Below are positions 1-64,000 of a stretch of DNA of 64,000 bases, in pieces (the first letter of the stretch is position 1; every line of letters starts with the position of its first letter). The DNA is from Paramyrothecium sp. XJ0827. Taxonomy: Eukaryota > Ascomycota > Sordariomycetes > Hypocreales > Stachybotryaceae. The notes under the pieces were generated by a model. That model saw only the letters and a list, made by a program, of their open reading frames with translations, ran no database searches and was not told where the DNA came from. Both the position numbers and the translations under genes were made by a program. The DNA is taken from positions 2,542,001-2,606,000 of the forward strand of contig JAJFPB010000005.1 in NCBI GenBank assembly GCA_020881915.1. The letters run 5' to 3'.

Positions 1-319
1 ATATGTGTCTCAACAGAAGATTTCAGGGTTAAAAAGCTCTTGATATTTTGTATAATCATTCGGGTGCGAAAAGGACAAAAAAAGCAAAAATAACTTACGT
101 CAAAGGCCAGTGCGGCAGAAGAGTCGCAGAATTTGTCAAGTCGATTGTCACGTCGGAGGAACAAGAGTTTCATCATCAGTCGTCGTTGCATTTGATCGCT
201 GCCATGAGCTCAATCGATGAGCAGGCGACCTATGTACCAATTCTTTTAGATCCATGAATCGCAAACCCAGTAACCGAAACCCTGAAACACGACCCGGGAC
301 CGTGATCAAGTTACACCGT
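1..319. other. 3' flank of the P0 gene
   Basis: This is sequence downstream of the P0 stop codon on the minus strand. It probably holds the 3' UTR. I see no other gene in it; the open frames here are short and lack recognisable protein features. Confidence 0.5.
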
Positions 320-1377
320 TTAGTCGCTGCAAAGAATGTTAGCTTGACTTCGAAAATACAGTTTGGAAGGGGCACATACAAGAGACCGAAGCCCATGTCA
401 TCGTCCTCCTCCTCTTCCTCCTCCTCCTTCTTCTCCTCAGCAGCGGGAGCAGCGGCGTCACCACCGGAGGCGGCGGCGGCAGGAGCAGCAGCAGCGTAAG
501 CCTCGGGGTTGGCAATGCGGTCCTTGAGCTCATCGATCTCGGGCCAGCTGAAGTCGGTCTCAATGGCAACAGAGATGACCTTCTTGTACGAGTTGACAAG
601 AGAGTGGAGGACGGAAGGCAGGGTGGGGAAGCTGATGGCCAGGGAGATGGTGGCAATGGTGGTGATAGCCTGGCTCAGGGTCTTCAGGAGCTGCTCCTCG
701 CCGATGTCGAGGACCTCGGGGGCGAAAGCCTGACCCTCATCGTAGACCTGGGCGATACCCATACCGTAGGTGAAGGGAGAGATGTTCAGCATGTTGAGCA
801 GGGTAGCCTCGGAGGGGCCGACCTTGTTGCCGGCCTCAACGAGCTTGAGGTCGGTGGTAATTTCAATGGTACCACGGGCGATCTTGGTGGGGACACCGAG
901 AGCCTGGAAGAAAGAGGTCTTACCAGGCTCCATACCGGTGTTGCCAGCGGGGACCCAGACGTCGGCGGGAGCGAGGGCACCAGCACGGGCAGGGGCGGCG
1001 ACACGGTTGGCCAGGATCTTGTCACGGACGTCCTTCAGGTCGGCGTTGGTGAAAACGAAACCGACGTTGCCCCTGACGAAGGGCAGGAGGCGCTCGTACT
1101 CAGGAGTGTCGAGAATGAAGGTCCTGAGGGCACGACGAACCTGGAAAGACAGAGTTAGGCGACGGTTCTCCCTTGCTGCAAATCGGAGTCAGGGCATTCG
1201 GCATACCATGGTGTTCTTGCCCATCAGGACGACACCCTCACCACGGAGGGAGTGTCGGATCTCGTGCATCTGCTGAGAGCTGACATTGTCGACGGTGACG
1301 ATGAAAACGGACTTATAATCTTGCAACAAGCCCTTGAGCTTGTCGAAGTAGCCGGCCTTGTTCTTGCTGCCCCCCAT
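320..1377 (-). CDS. RPP0: 60S acidic ribosomal protein P0 (ribosomal stalk base)
   Basis: P0 binds 28S rRNA and anchors the P1/P2 dimers of the large-subunit stalk, which recruits elongation factors. Exons are complement(1207..1377), (380..1140) and (320..326), giving 312 aa, the usual length. The N-terminus carries the L10 domain (about residues 5-105), the middle the P0-specific domain, and the C-terminus an Ala-rich hinge followed by an acidic Glu/Asp tail ending [10 protein letters not shown]. The last exon is only 7 nt (C, GAC, TAA). Without splicing intron 327..379 (GTATGT...TTTGCAG) the frame runs on past GFGLL into nonsense; with it, the universal GFGLFD end is restored. Intron 1 is 1141..1206. 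The gene diverges from TRM82 across about 475 bp. Identity is certain from the tail and length. Confidence 0.97.
327..379 (-). other. Last intron of the P0 gene, preceding a 7-nt exon
   Basis: The 53-nt intron reads GTATGT at its 5' end and CTTTGCAG at its 3' end on the minus strand. Its removal joins GGTCTCTT to CGACTAA and so completes the codons for Phe, Asp and stop. This is the evidence for the micro-exon at 320..326. Confidence 0.93.
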
Positions 1378-1851
1378 ATCTTCTTATTTTTGAAGGCAGG
1401 TTATTTAAGGGCAGGGTATATTGGTATATCTCGTTGTTGTTGGAGAGAGTGTTCACGAGAAGAGTTTACGCGGGCGAAATTTCGGGATTTGAGCGACCGG
1501 AAATGTGTGCTTGGAATTTCCCTGGCTCCCGCTTAGGGCTTGCTTGCGCTAGCCTCGACTTGTGCTAGTGCCGCTTCATCTTTGAATATGTGGGGATGGT
1601 TGGGTTGCGCTTTTATGATTGGCCCTAAGGCTTGAAGCGCAGTACATCCGTAAAGTACCTTTTTTCCTGCCACTATGAGCCACCACGCAGATGGATTGGT
1701 ATTAGTTCATTGGACAGGACTTATTCGATAATTTTCATCTCGACGAACTATAACATAGGTAAGTCTCACTCAACCCAGCTTAGACAGCCCGACACTTTCT
1801 ACCTGTGGATGAGCGCTGACAATTCCCACTAGCTTCAGTGTGTGAAGGAAG
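1378..1851. promoter_or_regulatory. Divergent promoter region between P0 and TRM82
   Basis: About 475 bp separate the two start codons. No clear TATA box is visible. The TRM82 side contains a probable 5'-UTR intron (1759..1832). Confidence 0.55.
1759..1832 (+). other. Probable 5'-UTR intron of TRM82
   Basis: A perfect GTAAGT donor, a GCTGAC branch-like site near 1814 and a CCACTAG acceptor bracket 74 nt that end just ahead of the TRM82 start codon at 1852. The signals are good, but splicing in a leader cannot be proved from sequence alone. Confidence 0.55.
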
Positions 1852-3601
1852 ATGAAGTTTCCTTACAATAGACTCCTCGTCTGCGGAGACGTCGTCTTTG
1901 CTGCTCGTGGAGGCAATCTTCACTCATTCAGCCTCCAAGACGGCACACACATCTCAACGTGGCAGCACCCAGACGTCGCCAAGGTAGCCGAGGCCATCAA
2001 GGCCATTGAGGAGGGTGTCCGCATAGAAGATGCCTCTTCCGTAGATCCGAGTATTGCTCCCGCAGCTGGCGAAGATGAACCCCCAGCTAAGAGGCAGAAA
2101 GTTGCAGAGGACGCCCTCTCAACTGAAAAGGAATCTTCTGCAGCTCCAGAACCAGTCGAAGGTGCTCCCGAGACCACCACTTCCTCCATAAGGAAAGGAA
2201 AGGGCAAGAAGAGCAAGAAGAAGAAGAGTGATGAGCAGGCTCAGGCGCCCCGTGTGCCAGATAGGCCTGTCATTACGCATTTGGCGAGCACGGAGGACAG
2301 GGGCCATATCCTCGTGGTCAGCGGTCACGACAAGACTATCTGGGTTTTCAGCCATGATGGTAAAGGCAATTTGACTCAATACAGCCAGAGGTACGAACTA
2401 AAATGCAACTCGTTCTTAAGTGCTATGAAGTTTCTAACTGGTCCGATAGAGCTATGCCAAAGCGTCCCAGTGCCGTATATGTTACCCCTGATGGCCAAAT
2501 ACTGACCGCCGACAAGTTCGGCGATGTCTACTCCCTCCCCCTCCTCGGCACACTCTACTCGCAGTCCGACGCATCAGGCACGCCGCGATCGTCCACGCCC
2601 CAAGCCGTGGCCAAGGCGCGGGCCAAGATCGCCGCCAACACCTTCACCGTCCACTCGAAGCGCAACCTGGAGGCTCTCGTGAACCAGCAGAAAGAGCTCG
2701 AGCTGGCGACCAGGTCGAAGAGCGAGGCGGAGGAGAAGAGCGAGGGCCCAAACTTCGAGCTCACCCTTCAACTCGGCCACGTTTCCATGCTTACGGCTGT
2801 AACGGTGGGCGTGAGCGACAACCGGAAGTACATCATCACAGCGGATCGAGACGAGCACATCAGGCTGTCGCGTTACATGCCCCAGGCTCACATCATCGAA
2901 GGATTCTGCCTCGGCCACAAGGAATTCGTTGCCGATATCACGATCCCGTCGAGCAGGCCGGAGGTTTTGATTTCTGGCGGCGGAGATGAAGAAATTTTTG
3001 TGTGGGATTGGAAAGCCGGCAGTGTATCTTCAAAAAAGAGCATTCTGGCCCTCGCTCAAGAAATTGTGCCCGAGACCACCAAGGTCGCCGTCTCTGGGCT
3101 TTCTTCCTTGACTTATACCACCGATTCGGAGACACTGACTTATATTCTAGCCATCTGCGAAGGGTGAGAAGATCGCACGTCAACCGTGTTTCCACATGCT
3201 AACGTGCCAATAGAATCAAAGCCATCTTCTCATGGCAGCTCACGCCTGACAACCACCTGAACCATCCCAGCGTCATTCAACTGCCTGGAAACCCGCTCCA
3301 CCTTGAGCTCTACACGCCGAGCGGGACTGCGCCAACCATTCTCGCAGCCGTAGACCCTGGGGAGGGCGTCAAGGCCAAGAGTCTGCATGTCCTCCGCCTT
3401 ACGCAAACGGAAGGCCGCATCGCCGTCGACACGGATTCTACGGTTCGTGACGATGCGCTAGAGACTGAGGAGCCGGAAGTGACGGAGGACATTGTACGGA
3501 GCCTCGTCTACACGACAGAAGGTCTGCGTAAGCATACTTCAGAAGCAGATGCAGAAGCAGAGGACGACGAAACCCCAGCTACGCCATCGGAGGCAGCATA
3601 G
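1852..3601 (+). CDS. TRM82: tRNA (guanine-N7)-methyltransferase non-catalytic subunit, WD-repeat protein (Trm82-like)
   Basis: Trm82 is the beta-propeller partner that stabilises Trm8, the enzyme making m7G46 in tRNAs in the nucleus. Exons are 1852..2390, 2450..3163 and 3214..3601, 546 aa. The start MKFPYNRLLVCGDVVFAARG is typical of fungal Trm82. A basic, Lys-rich insert (KKSKKKK) near residues 120-130 may be a nuclear localisation signal. WD-like segments follow, such as HILVVSGHDKTIWVFS and EVLISGGGDEEIFVWDW. The tail is acidic (Glu/Asp/Ala-rich). Introns of 59 and 50 nt are normal for the genome, and both junctions keep the frame. The 3' end converges on the Hsp40 gene with 547 bp between them. 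Confidence 0.88.
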
Positions 3602-4148
3602 GGGTGGTCTAAACTGACCGAGTGCACGTAATAATGAGAATACTACAAGTTTCATGTCGTCTGGGCAACAGTAACTTCACGGGTATCCGATTGGATTTAA
3701 CAGATGCCAAAATTTCATTTCATGTGCGTGATCTAGGGTCTTAACAGAAAACTCATTGAATCGTCTATATCCTCTAAACGCCTGACGGGCCAGATCGAAT
3801 AATCAACCGCCACCAAATAAAAATGGCGACCAAGGTAGGCATTATCTCCCGTCCACCAACCCCCATCATGCATCCGCTCTCATCAATTGTCCATCCATGG
3901 GCTAGGGGAGAAGGATGCAATTCCTCCCCTGTTTGGTATCAATCAAGACGTATAAAAGAAATATAGGCGCTGTAGGAAATAGGCCGCATTGCAATCCATG
4001 TCCCATTGAAGAAGCCCCCATTTCCTTGGAGAATCCACAAACTCATTAATCTGGAATGGCAGGGGCCCTGTAGCAGGGAAGTTGGGCCACCGCTCAATGT
4101 TCCCTACCAGGACACCTGCCATCACAACAGAGCGCAAACAATGCCAGC
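3602..4148. other. Intergenic, convergent 3' ends
   Basis: This lies between the stop codons of TRM82 (+) and the Hsp40 gene (-) and probably holds both 3' UTRs. No gene is visible. Confidence 0.5.
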
Positions 4149-5575
4149 TTACTGCGAAGCGCACTGCACACGCTCACCACCAGGGTGACCATCCTCATCA
4201 TCCTCGTCCATGGCACCGCCACCATTGCCAAAGACACGGCCCTGGGAGGAGCTGTCCATCTCCTCGAGATCAGCAGGCTCCGTCATAGCCTCGGCAGGAG
4301 GAACGTTCTGCAGCGAGGGCGAGGGAAGCAACTTTCGGAGAGCCTCGAACGCGGCGGCATCGTCGGTCCAGTTCTTCTCGGGGAACTTGACGTTGAAGTG
4401 GATATACAGGTTTCCGAAATCGTGGTGTCGGGGGGAAGGCATTCCTTGGCCGCGAACCATTCGAACAGCATCTGCAGCGAGTTAGCGACATCAGTTGGAG
4501 AAATATCTTGTTAGTACATACCTTGAGAAATAGCCTCGCCAGGCAGAATGTCGATGCTCAACCAGCGCTCATCGAGGTGCTCAATGAAGATGGTGCCACC
4601 AGCCAGGGCGGTGACGAGCTCAATGTCGCACTTGTAGAGCAGGTCATCTTCTTTGCGGACAAAGCGTGGGTGGGGCTTCTGCTCAATCTCGAAGACGACG
4701 TCGCCGGCCTGCACACCGGGAGCCTGGTCACCTTCGCCACGGAATTCGACCTTGGTGCCGTTGCGGACACCCCTATCGACGTGGACATGGAGGACCTTTC
4801 GGTCGACGATGGTCTTCTTGCCGTTGCACTGCTTGCAGCGATCCTTCTCCTTGATAATCTCACCCTCACCGTTACAGTCGGGGCAGACAGTCTGGAAGCG
4901 CTGAATCATGGGTCCCATCTGGCGCATCATGGTCTTCATACCATGACCGTCGCAGCCAGAGCACCTGCGAACAGCGCCCTCCTTACCACCAAGACCTTCG
5001 CACTTGGGGCAGATGATGGACCGTTGCAGAGCAAGCTTGGAAATCTTGCCACGGTAGACATCCTCGAGCGATACCTTGTGGGTGTGGTGGATGGTGCGAG
5101 CCTTAGGGGGCCCACGGTTGTTCATGCCACCAAACATACCGCCCATGCCTCCGAAGCTGCCGCCGCCGAAGAACTGAGCGAACAGATCCTCGGCGGCCAT
5201 GCCGCCGCCACCGGCACCGCCCTCAAGACCAGCCTCTCCATATTGATCGTACAACTGTCGCTTCTGGGAGTCGGAGAGGATTTCGTAGGCGTGGGAGATC
5301 TCCTTGAACTTCTCCTCGGCACTGGGGTTGTGCGCGTTCTTGTCTGAGGAGATTGTCAGTGGACTATTTTCATGGCATTTGTTCATGGCGCAACATACCA
5401 GGGTGGTACTTCAAGGCACCAGTCTTGTAAGCCTTCTTCAGCTCCGCTTCGGTAGCTGTGGGAGAGACCTGAAATCGTGTTAGCCTTCTGCAGCCGCGTT
5501 GCCAGACTATCCCGGCGCAGTCTGAGGGCAAGAACCTACACCGAGGGTGTCATAGAACTTGGTTTCCTTAACCAT
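4149..5575 (-). CDS. Type I Hsp40 co-chaperone (Ydj1/Mas5-like), farnesylated
   Basis: This class A J-protein stimulates Hsp70 ATPase and binds unfolded clients in the cytosol and at the ER/mitochondrial surface. Exons are complement(5540..5575), (5399..5468), (4522..5343) and (4149..4471), 416 aa. The J-domain is N-terminal; the Asp codon of its HPD motif is split by intron 2 (G|AC). A Gly-rich linker with GGMGGMFGG follows. The zinc-binding region has four CxxCxGxx repeats: [24 protein letters not shown] and CKQCNGKK. The substrate-binding beta domains come next. The last four residues, CASQ, form a CaaX box identical to that of yeast Ydj1, predicting prenylation. The first exon of 36 nt is tiny, so ORF-only gene finders would lose the J-domain start. 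Confidence 0.95.
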
Positions 5576-7720
5576 GTTGGCGACACGGGTATGAGGCGAC
5601 GGATGAAGTAGGAAGAGTGTATTGACGTCGAAGTGAAAACAGCGATCGCTTTACAGAATGACAATGTAAGAGAGCGACAGGAAAAAGGCTGCAACAATAT
5701 TAGTCAGGGCTGAAACAGGAATCACAGCGAGCGGCCGATCGGTGCCACAATGACGGTCAGGACGACAGAGCAACTCGAGGACGAGAAACCAGGGTGCGAC
5801 TCTTGACTGCAGGTTTGTGGTTTGTTTTGGCGCAAAAGCAGGGGGAAAACAAGGCGGGCGTACCTTTTGCCTTTATCTCGGAGTTGGTGATGGCGGGGCT
5901 GTGGGAGAGAATTTCCACCAGGACGGGAGGGAGGGAGGGATGTCCTACTAGGTAGGGTACCGTGGGTGAAGTAGGTAGGTACCTGACAGTTGTTGGCCGG
6001 TGGATTTCGGGGGTGTGGATCTGGGCCGAGTCGAGATATTTTACCGATCGAGGTCCCTGTGGAAGCAGCAGGTGGTGACGTTTATTGTTGTCGTACTCGA
6101 GACGGGATCGAGAGCAGCAAGCCAACGGGTTTGAGGATGGAATTATCTCGAGGGAGGGAGATCGAGTCTTTGATTGTTCAAGAAGCGGCTCGCGGGCACA
6201 TATGAAGGAAAGCTGCAGGGTCGCCCGAAGGAGAAGGGCGTGCGCCTCATGGAATTGTATAGAAGAAAGTCGATGGTGTGGCGGTGTTGCTAGTGGAGGA
6301 CCTGGGTCCCGGAAACCGTGAATCAGGTACCCAAGGGAAGTACTGTTAGCCGATGCATGACTTGTGTCTAGGCATAATTTCTCGCCCGCTGCCGCTTGTG
6401 CAGCTAACGGGCGTTGCGTACCTTGACCTCGTCGGCTGCGAGGTACTGTACCTTGGCGCTACACCAGGCTCCAATCCCAGCAAAGGGCGGCTGAAGGTAC
6501 CTCCCGGAGAGCCTTGCCTTGGTCGCTGCAGGCGAGTTCTCGCCTAACAAAACTGGGGAGAAGCCCGCCGGGTTTCCTTACTTCAAAGTCCGGAAGGGGG
6601 TCCATTCTCTCCCCACCCTCCTCCACAGTCGGAGGCGAAAAAGAATCTTCTCTTCCATGAACCAGTTCAGTCAGGTTCTGTACTAAAAAAACCTGAAGAC
6701 GACTGGTCCTGGTCCTTATTCGGAAAATACATCCGAGGTTAACATGGGATCAATGTTTTTATAGTTTTTTTTTTTTATCTCTTTTTAATCAGAAGTACTT
6801 GTATGCCTGCCCAAACAGCTGCCAACATCTTTTGGTTCCCCCAACGCCAAATGCGATTCTATGCTCTGGGGACTAACACGCCACAAGGCTCTAACACTCT
6901 TTCCTCGCATTGGCTCGGCTTATTTGCTAGTCCAGGCCTTGGTCAGCTCACCGGTTTCCACGATGGTTAGCCAAGGCAACGTCGCTGTATAATCTATTTA
7001 TCAGCAAGTGCTGATTTCAGCGTCTCATTTCCTCGCTGGACCCAGCCAGACTCCCGGACTTCCGGAATACTGCAATGCAATACACACAGCCTAGCACTTT
7101 CTACAAGTTTCCCTTTCCTCGGCCGCCACACAAGCCTACTGCTCAGCTCATCCAAGCGGTCAGCAACAGACATCCGTTGCATAAGTTCCCTTTTTGTAGC
7201 TATAGCGTTCCTAACCATGATGTCTCCGAGGATGCCTCTGTTAAAAGACTTCAGAAGCTTCAAAGTTTAGGTCTTTAATAGCAATCTTCCTACTATTCTA
7301 TCCTCATAAGGTGGATTTGTAGTATCGACTTACTGCAGTGCAGGCACCTACCGTACTAATTATAAGCAACTGTATTCTCATACATCTCTTTGTGTCAACT
7401 CCATATGACTGGATGCGTTCTCCGACACATCTAGGCCATTACTGGGCGCAAAGGGAATAGTTCCAAATGTGAGATGAATACAACCTCCTTCAAAATCACT
7501 CTCGGCTGTTGGCGTGTGTCTGTCGTTACGCAGCGTCTGAATGATACATCGTATTGTTGGTGCACTACTATAAACAAATCTTGGCCAAGGTATGACGATG
7601 TTTGTGTCCCCACTTCCAACCGTCTTACCAGTGCCGTGCATATTTGCATCATAGGGTACCTAGCTGGGCAGTCAGCAAACCGCGAATCCCGTAGGCCCAT
7701 GCTGAACCTTTAATGTGCAG
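5576..7720. other. Intergenic region, about 2.1 kb
   Basis: Lies between the divergent Hsp40 (-) and bZIP (+) genes. It holds their promoters and several AGGTACCT-like palindromes (5978..5985, 6494..6502). A T-rich run sits near 6763-6776. The open frames here show no protein-like composition. I see no RNA gene. Confidence 0.45.
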
Positions 7721-9124
7721 ATGAGTTCCGAACCAAGCAAGAAGAAGAGAAAACCGCCCCTCAGACGCAATGCCGAAGCTCGCCGAGAGCAAAATCGCAT
7801 TGCAAGTCGTACATACCGTCTGTTTGGTCCAATCCCGTGTCCCGTCGTTTGCATAAGTTCTATAGATGTGTGGTTGTATACAGGCTTACTGACGAGCCAT
7901 ACCAGGCGATAAACTCAAGCAGAGGCTGGATCTACTCAATCAGCTACTCGAGGGCGGAGACGACGACAATGGCAGCACGCAAGAGCCAACTGGCACAACG
8001 CCAGCTACTCTGGCCAAGAATGCGTCCTTGTCCGGGTCAGTCGAAACAAGCGTTGTGAACCCGTCGCTTCTAAGCCTGTTGCCTTCACAATCCGCGTCTG
8101 GACCAGCCTTCACGGGTGAATCCGACCATTCTATCAGTTCCTCGCGTGCTTGGGATGGGCAGCTACATCACGTCACAATTGAGCGTACGGGTCTGTCTCA
8201 TCCGCTCATTGATACAGAGTCAGGAATGCATACAACGAGCGATTTGGACGGTAGTGTTCTAGCCATACTAGACACCATCAAACATCTCTCCCACAGTCAG
8301 AAGATGGAGTTGATGCGGCATCTCCAGGCTGATGTAGAGCAGCCCTCGGCAACCTTCACCATGCCGCTTCCCCGGAGCTCTGGAAACTGGGTATCCCACC
8401 ATCCACGACAGGGCCCAACGCAGACACGCCTGCAGCTCGAAGCCAGGCGTTTCGCGGCCTTCATCAACCAGCACTCGGCTGGTGCCGTCAGTCCCGCACA
8501 CCTATCGAGGATCTACGCCGCCGAGTCGGGCTTGTTTGGAGCCCTCTTCGCGAACTGCTACGCCCTAGGGATGAATGACGTAGAGCCCCTCATGGTCGAC
8601 GAGGGCGTCAGTGTTTTCTGTCCCGGGCCGGAATCCGGTTACAATGTTTCCCAGCTCTCCTTCGTGCGGGCGAGGTTCAGTAACCTCACGACCGATCTGC
8701 AGCCATGCGACATTCAGATGACGTTTGCTCATCATCCATATTTGGTATGCAATGTTCGGGTTTTCATCTCAACCTAATTTCCTTCAATCAGTTTCTTTCC
8801 TTACTATGCTGACTTCTCCCCGAAAAGGACATTATACCATGGAGGATTTTCCGCGAGAGAGCTCTGCAAGCCCTTCAGCAGGATCCTCCCATGCTTGATG
8901 AAGAGCAACTATGCCGGGATATCTGCACAGGTGGGCTCATCTGTTGGGGGGCGCAGCAGAACAGCATGGGCATGGAGGCCGGCGTTCCTTGGGATATGCG
9001 AAGCTGGGAGCCGGCGGTGTGGTTTCTGAAGAAGTATCGGTCGTTGGTCGGTGGATGGGATGACGACATGTGGAAGGGTGCTCGATGGTGGCACAACGCG
9101 AGAGGGCAAAAGCTCCTCACATAG
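7721..9124 (+). CDS. bZIP transcription factor with DUF3425-type C-terminal domain
   Basis: Exons are 7721..7817, 7906..8744 and 8828..9124, 410 aa. The N-terminus has a basic region (KKKRKPPLRRNAEARREQNRIASRTYR in part) of Yap/AP-1-like bZIP proteins. After splicing it continues YRDKLKQRLDLLNQLLEGG, a short leucine zipper. The C-terminal half contains HHPYLDIIPWRIFRERAL, AVWFLKKYRSLVGGWDDDMW and related blocks typical of the DUF3425 domain that follows bZIPs in moulds. The first intron donor (GTCTGT) is non-consensus, but the frame and zipper continuity support it. Codon ATG 7721 directly follows a TGTGCAG, so an upstream non-coding exon is possible. Target genes cannot be inferred. Confidence 0.82.
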
Positions 9125-9542
9125 CACTCTCCTTGGCGGACTCAAGATACCCGACCGCGTGGATACGTTGCGCGGATGACTTTATCTGTTTGAATGTTTT
9201 TACTACTTCGAGTGTAACTGAATGTCTACAGCCGTGGGTGAAGATTTCGTGAAGCCATAGTCCTCTTGGGTATAACATAATTGAATGAGGGCACGATCAA
9301 AAGCTGAACGGATCATGCCCATGTCTCCACATAAAATAATAGAACAGAAGGGGATCTTGGTATCACTAGAAGTGCCCAGCCAAACACATACAACTTCCTT
9401 CTAGGCAATCCCAAGTAGGAAGCCAAAGCATGGGCGGTTTCGTCACGCCATAGTACACCAAGCCAGCATAGCTCTTTTCGCAACCTGCCGCGAACCATTC
9501 ATCTTTCCACATCATTATACATCGTAGGTAAACACGCTTCGT
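9125..9542. other. Intergenic, convergent 3' ends
   Basis: This lies between the stop codons of the bZIP gene and the CLIP-170-like gene and probably holds their 3' UTRs. Nothing else is seen. Confidence 0.5.
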
Positions 9543-12088
9543 TTAGAAGGCATCCTCGAATGGGCAGTCGACGCTGTCGTGGCCATCTCGTTCGCACACA
9601 GCGCACCACTTTTCCGGATCCATTATGCCGCTCTCCTTGCCAGCGACCGGACCGGACTCCATCGGGTTGGGCATGACTCTTACGCTAGAAGGTGTTGGAG
9701 GCTGTGGCGTTCGCGACCTGACCGGGGACAGGGGCGCCGGGTGGGCGTCGTCAAGGGGCGTCGGCAATTGCAGGCTGTCCTTCTCCATGGCCTTCGTTGT
9801 GTTGGCGTCTCCTTGAGCCTTCCCTCCCTCTGGGCCGAAAACGTTGGTGCAAGTGAGAATATCATGTCCACCAGTCTCGCAAATCTCGCACCAGAGAGTG
9901 CTATTCTCTGTGGCATTAGAATAGCTGTCGCTTTCGAGCATAGTATCCAGAGTGTTTGCCCGCTTGTGGGTTTGGTTCTCCGCAGCACGCGCTTCGACAG
10001 CCCGAGCCATGATAACGGTGTCACGAGAGTCCCTTAAAGAAGACCGATGGTTGGGAACCGAGTTGCGCTGGGTAGAATTGGAATTCCTTCGGAGGGTGGT
10101 GACCTCCTGTTCCAATTCTTCTTCTCGCGATGTTTTCTTGTCAAGGATTGATTGCAGCTCGGCCACCTGTCTTTCCAGGTTGTCACGAGCAATCTTATTC
10201 TCGACGGCCTCGCCATTCATCATAAAGGCGCTCATTCGCCTAGTAGGTGTGCCCGGTATCGAGTCTCTGCTGAGGGAGTGAATGATGGCCTTCAGACCCC
10301 TAATCTCATCCTCTTTCTGCTCCAGCTCTTTGGAAGAGACATTACCTCCAGCATTGGCCGGGGGGCTAGAAATTGGCTTTTCACGTTCGCGGCGGAGCTC
10401 AGTCCGGGTCCTCTCGACCTCCCCTCGAAGGAACTCGACCTCGCCGCGGGCTTCCGCCTCACCTCGGCGAGCATCTTCAAGGCCTTCTTCAAGCTCCTGC
10501 ACCAGTTCCTCCAGCTGCTTCAACTGGCTGGCCACGGAGTCGACATCAAGGTTTCTTGACTCCAATTCACGGATATCAGCCATCAGTTCCTCTATCCGCT
10601 TCTCGTAAACGCGCTCGGTTTCAGTGCTGGCCATCTCAAGTGTGTCGATGGTGCTGCGGAAGTCTGCCCGATGTGCATCAAACTCAGCAGTAAGCATGGC
10701 GATTTTCTCGTTCTTCTCGCGCAGCATTTGGCGGAGCTGGTTCGAATCCTTATCCTCGAATCCCGTACCTCCCATTCCAGGCCCGTTGGAGTTTTCTATC
10801 AATGTCTGCAGCTCCGTCAGGCTGCCCTCCATGTCTGCTAGTGTAGACGCCTGTTCTCTGAGCTGCCTGTCACGGTCTTCCAGTTGTGCTCTCAGGCGCT
10901 CGACTTCTTCATCATTCGCAGTGTTGGCTCGAGAAAGGGGCCGAACTTTGTTGCTGAAGGACGATACAGAGCCTATGCTGCCATTTGTTTTCGGGTGCTG
11001 AGGCACGACGGGAGTCGCATCATCATCGAGACCAGATGCTGAGCCCAAGGCCGAGGCACTTCGAGGACCCAGGCTAGGCATACGCTCTAGTCGGGAGATC
11101 TTCTTGTTAGGGTCTCCAGCTGTTCCGCGAACACTTTGCGCAAACCGATTGTTGGTTGGACTACCGTATCTTGATGGGACCTTGGCTGGTGTTCCAATTG
11201 ATGGTCGCGGTCCCGGGGTCATCTGCAGGCGACGTACGGGGGAATCTGGGCGAGGGAGCGAGGTCCTTGGCCGCTTGCCCTGAGGGCTAGGTGCCCTGGC
11301 ACCGGGGCCAACAGAGGCACTGAATTTGGGTAATGCGGGCGTCGGAGGGGTAAAGTTGGTTGAATTCTGATTGCCCGCTCGTAAACCGCCAGAGACGCTG
11401 GCGGTGGGGGTCATGGGGTATCCTCGAGACGCGCCAAAGGATGTTTCATGTCGGACAGCCTTTGTAATTGGAAGAAAGATACCCGCACCGGGCGTTGAGG
11501 TTTGGAAGTAGGAAATACTGCAAGACGACGTGGGTTAGCCCGAACAGATCTGAGGATGCACATATCGAAAGCCTCGGGATTAGGCTGAAAGGGGAGGCCA
11601 GTCATAGCAAAATATGCTTACCCGTCCACATCGCCATTGTTTTTGCCTCTATTTGCAAAATCAGGGTCCAGCTCGACGCCAGCAAAAGTACCCTTCTTCC
11701 CCTGGACGGTGCCAACAAAGCGGACGGTGCCGAGCATGCCGCCAGGGACGTCGACGAGATCGCCAACGACGACCTCGTCGGCTGTCGCCCTCCCAGGGGT
11801 ACCGGGGGGCATGTTGTGGATGGTGTCGGTCAGAGCAGTCTCGAAGGCGTAGTTGTCACTAACATCGGGGATGCTGGCGAGCGTGCTGGCGGTCAGGGCG
11901 GCAAAGGATGACTTGCGCGACAGACCCAGGGTCCTCGGCGTATGTCGTGAATGGGCGTGAGAGAGGTAGGCAGAGTTGAGGTTGGGCGTGGAGGCAGTGG
12001 AAACCGGCTTGCGCAAGGAGCGCGACGGCGTTTGTCGACTCTGGCGAATAGTCGTCGCCGTTGTTGTTGTGGTGGTAACGGAGGCCAT
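9543..12088 (-). CDS. CLIP-170-like microtubule plus-end tracking protein (CAP-Gly, coiled coil, zinc knuckles)
   Basis: Exons are complement(11622..12088) and (9543..11517), 813 aa. The order of parts is: a Ser/Thr-rich N-terminus; a CAP-Gly domain (about residues 105-175) with the GKNNG motif that binds EEY/F tails and spans the exon junction; a Ser/Pro/Arg-rich basic linker; a long heptad coiled coil (about residues 335-620, rich in RAQLEDRDRQL-type repeats); and two CCHC zinc knuckles at the C-terminus (WCEICETGGHDILTC and WCAVCERDGHDSVDC). This is the layout of CLIP-170, yeast Bik1, fission yeast Tip1 and Aspergillus ClipA. It probably regulates microtubule dynamics and dynein loading at plus ends. 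The ATG at 12088 was chosen because it has a strong context (GCCATGG) and no ATG lies upstream in frame. Confidence 0.9.
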
Positions 12089-12175
12089 GGCGCGAACCGC
12101 TTTGGGCCTTTTTTCTGCTCTGCCCACTGTAATATGGCAGGGTACTGGCAGAGCTCCAACTCAAATGGCGCCAAT

Positions 12176-12205
12176 CTGGTCTGGTCTGGTTTGGTCTGGT
12201 CTTGT
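12176..12205. repeat. Short tandem TCTGG repeat
   Basis: About six imperfect copies of TCTGG/CTGGT lie about 90 bp upstream of the CLIP-170-like start codon, in its promoter or leader. Confidence 0.6.
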
Positions 12206-13878
12206 CAGGTACCCTGCCACTGCGGTTGCGCGGGAGGGTCGGGAAAGGGTGTGTAGCTCGGCTGTACCTCGACTCTCGGATGCACCCCTGCTGGCCCAAC
12301 CCACAACCACCAATAAAACCCAAATGTGACAGCCAAGGAGAAAGCGAGGAGCAGATTGGATCTTCGAAATTTGCCAGAGGAAGCCGGTGACCCGATTGGA
12401 TGAATCCCACTGCAACACTAGGAAGCGGTTGGGCACCAAAGCAGCTTGTTGCTGAGGCAGTGGCTCAAAGACGAGAGTCCGGAGTAAGGGACCTTGGAGG
12501 AGCTGTCAAGTAAATCGACGGCAAGGTAAGGTACCTTAGGTATCCGTACAGCAGGTAGGGAGGTACCTTGCGGGAAGCTAAGCTACCCGGCTCGGCACCA
12601 AACCTTAAGGTAGTTCAATCGTCGTAGAAAGAATGAGCACCGAGACGTCCAATGCCACCAGGAGCAGCACGGTTTTGTCGCAGAACAGTTTGATGAAAGA
12701 ACTCGAATGTTGCCGCAAGCTTCAAGAAGAGAGCAACAACGTTTTCCAAGCCGCTTCGCCTCGGTCGGCCAAAAATATAGCCCTTGTTGACAACCGTCAC
12801 CGCCTGCGTGGAGGGGTTGCTATGGGCAGAGTTGTAAGTCGTCGTTCGTCGTAGCTGTCGGCAGCTGCTCGGCCGGTTCCGCAACAGTTGCTGGTGGTAA
12901 AATTTGAGATGATGAAACGGAGGGGCTTTCGAGGTCCGATTTTGTCAAGTTGGGAAAGAACAAAGAGAAGTAGTCGTCGGAACGAGAAAAGTCAAGGGGG
13001 GTCTCGAGCGGGAGAAGCCAAGGGAGCGCGAGACATTCATTCATGCACGCAATGGGCCAATGGACGCGTGGGTAACATATAATGCAGGCATATGACAAGA
13101 ATTCAAGGAAAATAAAAGCGAGAGACAAGTTGCATCGAGGGGAGTAAGAGAGGGAGAGGGAAACGAGTGAGAAAGAAGCGAGGGTCACGCAGAGATTATA
13201 CTCTGTCCGCTTCCCTCCTCCAAACATGCGCCTGGCGCAGCCGCTGCGCTTTCGCCGGAGGATACCATGCTCTACATGCTGCAACTAAGGTGACTATCTA
13301 CCTTACATTACCTTGACTGCATATGCGCTGCCCCCACCGGTTTCCCTTTTTCCCCTGCATGAGGTCTGTTGTTATTTGTTTACATGAGCCTGCATCTCTG
13401 ACTTGTCCAGCTGGCGGCGGAGCTCTTCACCGCATTGCCTTTGTAGATGGCACTGCTACGCACATACATCATTGGACAAAACCCAGCCATAAACCCTGCA
13501 AAAGCCACCAAACCCCCGTCTCACCTGGTCCAGCGCTGACCAGTTCGGGCGATATGCCCACTATCATCGCGTCACCAACATGGAGTCTGCAGACGTGGGA
13601 GCTGCTCCCTCCGCAAACCAGGACTTAAAACGACGAGGGTTCAAATGCGCACCCTACTTGTTGAGATGCGCACTTACCCTTCCCCGAAACAGGATAGATT
13701 CAGCCCTGTAGAGTTTAACGTAATTGGGAAGATTACTTTGAGCTCTGTATTTAGAACAAAGAGAATATTAGTCTTAAGTATCTGAGGATATTCTTGCAAG
13801 AAAATAATACAAGTATTATAGGTTGTACAGTAGCTCTGCTTTAACTCTATTAATACTCATTTTTCAATTACGAATGAT

Positions 13879-13946
13879 TCACTTGAGATAGCTTAGATTT
13901 TCAAGTGATCAAACGAGGAACATCACTTGATCTCGTCTAATCAAGT
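13879..13946. repeat. Array of alternating inverted repeats TCACTTGA / TCAAGTGA
   Basis: TCACTTGA at 13879..13886, its reverse complement TCAAGTGA at 13901..13908, TCACTTGA again at 13923..13930 and TCAAGT at 13941..13946. The first three copies are spaced 22 bp start to start. The array could form alternative hairpins. It sits in an AT-rich gene-free stretch. Confidence 0.75.
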
Positions 13947-14087
13947 AAAATGGAAGTGCCCGTCTAAAACTACAAAAAGCAAGACGAACTCAAGCCCGTC
14001 CATCCGCCGGTTGCGCCATAATATACAATATGAACCATGTACAAATCGTGTTCACGTTGCCGCATGCTGCTGCTCAATTAACCTTGT

Positions 14088-15136
14088 TCAAAGCGTCGGA
14101 GGGCTATAGTCGCGCTCGATGATATCGTCACGTCCCAATGGTCGTGTACCATCATTAAGAACCATGGCTTCGCGATGTTGGCGGCGAAGCCTTTGTTCCT
14201 CTGCGGAATGCTCTCGGGTACGTGGAACCTGTCGCTCGGCTCCATGATCAGGTGGTGCTGGCTCCTCCCTAAACTCCATGATCAGAAGCCTCTCAGCGTT
14301 CCGTGTGAAATGGTCCCTTTCGACGAGTTCGGCTTTCTCCAGTGCACGCATGCCACGGCGAGACTCCATGATCCGCTTGATGATGTCTACAATGCGATTG
14401 TTTTTCAGGTCGATGTAATTCCTGAAATTGCGGCGTCGGTCTTCAACCGATGTGCCCCAGTCTTGTTTCGCAAGCCATTTCTCGACGAATTTTGCCTTGA
14501 TGAGCAGATCGACGCCGTATTTGTTGACCAACTCAAGGATGAACATTAGGCAAAATCTCTCGGCCATGTCTCTAAGATAGTATTCGTCCCAATGCTCGTC
14601 GTTGAGTGTAGGGGACTCGACATCATCCATGCTCAATTCTAAGGATCGTACGAGCGCCGAGTATGCCTTCTGGTTGTTGAGTTTGGCCAGCCCATCGAGC
14701 CCTGTTGCCTGTCAGCTACCTATCCATCAGCACGGTCTAGATGTGATGTACCAAGAGTCTGCCCCGTGAGTAGGGCAAGAGCCCGGAGGCATCTCATTCG
14801 CTCTTCATAGTCTGGTCTCGTGATGCCATAGAGTAGGGCGTGCGTTGTTTCGGGGTCGTTGATGGCTCTGTCGCAAAGGATTTTGACGGCAACCTCTCTG
14901 ATAGAGTAATTCGGATGGTCAATCAACTTGGCTAGCGTGTCGAGCTGAAGCGCATCTTCGGTATCCTGAGTGATGTATTGTGTTTTTGGTTCGGTCGGCT
15001 GGATCTCGTTCAGATCACGAATGATCGTAAGTGTCGTAATCATGGTAGTGACGATACCGAACGTCGCGAGCCCTATGCTGAGCAAGATGACCCGCTCATC
15101 GCGGGCAAAAGATAATAGGCTGCTTGTCCAGCCCAT
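14088..15136 (-). CDS. Membrane-anchored ARM/HEAT-like protein of unknown function
   Basis: Exons are complement(14752..15136) and (14088..14701), 332 aa. A hydrophobic segment near residues 17-40 (VILLSIGLATFGIVTTMITT) looks like an N-terminal membrane anchor. Next is an alpha-helical stretch, LAKLIDHPNYSIREVAVKIL and MRCLRALALLTGQTLGLDGLAKL, that reads like one or two armadillo/HEAT repeats. The C-terminal third is charged and Arg/Glu-rich. I recognise no catalytic motif. The family appears to be fungal. It diverges from NOP14 with about 360 bp between start codons. The junction encodes TLG|LDGLAK smoothly, so the model is good; the function is unknown. Confidence 0.72.
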
Positions 15137-15494
15137 GATGATTTCGAAGGCTACGACATGACTAAGGTCAGTGTGGTGAAAGTGTGATGCTGAAGCTGAA
15201 GCAATAAAATGTTGTCTTCTTCAGGTTGAATGCCGATTCGAAAAGGTACCTTAGTTAGTTACGAAGTGAGCTTCAGAGGTGCTTAACCGCCTGCTAGACT
15301 TCTGTATTGGGCATAGCTCCTAGCGCAGGCAGGCAAGTGCCCCCGCCGATCCACAATCAGTGCATCGTTTATCTTATCGATACGACAGCGTCTCAAAAAA
15401 TTTCGTGGTAACAGAACCTCGAATCTTCAAGCAGCCCACCAGCGATATTGGGAACCTTTGGCCACTGGTCGAAACCCAGCCGTACAACTCAACC
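15137..15494. promoter_or_regulatory. Divergent promoter region with palindrome AAGGTACCTT
   Basis: Shared by the ARM-like gene (-) and NOP14 (+). A perfect 10-bp palindrome AAGGTACCTT lies at 15243..15252, about 110 bp upstream of the ARM-like start. The same palindrome occurs at 12528..12537. Confidence 0.5.
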
Positions 15495-18291
15495 ATGGCT
15501 GGCTCCCAGCTCAAGCGCCTCAAGGCGTCTCTTCGAGAGCAGGGCATAACTGGACCCCAGCAAAGCAAGAAACAAAAGCGCCAACTCGCCCAGGATGAGC
15601 GGGCCCGTAACGAAAAGCGGCTCAAGAGAGGTGCGGTGCTGGAAGGCATCCGCGAACAATTCAACCCCTTCGATCTGAAACACGCGGCGAAACCCAAATT
15701 CGAGGTCACCAGCAATCGTATTCCCACAGGCAATGCCGCGCAAGGAATTGCCGGACGCCCTGGCCAGGCAAAGGCCGTGGGCGAGGAGAGGGTGAGCAAA
15801 AGGGCATTCCACATACTACCATGTGCTTCATTGACAATCTGTTCAGCGTCGCCAAACTTTGCTTGTTGACATGCAACGTCGCAATAAAGTCGGAGGCATC
15901 ATGGATCGACGATTTGGTGAGGACGATCCTACGATGACGCCGGAGGAAAAAATGCTGGAACGATTCGCGCGGGAGAAGCAAAGGAGTCACAAAAACAGCT
16001 CCATGTTCGATCTGGAGGATGACGGTGAACCTATGGAAGGACTTACACACGGTGGTAAATCCTTGACATTCGATGAGGAGCCAGTAGACGACTTCGACGA
16101 GGACGACCTTAGTGGCGAAGACAGCGATAACTCCGACCGTGGGCAGCAAAGGCTCAAACGCCTTCGTGCACTTGCAGCAGCCGATAACGAGGGCGAAGAG
16201 ACCGACGAGCCGGAGCGCAAAAAGACGAAGAAGGAGGTGATGGAAGAGATTATCGCCAAGTCAAAGCTGCACAAGTACGAGCGGCAAGCGGCGAAGGAGG
16301 AAGATGCTGATCTACGCGTCGAGCTGGACAAGGAGCTTCCCAACATTCAGATGCTCCTCTCATCAAACTTGAAAGGTGGCAAGCGTCGCCCTGTTGAGGA
16401 GAGTGAGCCGGTAAGAGGTACAGGTATCGACAGAAACGTCTTGGAGAAGAACTTCGATCTTGAAGTGAAGCGGCTAGCCCAAGACAAGAGAGCGCAGCCG
16501 AGCAACAGGACCAAGACGGAGGAAGAACTTGCAGAGGATGAGTCAAAAAGACTCAAAGAACTCGAGGACAAGCGCCAGAGACGTATGAGGGGCGAAGAGG
16601 TCACCGATAGCGAGGATGATGATGACGCAGCCAAGACGGGTCCTGCTGCGTCCGATGACGATGAGGCTGAGGATGATGATGATGATTTTGGTTTGGGTCA
16701 TGGTATCAAGACGAAACCAACTGCTGCCGAACTTGGCTTTGACGACGAGGACGATTTTATCATCGACGATGACCTAGTTGCCAGTGGATCCGACATTGAG
16801 TCGTTTGATGGCGACGACGAGGGAGACGAAGACGGAGAGGACGATGCCGAAAGCGGCGAGGAAGACGAAGAGGACGATGATGAGTTCACCAAAGGACTGC
16901 TGAATGAGGAAGAAGCAAGGAACCCCATCTTTGATGCAGATTCGTCAATAAAAGCATCCGCCTCTGGGAAGAGCGATGAGCATGGCCTGCCATTCACGTT
17001 CCCTTGCCCTCAGTCATGCGACGAGTTCCGAGCCGTCACAGCACCATACCCTCCCAGCAACCTCCCTACCATCGTCCAAAGAATCAGAGCTTTATACCAC
17101 CCCAAGCTCGACAGCAAGAACAAGGAGCGTCTCGCCAAGTTCTCTGCCGCTTTGGTCAGCTTCATCTCTTCACCTTGGGATCCAGAGACATCACCACCTT
17201 TCTCAATCCTCGAAAGCCTTGTTCGTCACATCCACTCGCTCGCCAAGATGTTCCCCGTCGAAATCAGCAACCAGTTCCGAGTGCACATTGAGGAGGCCAG
17301 CAACGAACGGTTTCTGGCGCTTCAGCCGGGCGATTTGGTCATGTTGACGGCCGTGGGAACAATATTCCCCACTTCCGATCACTTCCATCAGGTTGTCACC
17401 CCTTCGATGTTGACGATGGCACGCTATCTAGGTCAGAAGGTGCCACAAGCCTTGGCAGAGTACGCTGTCGGTACATATCTGACAATCCTCTCACTACATT
17501 ATCAGCAATTGTCCAAGCGATTCGTGCCCGAAATTCTCAACTTTGCCTTGAACACGGCTTGCGCTTTGGCCCCCACGGCAGTACCGGCATCACTCGGTCG
17601 ATTCCCTTTGCATCAATCTCCTGCTCACCTCCGCATTGCTAAGGCAAGCGGGGAGACCCCCAGGCGGTTGACGTTTGCCGACTGCTTGGCAGACTACTCC
17701 GAAGGCAAGCGCGCAAAGGGTATCAAAGTCGCTATCCTGGACACAACCCTTCAGGTACTAGATGCAGCCGCAGATACATGGGCAGGAAAGGAGTCATTTA
17801 TTGAGACGTTTGACCAAGTGCTGGATCTTCTAAAACATCTTCAAGGGAAGACCTCCCGGTCACAGCTACCAAAACAATCAAATGATCGGGTAGAAAAGCT
17901 GCATGCCAAGTTGGAACGCATGCTCAGACTCTCGCAGCTATCACGCCGGCCTCTTGAACTGCATCACCACCGACCCCTAGCCATCAAGACGTTCGTGCCC
18001 AAGTTCGAGGAGACGTTCGACCCGAACAAGCACTACGACCCAGACCGCGAGAGGACAGAGCTGGCGAAGCTCAGGGCCGAACACAAGAAGGAGCGCAAGG
18101 GCGCGATGCGCGAGTTGCGCAAGGACGCCAACTTCATGGCGAGGGAGAAGCTGAAGCTGAAGAAGGCCAAGGACGAGGCGTACGAGAAGAAGTACAAGCG
18201 TCTGATTGCCGAGATCCAGAGCGAGGAAGGCCGGGAGGCGAACGCCTACGAAAGAGAAAAGGCGGCGAGGAAGCGGGACAGAGACAGGTAG
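15495..18291 (+). CDS. NOP14: Nucleolar complex protein 14, 18S rRNA processing (Nop14)
   Basis: Nop14 is part of the SSU processome and is needed for 18S rRNA maturation and 40S export. Exons are 15495..15791 and 15847..18291, 913 aa, close to the family norm. The N-terminus SQLKRLKASLREQGITGPQQ is characteristic. The splice joins GEER to RRQTLLVDMQRRNKVGG, the conserved Nop14 block. Several acidic runs (Asp/Glu) occur between about residues 160 and 480, then a helical conserved core, and a basic C-terminus (RELRKDANFMAREKLKLKKAKD) typical of the family. It was identified from the ordered combination of these blocks. Confidence 0.95.
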
Positions 18292-18938
18292 TCCTGTTCC
18301 TAAGCCTCTCTTTCGTGCATATTCTAGGAGTTAACATGACTTCCATTCGAGCCAAACAACATGACTATTGCAAGAGCCTTGTGACGTGCTTCAAACTATC
18401 CCCACGGTCATGCCATATCACATATACTTGTGAAGTGATGAATATAAGGCCAAAGCCAAGTGCAGGCCGTACTGGTCAATGGACGTGGGCTAGGATCTGG
18501 TGTAGTGGACTCAGCTGCCTTCGTTCCCATTCTATAAGCTGTCCTATACAATGTTGACGGAGGAGGGCCATACATCTTCTACTTGAATAGTACAAATGAA
18601 AGCGACATTTTGCATGTACTAAGATTTTCGTCATGAAGTTTGTTCTTCATTTCATTACAGAGCTTTGCGGGATCTACTGTTTTTCTTGAAAGCTGTGTGT
18701 CAAGCAGTGCAGTTCACCTACTCAAACTCGGCTCCAGGCCGGCTGGCTACCCTAAAGCTCCACCAACATTGTCCTAGTTCGAACGACAATGAATTCCTCA
18801 AATTCATCTCTTTCAATACGTAACCTTCGGTGACTTATGGCAAGAGACCTTGGCAGGTCCTTGTGGTTTTGCATTGGTCTTTTAGAATCGAATTGAGACG
18901 CTGGTGTGCTTTGCCTGCGAAGCTCTACGTCCTGCACA
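18292..18938. other. Intergenic region between NOP14 and the G-patch gene
   Basis: About 650 bp, containing the NOP14 3' UTR and the G-patch gene promoter. Nothing further is seen. Confidence 0.5.
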
Positions 18939-19943
18939 ATGGCACGGCAAGAAACTGGCACAACCGTGCCACCAGACGATGAGGACGATGACTACATGAA
19001 CATGACTTTCGAGGATCCCACGCCCGCCAAGGAGACCTCCTTTCAACGATCACAGCGGCTCAAGCGCGAGTCTCGCGCTCGTGGAGTCGTCAAATCCAAA
19101 GCGCAAATCGCCGACGAGGAGGAAGCCGCGCGCGAAAAGGCCCTCGCCACATCCATGCTGGACGATGCGCGCGCCAAGAAGAGCAAAGGATTCGCCATGA
19201 TGGCCAAGATGGGCTTCTCCGGCGGCGGTCTTGGTAAAAAGACAGAAGACGGCGAGGCTCCCGGAAGGACGGAACCAATCGCCATCAGCAAGAAGGACGA
19301 CCGCGGCGGCATTGGCCTGGACAGTGAGAAGAAGAGGAAGCTGCGCGAAGCGGTTGAGGAGCAGGCCAGCAAAGCAGTCAAGCTAGACCCAGACGAGTAC
19401 CGAGAGAGGGTTCGCAAGGAGCGTGAGGAGGCAAGACTGGAGAAGCAATTCCACGCCGCTCAACGCCTTGCAGAGAGCATGGACGACGAACAGTCAGACC
19501 CACGGCCCCGAGGGGAGAAAGTAGGCTCAGAAGAGCCAAACGCGGAAGCCAAACCAAGACCCATAGCAGGCCGCCTCTTGAAATCAATACCGGTCCTGTA
19601 TCGCGGCCTCGTCCGGTACCGCGACGAAAAGGAGCGCGACCGCAAGATGCGCTCCGACCTCGAGCAGTCGCTCTCCCGGCTGCCGACGTACGAGAGCGAC
19701 AACGAGGACGAGCTGGACAAGATGGCGCTGGGCAAGACGAAGACGGTGTACGTCACGGCGGAGGACTTGGACGAGGAGGACGAGGAGCTGGACCAGTTCA
19801 ACGCCCTCGACATCGGGGAGCGGCTGCGACAGCTGCTCGTGTATCTGAGGGAGAAGTACAACTACTGCTTCTGGTGTAAGATGGCTTATCCGGACAGCGA
19901 GATGGATGGGTGTCCAGGGATTACGGAGGAAGATCATGACTGA
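18939..19943 (+). CDS. G-patch domain protein (GPATCH11-like) with C-terminal DUF4187
   Basis: Single exon, 334 aa. Near residues 84-115 the segment GFAMMAKMGFSGGGLGKKTEDG is a G-patch, a motif that activates DEAH-box RNA helicases in splicing or ribosome assembly. The middle is charged and coiled-coil prone (KEREEARLEKQFHAAQRLAE). The C-terminus, LRQLLVYLREKYNYCFWCKMAYPDSEMDGCPG, matches the DUF4187 domain that ends GPATCH11/CCDC75 proteins, with Cys residues that could bind metal. This pairing is specific enough for the assignment. The helicase partner is unknown. The ATG at 18939 follows CTGCACA and starts a strongly acidic N-terminus. Confidence 0.87.
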   Translation: MARQETGTTVPPDDEDDDYMNMTFEDPTPAKETSFQRSQRLKRESRARGVVKSKAQIADEEEAAREKALATSMLDDARAKKSKGFAMMAKMGFSGGGLGKKTEDGEAPGRTEPIAISKKDDRGGIGLDSEKKRKLREAVEEQASKAVKLDPDEYRERVRKEREEARLEKQFHAAQRLAESMDDEQSDPRPRGEKVGSEEPNAEAKPRPIAGRLLKSIPVLYRGLVRYRDEKERDRKMRSDLEQSLSRLPTYESDNEDELDKMALGKTKTVYVTAEDLDEEDEELDQFNALDIGERLRQLLVYLREKYNYCFWCKMAYPDSEMDGCPGITEEDHD

Positions 19944-20460
19944 TTCTGGAGTCGGAGAAACTGTATAATACCCCCATGATCGTACTTGACCTGTGAGACC
20001 AATTGATAGAGAGGAACACCTCCCGTCCCCAGTGTGATATCCCTTGGGCCAACTTGCTTCATATAGTCTTCTGTGAAGGATGCTGTATGACGCCCTTACG
20101 ACTCTTTCATACCTATTGAGGGCCTCGGTCACCATTTGCCAGTCACCCAATATGTCGTGGTTTGTGCAAGTACATTTTTGAACTTATGCTTGGCAATGCT
20201 CTCGAGACGAGCTTCAGGATCTCCAACACAGGTTGAGCACGTTGCAAAACAATTCCAGCCGGCGAGTTGGAGGAGTGGATGCACCAAGTGGGCGCTGAAA
20301 CATTGATGAGATATCACAAATAGAAAGCAGCATTTTTGTCTAAATTCCAACTAACTAAACCATTGCATGTAGCTACTTCTCGATCCATTGACTCGATCAC
20401 AATGTTCAATAAAGCAAACCAGAGCTATCATGGACGCGGAGCGTGATCCTATTCTTTGGT
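19944..20460. other. Intergenic, convergent 3' ends
   Basis: About 515 bp between the stop codons of the G-patch gene (+) and the coiled-coil gene (-). No gene is seen. Confidence 0.5.
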
Positions 20461-22363
20461 TCAAGCGGCGCCGGAGCATCCCTTGCCGACGGTGGTCGTT
20501 GTGGAGGAGCTGTCATTCTGGAGCTCGTCCTCGACAGGGTCGCCACCACTCACTACCACCGTAGAGTTCTGCTTTTTGGTCACCTTGTGGTCTCTAGATG
20601 CCTGAGCATCTTCATTTTGAGATTGAACCGGCGCAAAAGGGCGAGGCCTCCCCCTATCCTGGGTTCGTCCGCAAGTCTTGCGGGATGGAGCGTTGGTCTG
20701 ATCATCGACCGATTTGTGCTGCCCTTGTGCACAGGTTTCTGGATCGTGAGTCCCAGCTGAACTGCGACCCGGATCGGTAACCTCCAGTTGCGTTTCTGTC
20801 TGGCCAGGTGTATCAGACGTCGTAGGAGCTTGTGTCGGCTCGGCTTCCACTCCTGGTCCGTCTCTAGCCTTTGCCACGTAGTGTGCTTTGCATAGTATTG
20901 TCCTGAGGTGAAAGTTCTCTCCGTCTGCGTTGCCAAACTTCTCCAGGGCTGGTGATACCACAAAGTCGACGGTAAGTTCGTGGTCTGGCAGATCGGCTGA
21001 TGTAAGGGCCATCTCCATCCTTTCGTTGTCAGGCTCCATTGGAACTTTGAGGCCGCTCAATGGGGCCAAAGTGATTTTGAAGACAGCTCTAGACTTCAGG
21101 AAGATGATTTGAAGTGCTAGCGCATCTTTCAACATAATTAGGACATCCTTTCGAAAGACAGAGAAGGCAGTGGGTAAAATGAAAGGATGGAGTTCTCGCT
21201 CCAACATCTCAACTGCCGCCTTGAGTGCTTCCTCACTAGTACCTTTTTCCTTGTCCAGTTTGCTGGCCGCTTGGGCTATGCTCAAGCTCAGATGACCCAA
21301 GAGTTTGGCATCATCAACGGAAACGGTGAATGCACCTTGACTTAGTCAGTATGTGAGAGTCCTGGAAGCCGCTGGAGAAGCATCATTTGTGGTAGTACTT
21401 ACGCTTCACAGATTGCTCGAAGGTGGCAAGATATTGACCAACTTCACCTGCCCATATCCCTTCCCTGGCCCGAAATATGCAGCTCAGGAGCCACTTCCAT
21501 ATGTGCGCTTGAATATAGGAGTTCCTCATACGAGGTGACTGGGAGCAAAGAGACAGGAGCAGGGGGGGAACTTCGGGACCATAGTTCTTTGCATGCTGCG
21601 CGATGGGATTCTGAAGGGCCCTGGCAACCAAACCCTGGATTTTGAACATCATTTTGTGCCACATCCCGTCGATTGTCTCATCGTCAACTTTGGTTAAACC
21701 AGACTTGTCTGTTTTGGCTTGCTGCAACAACTGTACAATTCTACCGCTATTGGCTTCAATGGTAGCCTCTGCTTGTGAGTTTCTGCCTTGTAAGTTGGCA
21801 ATTTCTCTGTTCAGCTCGACCCCGATCGCCCTGAGCTCTCTGTTACGGGCCTGCAGCTCCTCAATTTTCTCATCTTTCTCCTCAAGCTTTGACTTCAGCA
21901 ACCGGAGTTCGTTCTGGAGTCTCTCAACCATTGCTTGGTCATCTTTATGTTACGATATGAGGGATTGAGTGGCAATTTTGAATTGCTGAAGCACCATGGG
22001 CGGACTGGGTCGGGTTTGCTCTTCAGATTTGGATGCATTGCTCTGGCTCGTTTCAAGTCGTGCTCTCTTCGCGGGTGGCCTTTGCACTTCGTCATGTTCT
22101 TGCTTGCCACGCTTCTCCGGGGGCTTAACGATCTTGATTGTTTTCTTCTTGGGGTAAGGTGTTTCCGGTTCAAATGTGCCGTCATTCATATCATCGGCTG
22201 ACTCTTCTTCGGCGCCACTAACTTCGATCGAGGCCTCACCATCTACTGTAAGCGGGTTGCGAGCAGTCTTGTTCAATTTTGCGCTACGTCCCCTATCCTG
22301 GTTGTTCTTGCTGGGAGTTTTGATTCTCTTCGATCGATTGGCTCCCCCTGAAGAAGAGGACAT
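20461..22363 (-). CDS. Nuclear-type coiled-coil protein of unknown function
   Basis: Exons are complement(21995..22363), (21403..21913) and (20461..21335), 584 aa. The N-terminus is basic and disordered with bipartite-like signals (ANRSKRIKTPSK, PYPKKKTIKIVK). A coiled coil follows (LQNELRLLKSKLEEKDEKIE onward, about residues 124-190). A helical domain with DDETIDGMWHKMMFKIQGLV and WKWLLSCIFRAREGIWAGEV comes next. The C-terminus is polar and low in complexity. Similar helical domains occur in lineage-specific mould protein families without known function. The second junction (CGT split, CTGAC branch) is secure. The first is less so: donor GTGCTT, acceptor CTCCAG or four codons earlier at GGTTGAG. 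Both keep frame. Confidence 0.65.
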
Positions 22364-22865
22364 GGTTGCGTTTCGTATGCCTTCTATCTTTGCGTAAGGA
22401 ATCGGCGGCAGACTAGATAGAACCACGAGTCGATGGTATCTCGAGGCTATCTCAGGCTACAAGAGACGTGTTCGATGTAAGCTTATGAACTGTTGTTGTC
22501 AGGAGATGCAAAGAAATGGTGCAGAATGCAATGTGAGTTGCAAGTGAAGTATGTGTTGGAAAGGCCGTGGGCCACAAGCTTCTCAAGGCTTCAAGCCTGT
22601 CACAGCTGCCAGCTGGCCAAGTTTCTGCCTCAACTGACTGACTTGGCTCACTCTGATCTCACATACATATCTTGCCTAAGGGATCTCAGGCAAGATATAC
22701 CTCCTCACCTGCTGCTCACTCCGGCCCCTCCATCCTACATTCCTTCTCCAACCATCCTACCACCAACCTACTCTTGCATCCATTCCTTACTTTTATCGTT
22801 AAATCTTCCCGTTACAAACACCCTCGGCTTGATAAAGGCAAAAGTTTACCGGTTCTGCTCACAAG
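22364..22865. promoter_or_regulatory. Divergent promoter region
   Basis: About 500 bp between the coiled-coil gene (-) and the Hsp70-like gene (+). A pyrimidine-rich stretch precedes the Hsp70-like start, as is common in fungal leaders. No heat-shock element array was recognised. Confidence 0.45.
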
Positions 22866-25136
22866 ATGAGTCGCAAAGCTGTTCCCAAGGTTGTTGTGGG
22901 GATTGACTTTGGAACGACGTCAGTGAAGCTTCACCTCCATACCCTTGGTGATATACTAACATGCATGCAAGCTATTCTGGAGTGGCCTTTGCCATTTCGA
23001 CCAATCCCAAGGACATTGAGACCGTCATGAACTGGATATCGAGTGGGCCGAACAACAATGATAAAGCAAAGGCTCCTAGTGCCATCCAGTATCACGAATC
23101 TCCCCAGAAGCCAAGTTGGGGCTACGCAGTCCCAATAAGAGATGCTCGTACACTACAATGGTTCAAACTCTTGCTCATCGACGAGAAGGACCTTCAACCG
23201 AACCTACAGGCTTCCGCGCACATCCAGTCCGCTCGGGCCCAGCTTGCCAGCCTCAACAAGACAGCTGTTGAGGTCATTGCGGACTACTTGCGGGAGCTAT
23301 GGGCTCACAGTCTCGTCCTTATAACCCGCTCCATAGGGAAAGAAATCTACGAACATTTAAAGCTTGTTGTTTGTGTTACACTCCCCGCCATCTGGCCAGG
23401 ATATGCGAAGGGCAGAATGAAGGAAGCCATCATGCTAGCTGGGATACTTGATGAACGTAGGGCTGGTGAAACTGTCCTGAGGTTCATCAGTGAGCCAGAG
23501 GCAGCCGCTCTGGCCACCATGGAAGATTTGGCCAATCGGCCCAACATCAAGGTATGTTACTCCTGCGAGAATCTCGAAGTTCCTTTCGCTCAACATAATG
23601 ATAGCAAGGTGACAGTTTCATCGTGTGCGATGCCGGCGGTGGCACTGTCGTAGGTGGCATTCCGTTAAACGAACTTGGGCTTCCTAACTTGAGAGCCTAG
23701 GACATTATCACCTACACCATTAAGAAAGCCAACCCCCTGGTTGTAGAAGAAAGCATCCGTGGCGACGGTAAGCTGGATCTGTGAACGCTTGATTCAAATC
23801 GGTATCTGATCTCGGTATAGGAGCGCTTTGTGGTGCCATCTTTCTAGATGAAGCATTTCACAAACTCCTCAAGCAGAAGATTAGGCCAGACCTTTGGCAG
23901 AGGCTTGGAGATGAAGGCGTTGCTCGCCTCATAAACTATCACTGGGAGCACGGCATCAAAGCCGACTCTGCCTTGGACAAAAAGGAGCATCGCATTCCGC
24001 TTCCATTTACTGGAACCGCTGAGAACGACTTTGAGGTTCCAGAAATCGTCTTTGGAGGGTCTGTTCCCAGGTACCGACACTTTTGTTAGAGCTTCGTACG
24101 CTGATCAATCTTCAAGGTCGGACATTAGAAGCATTTTCCAGCCGATTATGCTACAGATCCAAGCCCTGGTGGACAACCAACTCAATGGTCTGAAGAAGAT
24201 CCGTAAGAGACAGCCCAAAGTAAGTGAAGGCTCGTCTCAGTTCTATCAGCCAAGGTCTGATAGAGAAAATAGTGCATCGTTCTCGTCGGAGGCTTTGGCA
24301 AATCCAACTATCTTTACGAATCCTTGGAGAAGTTTGTGCCTCATGGAATCGAGATTCTTCAAAGTCAAGGGGATAGGCCGTAAGTTCATCGTTTTTGACT
24401 TTCAACCAAACAAGTGACTGACGGTTTGGCAAGATGGAGTTCTATATGCCGCGGCGCCGTGATCAATGGCCTCACACGGGAGAATTCTGCTGCGTCTTTG
24501 GCCATTAAATCACGAGTTTCACGGGAAAGCTACGGCACGGTCCTCAACATTCTCCCTTGGAGTGCAATGGATCACGATCCCAAAGACAAAAGCTGGTGTC
24601 CAATCCAGCAAGAGTTTCTAGCAGTCGACCAAGTGCAGTGGTTCCTTCGAATGGTAAGCTATAAGTCAAACATCCCTTGACGTAAGCAAAACTAAGCAGC
24701 GATGCACCAGGACGAGGTGATTACCGAAGGAAAGCCAGTTTCTTACACCTTCTGGCAGGACTTCGAGAAGCACGAGGACGAGATCGTCACACAACTTGTC
24801 AAATGCACCGACAATAGTCCCCCTTCGCGATGCACTCCCTCGGTCCTCGACTTGTGCAAGATCAGGTGGTCCAAAGTCCCAGAGTTTGCATCTCTGCCCC
24901 TCTGGACGAACAAGCAAGGACAATCTTTCCGCCAGGTCTGCTACGATGTCAAGATGACGTATGATGGCGGATCACTTGACTTTGCGATCTACCACCAAGG
25001 AAAGCGGATGGCTTCGCAAAATGTCTCTGTCAGCTTTGACGAGGCAAGCGAGGCATCACAAGGCGGAAGCGGGTTGTTTGAAGGGAAGACGAACACCATG
25101 TCCCGTGGGGTGGGACTCTGGAGAAAGAGGAACTAG
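22866..25136 (+). CDS. Divergent Hsp70-like ATPase (HSPA12-type, mould family)
   Basis: Nine exons: 22866..22918, 22972..23551, 23605..23649, 23701..23767, 23821..24070, 24117..24219, 24273..24379, 24434..24653 and 24711..25136, 616 aa. All phases agree. The actin-like ATPase fold is intact: phosphate-1 loop VVGIDFGTTYSGVAF formed across intron 1, phosphate-2 loop FIVCDAGGGTVDIITY formed across introns 3 and the one before it, and the adenosine motif IVLVGGFGKSNYL. The C-terminal part is short and lacks the normal Hsp70 peptide-binding domain with EEVD or ER-retention tail. It is the pattern of the expanded HSPA12-like proteins of moulds, some linked to stress or heterokaryon-related functions. 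The role of this copy is unknown. Confidence 0.85.
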
Positions 25137-26492
25137 AGGAAGCTTCCTGGTATGGAAGCACTCTGCTTTACACGTTCATCGTCAGGATGGCTTTACCAAA
25201 CACGGGTTGGAGATGAAGGTGGCGGTGAAGCCTATTGGTGCTCAAAATTCTTGAAGTGGCCGATGGTTGGCCGGAGTTTCCTGATTACTGAATAGGCATA
25301 TCTTGGGCTTTGCGCGATGGTGGTTCAGTTGGCCATGCAATTTTAGCTGGGGCAGAAGCTAAGTTCTAGGACGTTGGAGCTTATGCTCCTGGAGACGGTA
25401 GCTGTGAGATAGCTCGCGTTTGCTCCCACAAAGTGGACTGAAATCAGATAGAGAAAAGGCAACTTATGAAGCATCTGCGATATGTGAAAAAATGGCGGCT
25501 CATCCCCCTCGTAAGCTAGGCGCGGTCAGCCACCGTGAGTCCCGTCTCCCCGATCGAGTGTTGAGCCGCACATGGTTTGGATGTTAGCGAAATGAGTTTC
25601 TGTAGTTGGTTGAGTTGAAGTTGGGTGAAAGTCTTGGCCAGGTGCAGCTGATTGGTTGTCCATTTTTAGATTGGCTAAGGCAGGCGTCACCGCCACCCCA
25701 CACCCCCTGCATTCCAGCCCTTTCGGGGAAGGGATCCACACAATCCTCCTCCCCCCGAAGCAACCGTTTTATTTCCGTTCACGATGCAGCGCCGTTGTCG
25801 AGAATGTTCCCCTGTCCGATTGCTCCAATCTCAAAATTAAACACTTTATATTCGATCTTGAATGAGCTCGGAGAAGGGCCATGCCATACCGTCATCCTTG
25901 ATAATACCGCTCAACCACTAATCCATTCATACATCCCTAGGAGACCTCTCATACCACGAGCCAAGGAACATGAAGCCCCATTCTCAGTTTCAGGCCACCC
26001 GCATGGCCTGCCGGCGCAGCGTTCTGGCAGAAACCAAGTAAAGGCTGCAGTGCTGCACAGCTGGTGCTTCCGACCCCGTGCGTCGTTTCCAGAAGCGTGG
26101 CTGTCCCAGGGTTCAGGCAAACGGACGGGCGGCTGCGGCGCCCTTGGCTCTCGTTTCAAGAGTCGCCCCGTCATCCTACTGGTAGAAGGGAATCTGACAT
26201 GTGGGGGATGCGCTCTCTGAAATCAGCAACGGCCGAGATGCGCACAGGGCCCAGGCAGTAAGGTTCTCCGTAGGTGGCTATGTGGAGAAGCACCCACGCA
26301 TCTGCAGCTCACAAAAATAGTGCTTTGACACGTTGTCCATGTCCATGTTGATGTTGATGTTGGTTTGCCGTGCACGGTAGACAGGTAGGCATGGCCGCCT
26401 TATAGGGACGGCTTCCGCTTACCTGGAGACGTACAATCGCATCGCGTCTTCCTCCAGCCCAACGATACCATTTCCTCCATTCCATCTCCATC
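25137..26492. other. Intergenic region, about 1.35 kb
   Basis: An open frame of 204 codons (25606..26220, +) exists but shows no recognisable domain and a random-looking composition. I treat the region as non-coding. It ends in the promoter of the four-TM gene. Confidence 0.4.
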
Positions 26493-27290
26493 ATGTTGAA
26501 GTTCAAAGTTGACTCCGACGTCGATTCGCCCTTCTGGCTGGGGAGGCTCATCCTGCATGGCATCACGACTCTCGTGACCCTCATAGCCATTATCACCTCC
26601 GTCTGCTTCATCGCGGCCGTGTCAATGACAAAGCTCTCAATTGCGCTTGGCATCGTGCTCGCCGCTGCCGTAAGCCTCCTTCACGCTTTTCCCATTGCTC
26701 CAGGACCATTTACTAACCAGCCCAGGCTGCCCTTGCCTTTTGCTATCATCTTCCGCATTTCATCTTCGTTTTGGTTGGAGCGGATCATAGAGGCCTCCAC
26801 CCGTACATCGTCCTCGTCTTCGACACATTCTTGTTCCTCGTCTTCACGTGCGTCACCATATATTATGGCGCCAGTGGTCTTTTCAGTCACGCCTTCAACG
26901 ATAAGGGCATCGACTTGTTCTCCGCCCGTTACTTTGCCCGTGGCTGCGTCTTGTCGGCTACTTTTCTGACGTAAGTTGCAACTTACATGAACCCAGCGTA
27001 TGGTCAACCAGTTGCTCAAACCTCCCAGTGTCGCCCATCTCATTCTTTCGGCGATTGGCGCCTACGACATCTTCTTCCTTCGCCGCACCCGCAAGCACCA
27101 GGTCTACGTTGTGACCGGCTACCAGTCGGCCAACGATCTTTCCAACGGTCTTGACCGCGAGTCCCGACCAACTTCGTACAACCTTGCTCCACCCGTGGCC
27201 CAGACCTACCGAGGCTACCATACAAGAGATCGGTCTCTCGATATTGATGAGACCCATGCGTTGCGCCACCAACCGGCCGATATTGTGTAA
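26493..27290 (+). CDS. Four-transmembrane (MARVEL-like) membrane protein
   Basis: Exons are 26493..26669, 26726..26970 and 27029..27290, 227 aa. Four hydrophobic segments lie at about residues 19-43, 47-72, 83-105 and 130-155, with a polar cytoplasmic-type tail of about 65 residues containing Tyr-rich stretches (HQVYVVTGYQSAND, SYNLAPPVAQTYRGY). The layout resembles fungal MARVEL-domain/tetraspan proteins of the plasma membrane. The second intron was set by its perfect GTAAGT donor and the CTCCCAG acceptor; the nearer ACCCAG would give a 26-nt intron and the wrong frame. The function is unknown. Confidence 0.7.
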
Positions 27291-28062
27291 TATGTGCATA
27301 TCAGCGTCAATTGCGATACCCAATTAGTTTTTTGAAACCTTATGATAAGGTTGTTGGTAAATGGATATAGCGGGAGTTCACGGATCTGCATGATGTCATT
27401 TGGTTTGAGACATCTGAGACGGCGTTTCTAGGTAGCGTCATGATTGTTTTGTTCTGGCCATTCCATTGAGACAGCGCATATAAAAAGATAATTGTTCCAC
27501 AATAATGAGGACATAAATTTACTCGTCAACTACTACCAGTCAAAGTCGCATCCCTTGTTCGTGCAAATCAATAAGTATTTAAAAAGCGTAGATTGCTTAT
27601 GAGCCAGATGATGAACCAAGCTTCTAAATTGCATCATATGTATGTGAACACCTCGAGCGCGAACTCTCCTGTTCGTCTATGTCTAAAATTGCTTCAATAA
27701 ACTTGAGCTCATGTCGCTTGTCGCTTGCTACAATTCATAATCATAATCCAAATTGGATGCCGTGCTCTTCGCACGGAAGGACCGCAGTCTGCGTTGTCTC
27801 AGAGTTGAGGGCTGAGCTCTCGCAGAAAATGACGCGAAGTCTCTTCTATCAAGCAGACAGTATAGACTTTCGCAGCAGGTCTTTCGATGATGGGGCCTCG
27901 GAGGTAACGATGTCGCATCCCATGCGACAGTCCGCGTCATGATTGCAGCGGATGCCAAGGGGCGACAGCCAATGGCCAACTTCATGTCGACACAGAGCAG
28001 AAGTGTCTGCGCTGAATTTGATGGTCCCCGAATGAAAAGTGTTCCTTTTGGCCCAAACTCAC
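27291..28062. other. Intergenic, convergent 3' ends
   Basis: About 770 bp between the four-TM gene and the PAQR receptor gene. A 166-codon minus-strand frame (27728..28228) overlaps the receptor's last exons out of frame and is a shadow. No other gene is seen. Confidence 0.5.
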
Positions 28063-29299
28063 TCAAATAATCGTTGTCAAGCAGCGCTGTTGGCCGTAGT
28101 TCCAGTCGAAAGCTGATAATATGCCCAAGAAGTGGCTTACCACGCCAGCAACTATGAACAGATGCATCAAAGAATCTGCGCTCAACGGTTAGAGGATCAC
28201 CAAAGGGAAGGAGAAATGGCGAACTCACGAGACCCTAGGTAGTCAAACTTTCCAGGGAAATAGCACTCAGGAAACTTGGTCTTGGGTGTCTCATGTCAGT
28301 TTACGGGTCCGAGATCACCGTCTTCTGCATTGACCAGTAGAGGACGCCAGGAAAACCTACTGCGAGTAGCACCACCCCGATAAGCATAAGAACGCCTTCG
28401 GCATAGTAGAAGTTGAGCCCGGACTGCTTCACCAGCTGTTCGTACGGAAAAACGGTGGCGGCGTGCAGGGTGGGGATGGCGGCGCCAAACCCCATGGCAA
28501 CCGAGGGCACGAGGCGGGTCATGATCCAATCCGCGGAGCCGTTGCGTTCGTTCATGGACGAGTAAATATTGAGAGCAGCCACGATGCCGAACTACACGCC
28601 AGAAAGCGAAAAACCTCCAGTTAACAAACCGCCACCAAATATGAAGAAACGGCCACAACGGCCTACGTGCAGCTACGGTTTTTTTAATACCATGCAAGAC
28701 AAGCACCCACTCACCAATGACAGATATGCCTTCTGCAGCGCCGGCTCGCAGTAGAAGCACATGTAGAGCTGCGGCACGAAGGAGCCAACTATGAGCAGGG
28801 TAATGCACGAGAAGTCGGCGCGGATCCAGAAGTCGGCCTGCTCGCGCGAGTGGCACAGCATGGTGTGGTACGTGGCCGAGACGCCGAAGCACAGGGCGCA
28901 CGCCGTCAGGTAGATGTAAAAGACGGCCTGGTCGGCCAGCGAGGCGTCCGGGTAGTGCTGCGAGAACCAGCGGCCGAAGACGAGGTTGAGGCCGAGGGCC
29001 GCCAGCCCCGGGATCAGGTGGGTGTAGATGTTGGCCGTCTGGTTGTGCAGGTAGAACCAGCTGCCGAAGCACGGCGTCACGGCGGCGGAGACGGGCCGGT
29101 AGCCAGAGAGGATGAAGGGGTTGCCGCCGTACCACTCCGGGACCTTGTCGATGGACAGCAGCAACTTGGCCGTCACCGTCGTGGCCGAGACCACATCCCG
29201 TTGCTCGTCGTGGTTCTTGTGCCGCAGCACCTCAACGTCGGCGTCTTTGACATGCGTCACCAGCGCATGGTTCATGGCGAAGGGCGTCTTGAGATCCAT
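28063..29299 (-). CDS. Adiponectin receptor / haemolysin III family membrane protein (PAQR, Izh-like)
   Basis: Exons are complement(28715..29299), (28361..28591), (28229..28280) and (28063..28175), 326 aa. Seven hydrophobic segments are present. Conserved PAQR features are NPFILSGYRPV, FGSWFYLHNQTANIYTHLIPG, the SATYHTMLCHS motif with its His, DFSCITLLIVGSFVPQLY, the late ECYFPGKFDYLGSHSLMHLFIVAGVVSHF with the SHxxMH-type metal site, and a short tail. A frame that ignores the last two introns stops at 28301 and would lose TM7 and the histidines. The GTAGGT donor, the ACTGAC branch, the CCCAAG acceptor and the split CAT (His) codon at the last junction all support the long form. Yeast homologues affect zinc and sterol homeostasis. 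TM1 starts after about 80 residues. Confidence 0.9.
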
Positions 29300-30487
29300 A
29301 TTGAGAAAAAGCGTCACCACCAGGAAAAGAGGTCCGGCTAGCAATACATGAACAGGTCGGATGTAGCGGACAGTTCAGTGAAGGAGAAGTGGTCCCCCCA
29401 GGATCAAAATCTGCTTCGGGCTAGGTATGTAAGTAAGTACGTGTGTTTGTGGTGAACGAGTAAGTCTTAGGAAACGTGAGGCATCAAGTGTGAAAGAAAG
29501 CACGCGAGCGAGACGAGGCCATAAATATGAGCAGAGGTTTGGTGAGCACGAGGACGACAGAAGAGTGCCCGAGAATCAGAATACGTCAGAGGAAGGGAAA
29601 CTAAAAACGAACTGCGACAATGCCGGCACCGAAGAGGGCCGGCGCCGTCGCCAAAAACGGGACGGCGCTTGGGAGAGAAAGCTTACCGACGAGGCATGTC
29701 GAGAGACACATGGCCCAGCGCGGCCCTCGCTGCGCTATCACGCTAAGAGAAGGTCATGTCGTCAGATGGCTCCCCCCCGCGCCATTTTCTCCTCCCGAGC
29801 GAAGCAGCGAAAAGTATGATAAAAGGCCAAGCGGGTAGGGCGGGGGCGGGCGGCGTCCATCGCTCTGCATCGGGGCAAACAAGAGGGGCAAGAGATCGTG
29901 TGGGCATCAAATCCACCCCGGACTCAGGACGCAAGGGCCCAAAGGGTCTCTCGGGAGGGGGAAGGGGGCATGGGGGCCCGTTCGCGATGCCGTCGTCACC
30001 GTTTCCTCCCTCGTCTTCGTCCTCGTGCTCGTGCCGCGGCCGGCGGACCCCAGGCGGCTCTGACGCCATAGTTTCTGCTTTCGGGCCATCACGTGCGGCG
30101 TAACGCAAGGTACCCGAACCCGGTTCCAGGAAGAATGCCATGTCATCTCAGTTTGCCCGTGTATGTCATTTCATTTTACTGTACTGTACGCAAATCTGGG
30201 CATCTATGGGTCATTCCTTCGCCTCCCTTCGCTTTCGGTTTTTTTCTACAGCCGCCCATGTTTCCTGAAAGGGAGTGGGACCGTAATGCTCGCATGCCTG
30301 CCTGCCTTAGACGCTTCAACTCCTCTGTTCGAGACTCCGTCCCCTCACCTCTCCGGCCCGCTCCTAGCTCAATGAAACACCATGTATGGTTTCAACGTCT
30401 TGTGAACCCCCACTGTGAAATAGCCCACCTCCACCTCTGCTGCAACTATCCCGGCTCTTTAAGCGCTCGCGTGAGGGGGTTGCGGCT
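29300..30487. other. Intergenic region, about 1.2 kb, GC-rich in part
   Basis: Promoter side of the PAQR gene and 3' side of the ERJ5-like gene. The stretch 29750-30110 is GC-rich, which produces long spurious open frames on both strands. No gene is supported. Confidence 0.45.
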
Positions 30488-31899
30488 TTATCGCTTCTTG
30501 TTCTTGCGCTTGTTTGACTTGCCCTGCTGAACGCCGCTTGCCTTGGCCTTGCTGAGAGAATCCGTGCTCTGGTCAAGCAGTTCGAAGTCCTCGCCCGCCG
30601 AGTCGCTGCTAGGCGTGGGCTGCTGGACGTCCGAGTCTTCGTACTCGAGCTCGTCATCCTGGTACTCCTCCTCAGGCTTGCTACCGAGGAATCGACCAAC
30701 GGTGGTGCGGAAGAGCCAGAAGGGTGCCTGTACGACAGCCGTATCCTTGAAAGTGGGCTGCGCAATCTCGTTGGGCTGCACCTTGTTAGTTTGGGGGCTA
30801 GCACAGAGAAGGCAGATTCGCCTGTGGGGGTGAAGGTGAAACTCACGTCAAGAAGAAACTCGTGCACGTTGCCCTCTCCATCCTCATCCTCCAGGTAGAC
30901 ATCGCCGAGCGAGTCAACGACGAGGATCTTTCCGTTCTCGGCAACGACTCTCTTGCGAGCGCCAGTAGGTCCAGCAGTCGCGCCAGATGGGGGTGTCGCG
31001 GTCTGAGACTGCACCTTGCGAGGCTTCTTGGAGCCGCTGCGGCTGCTGCCCTCGCGCTTCGACTCCTTCTCCTGCATGCGGCGCTGTCTACGGTTCATCG
31101 GCATGGGAGGCTCCGAGTCGTCACCTTCGGCAGGTTCAGCAGCCGGAGCCGGGGCAGGGGCAGGCTCGGCAATGGGAATGCCAAAGTTTCCACCCCAGGC
31201 CTTGTCGCGAGCAAACTTGACGTAGCGCTCCACGAACTCCCTCTGTCGCTTCCAGTTCATGTAGAGAATCAGGTAATGAATCGCTCCGCCACCAACCAGG
31301 AACAGGCCCGCCAGAACCGTACCGAGACCCGGGCGGTAGCGGTTGTAGTAGTAGTCCGTGCCCTTCCAGAGAGGGAAGCCGTTGGACAGGAAGTGGTCAT
31401 AACGCTCACGTCCCGGTCCGCGCAAGATGTTCGCAATGAGACCCAGGCGAGCCTGGCGGTCGGAGGCCTTCTTCACGGCAGCCTTGATCTCCGACTGCGA
31501 GGGTGGCTTGGCCGCAGCCTTCTTACCATCCTTGGAGCCCTTGGCGTGGTCCTTGCGAAGCTGTTGGGTCACTTTATCAGGATGCAACGATCGACTCTTC
31601 AGGCGGTACGCCTTGTTAATCTCGTCCTGCGAGGCGGAGTGCGCAATCCCAAGGATGTCGTAAAAGGTAGCCTCTGGGTTCGTCTCGTGGGCGGAGATCT
31701 CATCGCGGATCCGGAAAATCTCTCGATCTAGTCCCGTATCGTTAGAATAACCATTGATGCTTGGGCAGGGAGGCAATGTGTGCCATGCGATCAGGGCTGG
31801 GCGAACGGGGAAGCAACATAACGTACCTTCCTTGCTCCAAGCCGCGGTCAGCGGGCTCAGGCAGGCCAGTAGGCCAATGGAGAGATGCGCGAACTTCAT
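30488..31899 (-). CDS. ER membrane J-domain protein (ERJ5-like)
   Basis: Exons are complement(31827..31899), (30847..31727) and (30488..30781), 415 aa. A signal peptide (about residues 1-20, HLSIGLLACLSPLTAA) leads into a lumenal J-domain (TFYDILGIAHSASQDEINKAY, HPDK motif at about residue 72). A long linker and one hydrophobic segment follow (about residues 165-190, TVLAGLFLVGGGAIHYLILY). The cytosolic side is Ala/Pro/Glu-rich, then basic, and ends KRKNKKR. This order matches Erj5, a type I ER J-protein that supports BiP and ER folding. The first exon of 73 nt encodes the signal peptide alone. The ATG at 31899 is the first in frame. Confidence 0.88.
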
Positions 31900-32868
31900 G
31901 ATGGTGCTCTGGTGGTGTTCAAAGCGTGCTTGCAAACCACGTCCGGGTGGTTTCCCAGGAGCGCTTTGAGGCCAGGTGGTCTAAGGCGCCCGGAGAATAC
32001 TAAGGTAATCCCACTAAGGCCCAAGTCAAGTTCCCAAAGGGATAACCAGCGCGATCTGAAGTTCCCTGGGACGAACCTCAATGTCGAATTGTCGTGTCGG
32101 CAGCAAGGAGAAAAGTCGGCCGTGGAGGGACGAAAGAAATAACTTATCGTGGCCACTTTGTCGCAACCCGGGGTCCAAGTACCCTTGCGTTCCAGACAGA
32201 GAATATTTGGTCCAGGGGTTGCCGTATGCATGTACCTACCTACCATGCGCAATTGGGATTGGACTACCTGCCTGTGGTACCCATATTGCCAGAGCAAGGG
32301 GGGGAAATGGAGGGAGAAAGGCCCCGCTAGCCCTTTTTCTGCGGTCTAGAGCAAGCATCAGCACCTGGTTGCTCGCCACTGCAACGAAAAGACACATCGC
32401 TCAAAGGGGATGTAGGTGCCGACATCCTCTTTGACTCAACTTTGCGTGTAGCTCTGTGTCTCCTTTCCAAGCTTGACTGGTTTGAAATCAATAAAATCAA
32501 TGATGCGCATGCGGCTTTGGTCTGACTCGAATAGCCTCCCATCAACTCGTGTCATATCTAAACTGAATATGTTCTGTGCTAAAGTGGACGCCTCTGCCAA
32601 TCTTGGCGAAGGTGCTTTTAAACTTAAATGTGCGCTTTGTTAAAGAAAATAAGAAAAAGAATTATAAATTCCTTCATTAATTATAATATTGGGCAAGGAT
32701 TACGGGGTTGGTCGTAGGAAAAATACTGAGTTTTGTATTTAACAATCCACGATATTTTAAGAATAATAGAATAATAATAAATCAATCGGTTTATCAAGTT
32801 CGGGCTTTGATTAAAGGTAGATAAAGGGACAAGATGACGGGGAAAAAAAGGAAAAACAATCAACTCCC
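31900..32868. other. Intergenic, partly AT-rich block next to the tRNA
   Basis: The promoter of the ERJ5-like gene occupies the first part. From about 32550 to 32830 the sequence is strongly AT-rich with many TpA steps, unlike its surroundings. It resembles a mutated repeat relic, but no transposon feature could be recognised. Confidence 0.5.
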
Positions 32869-32876
32869 AAAAAAAA
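32869..32876 (-). terminator. RNA polymerase III terminator of the initiator tRNA gene
   Basis: Eight consecutive T on the minus strand, beginning 9 nt past the tRNA discriminator base. This is the usual position and strength of a Pol III terminator. Confidence 0.85.
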
Positions 32877-32932
32877 GATTTGTGCTAGCAATTGCACGTT
32901 TCGATCGTGCGACCTCCGGGTTATGAGCCCGG

Positions 32933-32988
32933 CTGATGAATGAATTAGCGTCATTGTTGTGGATCCAGAAGGATCGGTGATAACATAC
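32933..32988 (-). other. Ectopic intron-like insert in the initiator tRNA (GT-AG type)
   Basis: The 56 nt begin GTATGT, contain GACGCTAATTC, which includes a fungal branch-site-like GCTAAT 13-18 nt before the end, and finish ATTCATCAG. Exact removal restores G26 followed by C27. Inside, GATCC-TTCT-GGATC can form a 5-bp hairpin. Known nuclear tRNA introns of fungi sit one base 3' of the anticodon and are cut by the tRNA splicing endonuclease; this one has neither that position nor an obvious anticodon-intron pair. Confidence 0.8.
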
Positions 32989-32995
32989 CGCGCTT

Positions 32996-33006
32996 CCACT
33001 GCGCCA
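32996..33006 (-). promoter_or_regulatory. Internal Pol III box A of the initiator tRNA gene
   Basis: TGGCGCAGTGG covers tRNA positions 8-19 and fits the box A consensus. Box B is at 32897..32907. The insert widens the gap between the two boxes to about 88 bp, within the range tolerated by TFIIIC in intron-containing tRNA genes. Confidence 0.75.
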
Positions 33007-33013
33007 AATTGCT

Positions 33014-34252
33014 TTGATGCGTTGGAAGTTGAGTGACAAATTTTAGTATATATTGCTTAACTGATTTTGCTCGAAGCTTCGAAAGCAAATGGTGGTCAGC
33101 ATATCTGCCATAAAGTCTTAGAAGCGACTTACTTTGTCACACCATGAAATATCTCGATTACGAGAGACTGGCAGGTTGGTGCCTTTGAATCTCTCCCTCG
33201 CTTGTCTTGTTGCCAACTTAATGAGCATTTCCAACTGTTTGTCTCTGAAGCACTCACGGTGTATTCGGCAGATAGGCCATAACCTGTCATGAGTTTCTGT
33301 GCACTTACATTAGGCAAGGTTTACCCAAACCATCTCGGGCTTTACGGAGTATTAAGTGCAACACTGACTTCAAAAGGCTCAACCATCATCCACAAAGTAT
33401 TCATCTCTTCGTCTTTCTGTCTCAATACGATGTTTTCGATACTCATCTTTATACTTGTCCTACCCTACACAAGCACTAGAGAACACCTCTGAGCAATTCA
33501 TATTGGGGGACCCATCTTTGAGCTAAGACTTCTCTCCTGCCGTAGCGTCCTTCAGGCTACCCCGGAACGAACCCACATGAAGCCCCTCTCAGCACAAAAT
33601 AGACCCCTGGGCAGCAACGTTCTCTCACTCGCCTTTGCCGTCCAGCCACTTGAATTTACGGTGAAGGATTAGATGGGACGGGGATCAGCGGAGCGGGCTG
33701 GAAGCCAATCCACCCAGGACGGCTTACCCCCCCAACCCCCCTCTCAATCCTCACTGGCTGAATAGAGGCCGATAGAGAGGACTCCTCTCTGCTGCTGATG
33801 CTGCTGCAACTCATCCGGCCCCCGACCCTGCATTTGCATGTCTTAGCACCGGCTTTCCCAGCTGCACGAACTTTTCCCTGACAAAACCTCCCTCCTTGCC
33901 CGTGGAAAGTCCCAGTCAGCGCGGCTATACTGTCGTTGAGATTGCGAGCGCGAAGCGTACGCGGATTGAACTTTGTGGACTTTTGTTGCGACTTTGATTG
34001 TAGCTTGCTTCCCTCACACTGCGCACTTATCGCCAAGTATACCTCGCCTGCGACAACGTGAGACAGCAGCCTCAACCACTCAGTACCGGGCAGACCAACA
34101 GTTGCCTGACCGGACAAGAACAAGAGCCGCAACTCTCCCATCTGCACCAATTGCCAGGACAAAGACGACCCATTCGTGAATTGCCCATTGACTGGCGATA
34201 ACCCCATCCGTCTCTCCAACTTCCCCCAAACAACCCCCACAACATCGAAACC
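33014..34252. other. Intergenic region, about 1.2 kb
   Basis: Upstream of the tRNA on the minus strand and promoter side of the 34253 gene. The 223-codon minus-strand frame here overlaps that gene's first exon and has no protein features. Nothing else is seen. Confidence 0.45.
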
Positions 34253-35036
34253 ATGGGCTTCCTCGACGCCCTCGCCGGCACCGAGAACCTCTCCGTCATC
34301 TCGGGCGGCGGACACCATCGCCGTCACCGCTCGCGCTCACGCACCCGTCACCACCATAAGAAGCACCGCTCGCGCTCGCGCTCTCGATCCAGCTCCCGCA
34401 ACCGCGGCACCAGCCTCTCTCAGATCTTCGGCTTCGGCGACAGCCACAACAGCCACCATCATCACAAGCACAACTCGTCCCGCGCCTCATTCTTCGGTCT
34501 CGGCGGCAATGGCAGCCGCTCGAGCTTCTTCGGCCAGAGTGAGTCTTTCCTTTCCCCTCCGGCTCTCAAAGTCATAGCGCCGTTGCTCCCATCGTTCTCC
34601 CGTCATGTCCCCACTTGCTACTTGCATCGCCGAGCCCTAACCGTCTGTTCTCCCACTTCTAGACCGCTCCTCGTACTACAAGCGCCAGCCTCGATCCGGG
34701 TTCATGCACCGCGCCTGGAAGCAGCTCAAGAAGATCATCCGTAATCTCGTGCACTACGCCAAGCGGCACCCATGGAAGGTCTTCTTCCTTGTCATCATGC
34801 CTCTCGTCACAGGCGGCGCCCTCACGGCTCTTCTGGCCCGCTTCGGCCTACGCATGCCTCCGTCCCTCGATCGCATGCTTGGCATGGCTTCTCGCGCCGC
34901 ATCGGGCGATCACTTCGGCCTCGTCAACGACGCAGTCCGCATGGCTGGCGATTTTGGCGGCTCGTCGTCCTCAGGCAAGTCTGGTTCCGGCGATCTGTTT
35001 GGCAGTCTTAGCGGCGTGGCCAAGATGTTCTCCTAG
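34253..35036 (+). CDS. His/Ser/Arg-rich protein with one transmembrane segment, unknown function
   Basis: Exons are 34253..34538 and 34663..35036, 219 aa. The first half is low complexity: HRRHRSRSRTRHHHKKHRSR, further SR dipeptides and HHHHKH, resembling SR-type or metal-binding tracts. The second half has a basic helical part (HRAWKQLKKIIRNLVHYAKR), a hydrophobic segment at about residues 126-150 (VFFLVIMPLVTGGALTALLA) and a Gly/Ser-rich tail. The intron of 124 nt is long for this genome. The ATG context (AACCATGG) is strong. The family looks restricted to moulds; I do not recognise a function. Confidence 0.68.
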
Positions 35037-35984
35037 AGGACCCATCTGGCAACTATTTCTTCCTCCGCCCCTCTGGGCATGAATTAGTGTATGGGTAGCG
35101 TTATGTTTGCGCTGTCCTGGCGGCGTTTGGGGCAAATTCTCTCTCGGCATCTCGCCGGGTACGACGACTCTTGTAAGGCATTTTCTCTTTTCCCTAGAAC
35201 GCGCGGTTACCTTTCAACCTGCCTCAAGCTAGTTAGATGGCAGTTCTCAGAACTGAATGAATAGTTTTTTACGATGACCTAAACCCCTGAGTCATGTCCG
35301 GAAGTAGCGGTCCACATAGAGGTGAACAAGTACATGGAATTAGTGAGCACGATGCATTCTTCCACTCTTTTGTAGCATGAGGTAGTCAGCACACATTTCA
35401 TTATTAGATAGCTTTAAAAGCTACCCTCATACTCTAGGCTTGACCTGCTGCCACAACCCAGAGTTGTACTAAGAACTATGCCCTACAAAGACTGGTAGAT
35501 AGTCTCGTCGGCTTCCCCTAAAGCAATGCTTGGAAGAACAGCAGGAAAGCAAAACAAGCCAGTGTCCTGGCTCCGCTCCTGCAGCGCCAACCGGATGGTC
35601 TGGCAACATGGGCGCGCTGATGCATTTCGCAAAGCCTGTCATGTCCCCTTCTTGAACGCCGAACCCCGTTTCCTTCAGAAAAAATGTGTCGGAATAATGC
35701 CTCGATTTCCGCTTACCTCCCCCTAATGCCAAATGATTTCTTCCGCCAACGGCTCCTACACGTGGCCCATGCCCTGCAATCTCCGATATCTTCTGTAGCT
35801 CTGACAATTTGTTGACGAGACCCAACGCCAAGTAGGTAAGAATCTTCTTGCGAAATGGCTGGGGCCAATATGCATAAATAAAAAATGTGCAATATAATAT
35901 GAGCATATACAATCGTGAACCATATTTAGGTCATTGAAGATAGGGTTCCCCTCAGTGGTCAACTGTTCGTTGTATTCTTGACCT
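35037..35984. other. Intergenic, convergent 3' ends
   Basis: About 950 bp. A weak 147-codon minus-strand frame (35469..35912) lacks recognisable features. Probably 3' UTRs and spacer. Confidence 0.45.
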
Positions 35985-38795
35985 CTAGCTTGGTGTGCCT
36001 TCTTTATTCGACTTCCAGAACTGCATTAGTTTGCTCAGTCGCTTCGTCCTGCTGGTCTTGGATTTTGTTCTCTCTGCTTCATCGCTCATCGGGACCTCCA
36101 TGGATAGCTTGCTTCTCTCACCGTGTGAGCTGCTGATGAGCCGACTGAGGCTGGCAAGGCTTGAACGTCTGCGCCCAAAAGCTGAAGAGACCGACACTGG
36201 CCGCTGTTCGCGAAGGGCAGGCCGTGGCATCCGCAGGTTCGGTGTGTAGGCGCTATCCCGGGTCATTGTCGAGTTGCTTGATGTCAGTGAGGGGATGTCG
36301 TAATCCACCGACAACCTGACTTCTGGGCCTGGTTCTCCCAAGAGTAGTGACTGGAAATTCGTTTCGTCAGCAACGGATGACGGCGCTGTCGAAATCCTTT
36401 GTGCGTCGATGGAGACCGGAGACCTCGGCGATGGAAAAGAAGATGCGTGGCTCATAGAGTATGGGCTGATTGGGATCGTGGCTGGGTTGCCATTTCGGGG
36501 GCCGGACTCAGCCGATGATGAATCCTGCTTCGTTAGGGGTAGGATTGTATGATCTGCCGGCTCTGCGTTGCCATGCGACAAGTTGGCACGAGTTGACGAG
36601 GGCTCCTCAGTGATCGGGTTCTCTTGCAGCGACGTTCTTGAACGCTCCGCCCGAATCGAGTGGGCGCTTGACTGATCCTTGTCGCTCAGACTGGAACCCT
36701 GTCTTCTGACAGCAAGTGGAGTGTCTTGGTTGTCGATGATAAACTCCTTTTGTGGTACGGCTGGCGGAGTTACATCACCATCAGAATGGTCGTCTCTCTC
36801 GGCGTGCCGGGCGGCCCGCCTGTTCCTTGCATCGGCAGCGGACTCATCGTCCTCCTCATCCTCTTCAAACACGTCCGCCATGGTTGAACTGCTCCCAAAG
36901 CGATGAAGCGCCGACCTTCCGGCGTCAAAAGGTGGCAGATCGGGAGCGGACTCAGCACGCCGGTGGTAGTGCATACCTGGTCCGCTGAAACCCTTGAGAC
37001 CCTGAGCACTGTGGAGCCGCCGTTTTCCGACATTACCCGCAGCGCGTTGAGCTGCTTCCCATTCCGGGTTGTGCGGCAATGGAGTGTTGAAGGGACCGAG
37101 GGCGGCGTCCAAGTCGATCATTGGGAGTGTGCTGTCTTCTCCGCGACGCTTTGAGCCGTCAGAGGTTCGCGGCGGTGTTGCTGATGCCGTGATGGTAACC
37201 GTAGGAGTGGTCGTCACGGGACTATGCACAGAGGAAGCCTCCATCTTCTCTTCATCGTCCTCAAGGGATAACGCGGGAGCTGGAGGCGTGGGTGGACGGT
37301 CAGCAACGTCATATTGTTTCTGGCTTTTCGATTTGCGAGGAAGAATAGAGCCAGTCCAACCCTTTGACTTTGACTTGTTCTTTTTGGTCTTCTTCTTTTG
37401 TTTCTTGGCTTTTGTCTTGGCCTGTCCGTCGTCTGTTCCATCTACGGCAGACTCTGAACCATGCTCAGAGGACGAGCCTACCGAGACGGCTCGGGGTGTG
37501 GAGCTTGATGAGCTGGAACTGGAAGGCCGAATCTTTGTCGGTGATCCAGAAGCCGTGAAAGGTTCCAGACCAAAGAAGGACCAGCGCTTGAACGACTTCG
37601 AGGGGCTAGGAGTCGTGGGAGTGACTGCCGAAGCTTCAGACACGTCCAGGAGAGCAGGAATCGAGTTTCGTCGCTTGGGGGATGCGGTCTGGGTGCCATG
37701 AATCGCAGGCTCCTGGGTCCTTTCTAGGATGGCGCCGGCCGTGCTCGGCCTCGACTCATTCAAATCTTTAGTTGGACTTCGTGACAACGGAGCCGGGCTT
37801 TCACGCCCGCTTGGGGAGGCCGCCGACACAACAGAAGAGATGCTCCCAGAAACAGAATGTCCTGGCCGGGCGGTCGCCACGCTAGAAGTATCGCTCGACA
37901 CCATTGACAATGGTCGAGGGATAAATTCCAGAGTGTCGGAGAATCCGACTCGAGCTCTCGCAGGCTTTGGTGCTTGCCCGTCACTTTCGGTAGGGGAAGG
38001 CGTCTCAACAGAGGTCTCGGTCTCCAACGGTTCCATGGGAAACCGAAACGATTCCAGATCTTTCGGTGATTCCGCTTGGATGTTAAGGGTATCCATGGTG
38101 TGCTCGAAGTTTGTCGGACTGGTGGGAGCACTGCTGCCTTTCAGCATCGAGCGGTCGAACGGAGGACTGAGATTTGGCAGGTCGTTGATTGAGATTGCTG
38201 CGCTTGACATTCCCCGGCGATGCCCTCTCTTGGGTGGCTGAAAGGTAGGCGAAGCAAAACCACTCTCGGATCTGGTTGGGCTGGTACTCATCACCGCGAT
38301 TGAATTCCCTTCTCGGAGACGACCACCCACAAACTCGCTCCCGCCTCTCCTGTGACCGTGACCTGCTGGCCGGGCGGGCGAGGGCAAGTCGTTCTTTGGC
38401 GAGTAAGGCGATGTAGGAGGACTGAGCAAAAGCGGCGTATTGGGGTCGGGTGGGAGCGAGGCGCCCGGATTGAAGGTGAAGTCTGGTAGAGCCACGCTGC
38501 CTGCCCTTCGAGGCCTCTCAGCGTTCTCAGCTTTTGGGCTCGGAAGTTTATGCTGTGGCTCAATCGCAGACATTGGTCGTCGTGCAGCTGCTCGTGGCTG
38601 AGAGGGAGGGAGGGAAGGAGTCGAGTCAAGCCGAGCGGGAAAGACGAAATGTGGGTTCGGCGGAGGAAGATGAGGATCCTGTGTCCGGGGGACAGACGAT
38701 GCGTCGGCCGGGCCATCGTAGGGATCGCTTATGTGGGAGGGCATGTTCATATTCGAGGCATCGGCGGCCGGCTCGGGGCCATAAGCGGCTGCCAT
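35985..38795 (-). CDS. Large Ser/Pro-rich disordered protein (often annotated as 'cell wall proline-rich protein')
   Basis: Single exon, 936 aa, starting at the first ATG of the frame (38795). The sequence is mostly disordered and rich in Ser, Pro, Arg and Thr, with many SP/TP sites. There is a repeated RRG-type block: GHRRGGSEF near residue 145 and KRGHRRGMS near residue 190. A polybasic run KTKAKKQKKKTKKNKSKSKG sits in the middle and RRRSSLASLSRLISSS near the C-terminus. No signal peptide or membrane segment is visible, so a cell-wall location, implied by the usual database name, is not supported. The many basophilic and proline-directed sites suggest a phosphorylated scaffold or signalling protein; that is inference. 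Confidence 0.72.
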   Translation of the reverse strand: MAAAYGPEPAADASNMNMPSHISDPYDGPADASSVPRTQDPHLPPPNPHFVFPARLDSTPSLPPSQPRAAARRPMSAIEPQHKLPSPKAENAERPRRAGSVALPDFTFNPGASLPPDPNTPLLLSPPTSPYSPKNDLPSPARPAGHGHRRGGSEFVGGRLREGNSIAVMSTSPTRSESGFASPTFQPPKRGHRRGMSSAAISINDLPNLSPPFDRSMLKGSSAPTSPTNFEHTMDTLNIQAESPKDLESFRFPMEPLETETSVETPSPTESDGQAPKPARARVGFSDTLEFIPRPLSMVSSDTSSVATARPGHSVSGSISSVVSAASPSGRESPAPLSRSPTKDLNESRPSTAGAILERTQEPAIHGTQTASPKRRNSIPALLDVSEASAVTPTTPSPSKSFKRWSFFGLEPFTASGSPTKIRPSSSSSSSSTPRAVSVGSSSEHGSESAVDGTDDGQAKTKAKKQKKKTKKNKSKSKGWTGSILPRKSKSQKQYDVADRPPTPPAPALSLEDDEEKMEASSVHSPVTTTPTVTITASATPPRTSDGSKRRGEDSTLPMIDLDAALGPFNTPLPHNPEWEAAQRAAGNVGKRRLHSAQGLKGFSGPGMHYHRRAESAPDLPPFDAGRSALHRFGSSSTMADVFEEDEEDDESAADARNRRAARHAERDDHSDGDVTPPAVPQKEFIIDNQDTPLAVRRQGSSLSDKDQSSAHSIRAERSRTSLQENPITEEPSSTRANLSHGNAEPADHTILPLTKQDSSSAESGPRNGNPATIPISPYSMSHASSFPSPRSPVSIDAQRISTAPSSVADETNFQSLLLGEPGPEVRLSVDYDIPSLTSSNSTMTRDSAYTPNLRMPRPALREQRPVSVSSAFGRRRSSLASLSRLISSSHGERSKLSMEVPMSDEAERTKSKTSRTKRLSKLMQFWKSNKEGTPS

Positions 38796-41700
38796 TTTCC
38801 CTCGAGCCGCGCGGCGGCAAGGAACAATACTCTGTATTTGCAAGGTTTAGGAGGACATAGGTGTACCGTTCTGCTACTACCAAGGGTGGTAGTTTCGGTG
38901 TGTTTTGTCGGTCCTTGTGCTTCTAAATGCAAATCTATCGTCGAGGGGACAAACAAAGGCTGTTGATCCCGAATTAAAATCTAAATGAATGACTTTGAAT
39001 TAGCACAAGAGCCTGCGGTAATTGTGAAGTATTGTAGTGAGCCCTGTACTGTAGAAAGGGGTGGGAAATGATGGTTGTGGAATTGGTGATCGAAGTTGGC
39101 CAGCAAAGCAACCAGCCTCGTCGGCAGGCCACCGGTTCGATCGGGAAACGGCTAGGGAACACCAACCTGGCAGAAATGGTAAATGCAGATGCTGATGAAT
39201 ACAAAGCCAGGCTCCAAAATTGAATAATGAGTGGACGGTCAAGACCAGCAACAACTCGAGATGAGATTGAAGCCGGAATCGTACCAGGAGGATTGTGGAA
39301 GGGGGGAGAGAGGATGGAGAGGGACTCGCAACAGAGTGTAGGCGCGTGAATGGAGAAGAGGGGAGAAGAGATGCTCGAGACTGGACGAGGAAAAGGTAAA
39401 ATTGAGTTGGGTCTGGGTCTGGGCCTGGTTCAGGCTTAGCGTGGGAATCCGTAGTCGAGATAAGGTACGTACCGGTTGCCCAGCACACTGATCAAGGTAC
39501 CTCCCTACCTCGAGCGCCCTGGGTTGCGCCGATACCTTGCGCTGCACAACGGTGCCAAAAAGCGACCCCGTCGCCCAGGTACCTGCATTACAAGCGCTCG
39601 TACCTGTGATCATTTGCCTAACCCAATACTGCTCCATGCTGTAGCCTTCAGGTATCATCCGCTCTTCCTCTTCTTCTGGGGCATCCACGAGGACTTACAT
39701 TACAACTAGGCGTACTCCCACTACCTTACCTGCTCCCCTCCGGTAGGGACGGAAATATTGACGGCGCTAGCAGTTTAGCTGGAAGCCGGGATTCGAGGAT
39801 GCAGCCACCAGTGGGAATACCAAGGCCATTGTACTGCATGTAACGACGGATGGTCCTGATTCGACCCTTGACGTTGTCTGTTCGGGCTCATACCTGCTCC
39901 CTTTGGCACGAGGCGGCGGTCTAATTGCGAGTCTAAGGTAGGCAACGCGCCCGGGAGACTAATTTTGCGGTACTATACCCTCTGCCTACTACCTATGTTA
40001 GGGAGGTAACTTATGGATACCTTGATTTAGGAAGGACGTGATAATGTGAGGCCACACTATAGGTGCCTGTAGGCGCAGTGAGACAGGGCTGCTCGCAGAC
40101 TTGCAACCGCCGGAACAAAGGATCAGAATGGTGACCTGGGCAACACACCCCGGCTGGAGCAACCAGCGAGCTGCCGACTGTGGGTTTTTGAGGAGTTCCA
40201 TGGCAGAAACGGTGACGAGGGTTTCACGAGACATGGTGCCAAGTGGGTGACAGAAAAAGCGAGACTGCATAGTGAATGATTCTAGAGTTTCTTGTCCCTT
40301 TGTTGTTTCCCTGCCTTTAGCGACATGTACGATAGTGAGCAGGCAAGAATATAATATGGTCGTCATATTCCACGCAATGACTGTATCAAAGCCATCCTCT
40401 CTCAGTCTATCTCAAGTATGCATTCTAAGGACATTGGAACCGTGGATGTCTTGCAGTCACGCCTTTTCTGTCGTCCACTTCCGGGTGCCCATGAAAGACC
40501 TGGAAGGGGAGACATCGCATGTTTCGCACCTACCTCGACGGTGTTTTGCTAATCCTGTTACAGTACAGAGGCGTCTCAAGAATCTGATACAACAATATGG
40601 GACGAAGTTCCTACATCGAAAATCTGGCAACCGAGGCCTGCGATGCACCACTACGCCCTCGATCCAGGACGGCACCTCACTTTCTCTTGGAGAGCAGTCC
40701 TCGAAGCCATCACCAAAAGTTTCGGCTGCAAACTACAGCAGCGGTACATCGCTTGCATGTACCTCGCTGTCCAGCGCGAGCGACCCAAGCTCGGGTTCGT
40801 CCCTCTGGCGAGCAGGTACCTATAGGCTGTAGCGCTGAGTGGAGCACACTAACAATGGGCCCCCCCTTGGCCTTGCGTTTGTCCCCTGGAGACGTGACGA
40901 CCGCATATTGATTGAACGTGGGGGACCCTGGCTCCCAGACACCGAACAGCCCGCTGACGCTATTTATTGTCGGCCTCGAAATCGAGGATCCGCTTTTATG
41001 TCTTGACGGTGTGCTGTAGCGGTTGAAGGAACAGACAGTTGCCTTTTGGTGCTGTACCGCCTGGTTCACCGCCTGGTCCTGCGTGCGCCGACCTGGACCG
41101 CACGCAGTCGTTGTTTTCGACTCGGTCCTCAAATGGCGACCCCGGTCCAAAAGCATTTCCCCCGTCCCCTGCGACTACTAAAACCGGTCACGGGATATGC
41201 ACTAGGTGCTGCAGGATGCAGCTGAGTCCTGATACTGCAATGCTGAACAGATGTGCAGTCCAGGATTGCGGCTGCAGGCACACGGCCACTTAAACCTGAC
41301 AAGGGGGCGCACGGGCGTTGGCGGGCCCCGAAAGATGAGATGACGGGCAAATCAGATGCCTTAGCTCCGCCCAGAAAATCCCCAGCACCGATGCCAGAAA
41401 CAGGCCTCCACACATGACATTGCCAATGCGGATCCGATGGGATTTTTCCTCCCACGATTAGCGCGACCCCTTTACATTAATTCGAGCAAACTTGTACCGC
41501 CTGGTCCAGACGAGGTGCATCAGCGCAATATCGGCACAATCCACATTCTTTGATTGGCGTTGCCGTATTGCAGTACAGTGTGCGCCTAAGCCCATGAGCC
41601 CGAGTCGGCCTTCAAAGCCTCGTAGGTGAGGGATCCTGGGCATCCATGTGAAGGGGCGGCAGATCACAATCGAACCGTATTCCGTCGGCGGCACCACCGA

Positions 41701-44207
41701 ATTCCTATCCTTGGTCTTGTGGACGTAATTGCTCCGCAGCTGCTGTACTGCCCGAGACAGGGTTCCAGGTGTTTGACCGTCAAGTCGGTGTCAACCAGGG
41801 ATTTGAGATGATGATTCCTGCACGTCTGCTTCAGTGGCTCCACGATCTCTTTCAATGCTGCATGTTTCAGCCTCGGTTGATGTATTTTTGGCTTCTCGTT
41901 TTTCTCATATTCATGCAACGGGGCCTACGCACCAAGAGCTCGAGAATGCAATCTCCTCATTCGCCAGTGATGGTCGTCATGAAAAAGGCTCTGTCGCGCT
42001 CGGCTTGGGGCACTTTCATCTCCCAAGTAATCTCACAAGATTGTGGCAATTACCGCTCCGATTTTTTCTACTGGTTTCTTTTTCATTTTTTCATACTGTA
42101 GGAATTTTTTGATCCATTTCTACTCTCACGTAGGTAGTGTAGCTTTTCCTAATTTTATGGGCACGAGTAGAGCAATACGAGGTGTGCGACTACTGATACA
42201 TCTACCTCTCAAAGCCTTGACATGCTGAATAACTTGGCACGGCTAGCCTCCCTTCCACGAGTCGATGCTGTGATGAGTGGGTTAAATGCCGGAAGCACAC
42301 TTCAAACATGTATGCACCGGCTAACATAATTCGAATCACTGGTGATTGCTCCAAACTATTGTTACCAAGCGTGCTGTTCCCAGCATTCTTATTATGGCTG
42401 CGCCTCAATGATGCCGACACAACTCGATGAACATCTTGTTTGACTTGCAATAATCGGTACGACATGTTAGATCGTTGGCCGTCCAACCAGTCTCCAAAGA
42501 GCGAGTTACCAGGGTATCAGTGGTCCAAACCCCTATTGATGGAGACAGTTGGTCATACAGTGCTAAACCGTTCGAGGAAGCATCCAAACCAGGGGGTTCA
42601 GATCACCTACATGAACCTTGGCGTGCCAAGGTGTCAGATCACCAATATTTACTCGAGCAATAGCGGTTGATGACGAGCATCTTCTCCATCACTAATGAAC
42701 CATTGTTTCGTTTCTCAAAGAGCCTCGTAGAGACGGCACATCAGTTCCGCGTCGTGAAGTTTCTCGATCCACTTAATGCTGTTGCCAAGGCCTGCTACCT
42801 GAAGTCGCTCTTGGTAATGAAAATCCTTGAAATTACCGAGCTGCCTGCTGTCCATTCACATTGCACGAGTGAACAAAACCCTTTGCAGCTCATCAATTGA
42901 AGGTTGAAACGGTGTATCGCAACAATTCCTTTTCTTATTTGCAATCTTGCCACTGTTACATTCGCATTCTAGGGGAAATGATAGTGTGCATGAACATATT
43001 AATCCTTCTACACCGTTGTCAATTCTACCAGTGATAGTAAGGCTTGCTTCTCGTGACATTGCTCGTGTTTTCGGACATGAACAAACGACGAAGGGCCCTT
43101 CGGGATGTATGCCTCGTGAATCAGCCTCGGATGAGCTGGGGGTTTGTGATATGCTAGTCCCACTTCATCTGGAATTCCGAATACTCTAAAAACTAGAAGC
43201 CCCTAGATATCGTCATACGTCCGGGATACGGGTACGCGGTTGAACCGTTGATTTTTGACGATCCACTCATCCCATCATTCCGGTCCGAGCAAGAAGCTGA
43301 TGGGCGAGGGAGGCTGAGCGTATTATCCCTGTCAGTGAGGCGGTGTCTGATTCTCAGTGCACCCTATCCTCAACACAATACGAGAACTCGGCGCTCAGTC
43401 ATACCCGCTTGATCGTCTATGCTGAAATCTTCGGAGTCCTGCACCGTGAAACTTCACAGCCAACCCACGATCCGTGCATAGGTAGCTGTTGACGACTCGG
43501 AGAAAATCCTTTCGATGCATCTTCCAGGAACCATGACTGCAGTACCTGACAATAATAGCCGTTCTGGGTCGAAGACCCCATGTCGGCCTTCCCGAGCGGC
43601 CGACACCATAATCTTGAATTGCCGTCCGCTTGCAGGCATCCAGCTATTCCGTTGAATAACGGTCTGTTCTATGTATCGCTAATTATCTTATACATGAGGC
43701 ATCCGCATCTTTCCGTCCTGGTAGGTGACTACTCTCAAGCGTACATGCACATGTTCGCACCAGGTAAACGACAGAGATTTATCTCATCAGTACCACTGGC
43801 TGATCAGCAGATATCCGATATGGGTAGCGATTGCGACAAAAAATACTTGGCAATCCTTCATGCAATTCTGTACTTGGGCATGTCTGCTGCACAGGAAATG
43901 AGCAAACATTGGCATGGGACATCTTTTAATCTGAACGGTGAAAGATTGGAGATGACAACAGGTTGCCCCTTATTCCCGCCTCCCCCCCTTTATTTAGCAA
44001 TGCAGATCAAAGGACCCTGAAGGGCCTCTATCCAACGTGGGGTAGAGGTACAAGGTACAATGGCAGGATCTCATGGAGAGCCCACACCGCCTTCAGATTT
44101 CTGCCCCACACAACGCGATAAGATATGGCAGAAAATTTCGTGGTTCCTAATATTGGATGCTGCAGCCTCTCAACGATTGAGGTATCGACGCCCTTGATAT
44201 CGACAAA
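38796..44207. other. Gene-poor region, about 5.4 kb
   Basis: No recognisable gene, RNA or transposon was found. It includes the promoter of the Ser/Pro-rich gene with AAGGTACCT palindromes (39494..39502, 40814..40821). Open frames of 60-190 codons occur on both strands, none with a known motif. The small frame 40643..40825 (+) has a protein-like composition but no recognised homology. Base composition is lower in GC from about 41.7 to 44.2 kb. Confidence 0.5.
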
Positions 44208-44699
44208 ATGACCACAGAGACGGCACTGAGCGCGCCTGCGCCTGAGCGCACCGAGAAACAACTTGGGATGCGCAAGAACGGTTTGTGCCACCATTCTACT
44301 GCTTAGTACCCCTTGCCATCGGCAACTGACAAGCAACCCTCAATCAAGGCAAACAATGGCACCCACCAAAGAAGGCTTTCAGGCCTACCTCTGGCCTGTC
44401 GACGTTCGAGAAAAGAGCCAAAGAGCGTGCTGCTATGGCGCAGATGAAGGCAAAGGAGAAAGAGATGAAGGACGAGAAGGAGGAAGAACGTCAGGTAGGC
44501 ATCATCGCCGTGGGCAATAGGTGTCGCCAATCGCATCTTACTGACGGTTGTCTTGCAGCGTCGTATCCAGGCCCTCCGAGAGAAGAGACAGAAGAAGGAG
44601 GAGAATGAGCGCTACGAGAAGATGGCCGAGAAGATGCACCGCAAGCGGGTGGAGCGGTTGAAGCGGAAGGAGAAGAGGAATAAGCTTATCAATTCCTGA
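44208..44699 (+). CDS. CGR1: rRNA-processing protein Cgr1
   Basis: Exons are 44208..44280, 44349..44494 and 44559..44699, 119 aa, the family length. Cgr1 is a small nucleolar protein needed for pre-60S rRNA processing. The splice across intron 1 restores the signature [20 protein letters not shown], with a CTGAC branch site. The rest is the typical charged helix: [40 protein letters not shown] and [21 protein letters not shown] at the end. No single open frame shows this protein because each exon is short. It lies just downstream of the gene-poor region. Confidence 0.94.
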
Positions 44700-45331
44700 G
44701 TGCGGCGGCGGACCGATGGTGGCATCTACGAGTTGATTAACGAGCGACGACACGACTTCATCATCCGAGGCAAGCGACGAGAACTAGGTGGCATGATTGG
44801 AAACGCAGGTTAGCCATGTCCGCAGCGAAGCAGCCTTGCGTGAAGGCTAGAAGGCAGTCGCAGGCTATCTCTTTTTCACCTAGCCAAGACAGCGACACAC
44901 GGATTGCAAGTTGCGCACAGGTTCGAAGCCAAATCGCTTCCAATTCGGAGGGGCGGGTTCACGTTGTCTCAAGCCCTTAAAGGACCTCACTGTCTCGCCT
45001 CGGCGTGAGCAAATACCTACAATACATACCATAATGTGCAGTAGTTTGAATCCAACATAAGCTTGCAGTTTTTTTTGGTTTGTTTTTGGGAAAGCATGAA
45101 TTATCTTATCAGCATCTCGCAACGCGTAGTCTCGCTGGACGGCCCTGGGATCTCATCGTATCGTAGCAATTGCGCAGGTAGCACGTGAAAATGCGGCTGG
45201 GATATGGAGACGCCCCACCCTCCCAGCTGCCCCGGTGCGTGGACTTTAGCATTCCATTGTGACCTCATTCTTCCCCTTAGCCGGGCGGTCAATGCCACGC
45301 CAACGGCCGCATTCCGCAAAGGCAGCACACC
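44700..45331. other. Intergenic region
   Basis: About 630 bp between CGR1 and the coiled-coil/TM gene, both plus-strand. It holds a 3' UTR and a promoter. Nothing else is recognised. Confidence 0.5.
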
Positions 45332-46401
45332 ATGTCGGGTCTGCAGCCACCAGATGTTTCAAAGCCAACACCTCCCGGCCGGTCGGGAGGACGTCACCAA
45401 ATCAAACGATCCATCTCGGAGCTAACCTCTCCCGTAAGGCTGCACCGCCATCACCATCGTAAAGACCGCCATCACGACGAAAGGGAATCTTACTACGCGA
45501 ACCCAGCTGTTGCTGCGCGTCGCTCATTTGACGTATCGAGGTCGGAAGGAGTCACACCCTTGATCACCCCAAACCACAGTCGACGAGCTAGTGTCATGAT
45601 AGCGCCGGAAGAAGATGGAAATCCGGCATTGCGAGAGGATAAGGAGGAGAGGAATCGCCAGGAGCAGGAGAAGGCAACCGTTCGGGCCGAGTAGGAATCA
45701 ATCTGCGCTTGTGATCTCTCGGGCTGGAATACTGATGGAACGTTGCTAGGAGTCTGAAGCAGTCTCTCGTCGATCTGAACACCTTCTCTACGACAGCCAG
45801 CAAGAGGCTGGACGACACGTATTTCGCCGTTTTGGAGAAGATGAGCACGTTACAAAGCACGGTAGCCGCGCTTAAGGACTTGGCGGACACGTCGCGCGAC
45901 ATTCATGAGGGCTTTGATAAGAGCGCCCGCGGCCTCGAAAGCGAAATCGTTTCTCAGCTGGGTGCCGTTGGTCGGTTTGAGAACCAACAAAGAAGAATCG
46001 AAGCTCTACAGGCCAGAATACATGGAGGGCGTGCTAAGATCAAGTCCCTCAGTGATAGGGTCGATCTTGTTGGAAGACGCATGGAAACCTGGGAACGAGC
46101 CGATAGAGAGTGGCAGGAACGAACACGAAAAAGGCTACGGGTGATTTGGACCGTCATGTCGGCCGTTTTCCTGGCGGTTGTGTGCCTACTCCTAGGTATC
46201 CGCCTGACCTCTCAGCCCGAATGGCATCGGGGGCCTGAAGCGTCCTCAGGGGCTACGCGGGCTGTGCCGTTGGCTGAAATGTTGAATGCCTCACGGCCGG
46301 GAAGGGTCCTACCAGACGATGAGACGGGATCTAGTCGGTCGCTGCCGTGGGGAAAGCGTGCAGATGATGGCGAGCGCCTCAGGGCATTTGATGAGTTGTA
46401 G
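45332..46401 (+). CDS. Coiled-coil protein with C-terminal transmembrane segment, unknown function
   Basis: Exons are 45332..45690 and 45750..46401, 336 aa. The GAG codon at the junction is split GA|G; the branch site is ACTGAT. The N-terminal third is disordered, with a His-rich tract (RLHRHHHRKDRHHDE) and Ser/Pro sites. The middle is helical and predicted coiled coil (SLKQSLVDLNTFSTTASKRL through LQARIHGGRAKIKSLSDRV). One hydrophobic segment lies near residues 252-275 (IWTVMSAVFLAVVCLLLGIR), followed by about 60 polar residues. This layout suggests a tail-proximal membrane anchor exposing a long cytosolic coiled coil, as in tethers or SNARE-like proteins; I do not recognise the family. Confidence 0.7.
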
Positions 46402-47838
46402 CATCCTTGGCATTGCCGAGGTATCAGATTTGTAGCAGGCCAGCAATGATACCCAAACATTTTGATCTACATGTGTGTCACGATTCAAACAACGCTGCGA
46501 TCTGCCCCACTAGGACACGGTTCACAAGATCAGATGGCGCTGGCCACAATAACAAAGTATGGCGGTTCACAGTACGACTTGGTTGTGATGTGGTCTAGAT
46601 CTTGACCCAGATGCCGTGCCAAGACATCCTTTGGAGAAACTGGCAGCCCTTGGAAAGGAAAAAAGCAAAAAGCTCCGAGCTAATGATCATCGACCAAAAA
46701 AAAGTAAAACGACGACGGGGCATGACAAGCTCTCATTTGCTTAAAGTGGGAAGTCTCGATGAAAGAAAGCTTGGAACGGCACATACATGGAAGCACGCAT
46801 GGTAACGGGAGCACAGGCTCTCCTTGGCTGTGGCGGTGGCTCCCGGAGAACTTCCATTCTTCTCCTTGGCTCCACTGAAGAGCCTAATGAGCTTGGCTAA
46901 AATTGGCATGTATGCGTACGTTACGTGGCAGCTTGGGGCTTTCCCATCAGCCTCGCCCAGTCACTAACGGTGTAAGCAGTAAGCTCGGTCTTGGCCTTGC
47001 TGGGCTTGGTGCCGATTGCCGTTGTGAGGCAACATTTTAATTCTGTTGACTTGTTGGTGACGGCAGGGAAACACCATGGAACAAACTTGTAACGGAAGCA
47101 GTGGGCGCTGGTTGATGAGCAGGTGCCCCGATATGGCGTCAGCGTGAAAACAATAGATGTTGCGATGTGTTGCGTCCTTGGGGCGTTTCACGTGTCACGT
47201 ATTTCACGATAGTTGCCAAAACAGGCCTGTACCAAAGTGAGCCTCGACGCCTGGGAGATCCATCTGCTTTGTGACATTCGGCTTACGTGCCGTGCCGACC
47301 GAATTTTTCCCAACCCACGCCACGTCGACTGTGTCTCTCTTATGAGAAAAACATGATGGTAGACTAGATGAGCGCTCAAACAGGGCTCTGGGTCAAGTAA
47401 AAACGTACGCGTCACTACTGGTTTTGGTGGTGAGTGAAACATGACTTATACGCGTTTTTGCCCATTTCCTCGCATCATGCTGCACCTACGGCAGCCTCTG
47501 CCTTACCTGCGCCAGGGCCATTATTCAGTTGAGCCACAAGTGGGAGGTACTTGCTCACAGGGGCCTCGCAGGTGCGTCTTGGCGGGCGCACGAGGTATCG
47601 CGCCAGTATCGGTACCCCCGCGCCAGACGCTGCAGCCCCACCACCGCCAGCCCCAGGTGACGTCCGCTTTCACTTAAAGAGACGACAGCGTAAGGGAGGT
47701 TATGTACTGCAGCTCCCGCTCCCGCTCCTCCGTCAGTGTCTCTGTTTCGACAGAGCGAAGGAAAAAGGGCATCTGAGACAATTTCTCTTTCGGTCAATTA
47801 AGTAGCACTTACCCCGCGAAGCGCTGCCTTCTTTCGAT
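46402..47838. other. Intergenic region, about 1.4 kb
   Basis: Between two plus-strand genes. Open frames are short and unremarkable. The end is the PX gene promoter and leader. Confidence 0.45.
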
Positions 47839-50800
47839 ATGGTCGCCGAAGTTGGAGAGAAGGGCGATGATGGCAGCAGCACCTCCCAGCTGCCCATCCG
47901 CACCAAGAATGCCGCATCGCTGTCGTCGTCGTCGTCTTCCTCGCAGACGCTGACCGGCAAGCAGGAGCACTGTGAGCCCAAACCACCAGCGACACTTTGC
48001 GAAGCTGTGACGCGTTGACTGACGATTTTCCAGACCTCAAGCGCGAGCTTATGTCCACCCAGGTCAAGTTCGAGATCAACGAGCTCAACTCCCCCACGGC
48101 CCTGCAACGATTCGGTGCGCCCTTCAGATCGGAACATGGCGAGGTCTCTCCGCAGGAATCGGAGCTCCCGATTTTGCGATACATCTTCGTTCACCACATT
48201 CGGGACTTTCCTTTTCTCGACAAGGCCCGCGAGAAGGAGTTCTGGCAAGATAAGCTTCAAGTGGTGCGTTGGCTTTGCGCCAAGCTCGATACCCCGCCGC
48301 AGGCGCTGACGCTGACACTGGTGCTGGGTGAATAGTTTTTGGAGTCGTTCGCAACCAAGCAGATCTCGTCCTCCGAGGATCGTCTGGAGGAGACCAAGCG
48401 CAGGAAGCTGGCCATCAAGGCCCATAAGCTGGTAGAGCTTATGATGGTCTCCGGAATCCAGACCGCTTCAGGTTTCGAGGAGCGCATCAGGTTCTCCGAG
48501 ATTGAGATCGTCGACAGCAATGCCATCGATACTGGTGTGATGCATACGCTACCCGAGGGCAACTACATCAATGGCTGGGACATCAACGTGGCCGGTGTTC
48601 GTGTTACTTCGGTACGACGCAATATTCGACAGCACAAACATGCAGAGTTCCTGCTCCGAGTCAAGAGGAAAGGAGAGCTCGAGACGTTCATCGGTCGCAG
48701 GTACGGTGACTTTGCCCGCTTGCATCGCAGGCTGCGAACAGAGCTGCCCGGCCGAGTCCTGCCAGATTTACCCAAGAAGAACAAGTCTGATACCACCACC
48801 TCCGGGTTTCTGGCATCTTGGACAGGTGCCGGCAGCGGTGGCAATGGCTCCGATGTTTCGTCGTTATCTTCCCGATCTTCTCAGGTGACGGGCCTGTCAC
48901 ACACCCCAGATACGTCGGCCTCGACATTAGCACCAGCTAGTATGTGCCTCCCCCCCTTCCCTCGCTTTCCTATTTGCTAAAGTCGTGTGAAGGGCCCAGC
49001 AAGGGGACATCAATACGATCTGCAGTTTCTTCGCGCTCCCGACGCATTCCACCACAGGGAGCTGCTGACGGCGCAGAAGATGTAAGACTTATCAATTTGA
49101 CGTCGATTGACTTATCCTGACGATTGAAACAGACCATCGTTCTTTGGCGCGAAACACAGCGAATTTCTCTACGCTCTTTCCTGCGGTCACTGCTCCACAA
49201 CCCGCAAATAGCCAACACGAAGGCTATGCAAGAGTTCCTGTCAAGCAACCCCATTACGCCCACCGATGAGGATGTCGACGATATCGTGCGCAGGAAGGCA
49301 ATCGATGAGAAGCGCATTGACGAGCAGAAGAAATTCTACGAAATTGCGCGAAAACGTGCGGCAGAGCTCGATGAATATATGGAGCAGTAGGCCACCCCAT
49401 TTGACCTTCTCTATAGTGACGGGAACAGAAGAACTAACTGCTACTAGATTTCGGAGGGACATCGTCGACCGAAACGGACTTACCATGCTCTTCAAAGAAA
49501 TTAAAGAGAAGGAAACGATCCAGGACCTCAGCATTCAGTATCGAAAGTTTGCTGAATGGTTGCGTATCGAGATTGCCGCTGTCATCTACCATTTGTTCTT
49601 GGCTGAGGACAATTCGCCCGAGATGTTCGCACAGGCGAAGCGGATCCATTCTCTCATCCCTTACTCCGTCATAAAAAACGTCATTCGAATCGCCAACCCG
49701 GCAGCCGTCATGTCTGGTATTCTGGACATTTTCCTAGCGCAGCCATTCGGCACCAGATCTCTCATGCAAAGGATCTTCTCTCTTACTCTCAATGACGGGA
49801 TCAAGAGCTTCCAGAAGTCCATCGATTCACTCACAGACAAGATCAATGATCCAGTGTTCACAGACAAGCTCAAGCAGTACATCGATGCCGAAGACGATAT
49901 CAAACTGAGTCTACACGAGGAGGCCGAAGCCGAAAAGATCGACCTTATTGTCGTGATATTGCGATCGGACTTGCTTGAGCCTGAGTTGACAGGCGAACAA
50001 ATCCAGAGGCTGTTCAATGCTTACGTTGCATTCAACAACGCGGTTGAGAACATTGACGAGGAGCTCAAGCAGGGAGCACAGCTGTTCTCATACTTGAAAC
50101 AGCTACTGAAGCTTTACATCAGACAACGAGATAAGAGAATGATGCTCGAGCTGATTGAAGAACCTGTCACTCTTCAACTATTCCGCGATTTGTTCACCAT
50201 CTTCTACGAGCCATTGGTCAGGGTTTACAAGTCGGCTAACGTGTACAACAGTGTGACTGACTTCGCCGTATTCTTCGATGATATGATACAGGTAACTATA
50301 CACCACTGAAAGCACCCTTTTACCGAAAATGCAGAAAACTAACAAACTTTGTACAGGTGGTTGACAAATGCAGGGAGCAAGATGCCTCTGCGGACCCCAA
50401 CCAGACGGTTCAGGCATTCATAGACTTGTGCCAAAGACATGAGCACAATTTTTATAAATTTGTGCACGAGGTGCACACGCACGACAATGGATTGTTTACG
50501 CAACTTATGGGGTGGATTGAAGGAATCCTCGAGTTTTTGCGCAAGGGTCCCAAGAATGGCACCCTGAACGTCAACGCATTATTCGAGGGTGGCGTTGATA
50601 GCGGAGTCTTGGACAAGGAGAAGGCAATGAAGGAAATCGACTCCTTGATTGCTTGGCAAGAAGCAAGAAAGAAGTGGCATAACGACAAGACCCGTCAAAA
50701 GATGGCGGCCGAGGGACACGCCGGAGGCGACACGATGCCTACTGGACTGGGATTTTCCTCGTCAGACTTTGGACTCGATAATGCCGATTTGGAAGATATG

Positions 50801-51004
50801 ACTTATGACGACGGATCGGAGGAAGAGGCCGAGGCGGAAGAAGAGGACGAACTGGACCCTATCGAGGCCGAGAGGCGGCGGAGGGCGAAGCAACAGGATC
50901 GTCTGCGGCGGTCCGCAGGTGAACCTGCGAAGCCGCCTGTGTCTGAGGTGCACAAGCTGAAGGACAACTTTTTGGTTATGCTGCGAGATGTTTTGTCGGA
51001 TTAG
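47839..51004 (+). CDS. Large PX-domain protein (Ypr097w/Lec1-like lipid-binding family)
   Basis: Seven exons: 47839..47971, 48034..48263, 48336..48939, 48993..49081, 49133..49386, 49448..50291 and 50357..51004, 933 aa. A Ser-rich N-terminus precedes a helical block with FEINELNSPTALQRFG and ILRYIFVHHIRDFPFLDKAR. The PX phosphoinositide-binding domain is at about residues 175-260, with RRNIRQHKHAEFLLRVKRKG and the FIGRRYGDFARLHRRLRTEL motif whose Arg and Tyr contact PI3P. The long C-terminal part is helical (QRIFSLTLNDGIKSFQKSID and others) and ends with acidic then basic Arg-rich stretches. The order matches fungal PX proteins with DUF3818, including yeast Ypr097w. A role in endosomal or lipid-contact membranes is likely but not shown. 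Confidence 0.85.
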
Positions 51005-51929
51005 ATACGAGTCGGTAGACGGAAGCCGCTGTAGACATCTATTTGGGTTGGTGGACAGAGCAATAGCAACAACAGTTGGGCCAAGGATGTGGTACGGGTG
51101 GTAATGAGGATGGGGTCTGTAGACCCTTAGATGGGAGTGAGAATATGGATTAGAAGACTTGGCACGAAAAGCGGAATAAACAAGATGACAGATTAAACCT
51201 CGTCACGAGTGCAATTGAAGATGCATCCCTAAAATAATGCGAGCGATTCATCGTATACATTGTACGGATGATAGTTTCAATCATGGCATATATTTTGGTA
51301 TAGAGTTGAGGGCTAAAATAGTGCACTAGCGATAGCCATGTGATAAAGTAGGCTGTCGAAAGGACAGCTTGGTGGACATCTTCATCGCAGCGACAAATGG
51401 CTCGGTAGGTGAGCTGCGTATGCTTTTAAAAATCCTTAAGGCGTAAATCAGGAATGCAACACATTCATCTTTTCTCCCACCTTTTAGTTGCTCAAATTTC
51501 TAGGACACCCAAGTATTTTAAAATATGTGTCTTCCCGAGCCAAGCGTGCATAAGTGGTGTGGACCAAAAAAAGTTCTTTTATATATGCTCATGCAATTAT
51601 TGTCTACATGATGAGCAGCTTTGAGGGTCCGATGCAAGCACGAGGTGGCGGCTGTAGTTATCGCGAAGTTTTGTGGTGGTGTAATTCATTTGTGAATAAG
51701 CAGGCTGTGATTGGCCAGTTAAGCCGAGGAAGCCGAGGCCGCTGTCCCGACTTGGGAGGCGCATGCCGCCCCCCGGAGCAACGAGCAACTACAGGCCTAA
51801 AAATCCAACCCATCATCATCCATTTACCCATCAATTGGCCACACCCACAAACCCGCGCCTTCAGCCAGCCCCCAATTCTTTGTCCTCCTCTCAGCGAATG
51901 CAGCTTGGTGACATTGGTTTTCGCTGACG
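51005..51929. other. Intergenic region upstream of SDH1
   Basis: About 925 bp holding the PX gene 3' UTR and the SDH1 promoter. Nothing else is recognised. Confidence 0.5.
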
Positions 51930-54305
51930 ATGGCTTCTTCTATGGCTCTGAGGAGACTGGCCTCTGGCTCTGCTGTAAGGACTCTTTGCCCTTCCCCCGG
52001 GGGCCTCCTTCGCCCTGCTCCCTTTTGCTGCATCGTCTGCGCCTCTTTCGAGGTCCCTCCGAGCACGCGGGAGTAAGGCAAAGCATGAAGCATCACTGAC
52101 AGCAGGCAGTTCTCACGACTAGCGACGCACCAGACGCGAGCTTTCTCCTCTACACGATCGGTTGGTGAGTGCATGACCCGAACCGTCGCATGTCCCGATA
52201 CTGCTCAAAATACTAACGCGAGCTTGTGACGCAGCCCGAGTTTTCGCCAACGGCCCTCTGAGGGCCAAGGAGGCATCACCCTTCGTTAGCAACAAGTACC
52301 CAGTCATTGTATGCAGCCTCTTCCCACCGGATTACCACAAATCGCGATTCCAGACTGTTTCCCGCTGACATTCCTCGTCTCTTCCACAGGACCACGAGTA
52401 CGATGCCCTCGTCGTAGGCGCCGGTGGCGCTGGCCTGCGAGCCGCCTTCGGTCTGGCTGAGGCTGGCTTCAACACTGCCTGTATCTCAAAGCTTTTCCCT
52501 ACCCGATCCCACACTGTCGCTGCCCAGGGTGGCATCAACGCCGCTCTTGGCAACATGCACGAGGACGATTGGCGATGGCACATGTACGATACCGTCAAGG
52601 GTTCCGACTGGCTGGGTGACCAGGATGCTATTCACTACATGACTCGCGAGGCTCCTGCTTCCATTATCGAGCTCGAGCACTACGGCTGCCCCTTCTCGCG
52701 TACCGAGGACGGCAAGATGTGAGAAACCGCGCAAGCATGAATCGAAGCTGTGGAGACCTGGATTTACTGACATGCCTTTTTTCTCTCATTTTAGTTACCA
52801 GCGAGCCTTCGGTGGTCAGTCCCAGAAGTATGGCAAGGGTGGCCAGGCCTACCGATGCTGCGCCGCCGCCGACCGAACCGGACACGCTCTTCTTCACACT
52901 CTCTACGGCCAGTCTCTGCGTCACAACACCAACTACTTCATTGAGTACTTCGCTCTCGACCTGATCATGCAGGACGGCGAGTGCCGTGGTGTCCTGGCCT
53001 ACAACCAGGAGGACGGTACCCTGCACCGTTTCCTGGCTAACCACACCGTCCTCGCCACTGGTGGATACGGCCGTGCCTACTTCAGCTGCACCTCCGCCCA
53101 CACCTGCACTGGTGACGGCATGGCTATGGTTGCCCGTGCTGGCCTTCCTAACCAGGATCTCGAGTTCGTTCAGTTCCACCCTACTGGTATCTACGGTGCC
53201 GGCTGCCTGATCACTGAGGGTTCCCGTGGAGAGGGTGGCTACCTTCTCAACTCGGAGGGTGAGCGTTTCATGGAGCGCTACGCTCCTACCGCCAAGGATC
53301 TCGCCTCCCGTGACGTTGTCTCCCGATCCATGACCATGGAGATCCGCGAGGGTCGTGGTGTTGGCGCCGAGAAGGACCACATCTACCTCCAGCTCAGCCA
53401 CTTGCCCGCCGAGATTCTGGCTGAACGCCTGCCTGGTATCTCTGAGACGGCTGGTATCTTCGCCGGTGTCGATGTTCGAAAGCAGCCCATTCCCGTCCTG
53501 CCTACTGTCCACTACAACATGGGTGGTATCCCCACCCGTTACACCGGTGAGGTCCTCACGGTGGATGAGAACGGTAACGACAAGGTTGTTCCTGGTCTGT
53601 TCGCCTGTGGTGAGGCTGCTTGCGTGTCTGTGCACGGCGCCAACCGTCTGGGAGCCAACTCTCTTCTGGATCTTGTTGTCTTCGGTCGTGCCGTCTCGCA
53701 CACTATCCGTGACAACTTCAACCCCGGCGACAAGCTCAAGCCCATTGCTGCCGATGCTGGCGCTGAGCACATTGAGGTTCTCGACAAGGTCCGCAACTCG
53801 GATGGCCCTAAGAGCACTGCTGAGATCCGCCTGTCCATGCAGAAGGCCATGCAAACGGATGTCAGCGTCTTCCGTACCCAGGAGAGCTTGGACGAGGGTG
53901 TTCGCAAGATGATTGAGATCGACGGTACTTTCGACCAGGTTGGTATCAAGGACCGCAGCATGATCTGGAACTCGGATCTTGTTGAGACTCTTGAGCTGAG
54001 GAACCTGCTCACTTGCGCGTAAGTCATCCTTTTGTTTGATCAAATTTTTGGTGGTTTTGTTTCATTTGCTGACACTCGCTCCTAGTACTCAAACCGCCAC
54101 TAGCGCCGCCGCTCGTAAGGAGTCTCGTGGTGCCCACGCACGTGAGGACTACCCCGACCGTGACGACGATAACTGGATGAAGCACACTCTCAGCTTCCAG
54201 AAGACCCCTCACGGCAAGGTCGACCTGTCGTACCGTCGCGTCATCGGCACCACCCTGGACGAGGCCGAGTGCAAGCCCGTGCCTCCCTTCAAGCGTGTAT
54301 ACTAA
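51930..54305 (+). CDS. SDH1: Succinate dehydrogenase flavoprotein subunit, mitochondrial
   Basis: Sdh1 oxidises succinate to fumarate in respiratory complex II and the TCA cycle. Exons are 51930..51974, 52110..52164, 52235..52308, 52390..52718, 52795..54018 and 54086..54305, 648 aa. The first 50 or so residues are Arg/Ser/Ala-rich, a mitochondrial presequence. The FAD dinucleotide motif is [12 protein letters not shown] (about 66-77). The [10 protein letters not shown] motif supplies the His (about 99) that binds FAD covalently. The active-site block is [20 protein letters not shown], and the capping and C-terminal helical regions follow, ending PVPPFKRVY. Three small 5' exons (45, 55 and 74 nt) encode the presequence. 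Highly biased codon use produces a 459-codon antisense frame, which is spurious. Confidence 0.97.
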
Positions 54306-55441
54306 GATAACAAACCTCAGCTATCCCCTTATAGATGTTCAGCAGCAAGAATGTGTTTGGAGAATGTAGGTTTGCAAGGAAAAAGAGTGGGGGACGGGTG
54401 TGTGCGATGCTTTGATATCCGGTGTTCCATACGGCGAGGGTAGATGGAGCAGACGAGTTTGCGGATGCTGTATAGTTACCCGACGGACTCCTCGTAGTCC
54501 TGAAGATGTGGCAGTGAAAGAAAATTTTTCCACGTTCAAAACAACTCCCTGAGAGTCCTCCCTGACTGTTTACCAACTCTGATTGTTGTCTCGTGTTGCA
54601 TGCTAGACCTTGAAAAGCAAAGTAACGTATCTCGGGAACCGGCCCGTTGGGCGGAGGACAAGGATAAAACGTGGGAAGCAAACGAACGGGAGCGCCACGA
54701 GGAGCAACCGGCCGAACCGGGAGGACGGAACGAGCAACTTTTGCTTCGGTTCTCCCTTTTTTCTCTTTCCTTTTCCCTTCTTTCTGTCCACACCTTTTCT
54801 TTCGTCAGAGACGACACCATGCCTGAATGTCTATTTGCCGGCCACGTCGTTCGCCTCAGTCTATCCTGGGGTCTGACTGACTATCAGAGAGGAGGAAAAA
54901 GAAGAATAGAGAAGAAAGAAAAGATTCACGGGGAAGCAGCAGCCCGGAATGTTTCCCCGTCCGCTCCCAATGCAAGCTCCCGCAAGCCGCAAACCATTGA
55001 AGACCCGCCGCGGAAGCATTCTCGAAGAGCCGTTGGCCGTGCTCGTCAGTGCAACAATACAGAACAGCAAATTGCATGCGTGACGCACTGCCCGGGCCCG
55101 GCTGTGAATGGGCGCTAAGCATGATGCAGTCCGGGTCTCTTGGGCTGGTTATTTACCATGTTTCCATGCGGGAAACCTCAGCTGCAAACCTAGCTTTTAT
55201 CGAGCTTGTCTACGAAGTGACTCTTACCGGCTACGATCATTCCCAATAGTCGTGTGTATATAAAGGATACACTTGTGACCGACAATTGCTGCAGTGACTT
55301 AGTGTGAGGGCGCACATTGTCATACGTTTGCGAAAGTTGTTGGCTCTCTTCTCATTCTATCAACACTCTCCTATCTGACCTCCTTGCAGCCGCTCCGTAA
55401 CCAACAACACGCTTTCCGGACGACCACAACCGCTCCTCACC
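54306..55441. other. Intergenic region, about 1.1 kb
   Basis: Lies between SDH1 and the dehydratase-like gene. A 172-codon plus-strand frame has random composition. The right end holds a TATA box (55257..55264). Confidence 0.5.
55257..55264 (+). promoter_or_regulatory. TATA box of the dehydratase-like gene
   Basis: TATATAAA lies 178 bp upstream of the start codon, in a context like that of regulated fungal genes. Most other genes of the window lack a clear TATA box. Confidence 0.55.
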
Positions 55442-56587
55442 ATGGTCCTGACAAGCACCCAGGAGCGGGACGCGCGCCGGCTCGCCGAAGCCGGGAGGAA
55501 GCGTTTCCTACCGGCGATAGCAACCATGTCCCTTGGGAAACATGGGCTACATTCCCTGACCACGAAGCTAGAGGCCGCTGCCGCCAAGGGCTTCCAGGGT
55601 GTCGAGCTCTTTTGGGACGATCTTGAGGCCTATGCCGGTACGCTGCAGGCAGAAGAGGTTGGGCCTGAGGGCCAGGCTGGCCTTCTGCACATGGTCTCGG
55701 CATCGCGGAAGATACGACGGCTCTGCGACGACCTGAATCTCAGCGTCATCTCCGTCCAGCCGTTCCGCAACTTCGACGGACTCATCGACGCGGACCTTCG
55801 CAGGGAACGAATCGACGAGTTCAAGGTCTGGCTTCTGGTTGCGCAGGAGCTCCAGGCTGAATTCATCGGCGTGCCCGCAACGATCCAACCAAACCCGGCA
55901 ACGCACACAGGCGACATGGAGGTCATCGCGCGAGACCTGGCGGAACTTGCGGAGCTGGCCCGGCCCTACAGCATCCGCATCGCCTACGAGAACCTGTGCT
56001 TCGCGGCGCACACGCAGAGCTGGCCGCGGGCCTGGGAGGCGGCCACGCGCGCCGGGGACGCAGCCAACATAAGCTTCCTGGCCGACACGTTCAACCTCTG
56101 CGCTGTTGACTTCGCCGACCCTTCCGCGCCCGGCGGCAAGGCTCCGAAGGGGGAGCGGAGGCTGGGGAAGTCCCTGGAGCGGCTCGCCGAAACCATACCG
56201 GGCCGGAGCATATCCTTCCTGCAGGTGGCTGACGCCGAGCTCATGGACCGGCCCATATCGGCCGACCACCCCTGGATGGGTGGCTGCACCAACGCCAAGA
56301 TGGCCTGGAGCCGCAACGCGCGGCTGTTTCCCTTTGAAGAGCGCGGCTACCTCCCCGTGGTCTCGGCGACGGAGGCCGTCATCCGCACCGGGTGGTCCGG
56401 CTGGGTGAGCATGGAGGTCTTCTCCCGCTCGACGGGGGTGGCTGGGGAGGCGACGATTTGGGAGCACGCGGACCGGGCGTGGACGAGCTGGAAAAAGCTG
56501 GCGTCGGTGATGGGCTGGCCGATGCTGCCGGGTTCTTCCCCCCGGGGCCATCGGCTCGCAAACGGCCATGCCAACCCATCGGTTTGA
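55442..56587 (+). CDS. 3-dehydroshikimate dehydratase-like TIM-barrel protein (QutC/Qa-4 family)
   Basis: Single exon, 381 aa. Homologues convert 3-dehydroshikimate to protocatechuate in quinate catabolism or feed related pathways. The start ATMSLGKHGLHSLTTKLEAA and AAKGFQGVELFWDDLEAYA is the family signature at beta-1/beta-2. Probable metal-binding residues are the Glu of RIAYENLCF, the Asp of FLADTFNLCAVDF, the Gln of SFLQVADAEL and the Glu of VSMEVFSRS, all present as in xylose-isomerase-like barrels. No quinate permease, dehydrogenase or qa activator lies nearby, so it is not part of a qut/qa cluster here. The gene has no intron and a TATA box, unlike its neighbours. A different sugar isomerase/epimerase-type substrate remains possible. 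Confidence 0.82.
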   Translation: MVLTSTQERDARRLAEAGRKRFLPAIATMSLGKHGLHSLTTKLEAAAAKGFQGVELFWDDLEAYAGTLQAEEVGPEGQAGLLHMVSASRKIRRLCDDLNLSVISVQPFRNFDGLIDADLRRERIDEFKVWLLVAQELQAEFIGVPATIQPNPATHTGDMEVIARDLAELAELARPYSIRIAYENLCFAAHTQSWPRAWEAATRAGDAANISFLADTFNLCAVDFADPSAPGGKAPKGERRLGKSLERLAETIPGRSISFLQVADAELMDRPISADHPWMGGCTNAKMAWSRNARLFPFEERGYLPVVSATEAVIRTGWSGWVSMEVFSRSTGVAGEATIWEHADRAWTSWKKLASVMGWPMLPGSSPRGHRLANGHANPSV

Positions 56588-56721
56588 TGCTGGCCCGAGA
56601 TCTTTCCTCTCTCGGCGGCTTTCATGGTACTTGTCCACCTATGTTATGTGAGGAGGTATTTGTGGCGGGGGGATCATTCGGCTCATCGGAGCCCAAGATG
56701 TAAGACAAGTAGTTAGTATGT

Positions 56722-57911
56722 TCACATGTCCTGGTACATCCGCATCAAGCCCGCCTTTGCATTAGTTAGCTGCGAATTTAGCATCTTCTCCCTGTTCTCC
56801 AACGCCGCCACCCGGTCCTGTAGCCGAGCGATCCGCTCGTCCTTGTCCCTCAGCGCGTCGCGGGCCGAGTCCCTGCCCATGGCGATGCCCTTGGACTTGC
56901 GGGCCGACGTCTGCAGCAGGTCGCGGACGGCCTTGAGCGCCGAGGCGTCTACCTGCTGGCCACGAAGCAGGTCCATAACCTCCTGGGTGACGTCGCAGCC
57001 GGCCTCGCCCGGGCTGCTGGTTGGCGGCGGCTGCGTCCGCGTCGAAGTAGGCGTGACTGTCGCGGAGGAAGCGGCGTCCTCGGCCGGTTCCTCAAACGCG
57101 ACCGTCTTGTGCCTCTTGCTGGTGGAGCCGGGAAAAAGAGTGCGGGTGACGGAGGGAGTAGGGAGACCAGCAACCATGTCGACCGTGCGGGTCGTGCTTG
57201 GGGTAGTGTACGGGTTGGTCGACCCCCGGGCACCGGCTTGGCTACTGGCGCTGGCGGGTTTGCTGCTCAACAAGCCGGCCAGCTCGCGCTCTCCGTCGGA
57301 GTCGAGGTTGTCGAAGAAGTCGTCGTCGAGATCATCCTGCTTCCTCTTGGTTGACTGCGGAGTGTGGGCCGGCTCCATGATGGCTCTCCGTGCCTCCTGG
57401 CTCATTTCGTCCTCGGCTGAGTCGCTGTCCGAACCTGACTCGGTGGAGGCAGTATCTGCATTGCTCAGCCGCCTCCTGGGGGTGACGGGATAGCCAAAGG
57501 ACGTCAGGGTCCGCTGCGCCAACGTTGGCGTCTTGGGCTGCGGAGGGTCCGGCGGCGCTTGGGAGGAGGCCGGGCCGGTCTCACGGGCTCTCGCAGCGTC
57601 CCTCCAGAGGAAGAATTTACAGAACGGATAGGCCTGGCAAGTCCAGAAGAACTTCCCTTTGTTGGGTGAGTTTTTGACGACCTCGCGCAGGACTGCTTTT
57701 CTAGGCGGATCACAATTGCCTACACCAGGCGTGGAATGTCAGTGGGTTTCGGATTTACATGCAGCAGCCGAGATTACAAGGCGGGGCTCTGGAAGCAGCA
57801 CTTACACCACCAGGTGCCGTCTGACCAAAGACCGTTACGGCGTTTCCTGGACGGCTTTGGCGTCTCGGGCGCTGCGGTGTGGTTGTTAGCTCGGGGAGAT
57901 GTCGCGGCCAT
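56722..57911 (-). CDS. GRF zinc-finger protein with C-terminal coiled coil
   Basis: Exons are complement(57806..57911) and (56722..57719), 367 aa. After splicing (TGG TGG T|GC AAT) the N-terminus reads GTWWCNCDPPRKAVLREVVK and NKGKFFWTCQAYPFCKFFLW, a GRF zinc finger with CxC and later C...C ligands. GRF fingers bind single-stranded nucleic acid in Topo III alpha, NEIL3 and APE2. Here there is no catalytic domain: the middle is acidic, Ser/Thr/Pro-rich and disordered (DLDDDFFDNLDSDGERELAG), and the last 60 residues form a coiled coil (DKDERIARLQDRVAALENRE). A DNA-repair or RNA-related adaptor is plausible. The CYS codon split by the intron is needed for the finger. Confidence 0.82.
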
Positions 57912-59354
57912 GATTCAGACGGAGCGAGAATCGAGCAAGACGGGTGGTGAGGACGGGACGGGACCGGGCGCAAGTTCAAGCGGGGAGCAGAGGGACGCGC
58001 CGCAGCGGGAGCTACTGGGTGATATACGTCTGTAAGTGTAGGGGAAGCGAGAGCCTCTGGGCGCTTGGCCTGGAATTGGGGGTGGCTGGGAACAGCCCAA
58101 AAGCTGCCTTGCCGTTGCTTGGGCCAAGACATACAGCCGCCCGCATGTCCAACCACGGAATTGTTGCATCCAGGGCTTCCGCTCTGCGCACTCCATGGGT
58201 TGGTCATTAACCAGTGTTGTCCTCTGGCGCAAATGTTCTGCTGAACCTGCACCCTATGTACAGAAGCAGGCCTAACATAGTAACGCATAACCAAAAGAGC
58301 TTTGCATTCTCAGGATCGTAAACAAACAGGTAAAATAAACCAAACGCTCTTCTTCCTCTTAAGACAAAACTCTATAGTCTCCATGATTTGCATCACGTCA
58401 TGAATATTTTCTCCTTTCGAGTCTTGCAGGTTGTATTGGCCATTTATAGTGTACCATTGGAACGAAACAACGATTTGCAACAGTTCGCTTCTTTCACATC
58501 CTCCAAGTATAAAATGAGCAAGAAAAACAGGGCCTTCATCTCACTGCTATATAACATCAGGCATACATTTTGTAAGAAAGCAATGTAAAGAAAACTATTT
58601 TGTCCTTTGTTTCGTGTTCTCTAATTAATTACTTCTTAGTTGCGGGGTTCACTACCCAACCTTTTCTCCAACCAATATTATTTTCATGTGTTGTCTAGTT
58701 GACACAAGAAAAAACTCAATAACCATTTATAATTCACGATGTAATTCAGGGTCTATGCGTATGAGCACAGCCAGCATGGACAAAATATAAACTGAGGCAA
58801 CATGTGCCATCGCCCGCCAACGCCCGCCAACTATAACATCACAGTATAAATTGGTGCACGTGACACCGCGTACCCCCGGATCCGGGACCCCCTGGCCGTC
58901 CCCCCCCTTCGCGATGGCGGCTCCGCTGGCCGCCAGCTTGCGCATCTCTTGGTCGACCGACCACGACACAATTTCTTTTCCACCCGATCGTCGCTTGCAC
59001 CCATCTCACCAATTTCACCTTCTTCTTCGCCTCTGCTGCTGCTGCTGCTGCTGCTGCTCCAGACCACAGCGTCATCTTTCGTCCATACACTCGCTTGCAT
59101 ACACTCCTTGACATCAATTGCTACATTCTTCCGCTCTTTTCTACAAAAACAACCTTACCTTGGTCCGGGCATATACCTATATTTCTTCGTACTTTTTGCT
59201 CTTTTCCACTTCCCTCCCCCCCCCTAATCCAAATCCACCAACAACAAGCCCTGGGTTGCCAGCAACCAAAGCAGCCCATCCACCCACCCTGCACCCCTTC
59301 AGACAACCCCTGTCGCAACCACTAAATTACAGCGCTTCGAAAGCACGTTTCAGC
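57912..59354. other. Intergenic divergent region, about 1.4 kb
   Basis: It lies between the GRF gene (-) and the UMP-CMP kinase gene (+). It contains a (CTG)n microsatellite and a pyrimidine-rich leader ahead of the kinase start. No gene is seen. Confidence 0.5.
59032..59058. repeat. (CTG)n microsatellite
   Basis: About nine CTG/TGC units in the leader region of the UMP-CMP kinase gene, about 300 bp upstream of its start codon. It is not in a supported coding frame. Confidence 0.85.
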
Positions 59355-60423
59355 ATGGCCTCCCGCACGCCCTTCTCCAGCTCCTGGCGCCGCCTTGCCT
59401 CCCGCTTCAATCGTCATTCCGCTGCCACGCCGCCATCGTCACCATTCGCCGGTCGAGCTTTCCGCCAGCACCGCCTCATCTCCTCGCAGCCTCCCCGCAA
59501 CACGAACCAGGTCAAGTTCTGGCCCTTCCTTGTCATTGTCGGTCTTGGAACTGTCGGATACCTGCAGCTGGTCAAGCGTCGCATCGGTACGTCGAGCCTC
59601 CCCCTGCCCCTCCATCATCACCCTGTAAATACCTCTATGGTCTGCGCCCGGACGGCCTGCACATCAGCTATGTCGCCTTGCCTATTCGCAGCAGGGCCTC
59701 CTCGGGCTTTCAATTGTGCCAATTGACTAACACGGCATTCTTCCAGACATGAGCCCTGCTGTCAACAAGCCCGAGTCGGCGGGTGAGCTCGCCGCACCCG
59801 CCAAACCCGTGCCCGCCTTCTCCCCCAACGACGTCACCGTCGTCTTCGTCCTGGGTGGTCCCGGCGCCGGCAAGGGCACCCAGTGCGCCAACCTCGTCTC
59901 CCAGTATGGCTTCATCCACCTCTCCGCCGGCGACCTGCTGCGCGCCGAGCAAGAACGCCCAGGCTCCCAGTTCGGCGACCTCATCCGCGACTACATCAAG
60001 AACGGCCTCATCGTCCCCATGGAGGTCACCATCCAGCTGCTCGAGAACGCCATGACCGAGGCCCTCGAGAAGAGCGGTTCCAAGAAGGGCCGCTTCCTCA
60101 TCGACGGCTTCCCCCGCAAGCTCGACCAGGCACACAAGTTCGAGGAGGCCGTCTGCCCCGCCAAGCTCGTCCTCTTCTACGACTGCCCGGAGCAGGTCAT
60201 GGAGAGCCGCCTCCTCGAGCGCGGCAAGACCAGCGGCCGCGCCGATGACAACGCCGACAGCATCCGCAAGCGCTTCAAGACCTTCATCGAGACGAGCATG
60301 CCCGTGGTGGACGAGTTCGAGAAGCAGGGTAAGGTTGTCAAGATTGACGCCACCCCTTCCCCGGTCGACGTCTTCAAGACTACCCAGAAGCGCCTGAAGG
60401 AGACGCTTGGCTCCGACTTCTAG
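59355..60423 (+). CDS. URA6: UMP-CMP kinase with N-terminal transmembrane/mitochondrial extension (Ura6-like)
   Basis: The enzyme phosphorylates UMP and CMP (and dUMP) with ATP. Exons are 59355..59586 and 59747..60423, 302 aa, about 100 longer than the core enzyme. The P-loop is [10 protein letters not shown] (114-123). The NMP-binding part is [20 protein letters not shown] with [11 protein letters not shown], the catalytic GFPRKLDQA motif follows, and the LID is [21 protein letters not shown]. Upstream, residues 1-50 are Arg/Ser-rich without acids, like a mitochondrial presequence, and 55-73 ([19 protein letters not shown]) form one membrane segment. The 160-nt intron exactly separates this extension from the soluble kinase, which has an in-frame ATG right after the junction (DMSPAV). 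Use of that ATG from an alternative promoter could give a cytosolic form. Confidence 0.92.
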
Positions 60424-61006
60424 ACGTTGTGGGCATTCCCCTTTCCGCGTCGACGCGCACTTCTCCATTGCCCAGCTGTTAGCCTATAGAAAGAAACATT
60501 GTAATTAGAAATCGGACGGATGTGGAGAGATGTACGGCGAGGGCCACTGGTCTTCGTTCCTGCGAGACTATCACTGTTCCAAGTACAAATGTCAAAGCAT
60601 GATTATGTCTCTAGTAAAATAAAACTTGATCAATATGTTCCAGGAGTCGCACATCATCCTCAAGCAACGGGCGTAGGTATAAACCACCAGGCGCCCCGCC
60701 AGCTTTGCTTCTGGGCCTGGGTTTATGTTACTACTCTATTTGTCTTTGAGAGCTTGTCCTTCTACTCCTTTTCATGCTGGAAGCAGAGTACCTGATGCTA
60801 AACCGGCGACGCCATTTCGCAAACCCTCGTTTCGTGAGATCATGTCCCCTAACGATGTATTAAAAACACAAGAAAAAGCGGTATCAAAAAAACCTTCAAC
60901 ACATTGGTCTTGCCGCGCTTTTTTCCCCTTCTGCAGAAGCAACCAATCCGCCCCCTCCCGTTTTCGTGACCCTATTCATCGCTTTATTTTTCATCACGTT
61001 CCCTTT
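60424..61006. other. Intergenic, convergent 3' ends
   Basis: About 580 bp between the UMP-CMP kinase (+) and eIF3m (-) stop codons. No gene is seen. Confidence 0.5.
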
Positions 61007-62423
61007 CTAGTCGTCGTTGTCCGTTCGCTCACGCTGCTGGCGCCGTCCCTGGTTGCCGGGGCCGCCCTGGCCACCCAAGCCGGCGTTAGCGAGCTTGCGC
61101 TCGAGCTCCTGCACCTCCCGGTCCTTCTGCGCCTTGGCGTTGGACTGCTCCTGGCGCAGGACGCCGAGGACGTTCTGGAGAGTGGCCCTCCAGTGGTCCA
61201 CACGAGCCGAGAGCTCCCGGTACTGCTTCTGTCCGAACACGCGGTACGTCACCTTGTGGACAAGGAACATGCTGCGCTGCTGCGAGAGCTTGCCCTCGAC
61301 CAGTCCGGCGCGGATGACGTCGATGACCCATCGCTCGACCTCGTCCTCGGAAATCTGAAGGGCCTTGATGATCTTGGCGTACTCAAGCTCGCGGCTGGGC
61401 GTGGCGGCCGCTAGGCTTGCAAAGGTGAGCAGTCGCATCTTGCGGTGCAGCTTCTCGTGGTCGAGCTTCTGTTCGTCTACCCAGCCCTTGTGCTCGTCGT
61501 TGAAGTCGTTGTAGTCCTCGAGGTCCTGCTCGGCAAAGATGTCGAGAAGCTGCGAGTACACGGGTTGGGAATCGCTGAGGGCCTGGACGCTAGGGATGGC
61601 GCGCAGGTCTTGGAAGAGGAAGTGGTTGTTTGAGAGGAGAGCCATCCTGATAGCACGGATCGAGAGCCTTTGAGCGTCCTCTGACGCGACCTCCTCCTTA
61701 TCGTCGGCATCAAAAGATCGCAGGGCCTTGAGGATATACTCGTAGCCTTGTCTGCAAGTCTGTGTTAGCATGCAGAAAGCAACGCGATTTCGTGGGCGAC
61801 ACCCCCAGAGTGCAAACGCCCACGAGAAATCGTAGAGAGGCTAGAACTTACTCTTGCTCATCAGCGTCCAGCGCAACCTCGGCAACCTCCTCGTACAGCT
61901 TCCTCTGGTACTCCTCTCCAACGTCCTCCCAGTCCTCTATCCAGGTAGATAGCTTGTCCATGTAGGGACGCAGGCTGTCGTACATGCCATTGGTCTTGAC
62001 AACCTTGAGGATCTCCATGAAGACGCGAGCTCGGACGGGGTCGGCAGCATCCACCAGGTTGAAGACGGTGGTCAGAGCGTTGAGCGACAGGCCGGGGCCG
62101 TGTACGGGAGAGTTGGCCAGGGGCTTCGAGAAGGTGCTGCAAAGGCTCTGGAGGTACTTCTTTGGGTCGGCGGCTTGGAGCACGAGGTGGATCATCAAAT
62201 TCGAAGCAGCGGTGTATTCCTTCTCGGAAACGGTGGCGAGGGCCTGGGACGCGGCAACCAGCTTCGACAGGACCTCCTCCTTGGGCGCCTGGTCGCCCTT
62301 GGCCAGCAGCTGCTTAGCATCCTCTGCCTTCAGGTAGTCGGCCATCTCGGCAGCCAGCTCCTCGAAGGATCCATCGACGAAGAGGAGCTGGGGCGGCGCC
62401 TGGTTCTTCTTGGTGGCAGCCAT
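61007..62423 (-). CDS. Eukaryotic translation initiation factor 3 subunit M
   Basis: eIF3m is a PCI-domain subunit of the eIF3 complex that supports 40S recruitment in translation initiation. Exons are complement(61852..62423) and (61007..61751), 438 aa. The N-terminal helical repeat part ([20 protein letters not shown] onward) precedes the PCI domain (about residues 240-370: [60 protein letters not shown]). The C-terminus is a charged coiled stretch with a Gly/Arg-rich end. The junction codon is GA|A with a GTAAGT donor. The winged-helix residues REL...[13 protein letters not shown] block distinguishes eIF3m from CSN7, the closest alternative. Confidence 0.92.
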
Positions 62424-63171
62424 ATTTGCGAGGGAAGGGGGCTCTCTCGAATTGATCGTTCGACGTCGTGTATCTGGGGGGACTCTCCTTGCTTTGCACC
62501 GGGTGGAGAGGCGTTCTGGAGATTTTTCGGCGCGGAGGGAAAGGGGGGGGAGGGGGCCAGAAAGCGGGATCGTCTGAGACTTCGGTGAGCACAATCTGTG
62601 GTGTTCAGACACTGCCGTTGGACAGGGTCGACGCCCGAAAAGCCCTTGTGGTGGGGCTTGGGCCTTGCACCCCGCCAAATTTTCTGCCGCTGTTATTCTG
62701 TGGGAGCTAAGCGAGGGCGGTGACGTCGGAAGATCCTGCGGCCGACGCTCGACTGGCTCATGTGACGAGTCACGTGCGAGCATGTACTGGGTTGTGAGCT
62801 GTTATTGAGACGTGAGAGTCTTGAGGAACCTATACGCCCACGAGCCCATCGCACTTCCGAGTTGCATTGCAAGGATGCTATATTAATAACGTATATTATT
62901 CGCATAAGGAGCGCCCTAGGCCAAAAGGCGTAGGTTTGGAACTCCAAGAAGTCGTTTATCACGCCGTATCTTTGAAAGCCCCCTAGTTCAAACCCCAAGA
63001 AGTATCCGTCTGTATCAATAAACCTGACCTCGCATCCGACACCTGAACTGTCATATAACCAGCCATACGTAAGGATTCGCAGAAGATACAAACAAATTTA
63101 CAAAATGACACACCCAGTACCGTTCGTCGTGCAACCAAGGCACGAGCATATAGGGCTCCATCATGCCCGCT
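62424..63171. other. Intergenic region between eIF3m and the kinase gene
   Basis: It holds the eIF3m promoter and the 3' end of the kinase gene. The open frames are short. It may hide a last kinase exon, since the kinase stop overlaps a perfect splice donor (63179..63174). Confidence 0.45.
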
Positions 63172-64000
63172 CTACTTACCTTTAGTCGTGATCTTCGTTG
63201 CATCTGCGGTGGGATAAATACTTGAATCGTCGTTGGCAAATAGTTCTTGATCACCTTTGCCACCCATCTCGATGAACTCTGCCGGTGCTCGCTCAGAAGC
63301 CGGCCCGGCTTCCTTGCGCGTGTTGGTGACGCGGTTTTTGTTCTTGGCAAACACCTTGACCGGGTCCTGGTTATCTCCAACTCGGACGTGCGCGGCGACC
63401 GAGACGGAGTTGAGGGAGGAGAGCAGGGTTCGCTCCCGCACAGGGGCGCGGCGATTGACCTCCAAGCCGGCAATGCCACCTACTAGGCCACCAGTACTGT
63501 CATTAACAGCGGGTGCAGACTGTGACAACCACGGGTGTGCTAAGCACTGATCTATCGTAAACCTTCGCTCAGGATCAACCACCAACATTGAATCAATCAG
63601 GTCAACTAGTTTCGATTAGCGTCTGCCATTACTGATGCAGATAACTGGGCAAGTCAATGCAGAGCGAAATGGCAAGTCTTACGTGCAGGATCGCCCACCG
63701 AGTCCCAATAAGGCGACGGATAATCAAAACGACCGCTCTTGATCTGTTGCGAAAGCGTGAAGGGAAAGTCGCGAGAGTACAGCTCATCTGAGAACGGTGG
63801 GAAGCCGCAAAGGCAGATGTATAGCACGACGCCGAGCGACCATACATCTACAGCCTTTGTGTATTTGCGCTGCTTCGAATCCGCCAGGATCTCGGGGGCG
63901 ACGTAGCTAGGCGTTCCGCAGAGTGTTGTGGTGAATGACTCTTCCCCAATGATCTTGGCCAATCCGAAATCGGCGAGCTTGACGTGCAACTCTTTGTCCA
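63172..64000 (-). CDS. Checkpoint kinase 2-like Ser/Thr kinase (PRD-4/Rad53/Cds1 type), 3' part
   Basis: Exons complement(63683..64000, continuing past the window edge) and (63172..63605) are present. The visible part starts in the catalytic domain: HVKLADFGLAKIIG contains the DFG motif, TTTLCGTPSYVAPEIL the activation and APE segments, and DVWSLGVVLYICLCGFPPFS and DLIDSMLVVDPERRFTIDQC the C-lobe. HPWLS ends the kinase domain, followed by about 110 regulatory residues with NRVTNTRKEAGPASERAPAE. These features match Chk2-family kinases, which act in DNA damage checkpoints; the Neurospora PRD-4 also resets the clock. FHA domain and N-lobe lie beyond the window. The stop TAG overlaps GTAAGTAG, so a further 3' exon is possible. 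Confidence 0.85.

Follow-up and report, generated by a model that had tools for sequence, protein, structure and literature searches.

An mRNA-intron-like insert in an initiator tRNA-Met gene of Paramyrothecium sp. XJ0827, a likely substrate of the spliceosome

Introns in tRNA and other small RNA genes

Nuclear tRNA introns are taken as the work of the tRNA splicing endonuclease (SEN) and ligase, and we know of no tRNA that is processed by the spliceosome. Introns of fungal genes follow the consensus GTRWGT, RCTRAY and YAG with 6-36 nt between branch site and acceptor, and the 2017 paper that gives this consensus names U3 and U6 as the sole small structured RNAs for which frequent interruption is known (PMC5832005). 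The fission-yeast U6 RNA is a Pol III transcript from which an mRNA-type intron is spliced out, and introns in U6 are thought to be due to reverse splicing near the catalytic nucleotides (PMC10484740). Ectopic tRNA introns are described for archaea at many positions including 25/26, and some for algae; insertions into the D- or T-arm of eukaryotic tRNA genes are mostly read as pseudogenes, nucleomorphs and a red alga being exceptions (PMC4090602). The search for noncanonical introns in tRNAscan-SE 2.0 is described for archaea (PMC8450103). In the open-licence literature, no precedent was found for a nuclear tRNA gene with a spliceosomal intron.

In the window analysed here, a stretch of 64,000 nucleotides of the Paramyrothecium sp. 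XJ0827 genome, an initiator-type tRNA-Met gene carries a 56-nt insert with the features of an mRNA intron, which is likely removed by the spliceosome from a predicted Pol III transcript. With the fungal U6 introns, two of which are present in the same genome, the insert has in common the GT-AG ends and the CTRAY branch motif within a small Pol III RNA, but U6 belongs to the spliceosome whereas a tRNA is not situated at the splicing centre. Likewise, fungal U3 introns are short GT-AG introns of a structured RNA gene with GTRWGT, RCTRAY and YAG (PMC5832005), but their host is a snoRNA and not a tRNA. Canonical tRNA introns at 37/38, the SEN substrates, also occur in this genome, one of 29 nt in the elongator tRNA-Met genes and one of 12 nt in the Lys(CTT) genes; in contrast, the GT-AG inserts are located at 26/27 and 34/35 and show mRNA-intron signals. 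The ectopic introns of archaea, nucleomorphs and Cyanidioschyzon share the location away from 37/38, but no bulge-helix-bulge core was found at the initiator junction described here.

The interrupted initiator gene and its second copy

The interrupted gene (family B, copy 1) occupies 128 nt of the minus strand, 32886..33013. Exon 1 (32989..33013, 25 nt) comprises tRNA positions 1-26, and exon 2 (32886..32932, 47 nt) comprises positions 27-73 with the anticodon CAT. The GT-AG insert between them (32933..32988) begins with the 5' splice-site-like hexamer GTATGT (32983..32988), contains the branch-site-like sequence GCTAAT (32944..32949) with the branch A 12 nt from the insert end, and ends with the 3' splice-site-like CAG (32933..32935). 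On the same strand we read what we take to be boxes A (32996..33006) and B (GATCGAAAC, 32898..32906) of the internal Pol III promoter, and a terminator-like T8 run at 32869..32876. After removal of the insert in silico, ARAGORN reported a 72-nt tRNA-Met(cat) in which every stem is paired. Direct reading of the spliced sequence shows the pair A1-U72, the bases A54 and A60, and an anticodon stem with GGG/CCC. Together with the CAU anticodon these are the marks of a eukaryotic initiator tRNA-Met, whose anticodon stem contains three G-C pairs, and the spliced 72-mer carries all of them. The initial annotation had placed a 56-nt GT-AG insert between D-arm and anticodon stem at 32886..33013 and had noted a perfect initiator cloverleaf upon its removal; the coordinates proved exact (insert 32988-32933), and the paired stems, the initiator marks and the T8 run bear out the cloverleaf.

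One G is common to both sides of the junction and a cut one base further 5' would yield the same product; only one register gives GT-AG ends. The unspliced copy 1 was not recognized as a tRNA by ARAGORN, with or without introns allowed, and the unmodified window contained no tRNA either for ARAGORN or for Rfam at the gathering score. If the insert is indeed a spliceosomal intron, this would account for tRNA finders missing such genes.

The insert agrees with the full fungal consensus GTRWGT/RCTRAY/YAG, including the spacing of 6-36 nt. When all 56-mers on both strands of the window were scanned for this combination, a single one out of 127,889 fitted, namely the initiator insert itself, the scan being limited to the length of 56 nt. 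The initial annotation had also ascribed to the insert the look of a local spliceosomal intron, and candidate introns of the same form are indeed found nearby. From the reading frames, and requiring a GTRNGT donor and a YAG acceptor, we identified five mRNA intron candidates within the window, three of which contain CTRAY. The candidates in the eIF3m gene and in a gene that we presume from its translation to be DnaJ-like have the anatomy of the initiator insert, the latter with GTATGT and GCTAAC. The protein encoded at 35988-38798 of the window is 89% identical to a protein of Paramyrothecium foliicola, and its next named matches are from Stachybotrys. P. foliicola belongs to the Stachybotryaceae within the Hypocreales.

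The genome holding the window (51.8 Mb, 15 contigs) was searched for the interrupted gene, and at the sensitivity of this search one further copy was found, at C7:742387-742514 on the minus strand. Unspliced, copy 2 gave a spurious Asp tRNA in ARAGORN when introns were allowed. Both exons are identical in the two copies (0/72 differences), and the inserts, which are of equal length, differ at 15 of 56 positions and have the other 41 bases in common (Fisher p 1.2e-6). A T8 run follows copy 2 as well, and the flanks of the two loci align only over a few bases and in the terminator region. Within the insert the differences are unevenly distributed: the donor hexamer and the final 16 nt, from the branch motif to the AG, together show one difference in 22 positions versus 14 in 34 for the remainder (p 0.002). 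This sole change turns CTAAT into CTAAC, so that copy 2 reads GCTAAC, and the GTATGT start, branch-like site and CAG end are all kept in the second copy as GTATGT/CTAAY/CAG. Signals that are kept while the rest diverges are the behaviour of a spliceosomal intron.

The second locus also bears on the possibility that the gene is a freshly broken copy, which the initial annotation had left as an alternative. This is contradicted, because the second locus keeps 72/72 exon bases and the splice signals while the rest of the insert drifts. The argument made there against long decay was the lack of any mismatch in the stems. None of the signs of a tRNA pseudogene, such as stem substitutions or a lost promoter or terminator, was seen: the stems are paired, the internal promoter regions are intact, 72/72 bases are equal at two loci and the T8 run is kept. 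Exon-only gene conversion is an unlikely cause of this identity because the diverged insert sits between the exons.

The insert could also have been retained because it has a function in itself, the cell using the RNA both before and after splicing. The motifs CCGATC, TTC and CAACA in the middle of the insert are common to both copies and would suit such a role, but divergence within the insert is greatest in this middle part and the two copies have different predicted insert folds, so that we regard a role of this kind as extremely improbable.

We considered two ways in which the insert could be removed, as the initial annotation had done: by the spliceosome or by an unusual endonuclease. SEN could cut the inserts as ectopic tRNA introns of the kind known from archaea, nucleomorphs and the red alga Cyanidioschyzon. 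The range of positions used in archaea, 25/26 among them, and the occurrence of some such introns in algae are in line with this (PMC4090602), and the canonical-place intron of the elongator genes implies that SEN substrates are present here. The initiator insert, however, lies at 26/27 and not at the canonical 37/38, and the archaeal-type motif, a 4-bp core between two 3-nt bulges, was not found at the initiator junction: with the strict motif and in those registers that leave the mature tRNA unchanged, at most three of four pairs formed in either copy. Furthermore, what is conserved between the copies is GT, CTRAY and AG and not a paired junction, and the predicted folds disagree. Removal by SEN is hence unlikely in our estimation. 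Of the two processing routes originally proposed, the spliceosome is favoured by the kept signals, by a second tRNA family and the U6 gene with similar inserts (see below) and by the local mRNA introns; the endonuclease is disfavoured by the absence of the archaeal-type core at the initiator junction. With the spliceosome as the processing machinery, Pol III would transcribe through the initiator insert and the spliceosome would join G26 to C27 exactly.

Initiator genes without an insert

A census of initiator-type genes was made with an anticodon-arm pattern allowing up to two mismatches and with a pattern for the 3' half (13 matches, control 8). It yielded five nuclear genes, the two interrupted genes of family B and three uninterrupted genes, termed family A. 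The latter are identical to each other and are situated on contigs C7, C8 and C12 (L005:1475-1546, plus strand; L007:1471-1542, minus strand; L008:1475-1546, plus strand). They score 64 bits against RF00005 and bear the same initiator marks as family B, from which they differ at 17 of 72 positions (55/72 match). Family A is absent from the RF00005 list for the genome, which covers 63 of 1480 candidates scored. The exact anticodon arm of family B occurs at two places only in the genome, and since these are the two interrupted genes, an uninterrupted B copy was not found. A sequence close to that of the anticodon arm, CGGGCTCATAACCTGT, belongs to a dispersed repeat with 33 places among the matches listed, of which contigs C2 and C4 account for 21 (e.g. 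L009, L010, L014); the 14 copies inspected sit in repeats and were dismissed as tRNAs.

Because of the three uninterrupted initiator-like genes, interrupted family B is not the sole source of initiator tRNA, and its genes may be dispensable. Intact initiator genes elsewhere, next to a silent interrupted one, had been named in the initial annotation as evidence that would speak against it. Half of this was encountered: three uninterrupted genes are present, but they are of a different sequence and none is of the B type.

It could accordingly be asked whether the interrupted genes are decaying or silent and family A makes all initiator tRNA. Besides the three identical genes, the customary treatment of arm insertions in eukaryotic tRNA genes as pseudogenes (PMC4090602) would be compatible with silence. 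On the other hand, 72/72 exon bases were kept at two loci whose inserts and flanks have diverged, and T8 is present in both. As described below, no uninterrupted elongator gene was found with the patterns used either, and the compensatory changes seen in the elongator exons are the only ones there. We therefore rate silence of the interrupted genes as very unlikely. Under the preferred reading, removal by the spliceosome, the spliced B product would act as initiator beside the three uninterrupted initiator-like genes.

Elongator tRNA-Met genes and the U6 gene

Two further tRNA-Met genes with GT-AG inserts were found, at C8:2331578-2331737 (L098:99-258, plus strand) and at C10:1801588-1801741 (L099:59-212, minus strand). 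We take them to be the elongator genes on account of the CAT anticodon and their likeness to elongator sequences. Each has a GT-AG insert at 34/35 in addition to a 29-nt intron at 37/38: a 35-nt exon ending with C34 is followed by an insert of the form GTTAGT...CTRACC...AG (57 or 51 nt), by ATA, by the 29-nt intron and by a second exon of 36 nt; each gene has a T5 run a few bases beyond its end. The unspliced elongator gene gave a spurious His tRNA in ARAGORN. With the GT-AG insert alone removed, ARAGORN called a tRNA-Met(cat) whose 29-nt intron lies at the canonical place, and with both inserts removed a 74-nt tRNA-Met(cat). The exons of the two genes agree at all but 2 of 74 bases, and these two changes make up a single compensatory acceptor pair. 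The 29-nt intron is identical in both, and an alignment of the GT-AG inserts has 38 identical columns out of 65; identity between the two genes sets in precisely at AG|ATA. Some observations count against a spliceosomal reading of these inserts. The donor GTTAGT is off GTRWGT by one base, the acceptor is AAG in one of the two genes, and an alternative cut without GT-AG ends, within a shared TC, would give the same mature product. Compared with the consensus, the donors of the elongator and U6 inserts are weaker than that of the initiator insert.

In the elongator transcript the spliceosome would act first and the tRNA splicing endonuclease second, since the anticodon adjoins the intron stretch with which it pairs only after the GT-AG insert has been removed. 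In the folded model of this intermediate, TCATA of the anticodon loop is predicted to pair with TATGA in the 29-nt intron, the D-arm being misfolded in the same minimum-energy model.

A classical elongator gene was not detected when the genome was searched with two ordinary-elongator patterns, which gave 34 matches (control 17) and 26 matches (control 28). The D-stem was checked in 58 of these 60 matches, two second mitochondrial copies being left out, and four of four pairs were present in seven: two mitochondrial genes, the three family A genes and the places C12:3300231 and C7:3956657. As long as no classical elongator was at hand, family A was considered for this function; this was dropped once the interrupted elongator was found. 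A looser pattern for the 3' half is as such not enriched, because it matched 22 times versus 27 times in the control. Six of the 22 have a full T-stem; two of these are the elongator genes and the other four were set aside, as ARAGORN labels them as Ala, Leu, Tyr and His genes with introns. No uninterrupted elongator gene was thus found with these patterns, which may overlook genes whose arms or T-loops are unusual. On contig C6 the mitochondrial tRNA set occurs twice, about 30.8 kb apart, as if the circle had been laid out more than once.

More tRNA genes with such inserts were sought with two patterns. A D-arm followed by GTATGT at 26/27 matched six times (control 0); two matches are the B genes, and the other four were discarded for want of a full D-stem by eye. 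A generic pattern of branch motif, AG and T-arm was not enriched, with 89 matches versus 244 in the control. In a T-stem check of all 89, five of five pairs were present in four: one elongator gene, two Gln-like genes and one other place. The Gln-like genes were rejected as further cases, their own D-loop fitting the pattern. Other donors at 26/27 and the branch sites CTGAC and CTAAT lie outside these two patterns, and more such genes may exist. The interrupted structure had no match in the collections viral_contigs and genome_contigs, which do not contain fungal genomes as such.

The U6 gene of the same genome appears to be interrupted as well. Matches to RF00026 were obtained only in two adjacent pieces on contig C8, below the gathering score (47 of 3022 candidates scored), with E values of 7e-5 and 0.0016 on a 371-base region. 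The same search at E 0.1 gave weak matches in 4 of 14 prokaryote controls, which we count against the assignment. The pieces are separated by two putative introns on the plus strand, GTCAGT...CTAAC...CAG of 51 nt (L104:94-144) and GTGCGA...CTAAC...CAG of 53 nt (L104:172-224), each with the branch A 11 nt from its end. Joining at these sites restores AACgAUA|CAGAGAAG and CCCCUGC..|AAGGAUGACAC of the model, the 5' exon boundary having been set by eye.

As judged from the sequences of these genes, it is probable, though we hold this with less confidence than the reading of the initiator insert, that all elongator Met-tRNA and one of the two initiator families come from Pol III transcripts that cannot be completed without the spliceosome, the endonuclease acting after it in the elongator, with U6 made by the same route. 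Every internal AUG would then depend on a tRNA processed by the spliceosome. If true, tRNA genes that need the spliceosome join two splicing systems kept apart in current accounts, and spliceosomal introns can enter highly constrained small Pol III genes and persist there. Whether the spliceosome splices Pol III transcripts besides U6 can now be tested directly.

With regard to canonical introns, nine tRNA genes (L036, L039-L042 and L044-L047) that ARAGORN labels Ser(cga) were read as Lys(CTT) genes with the 12-nt intron at the canonical place.
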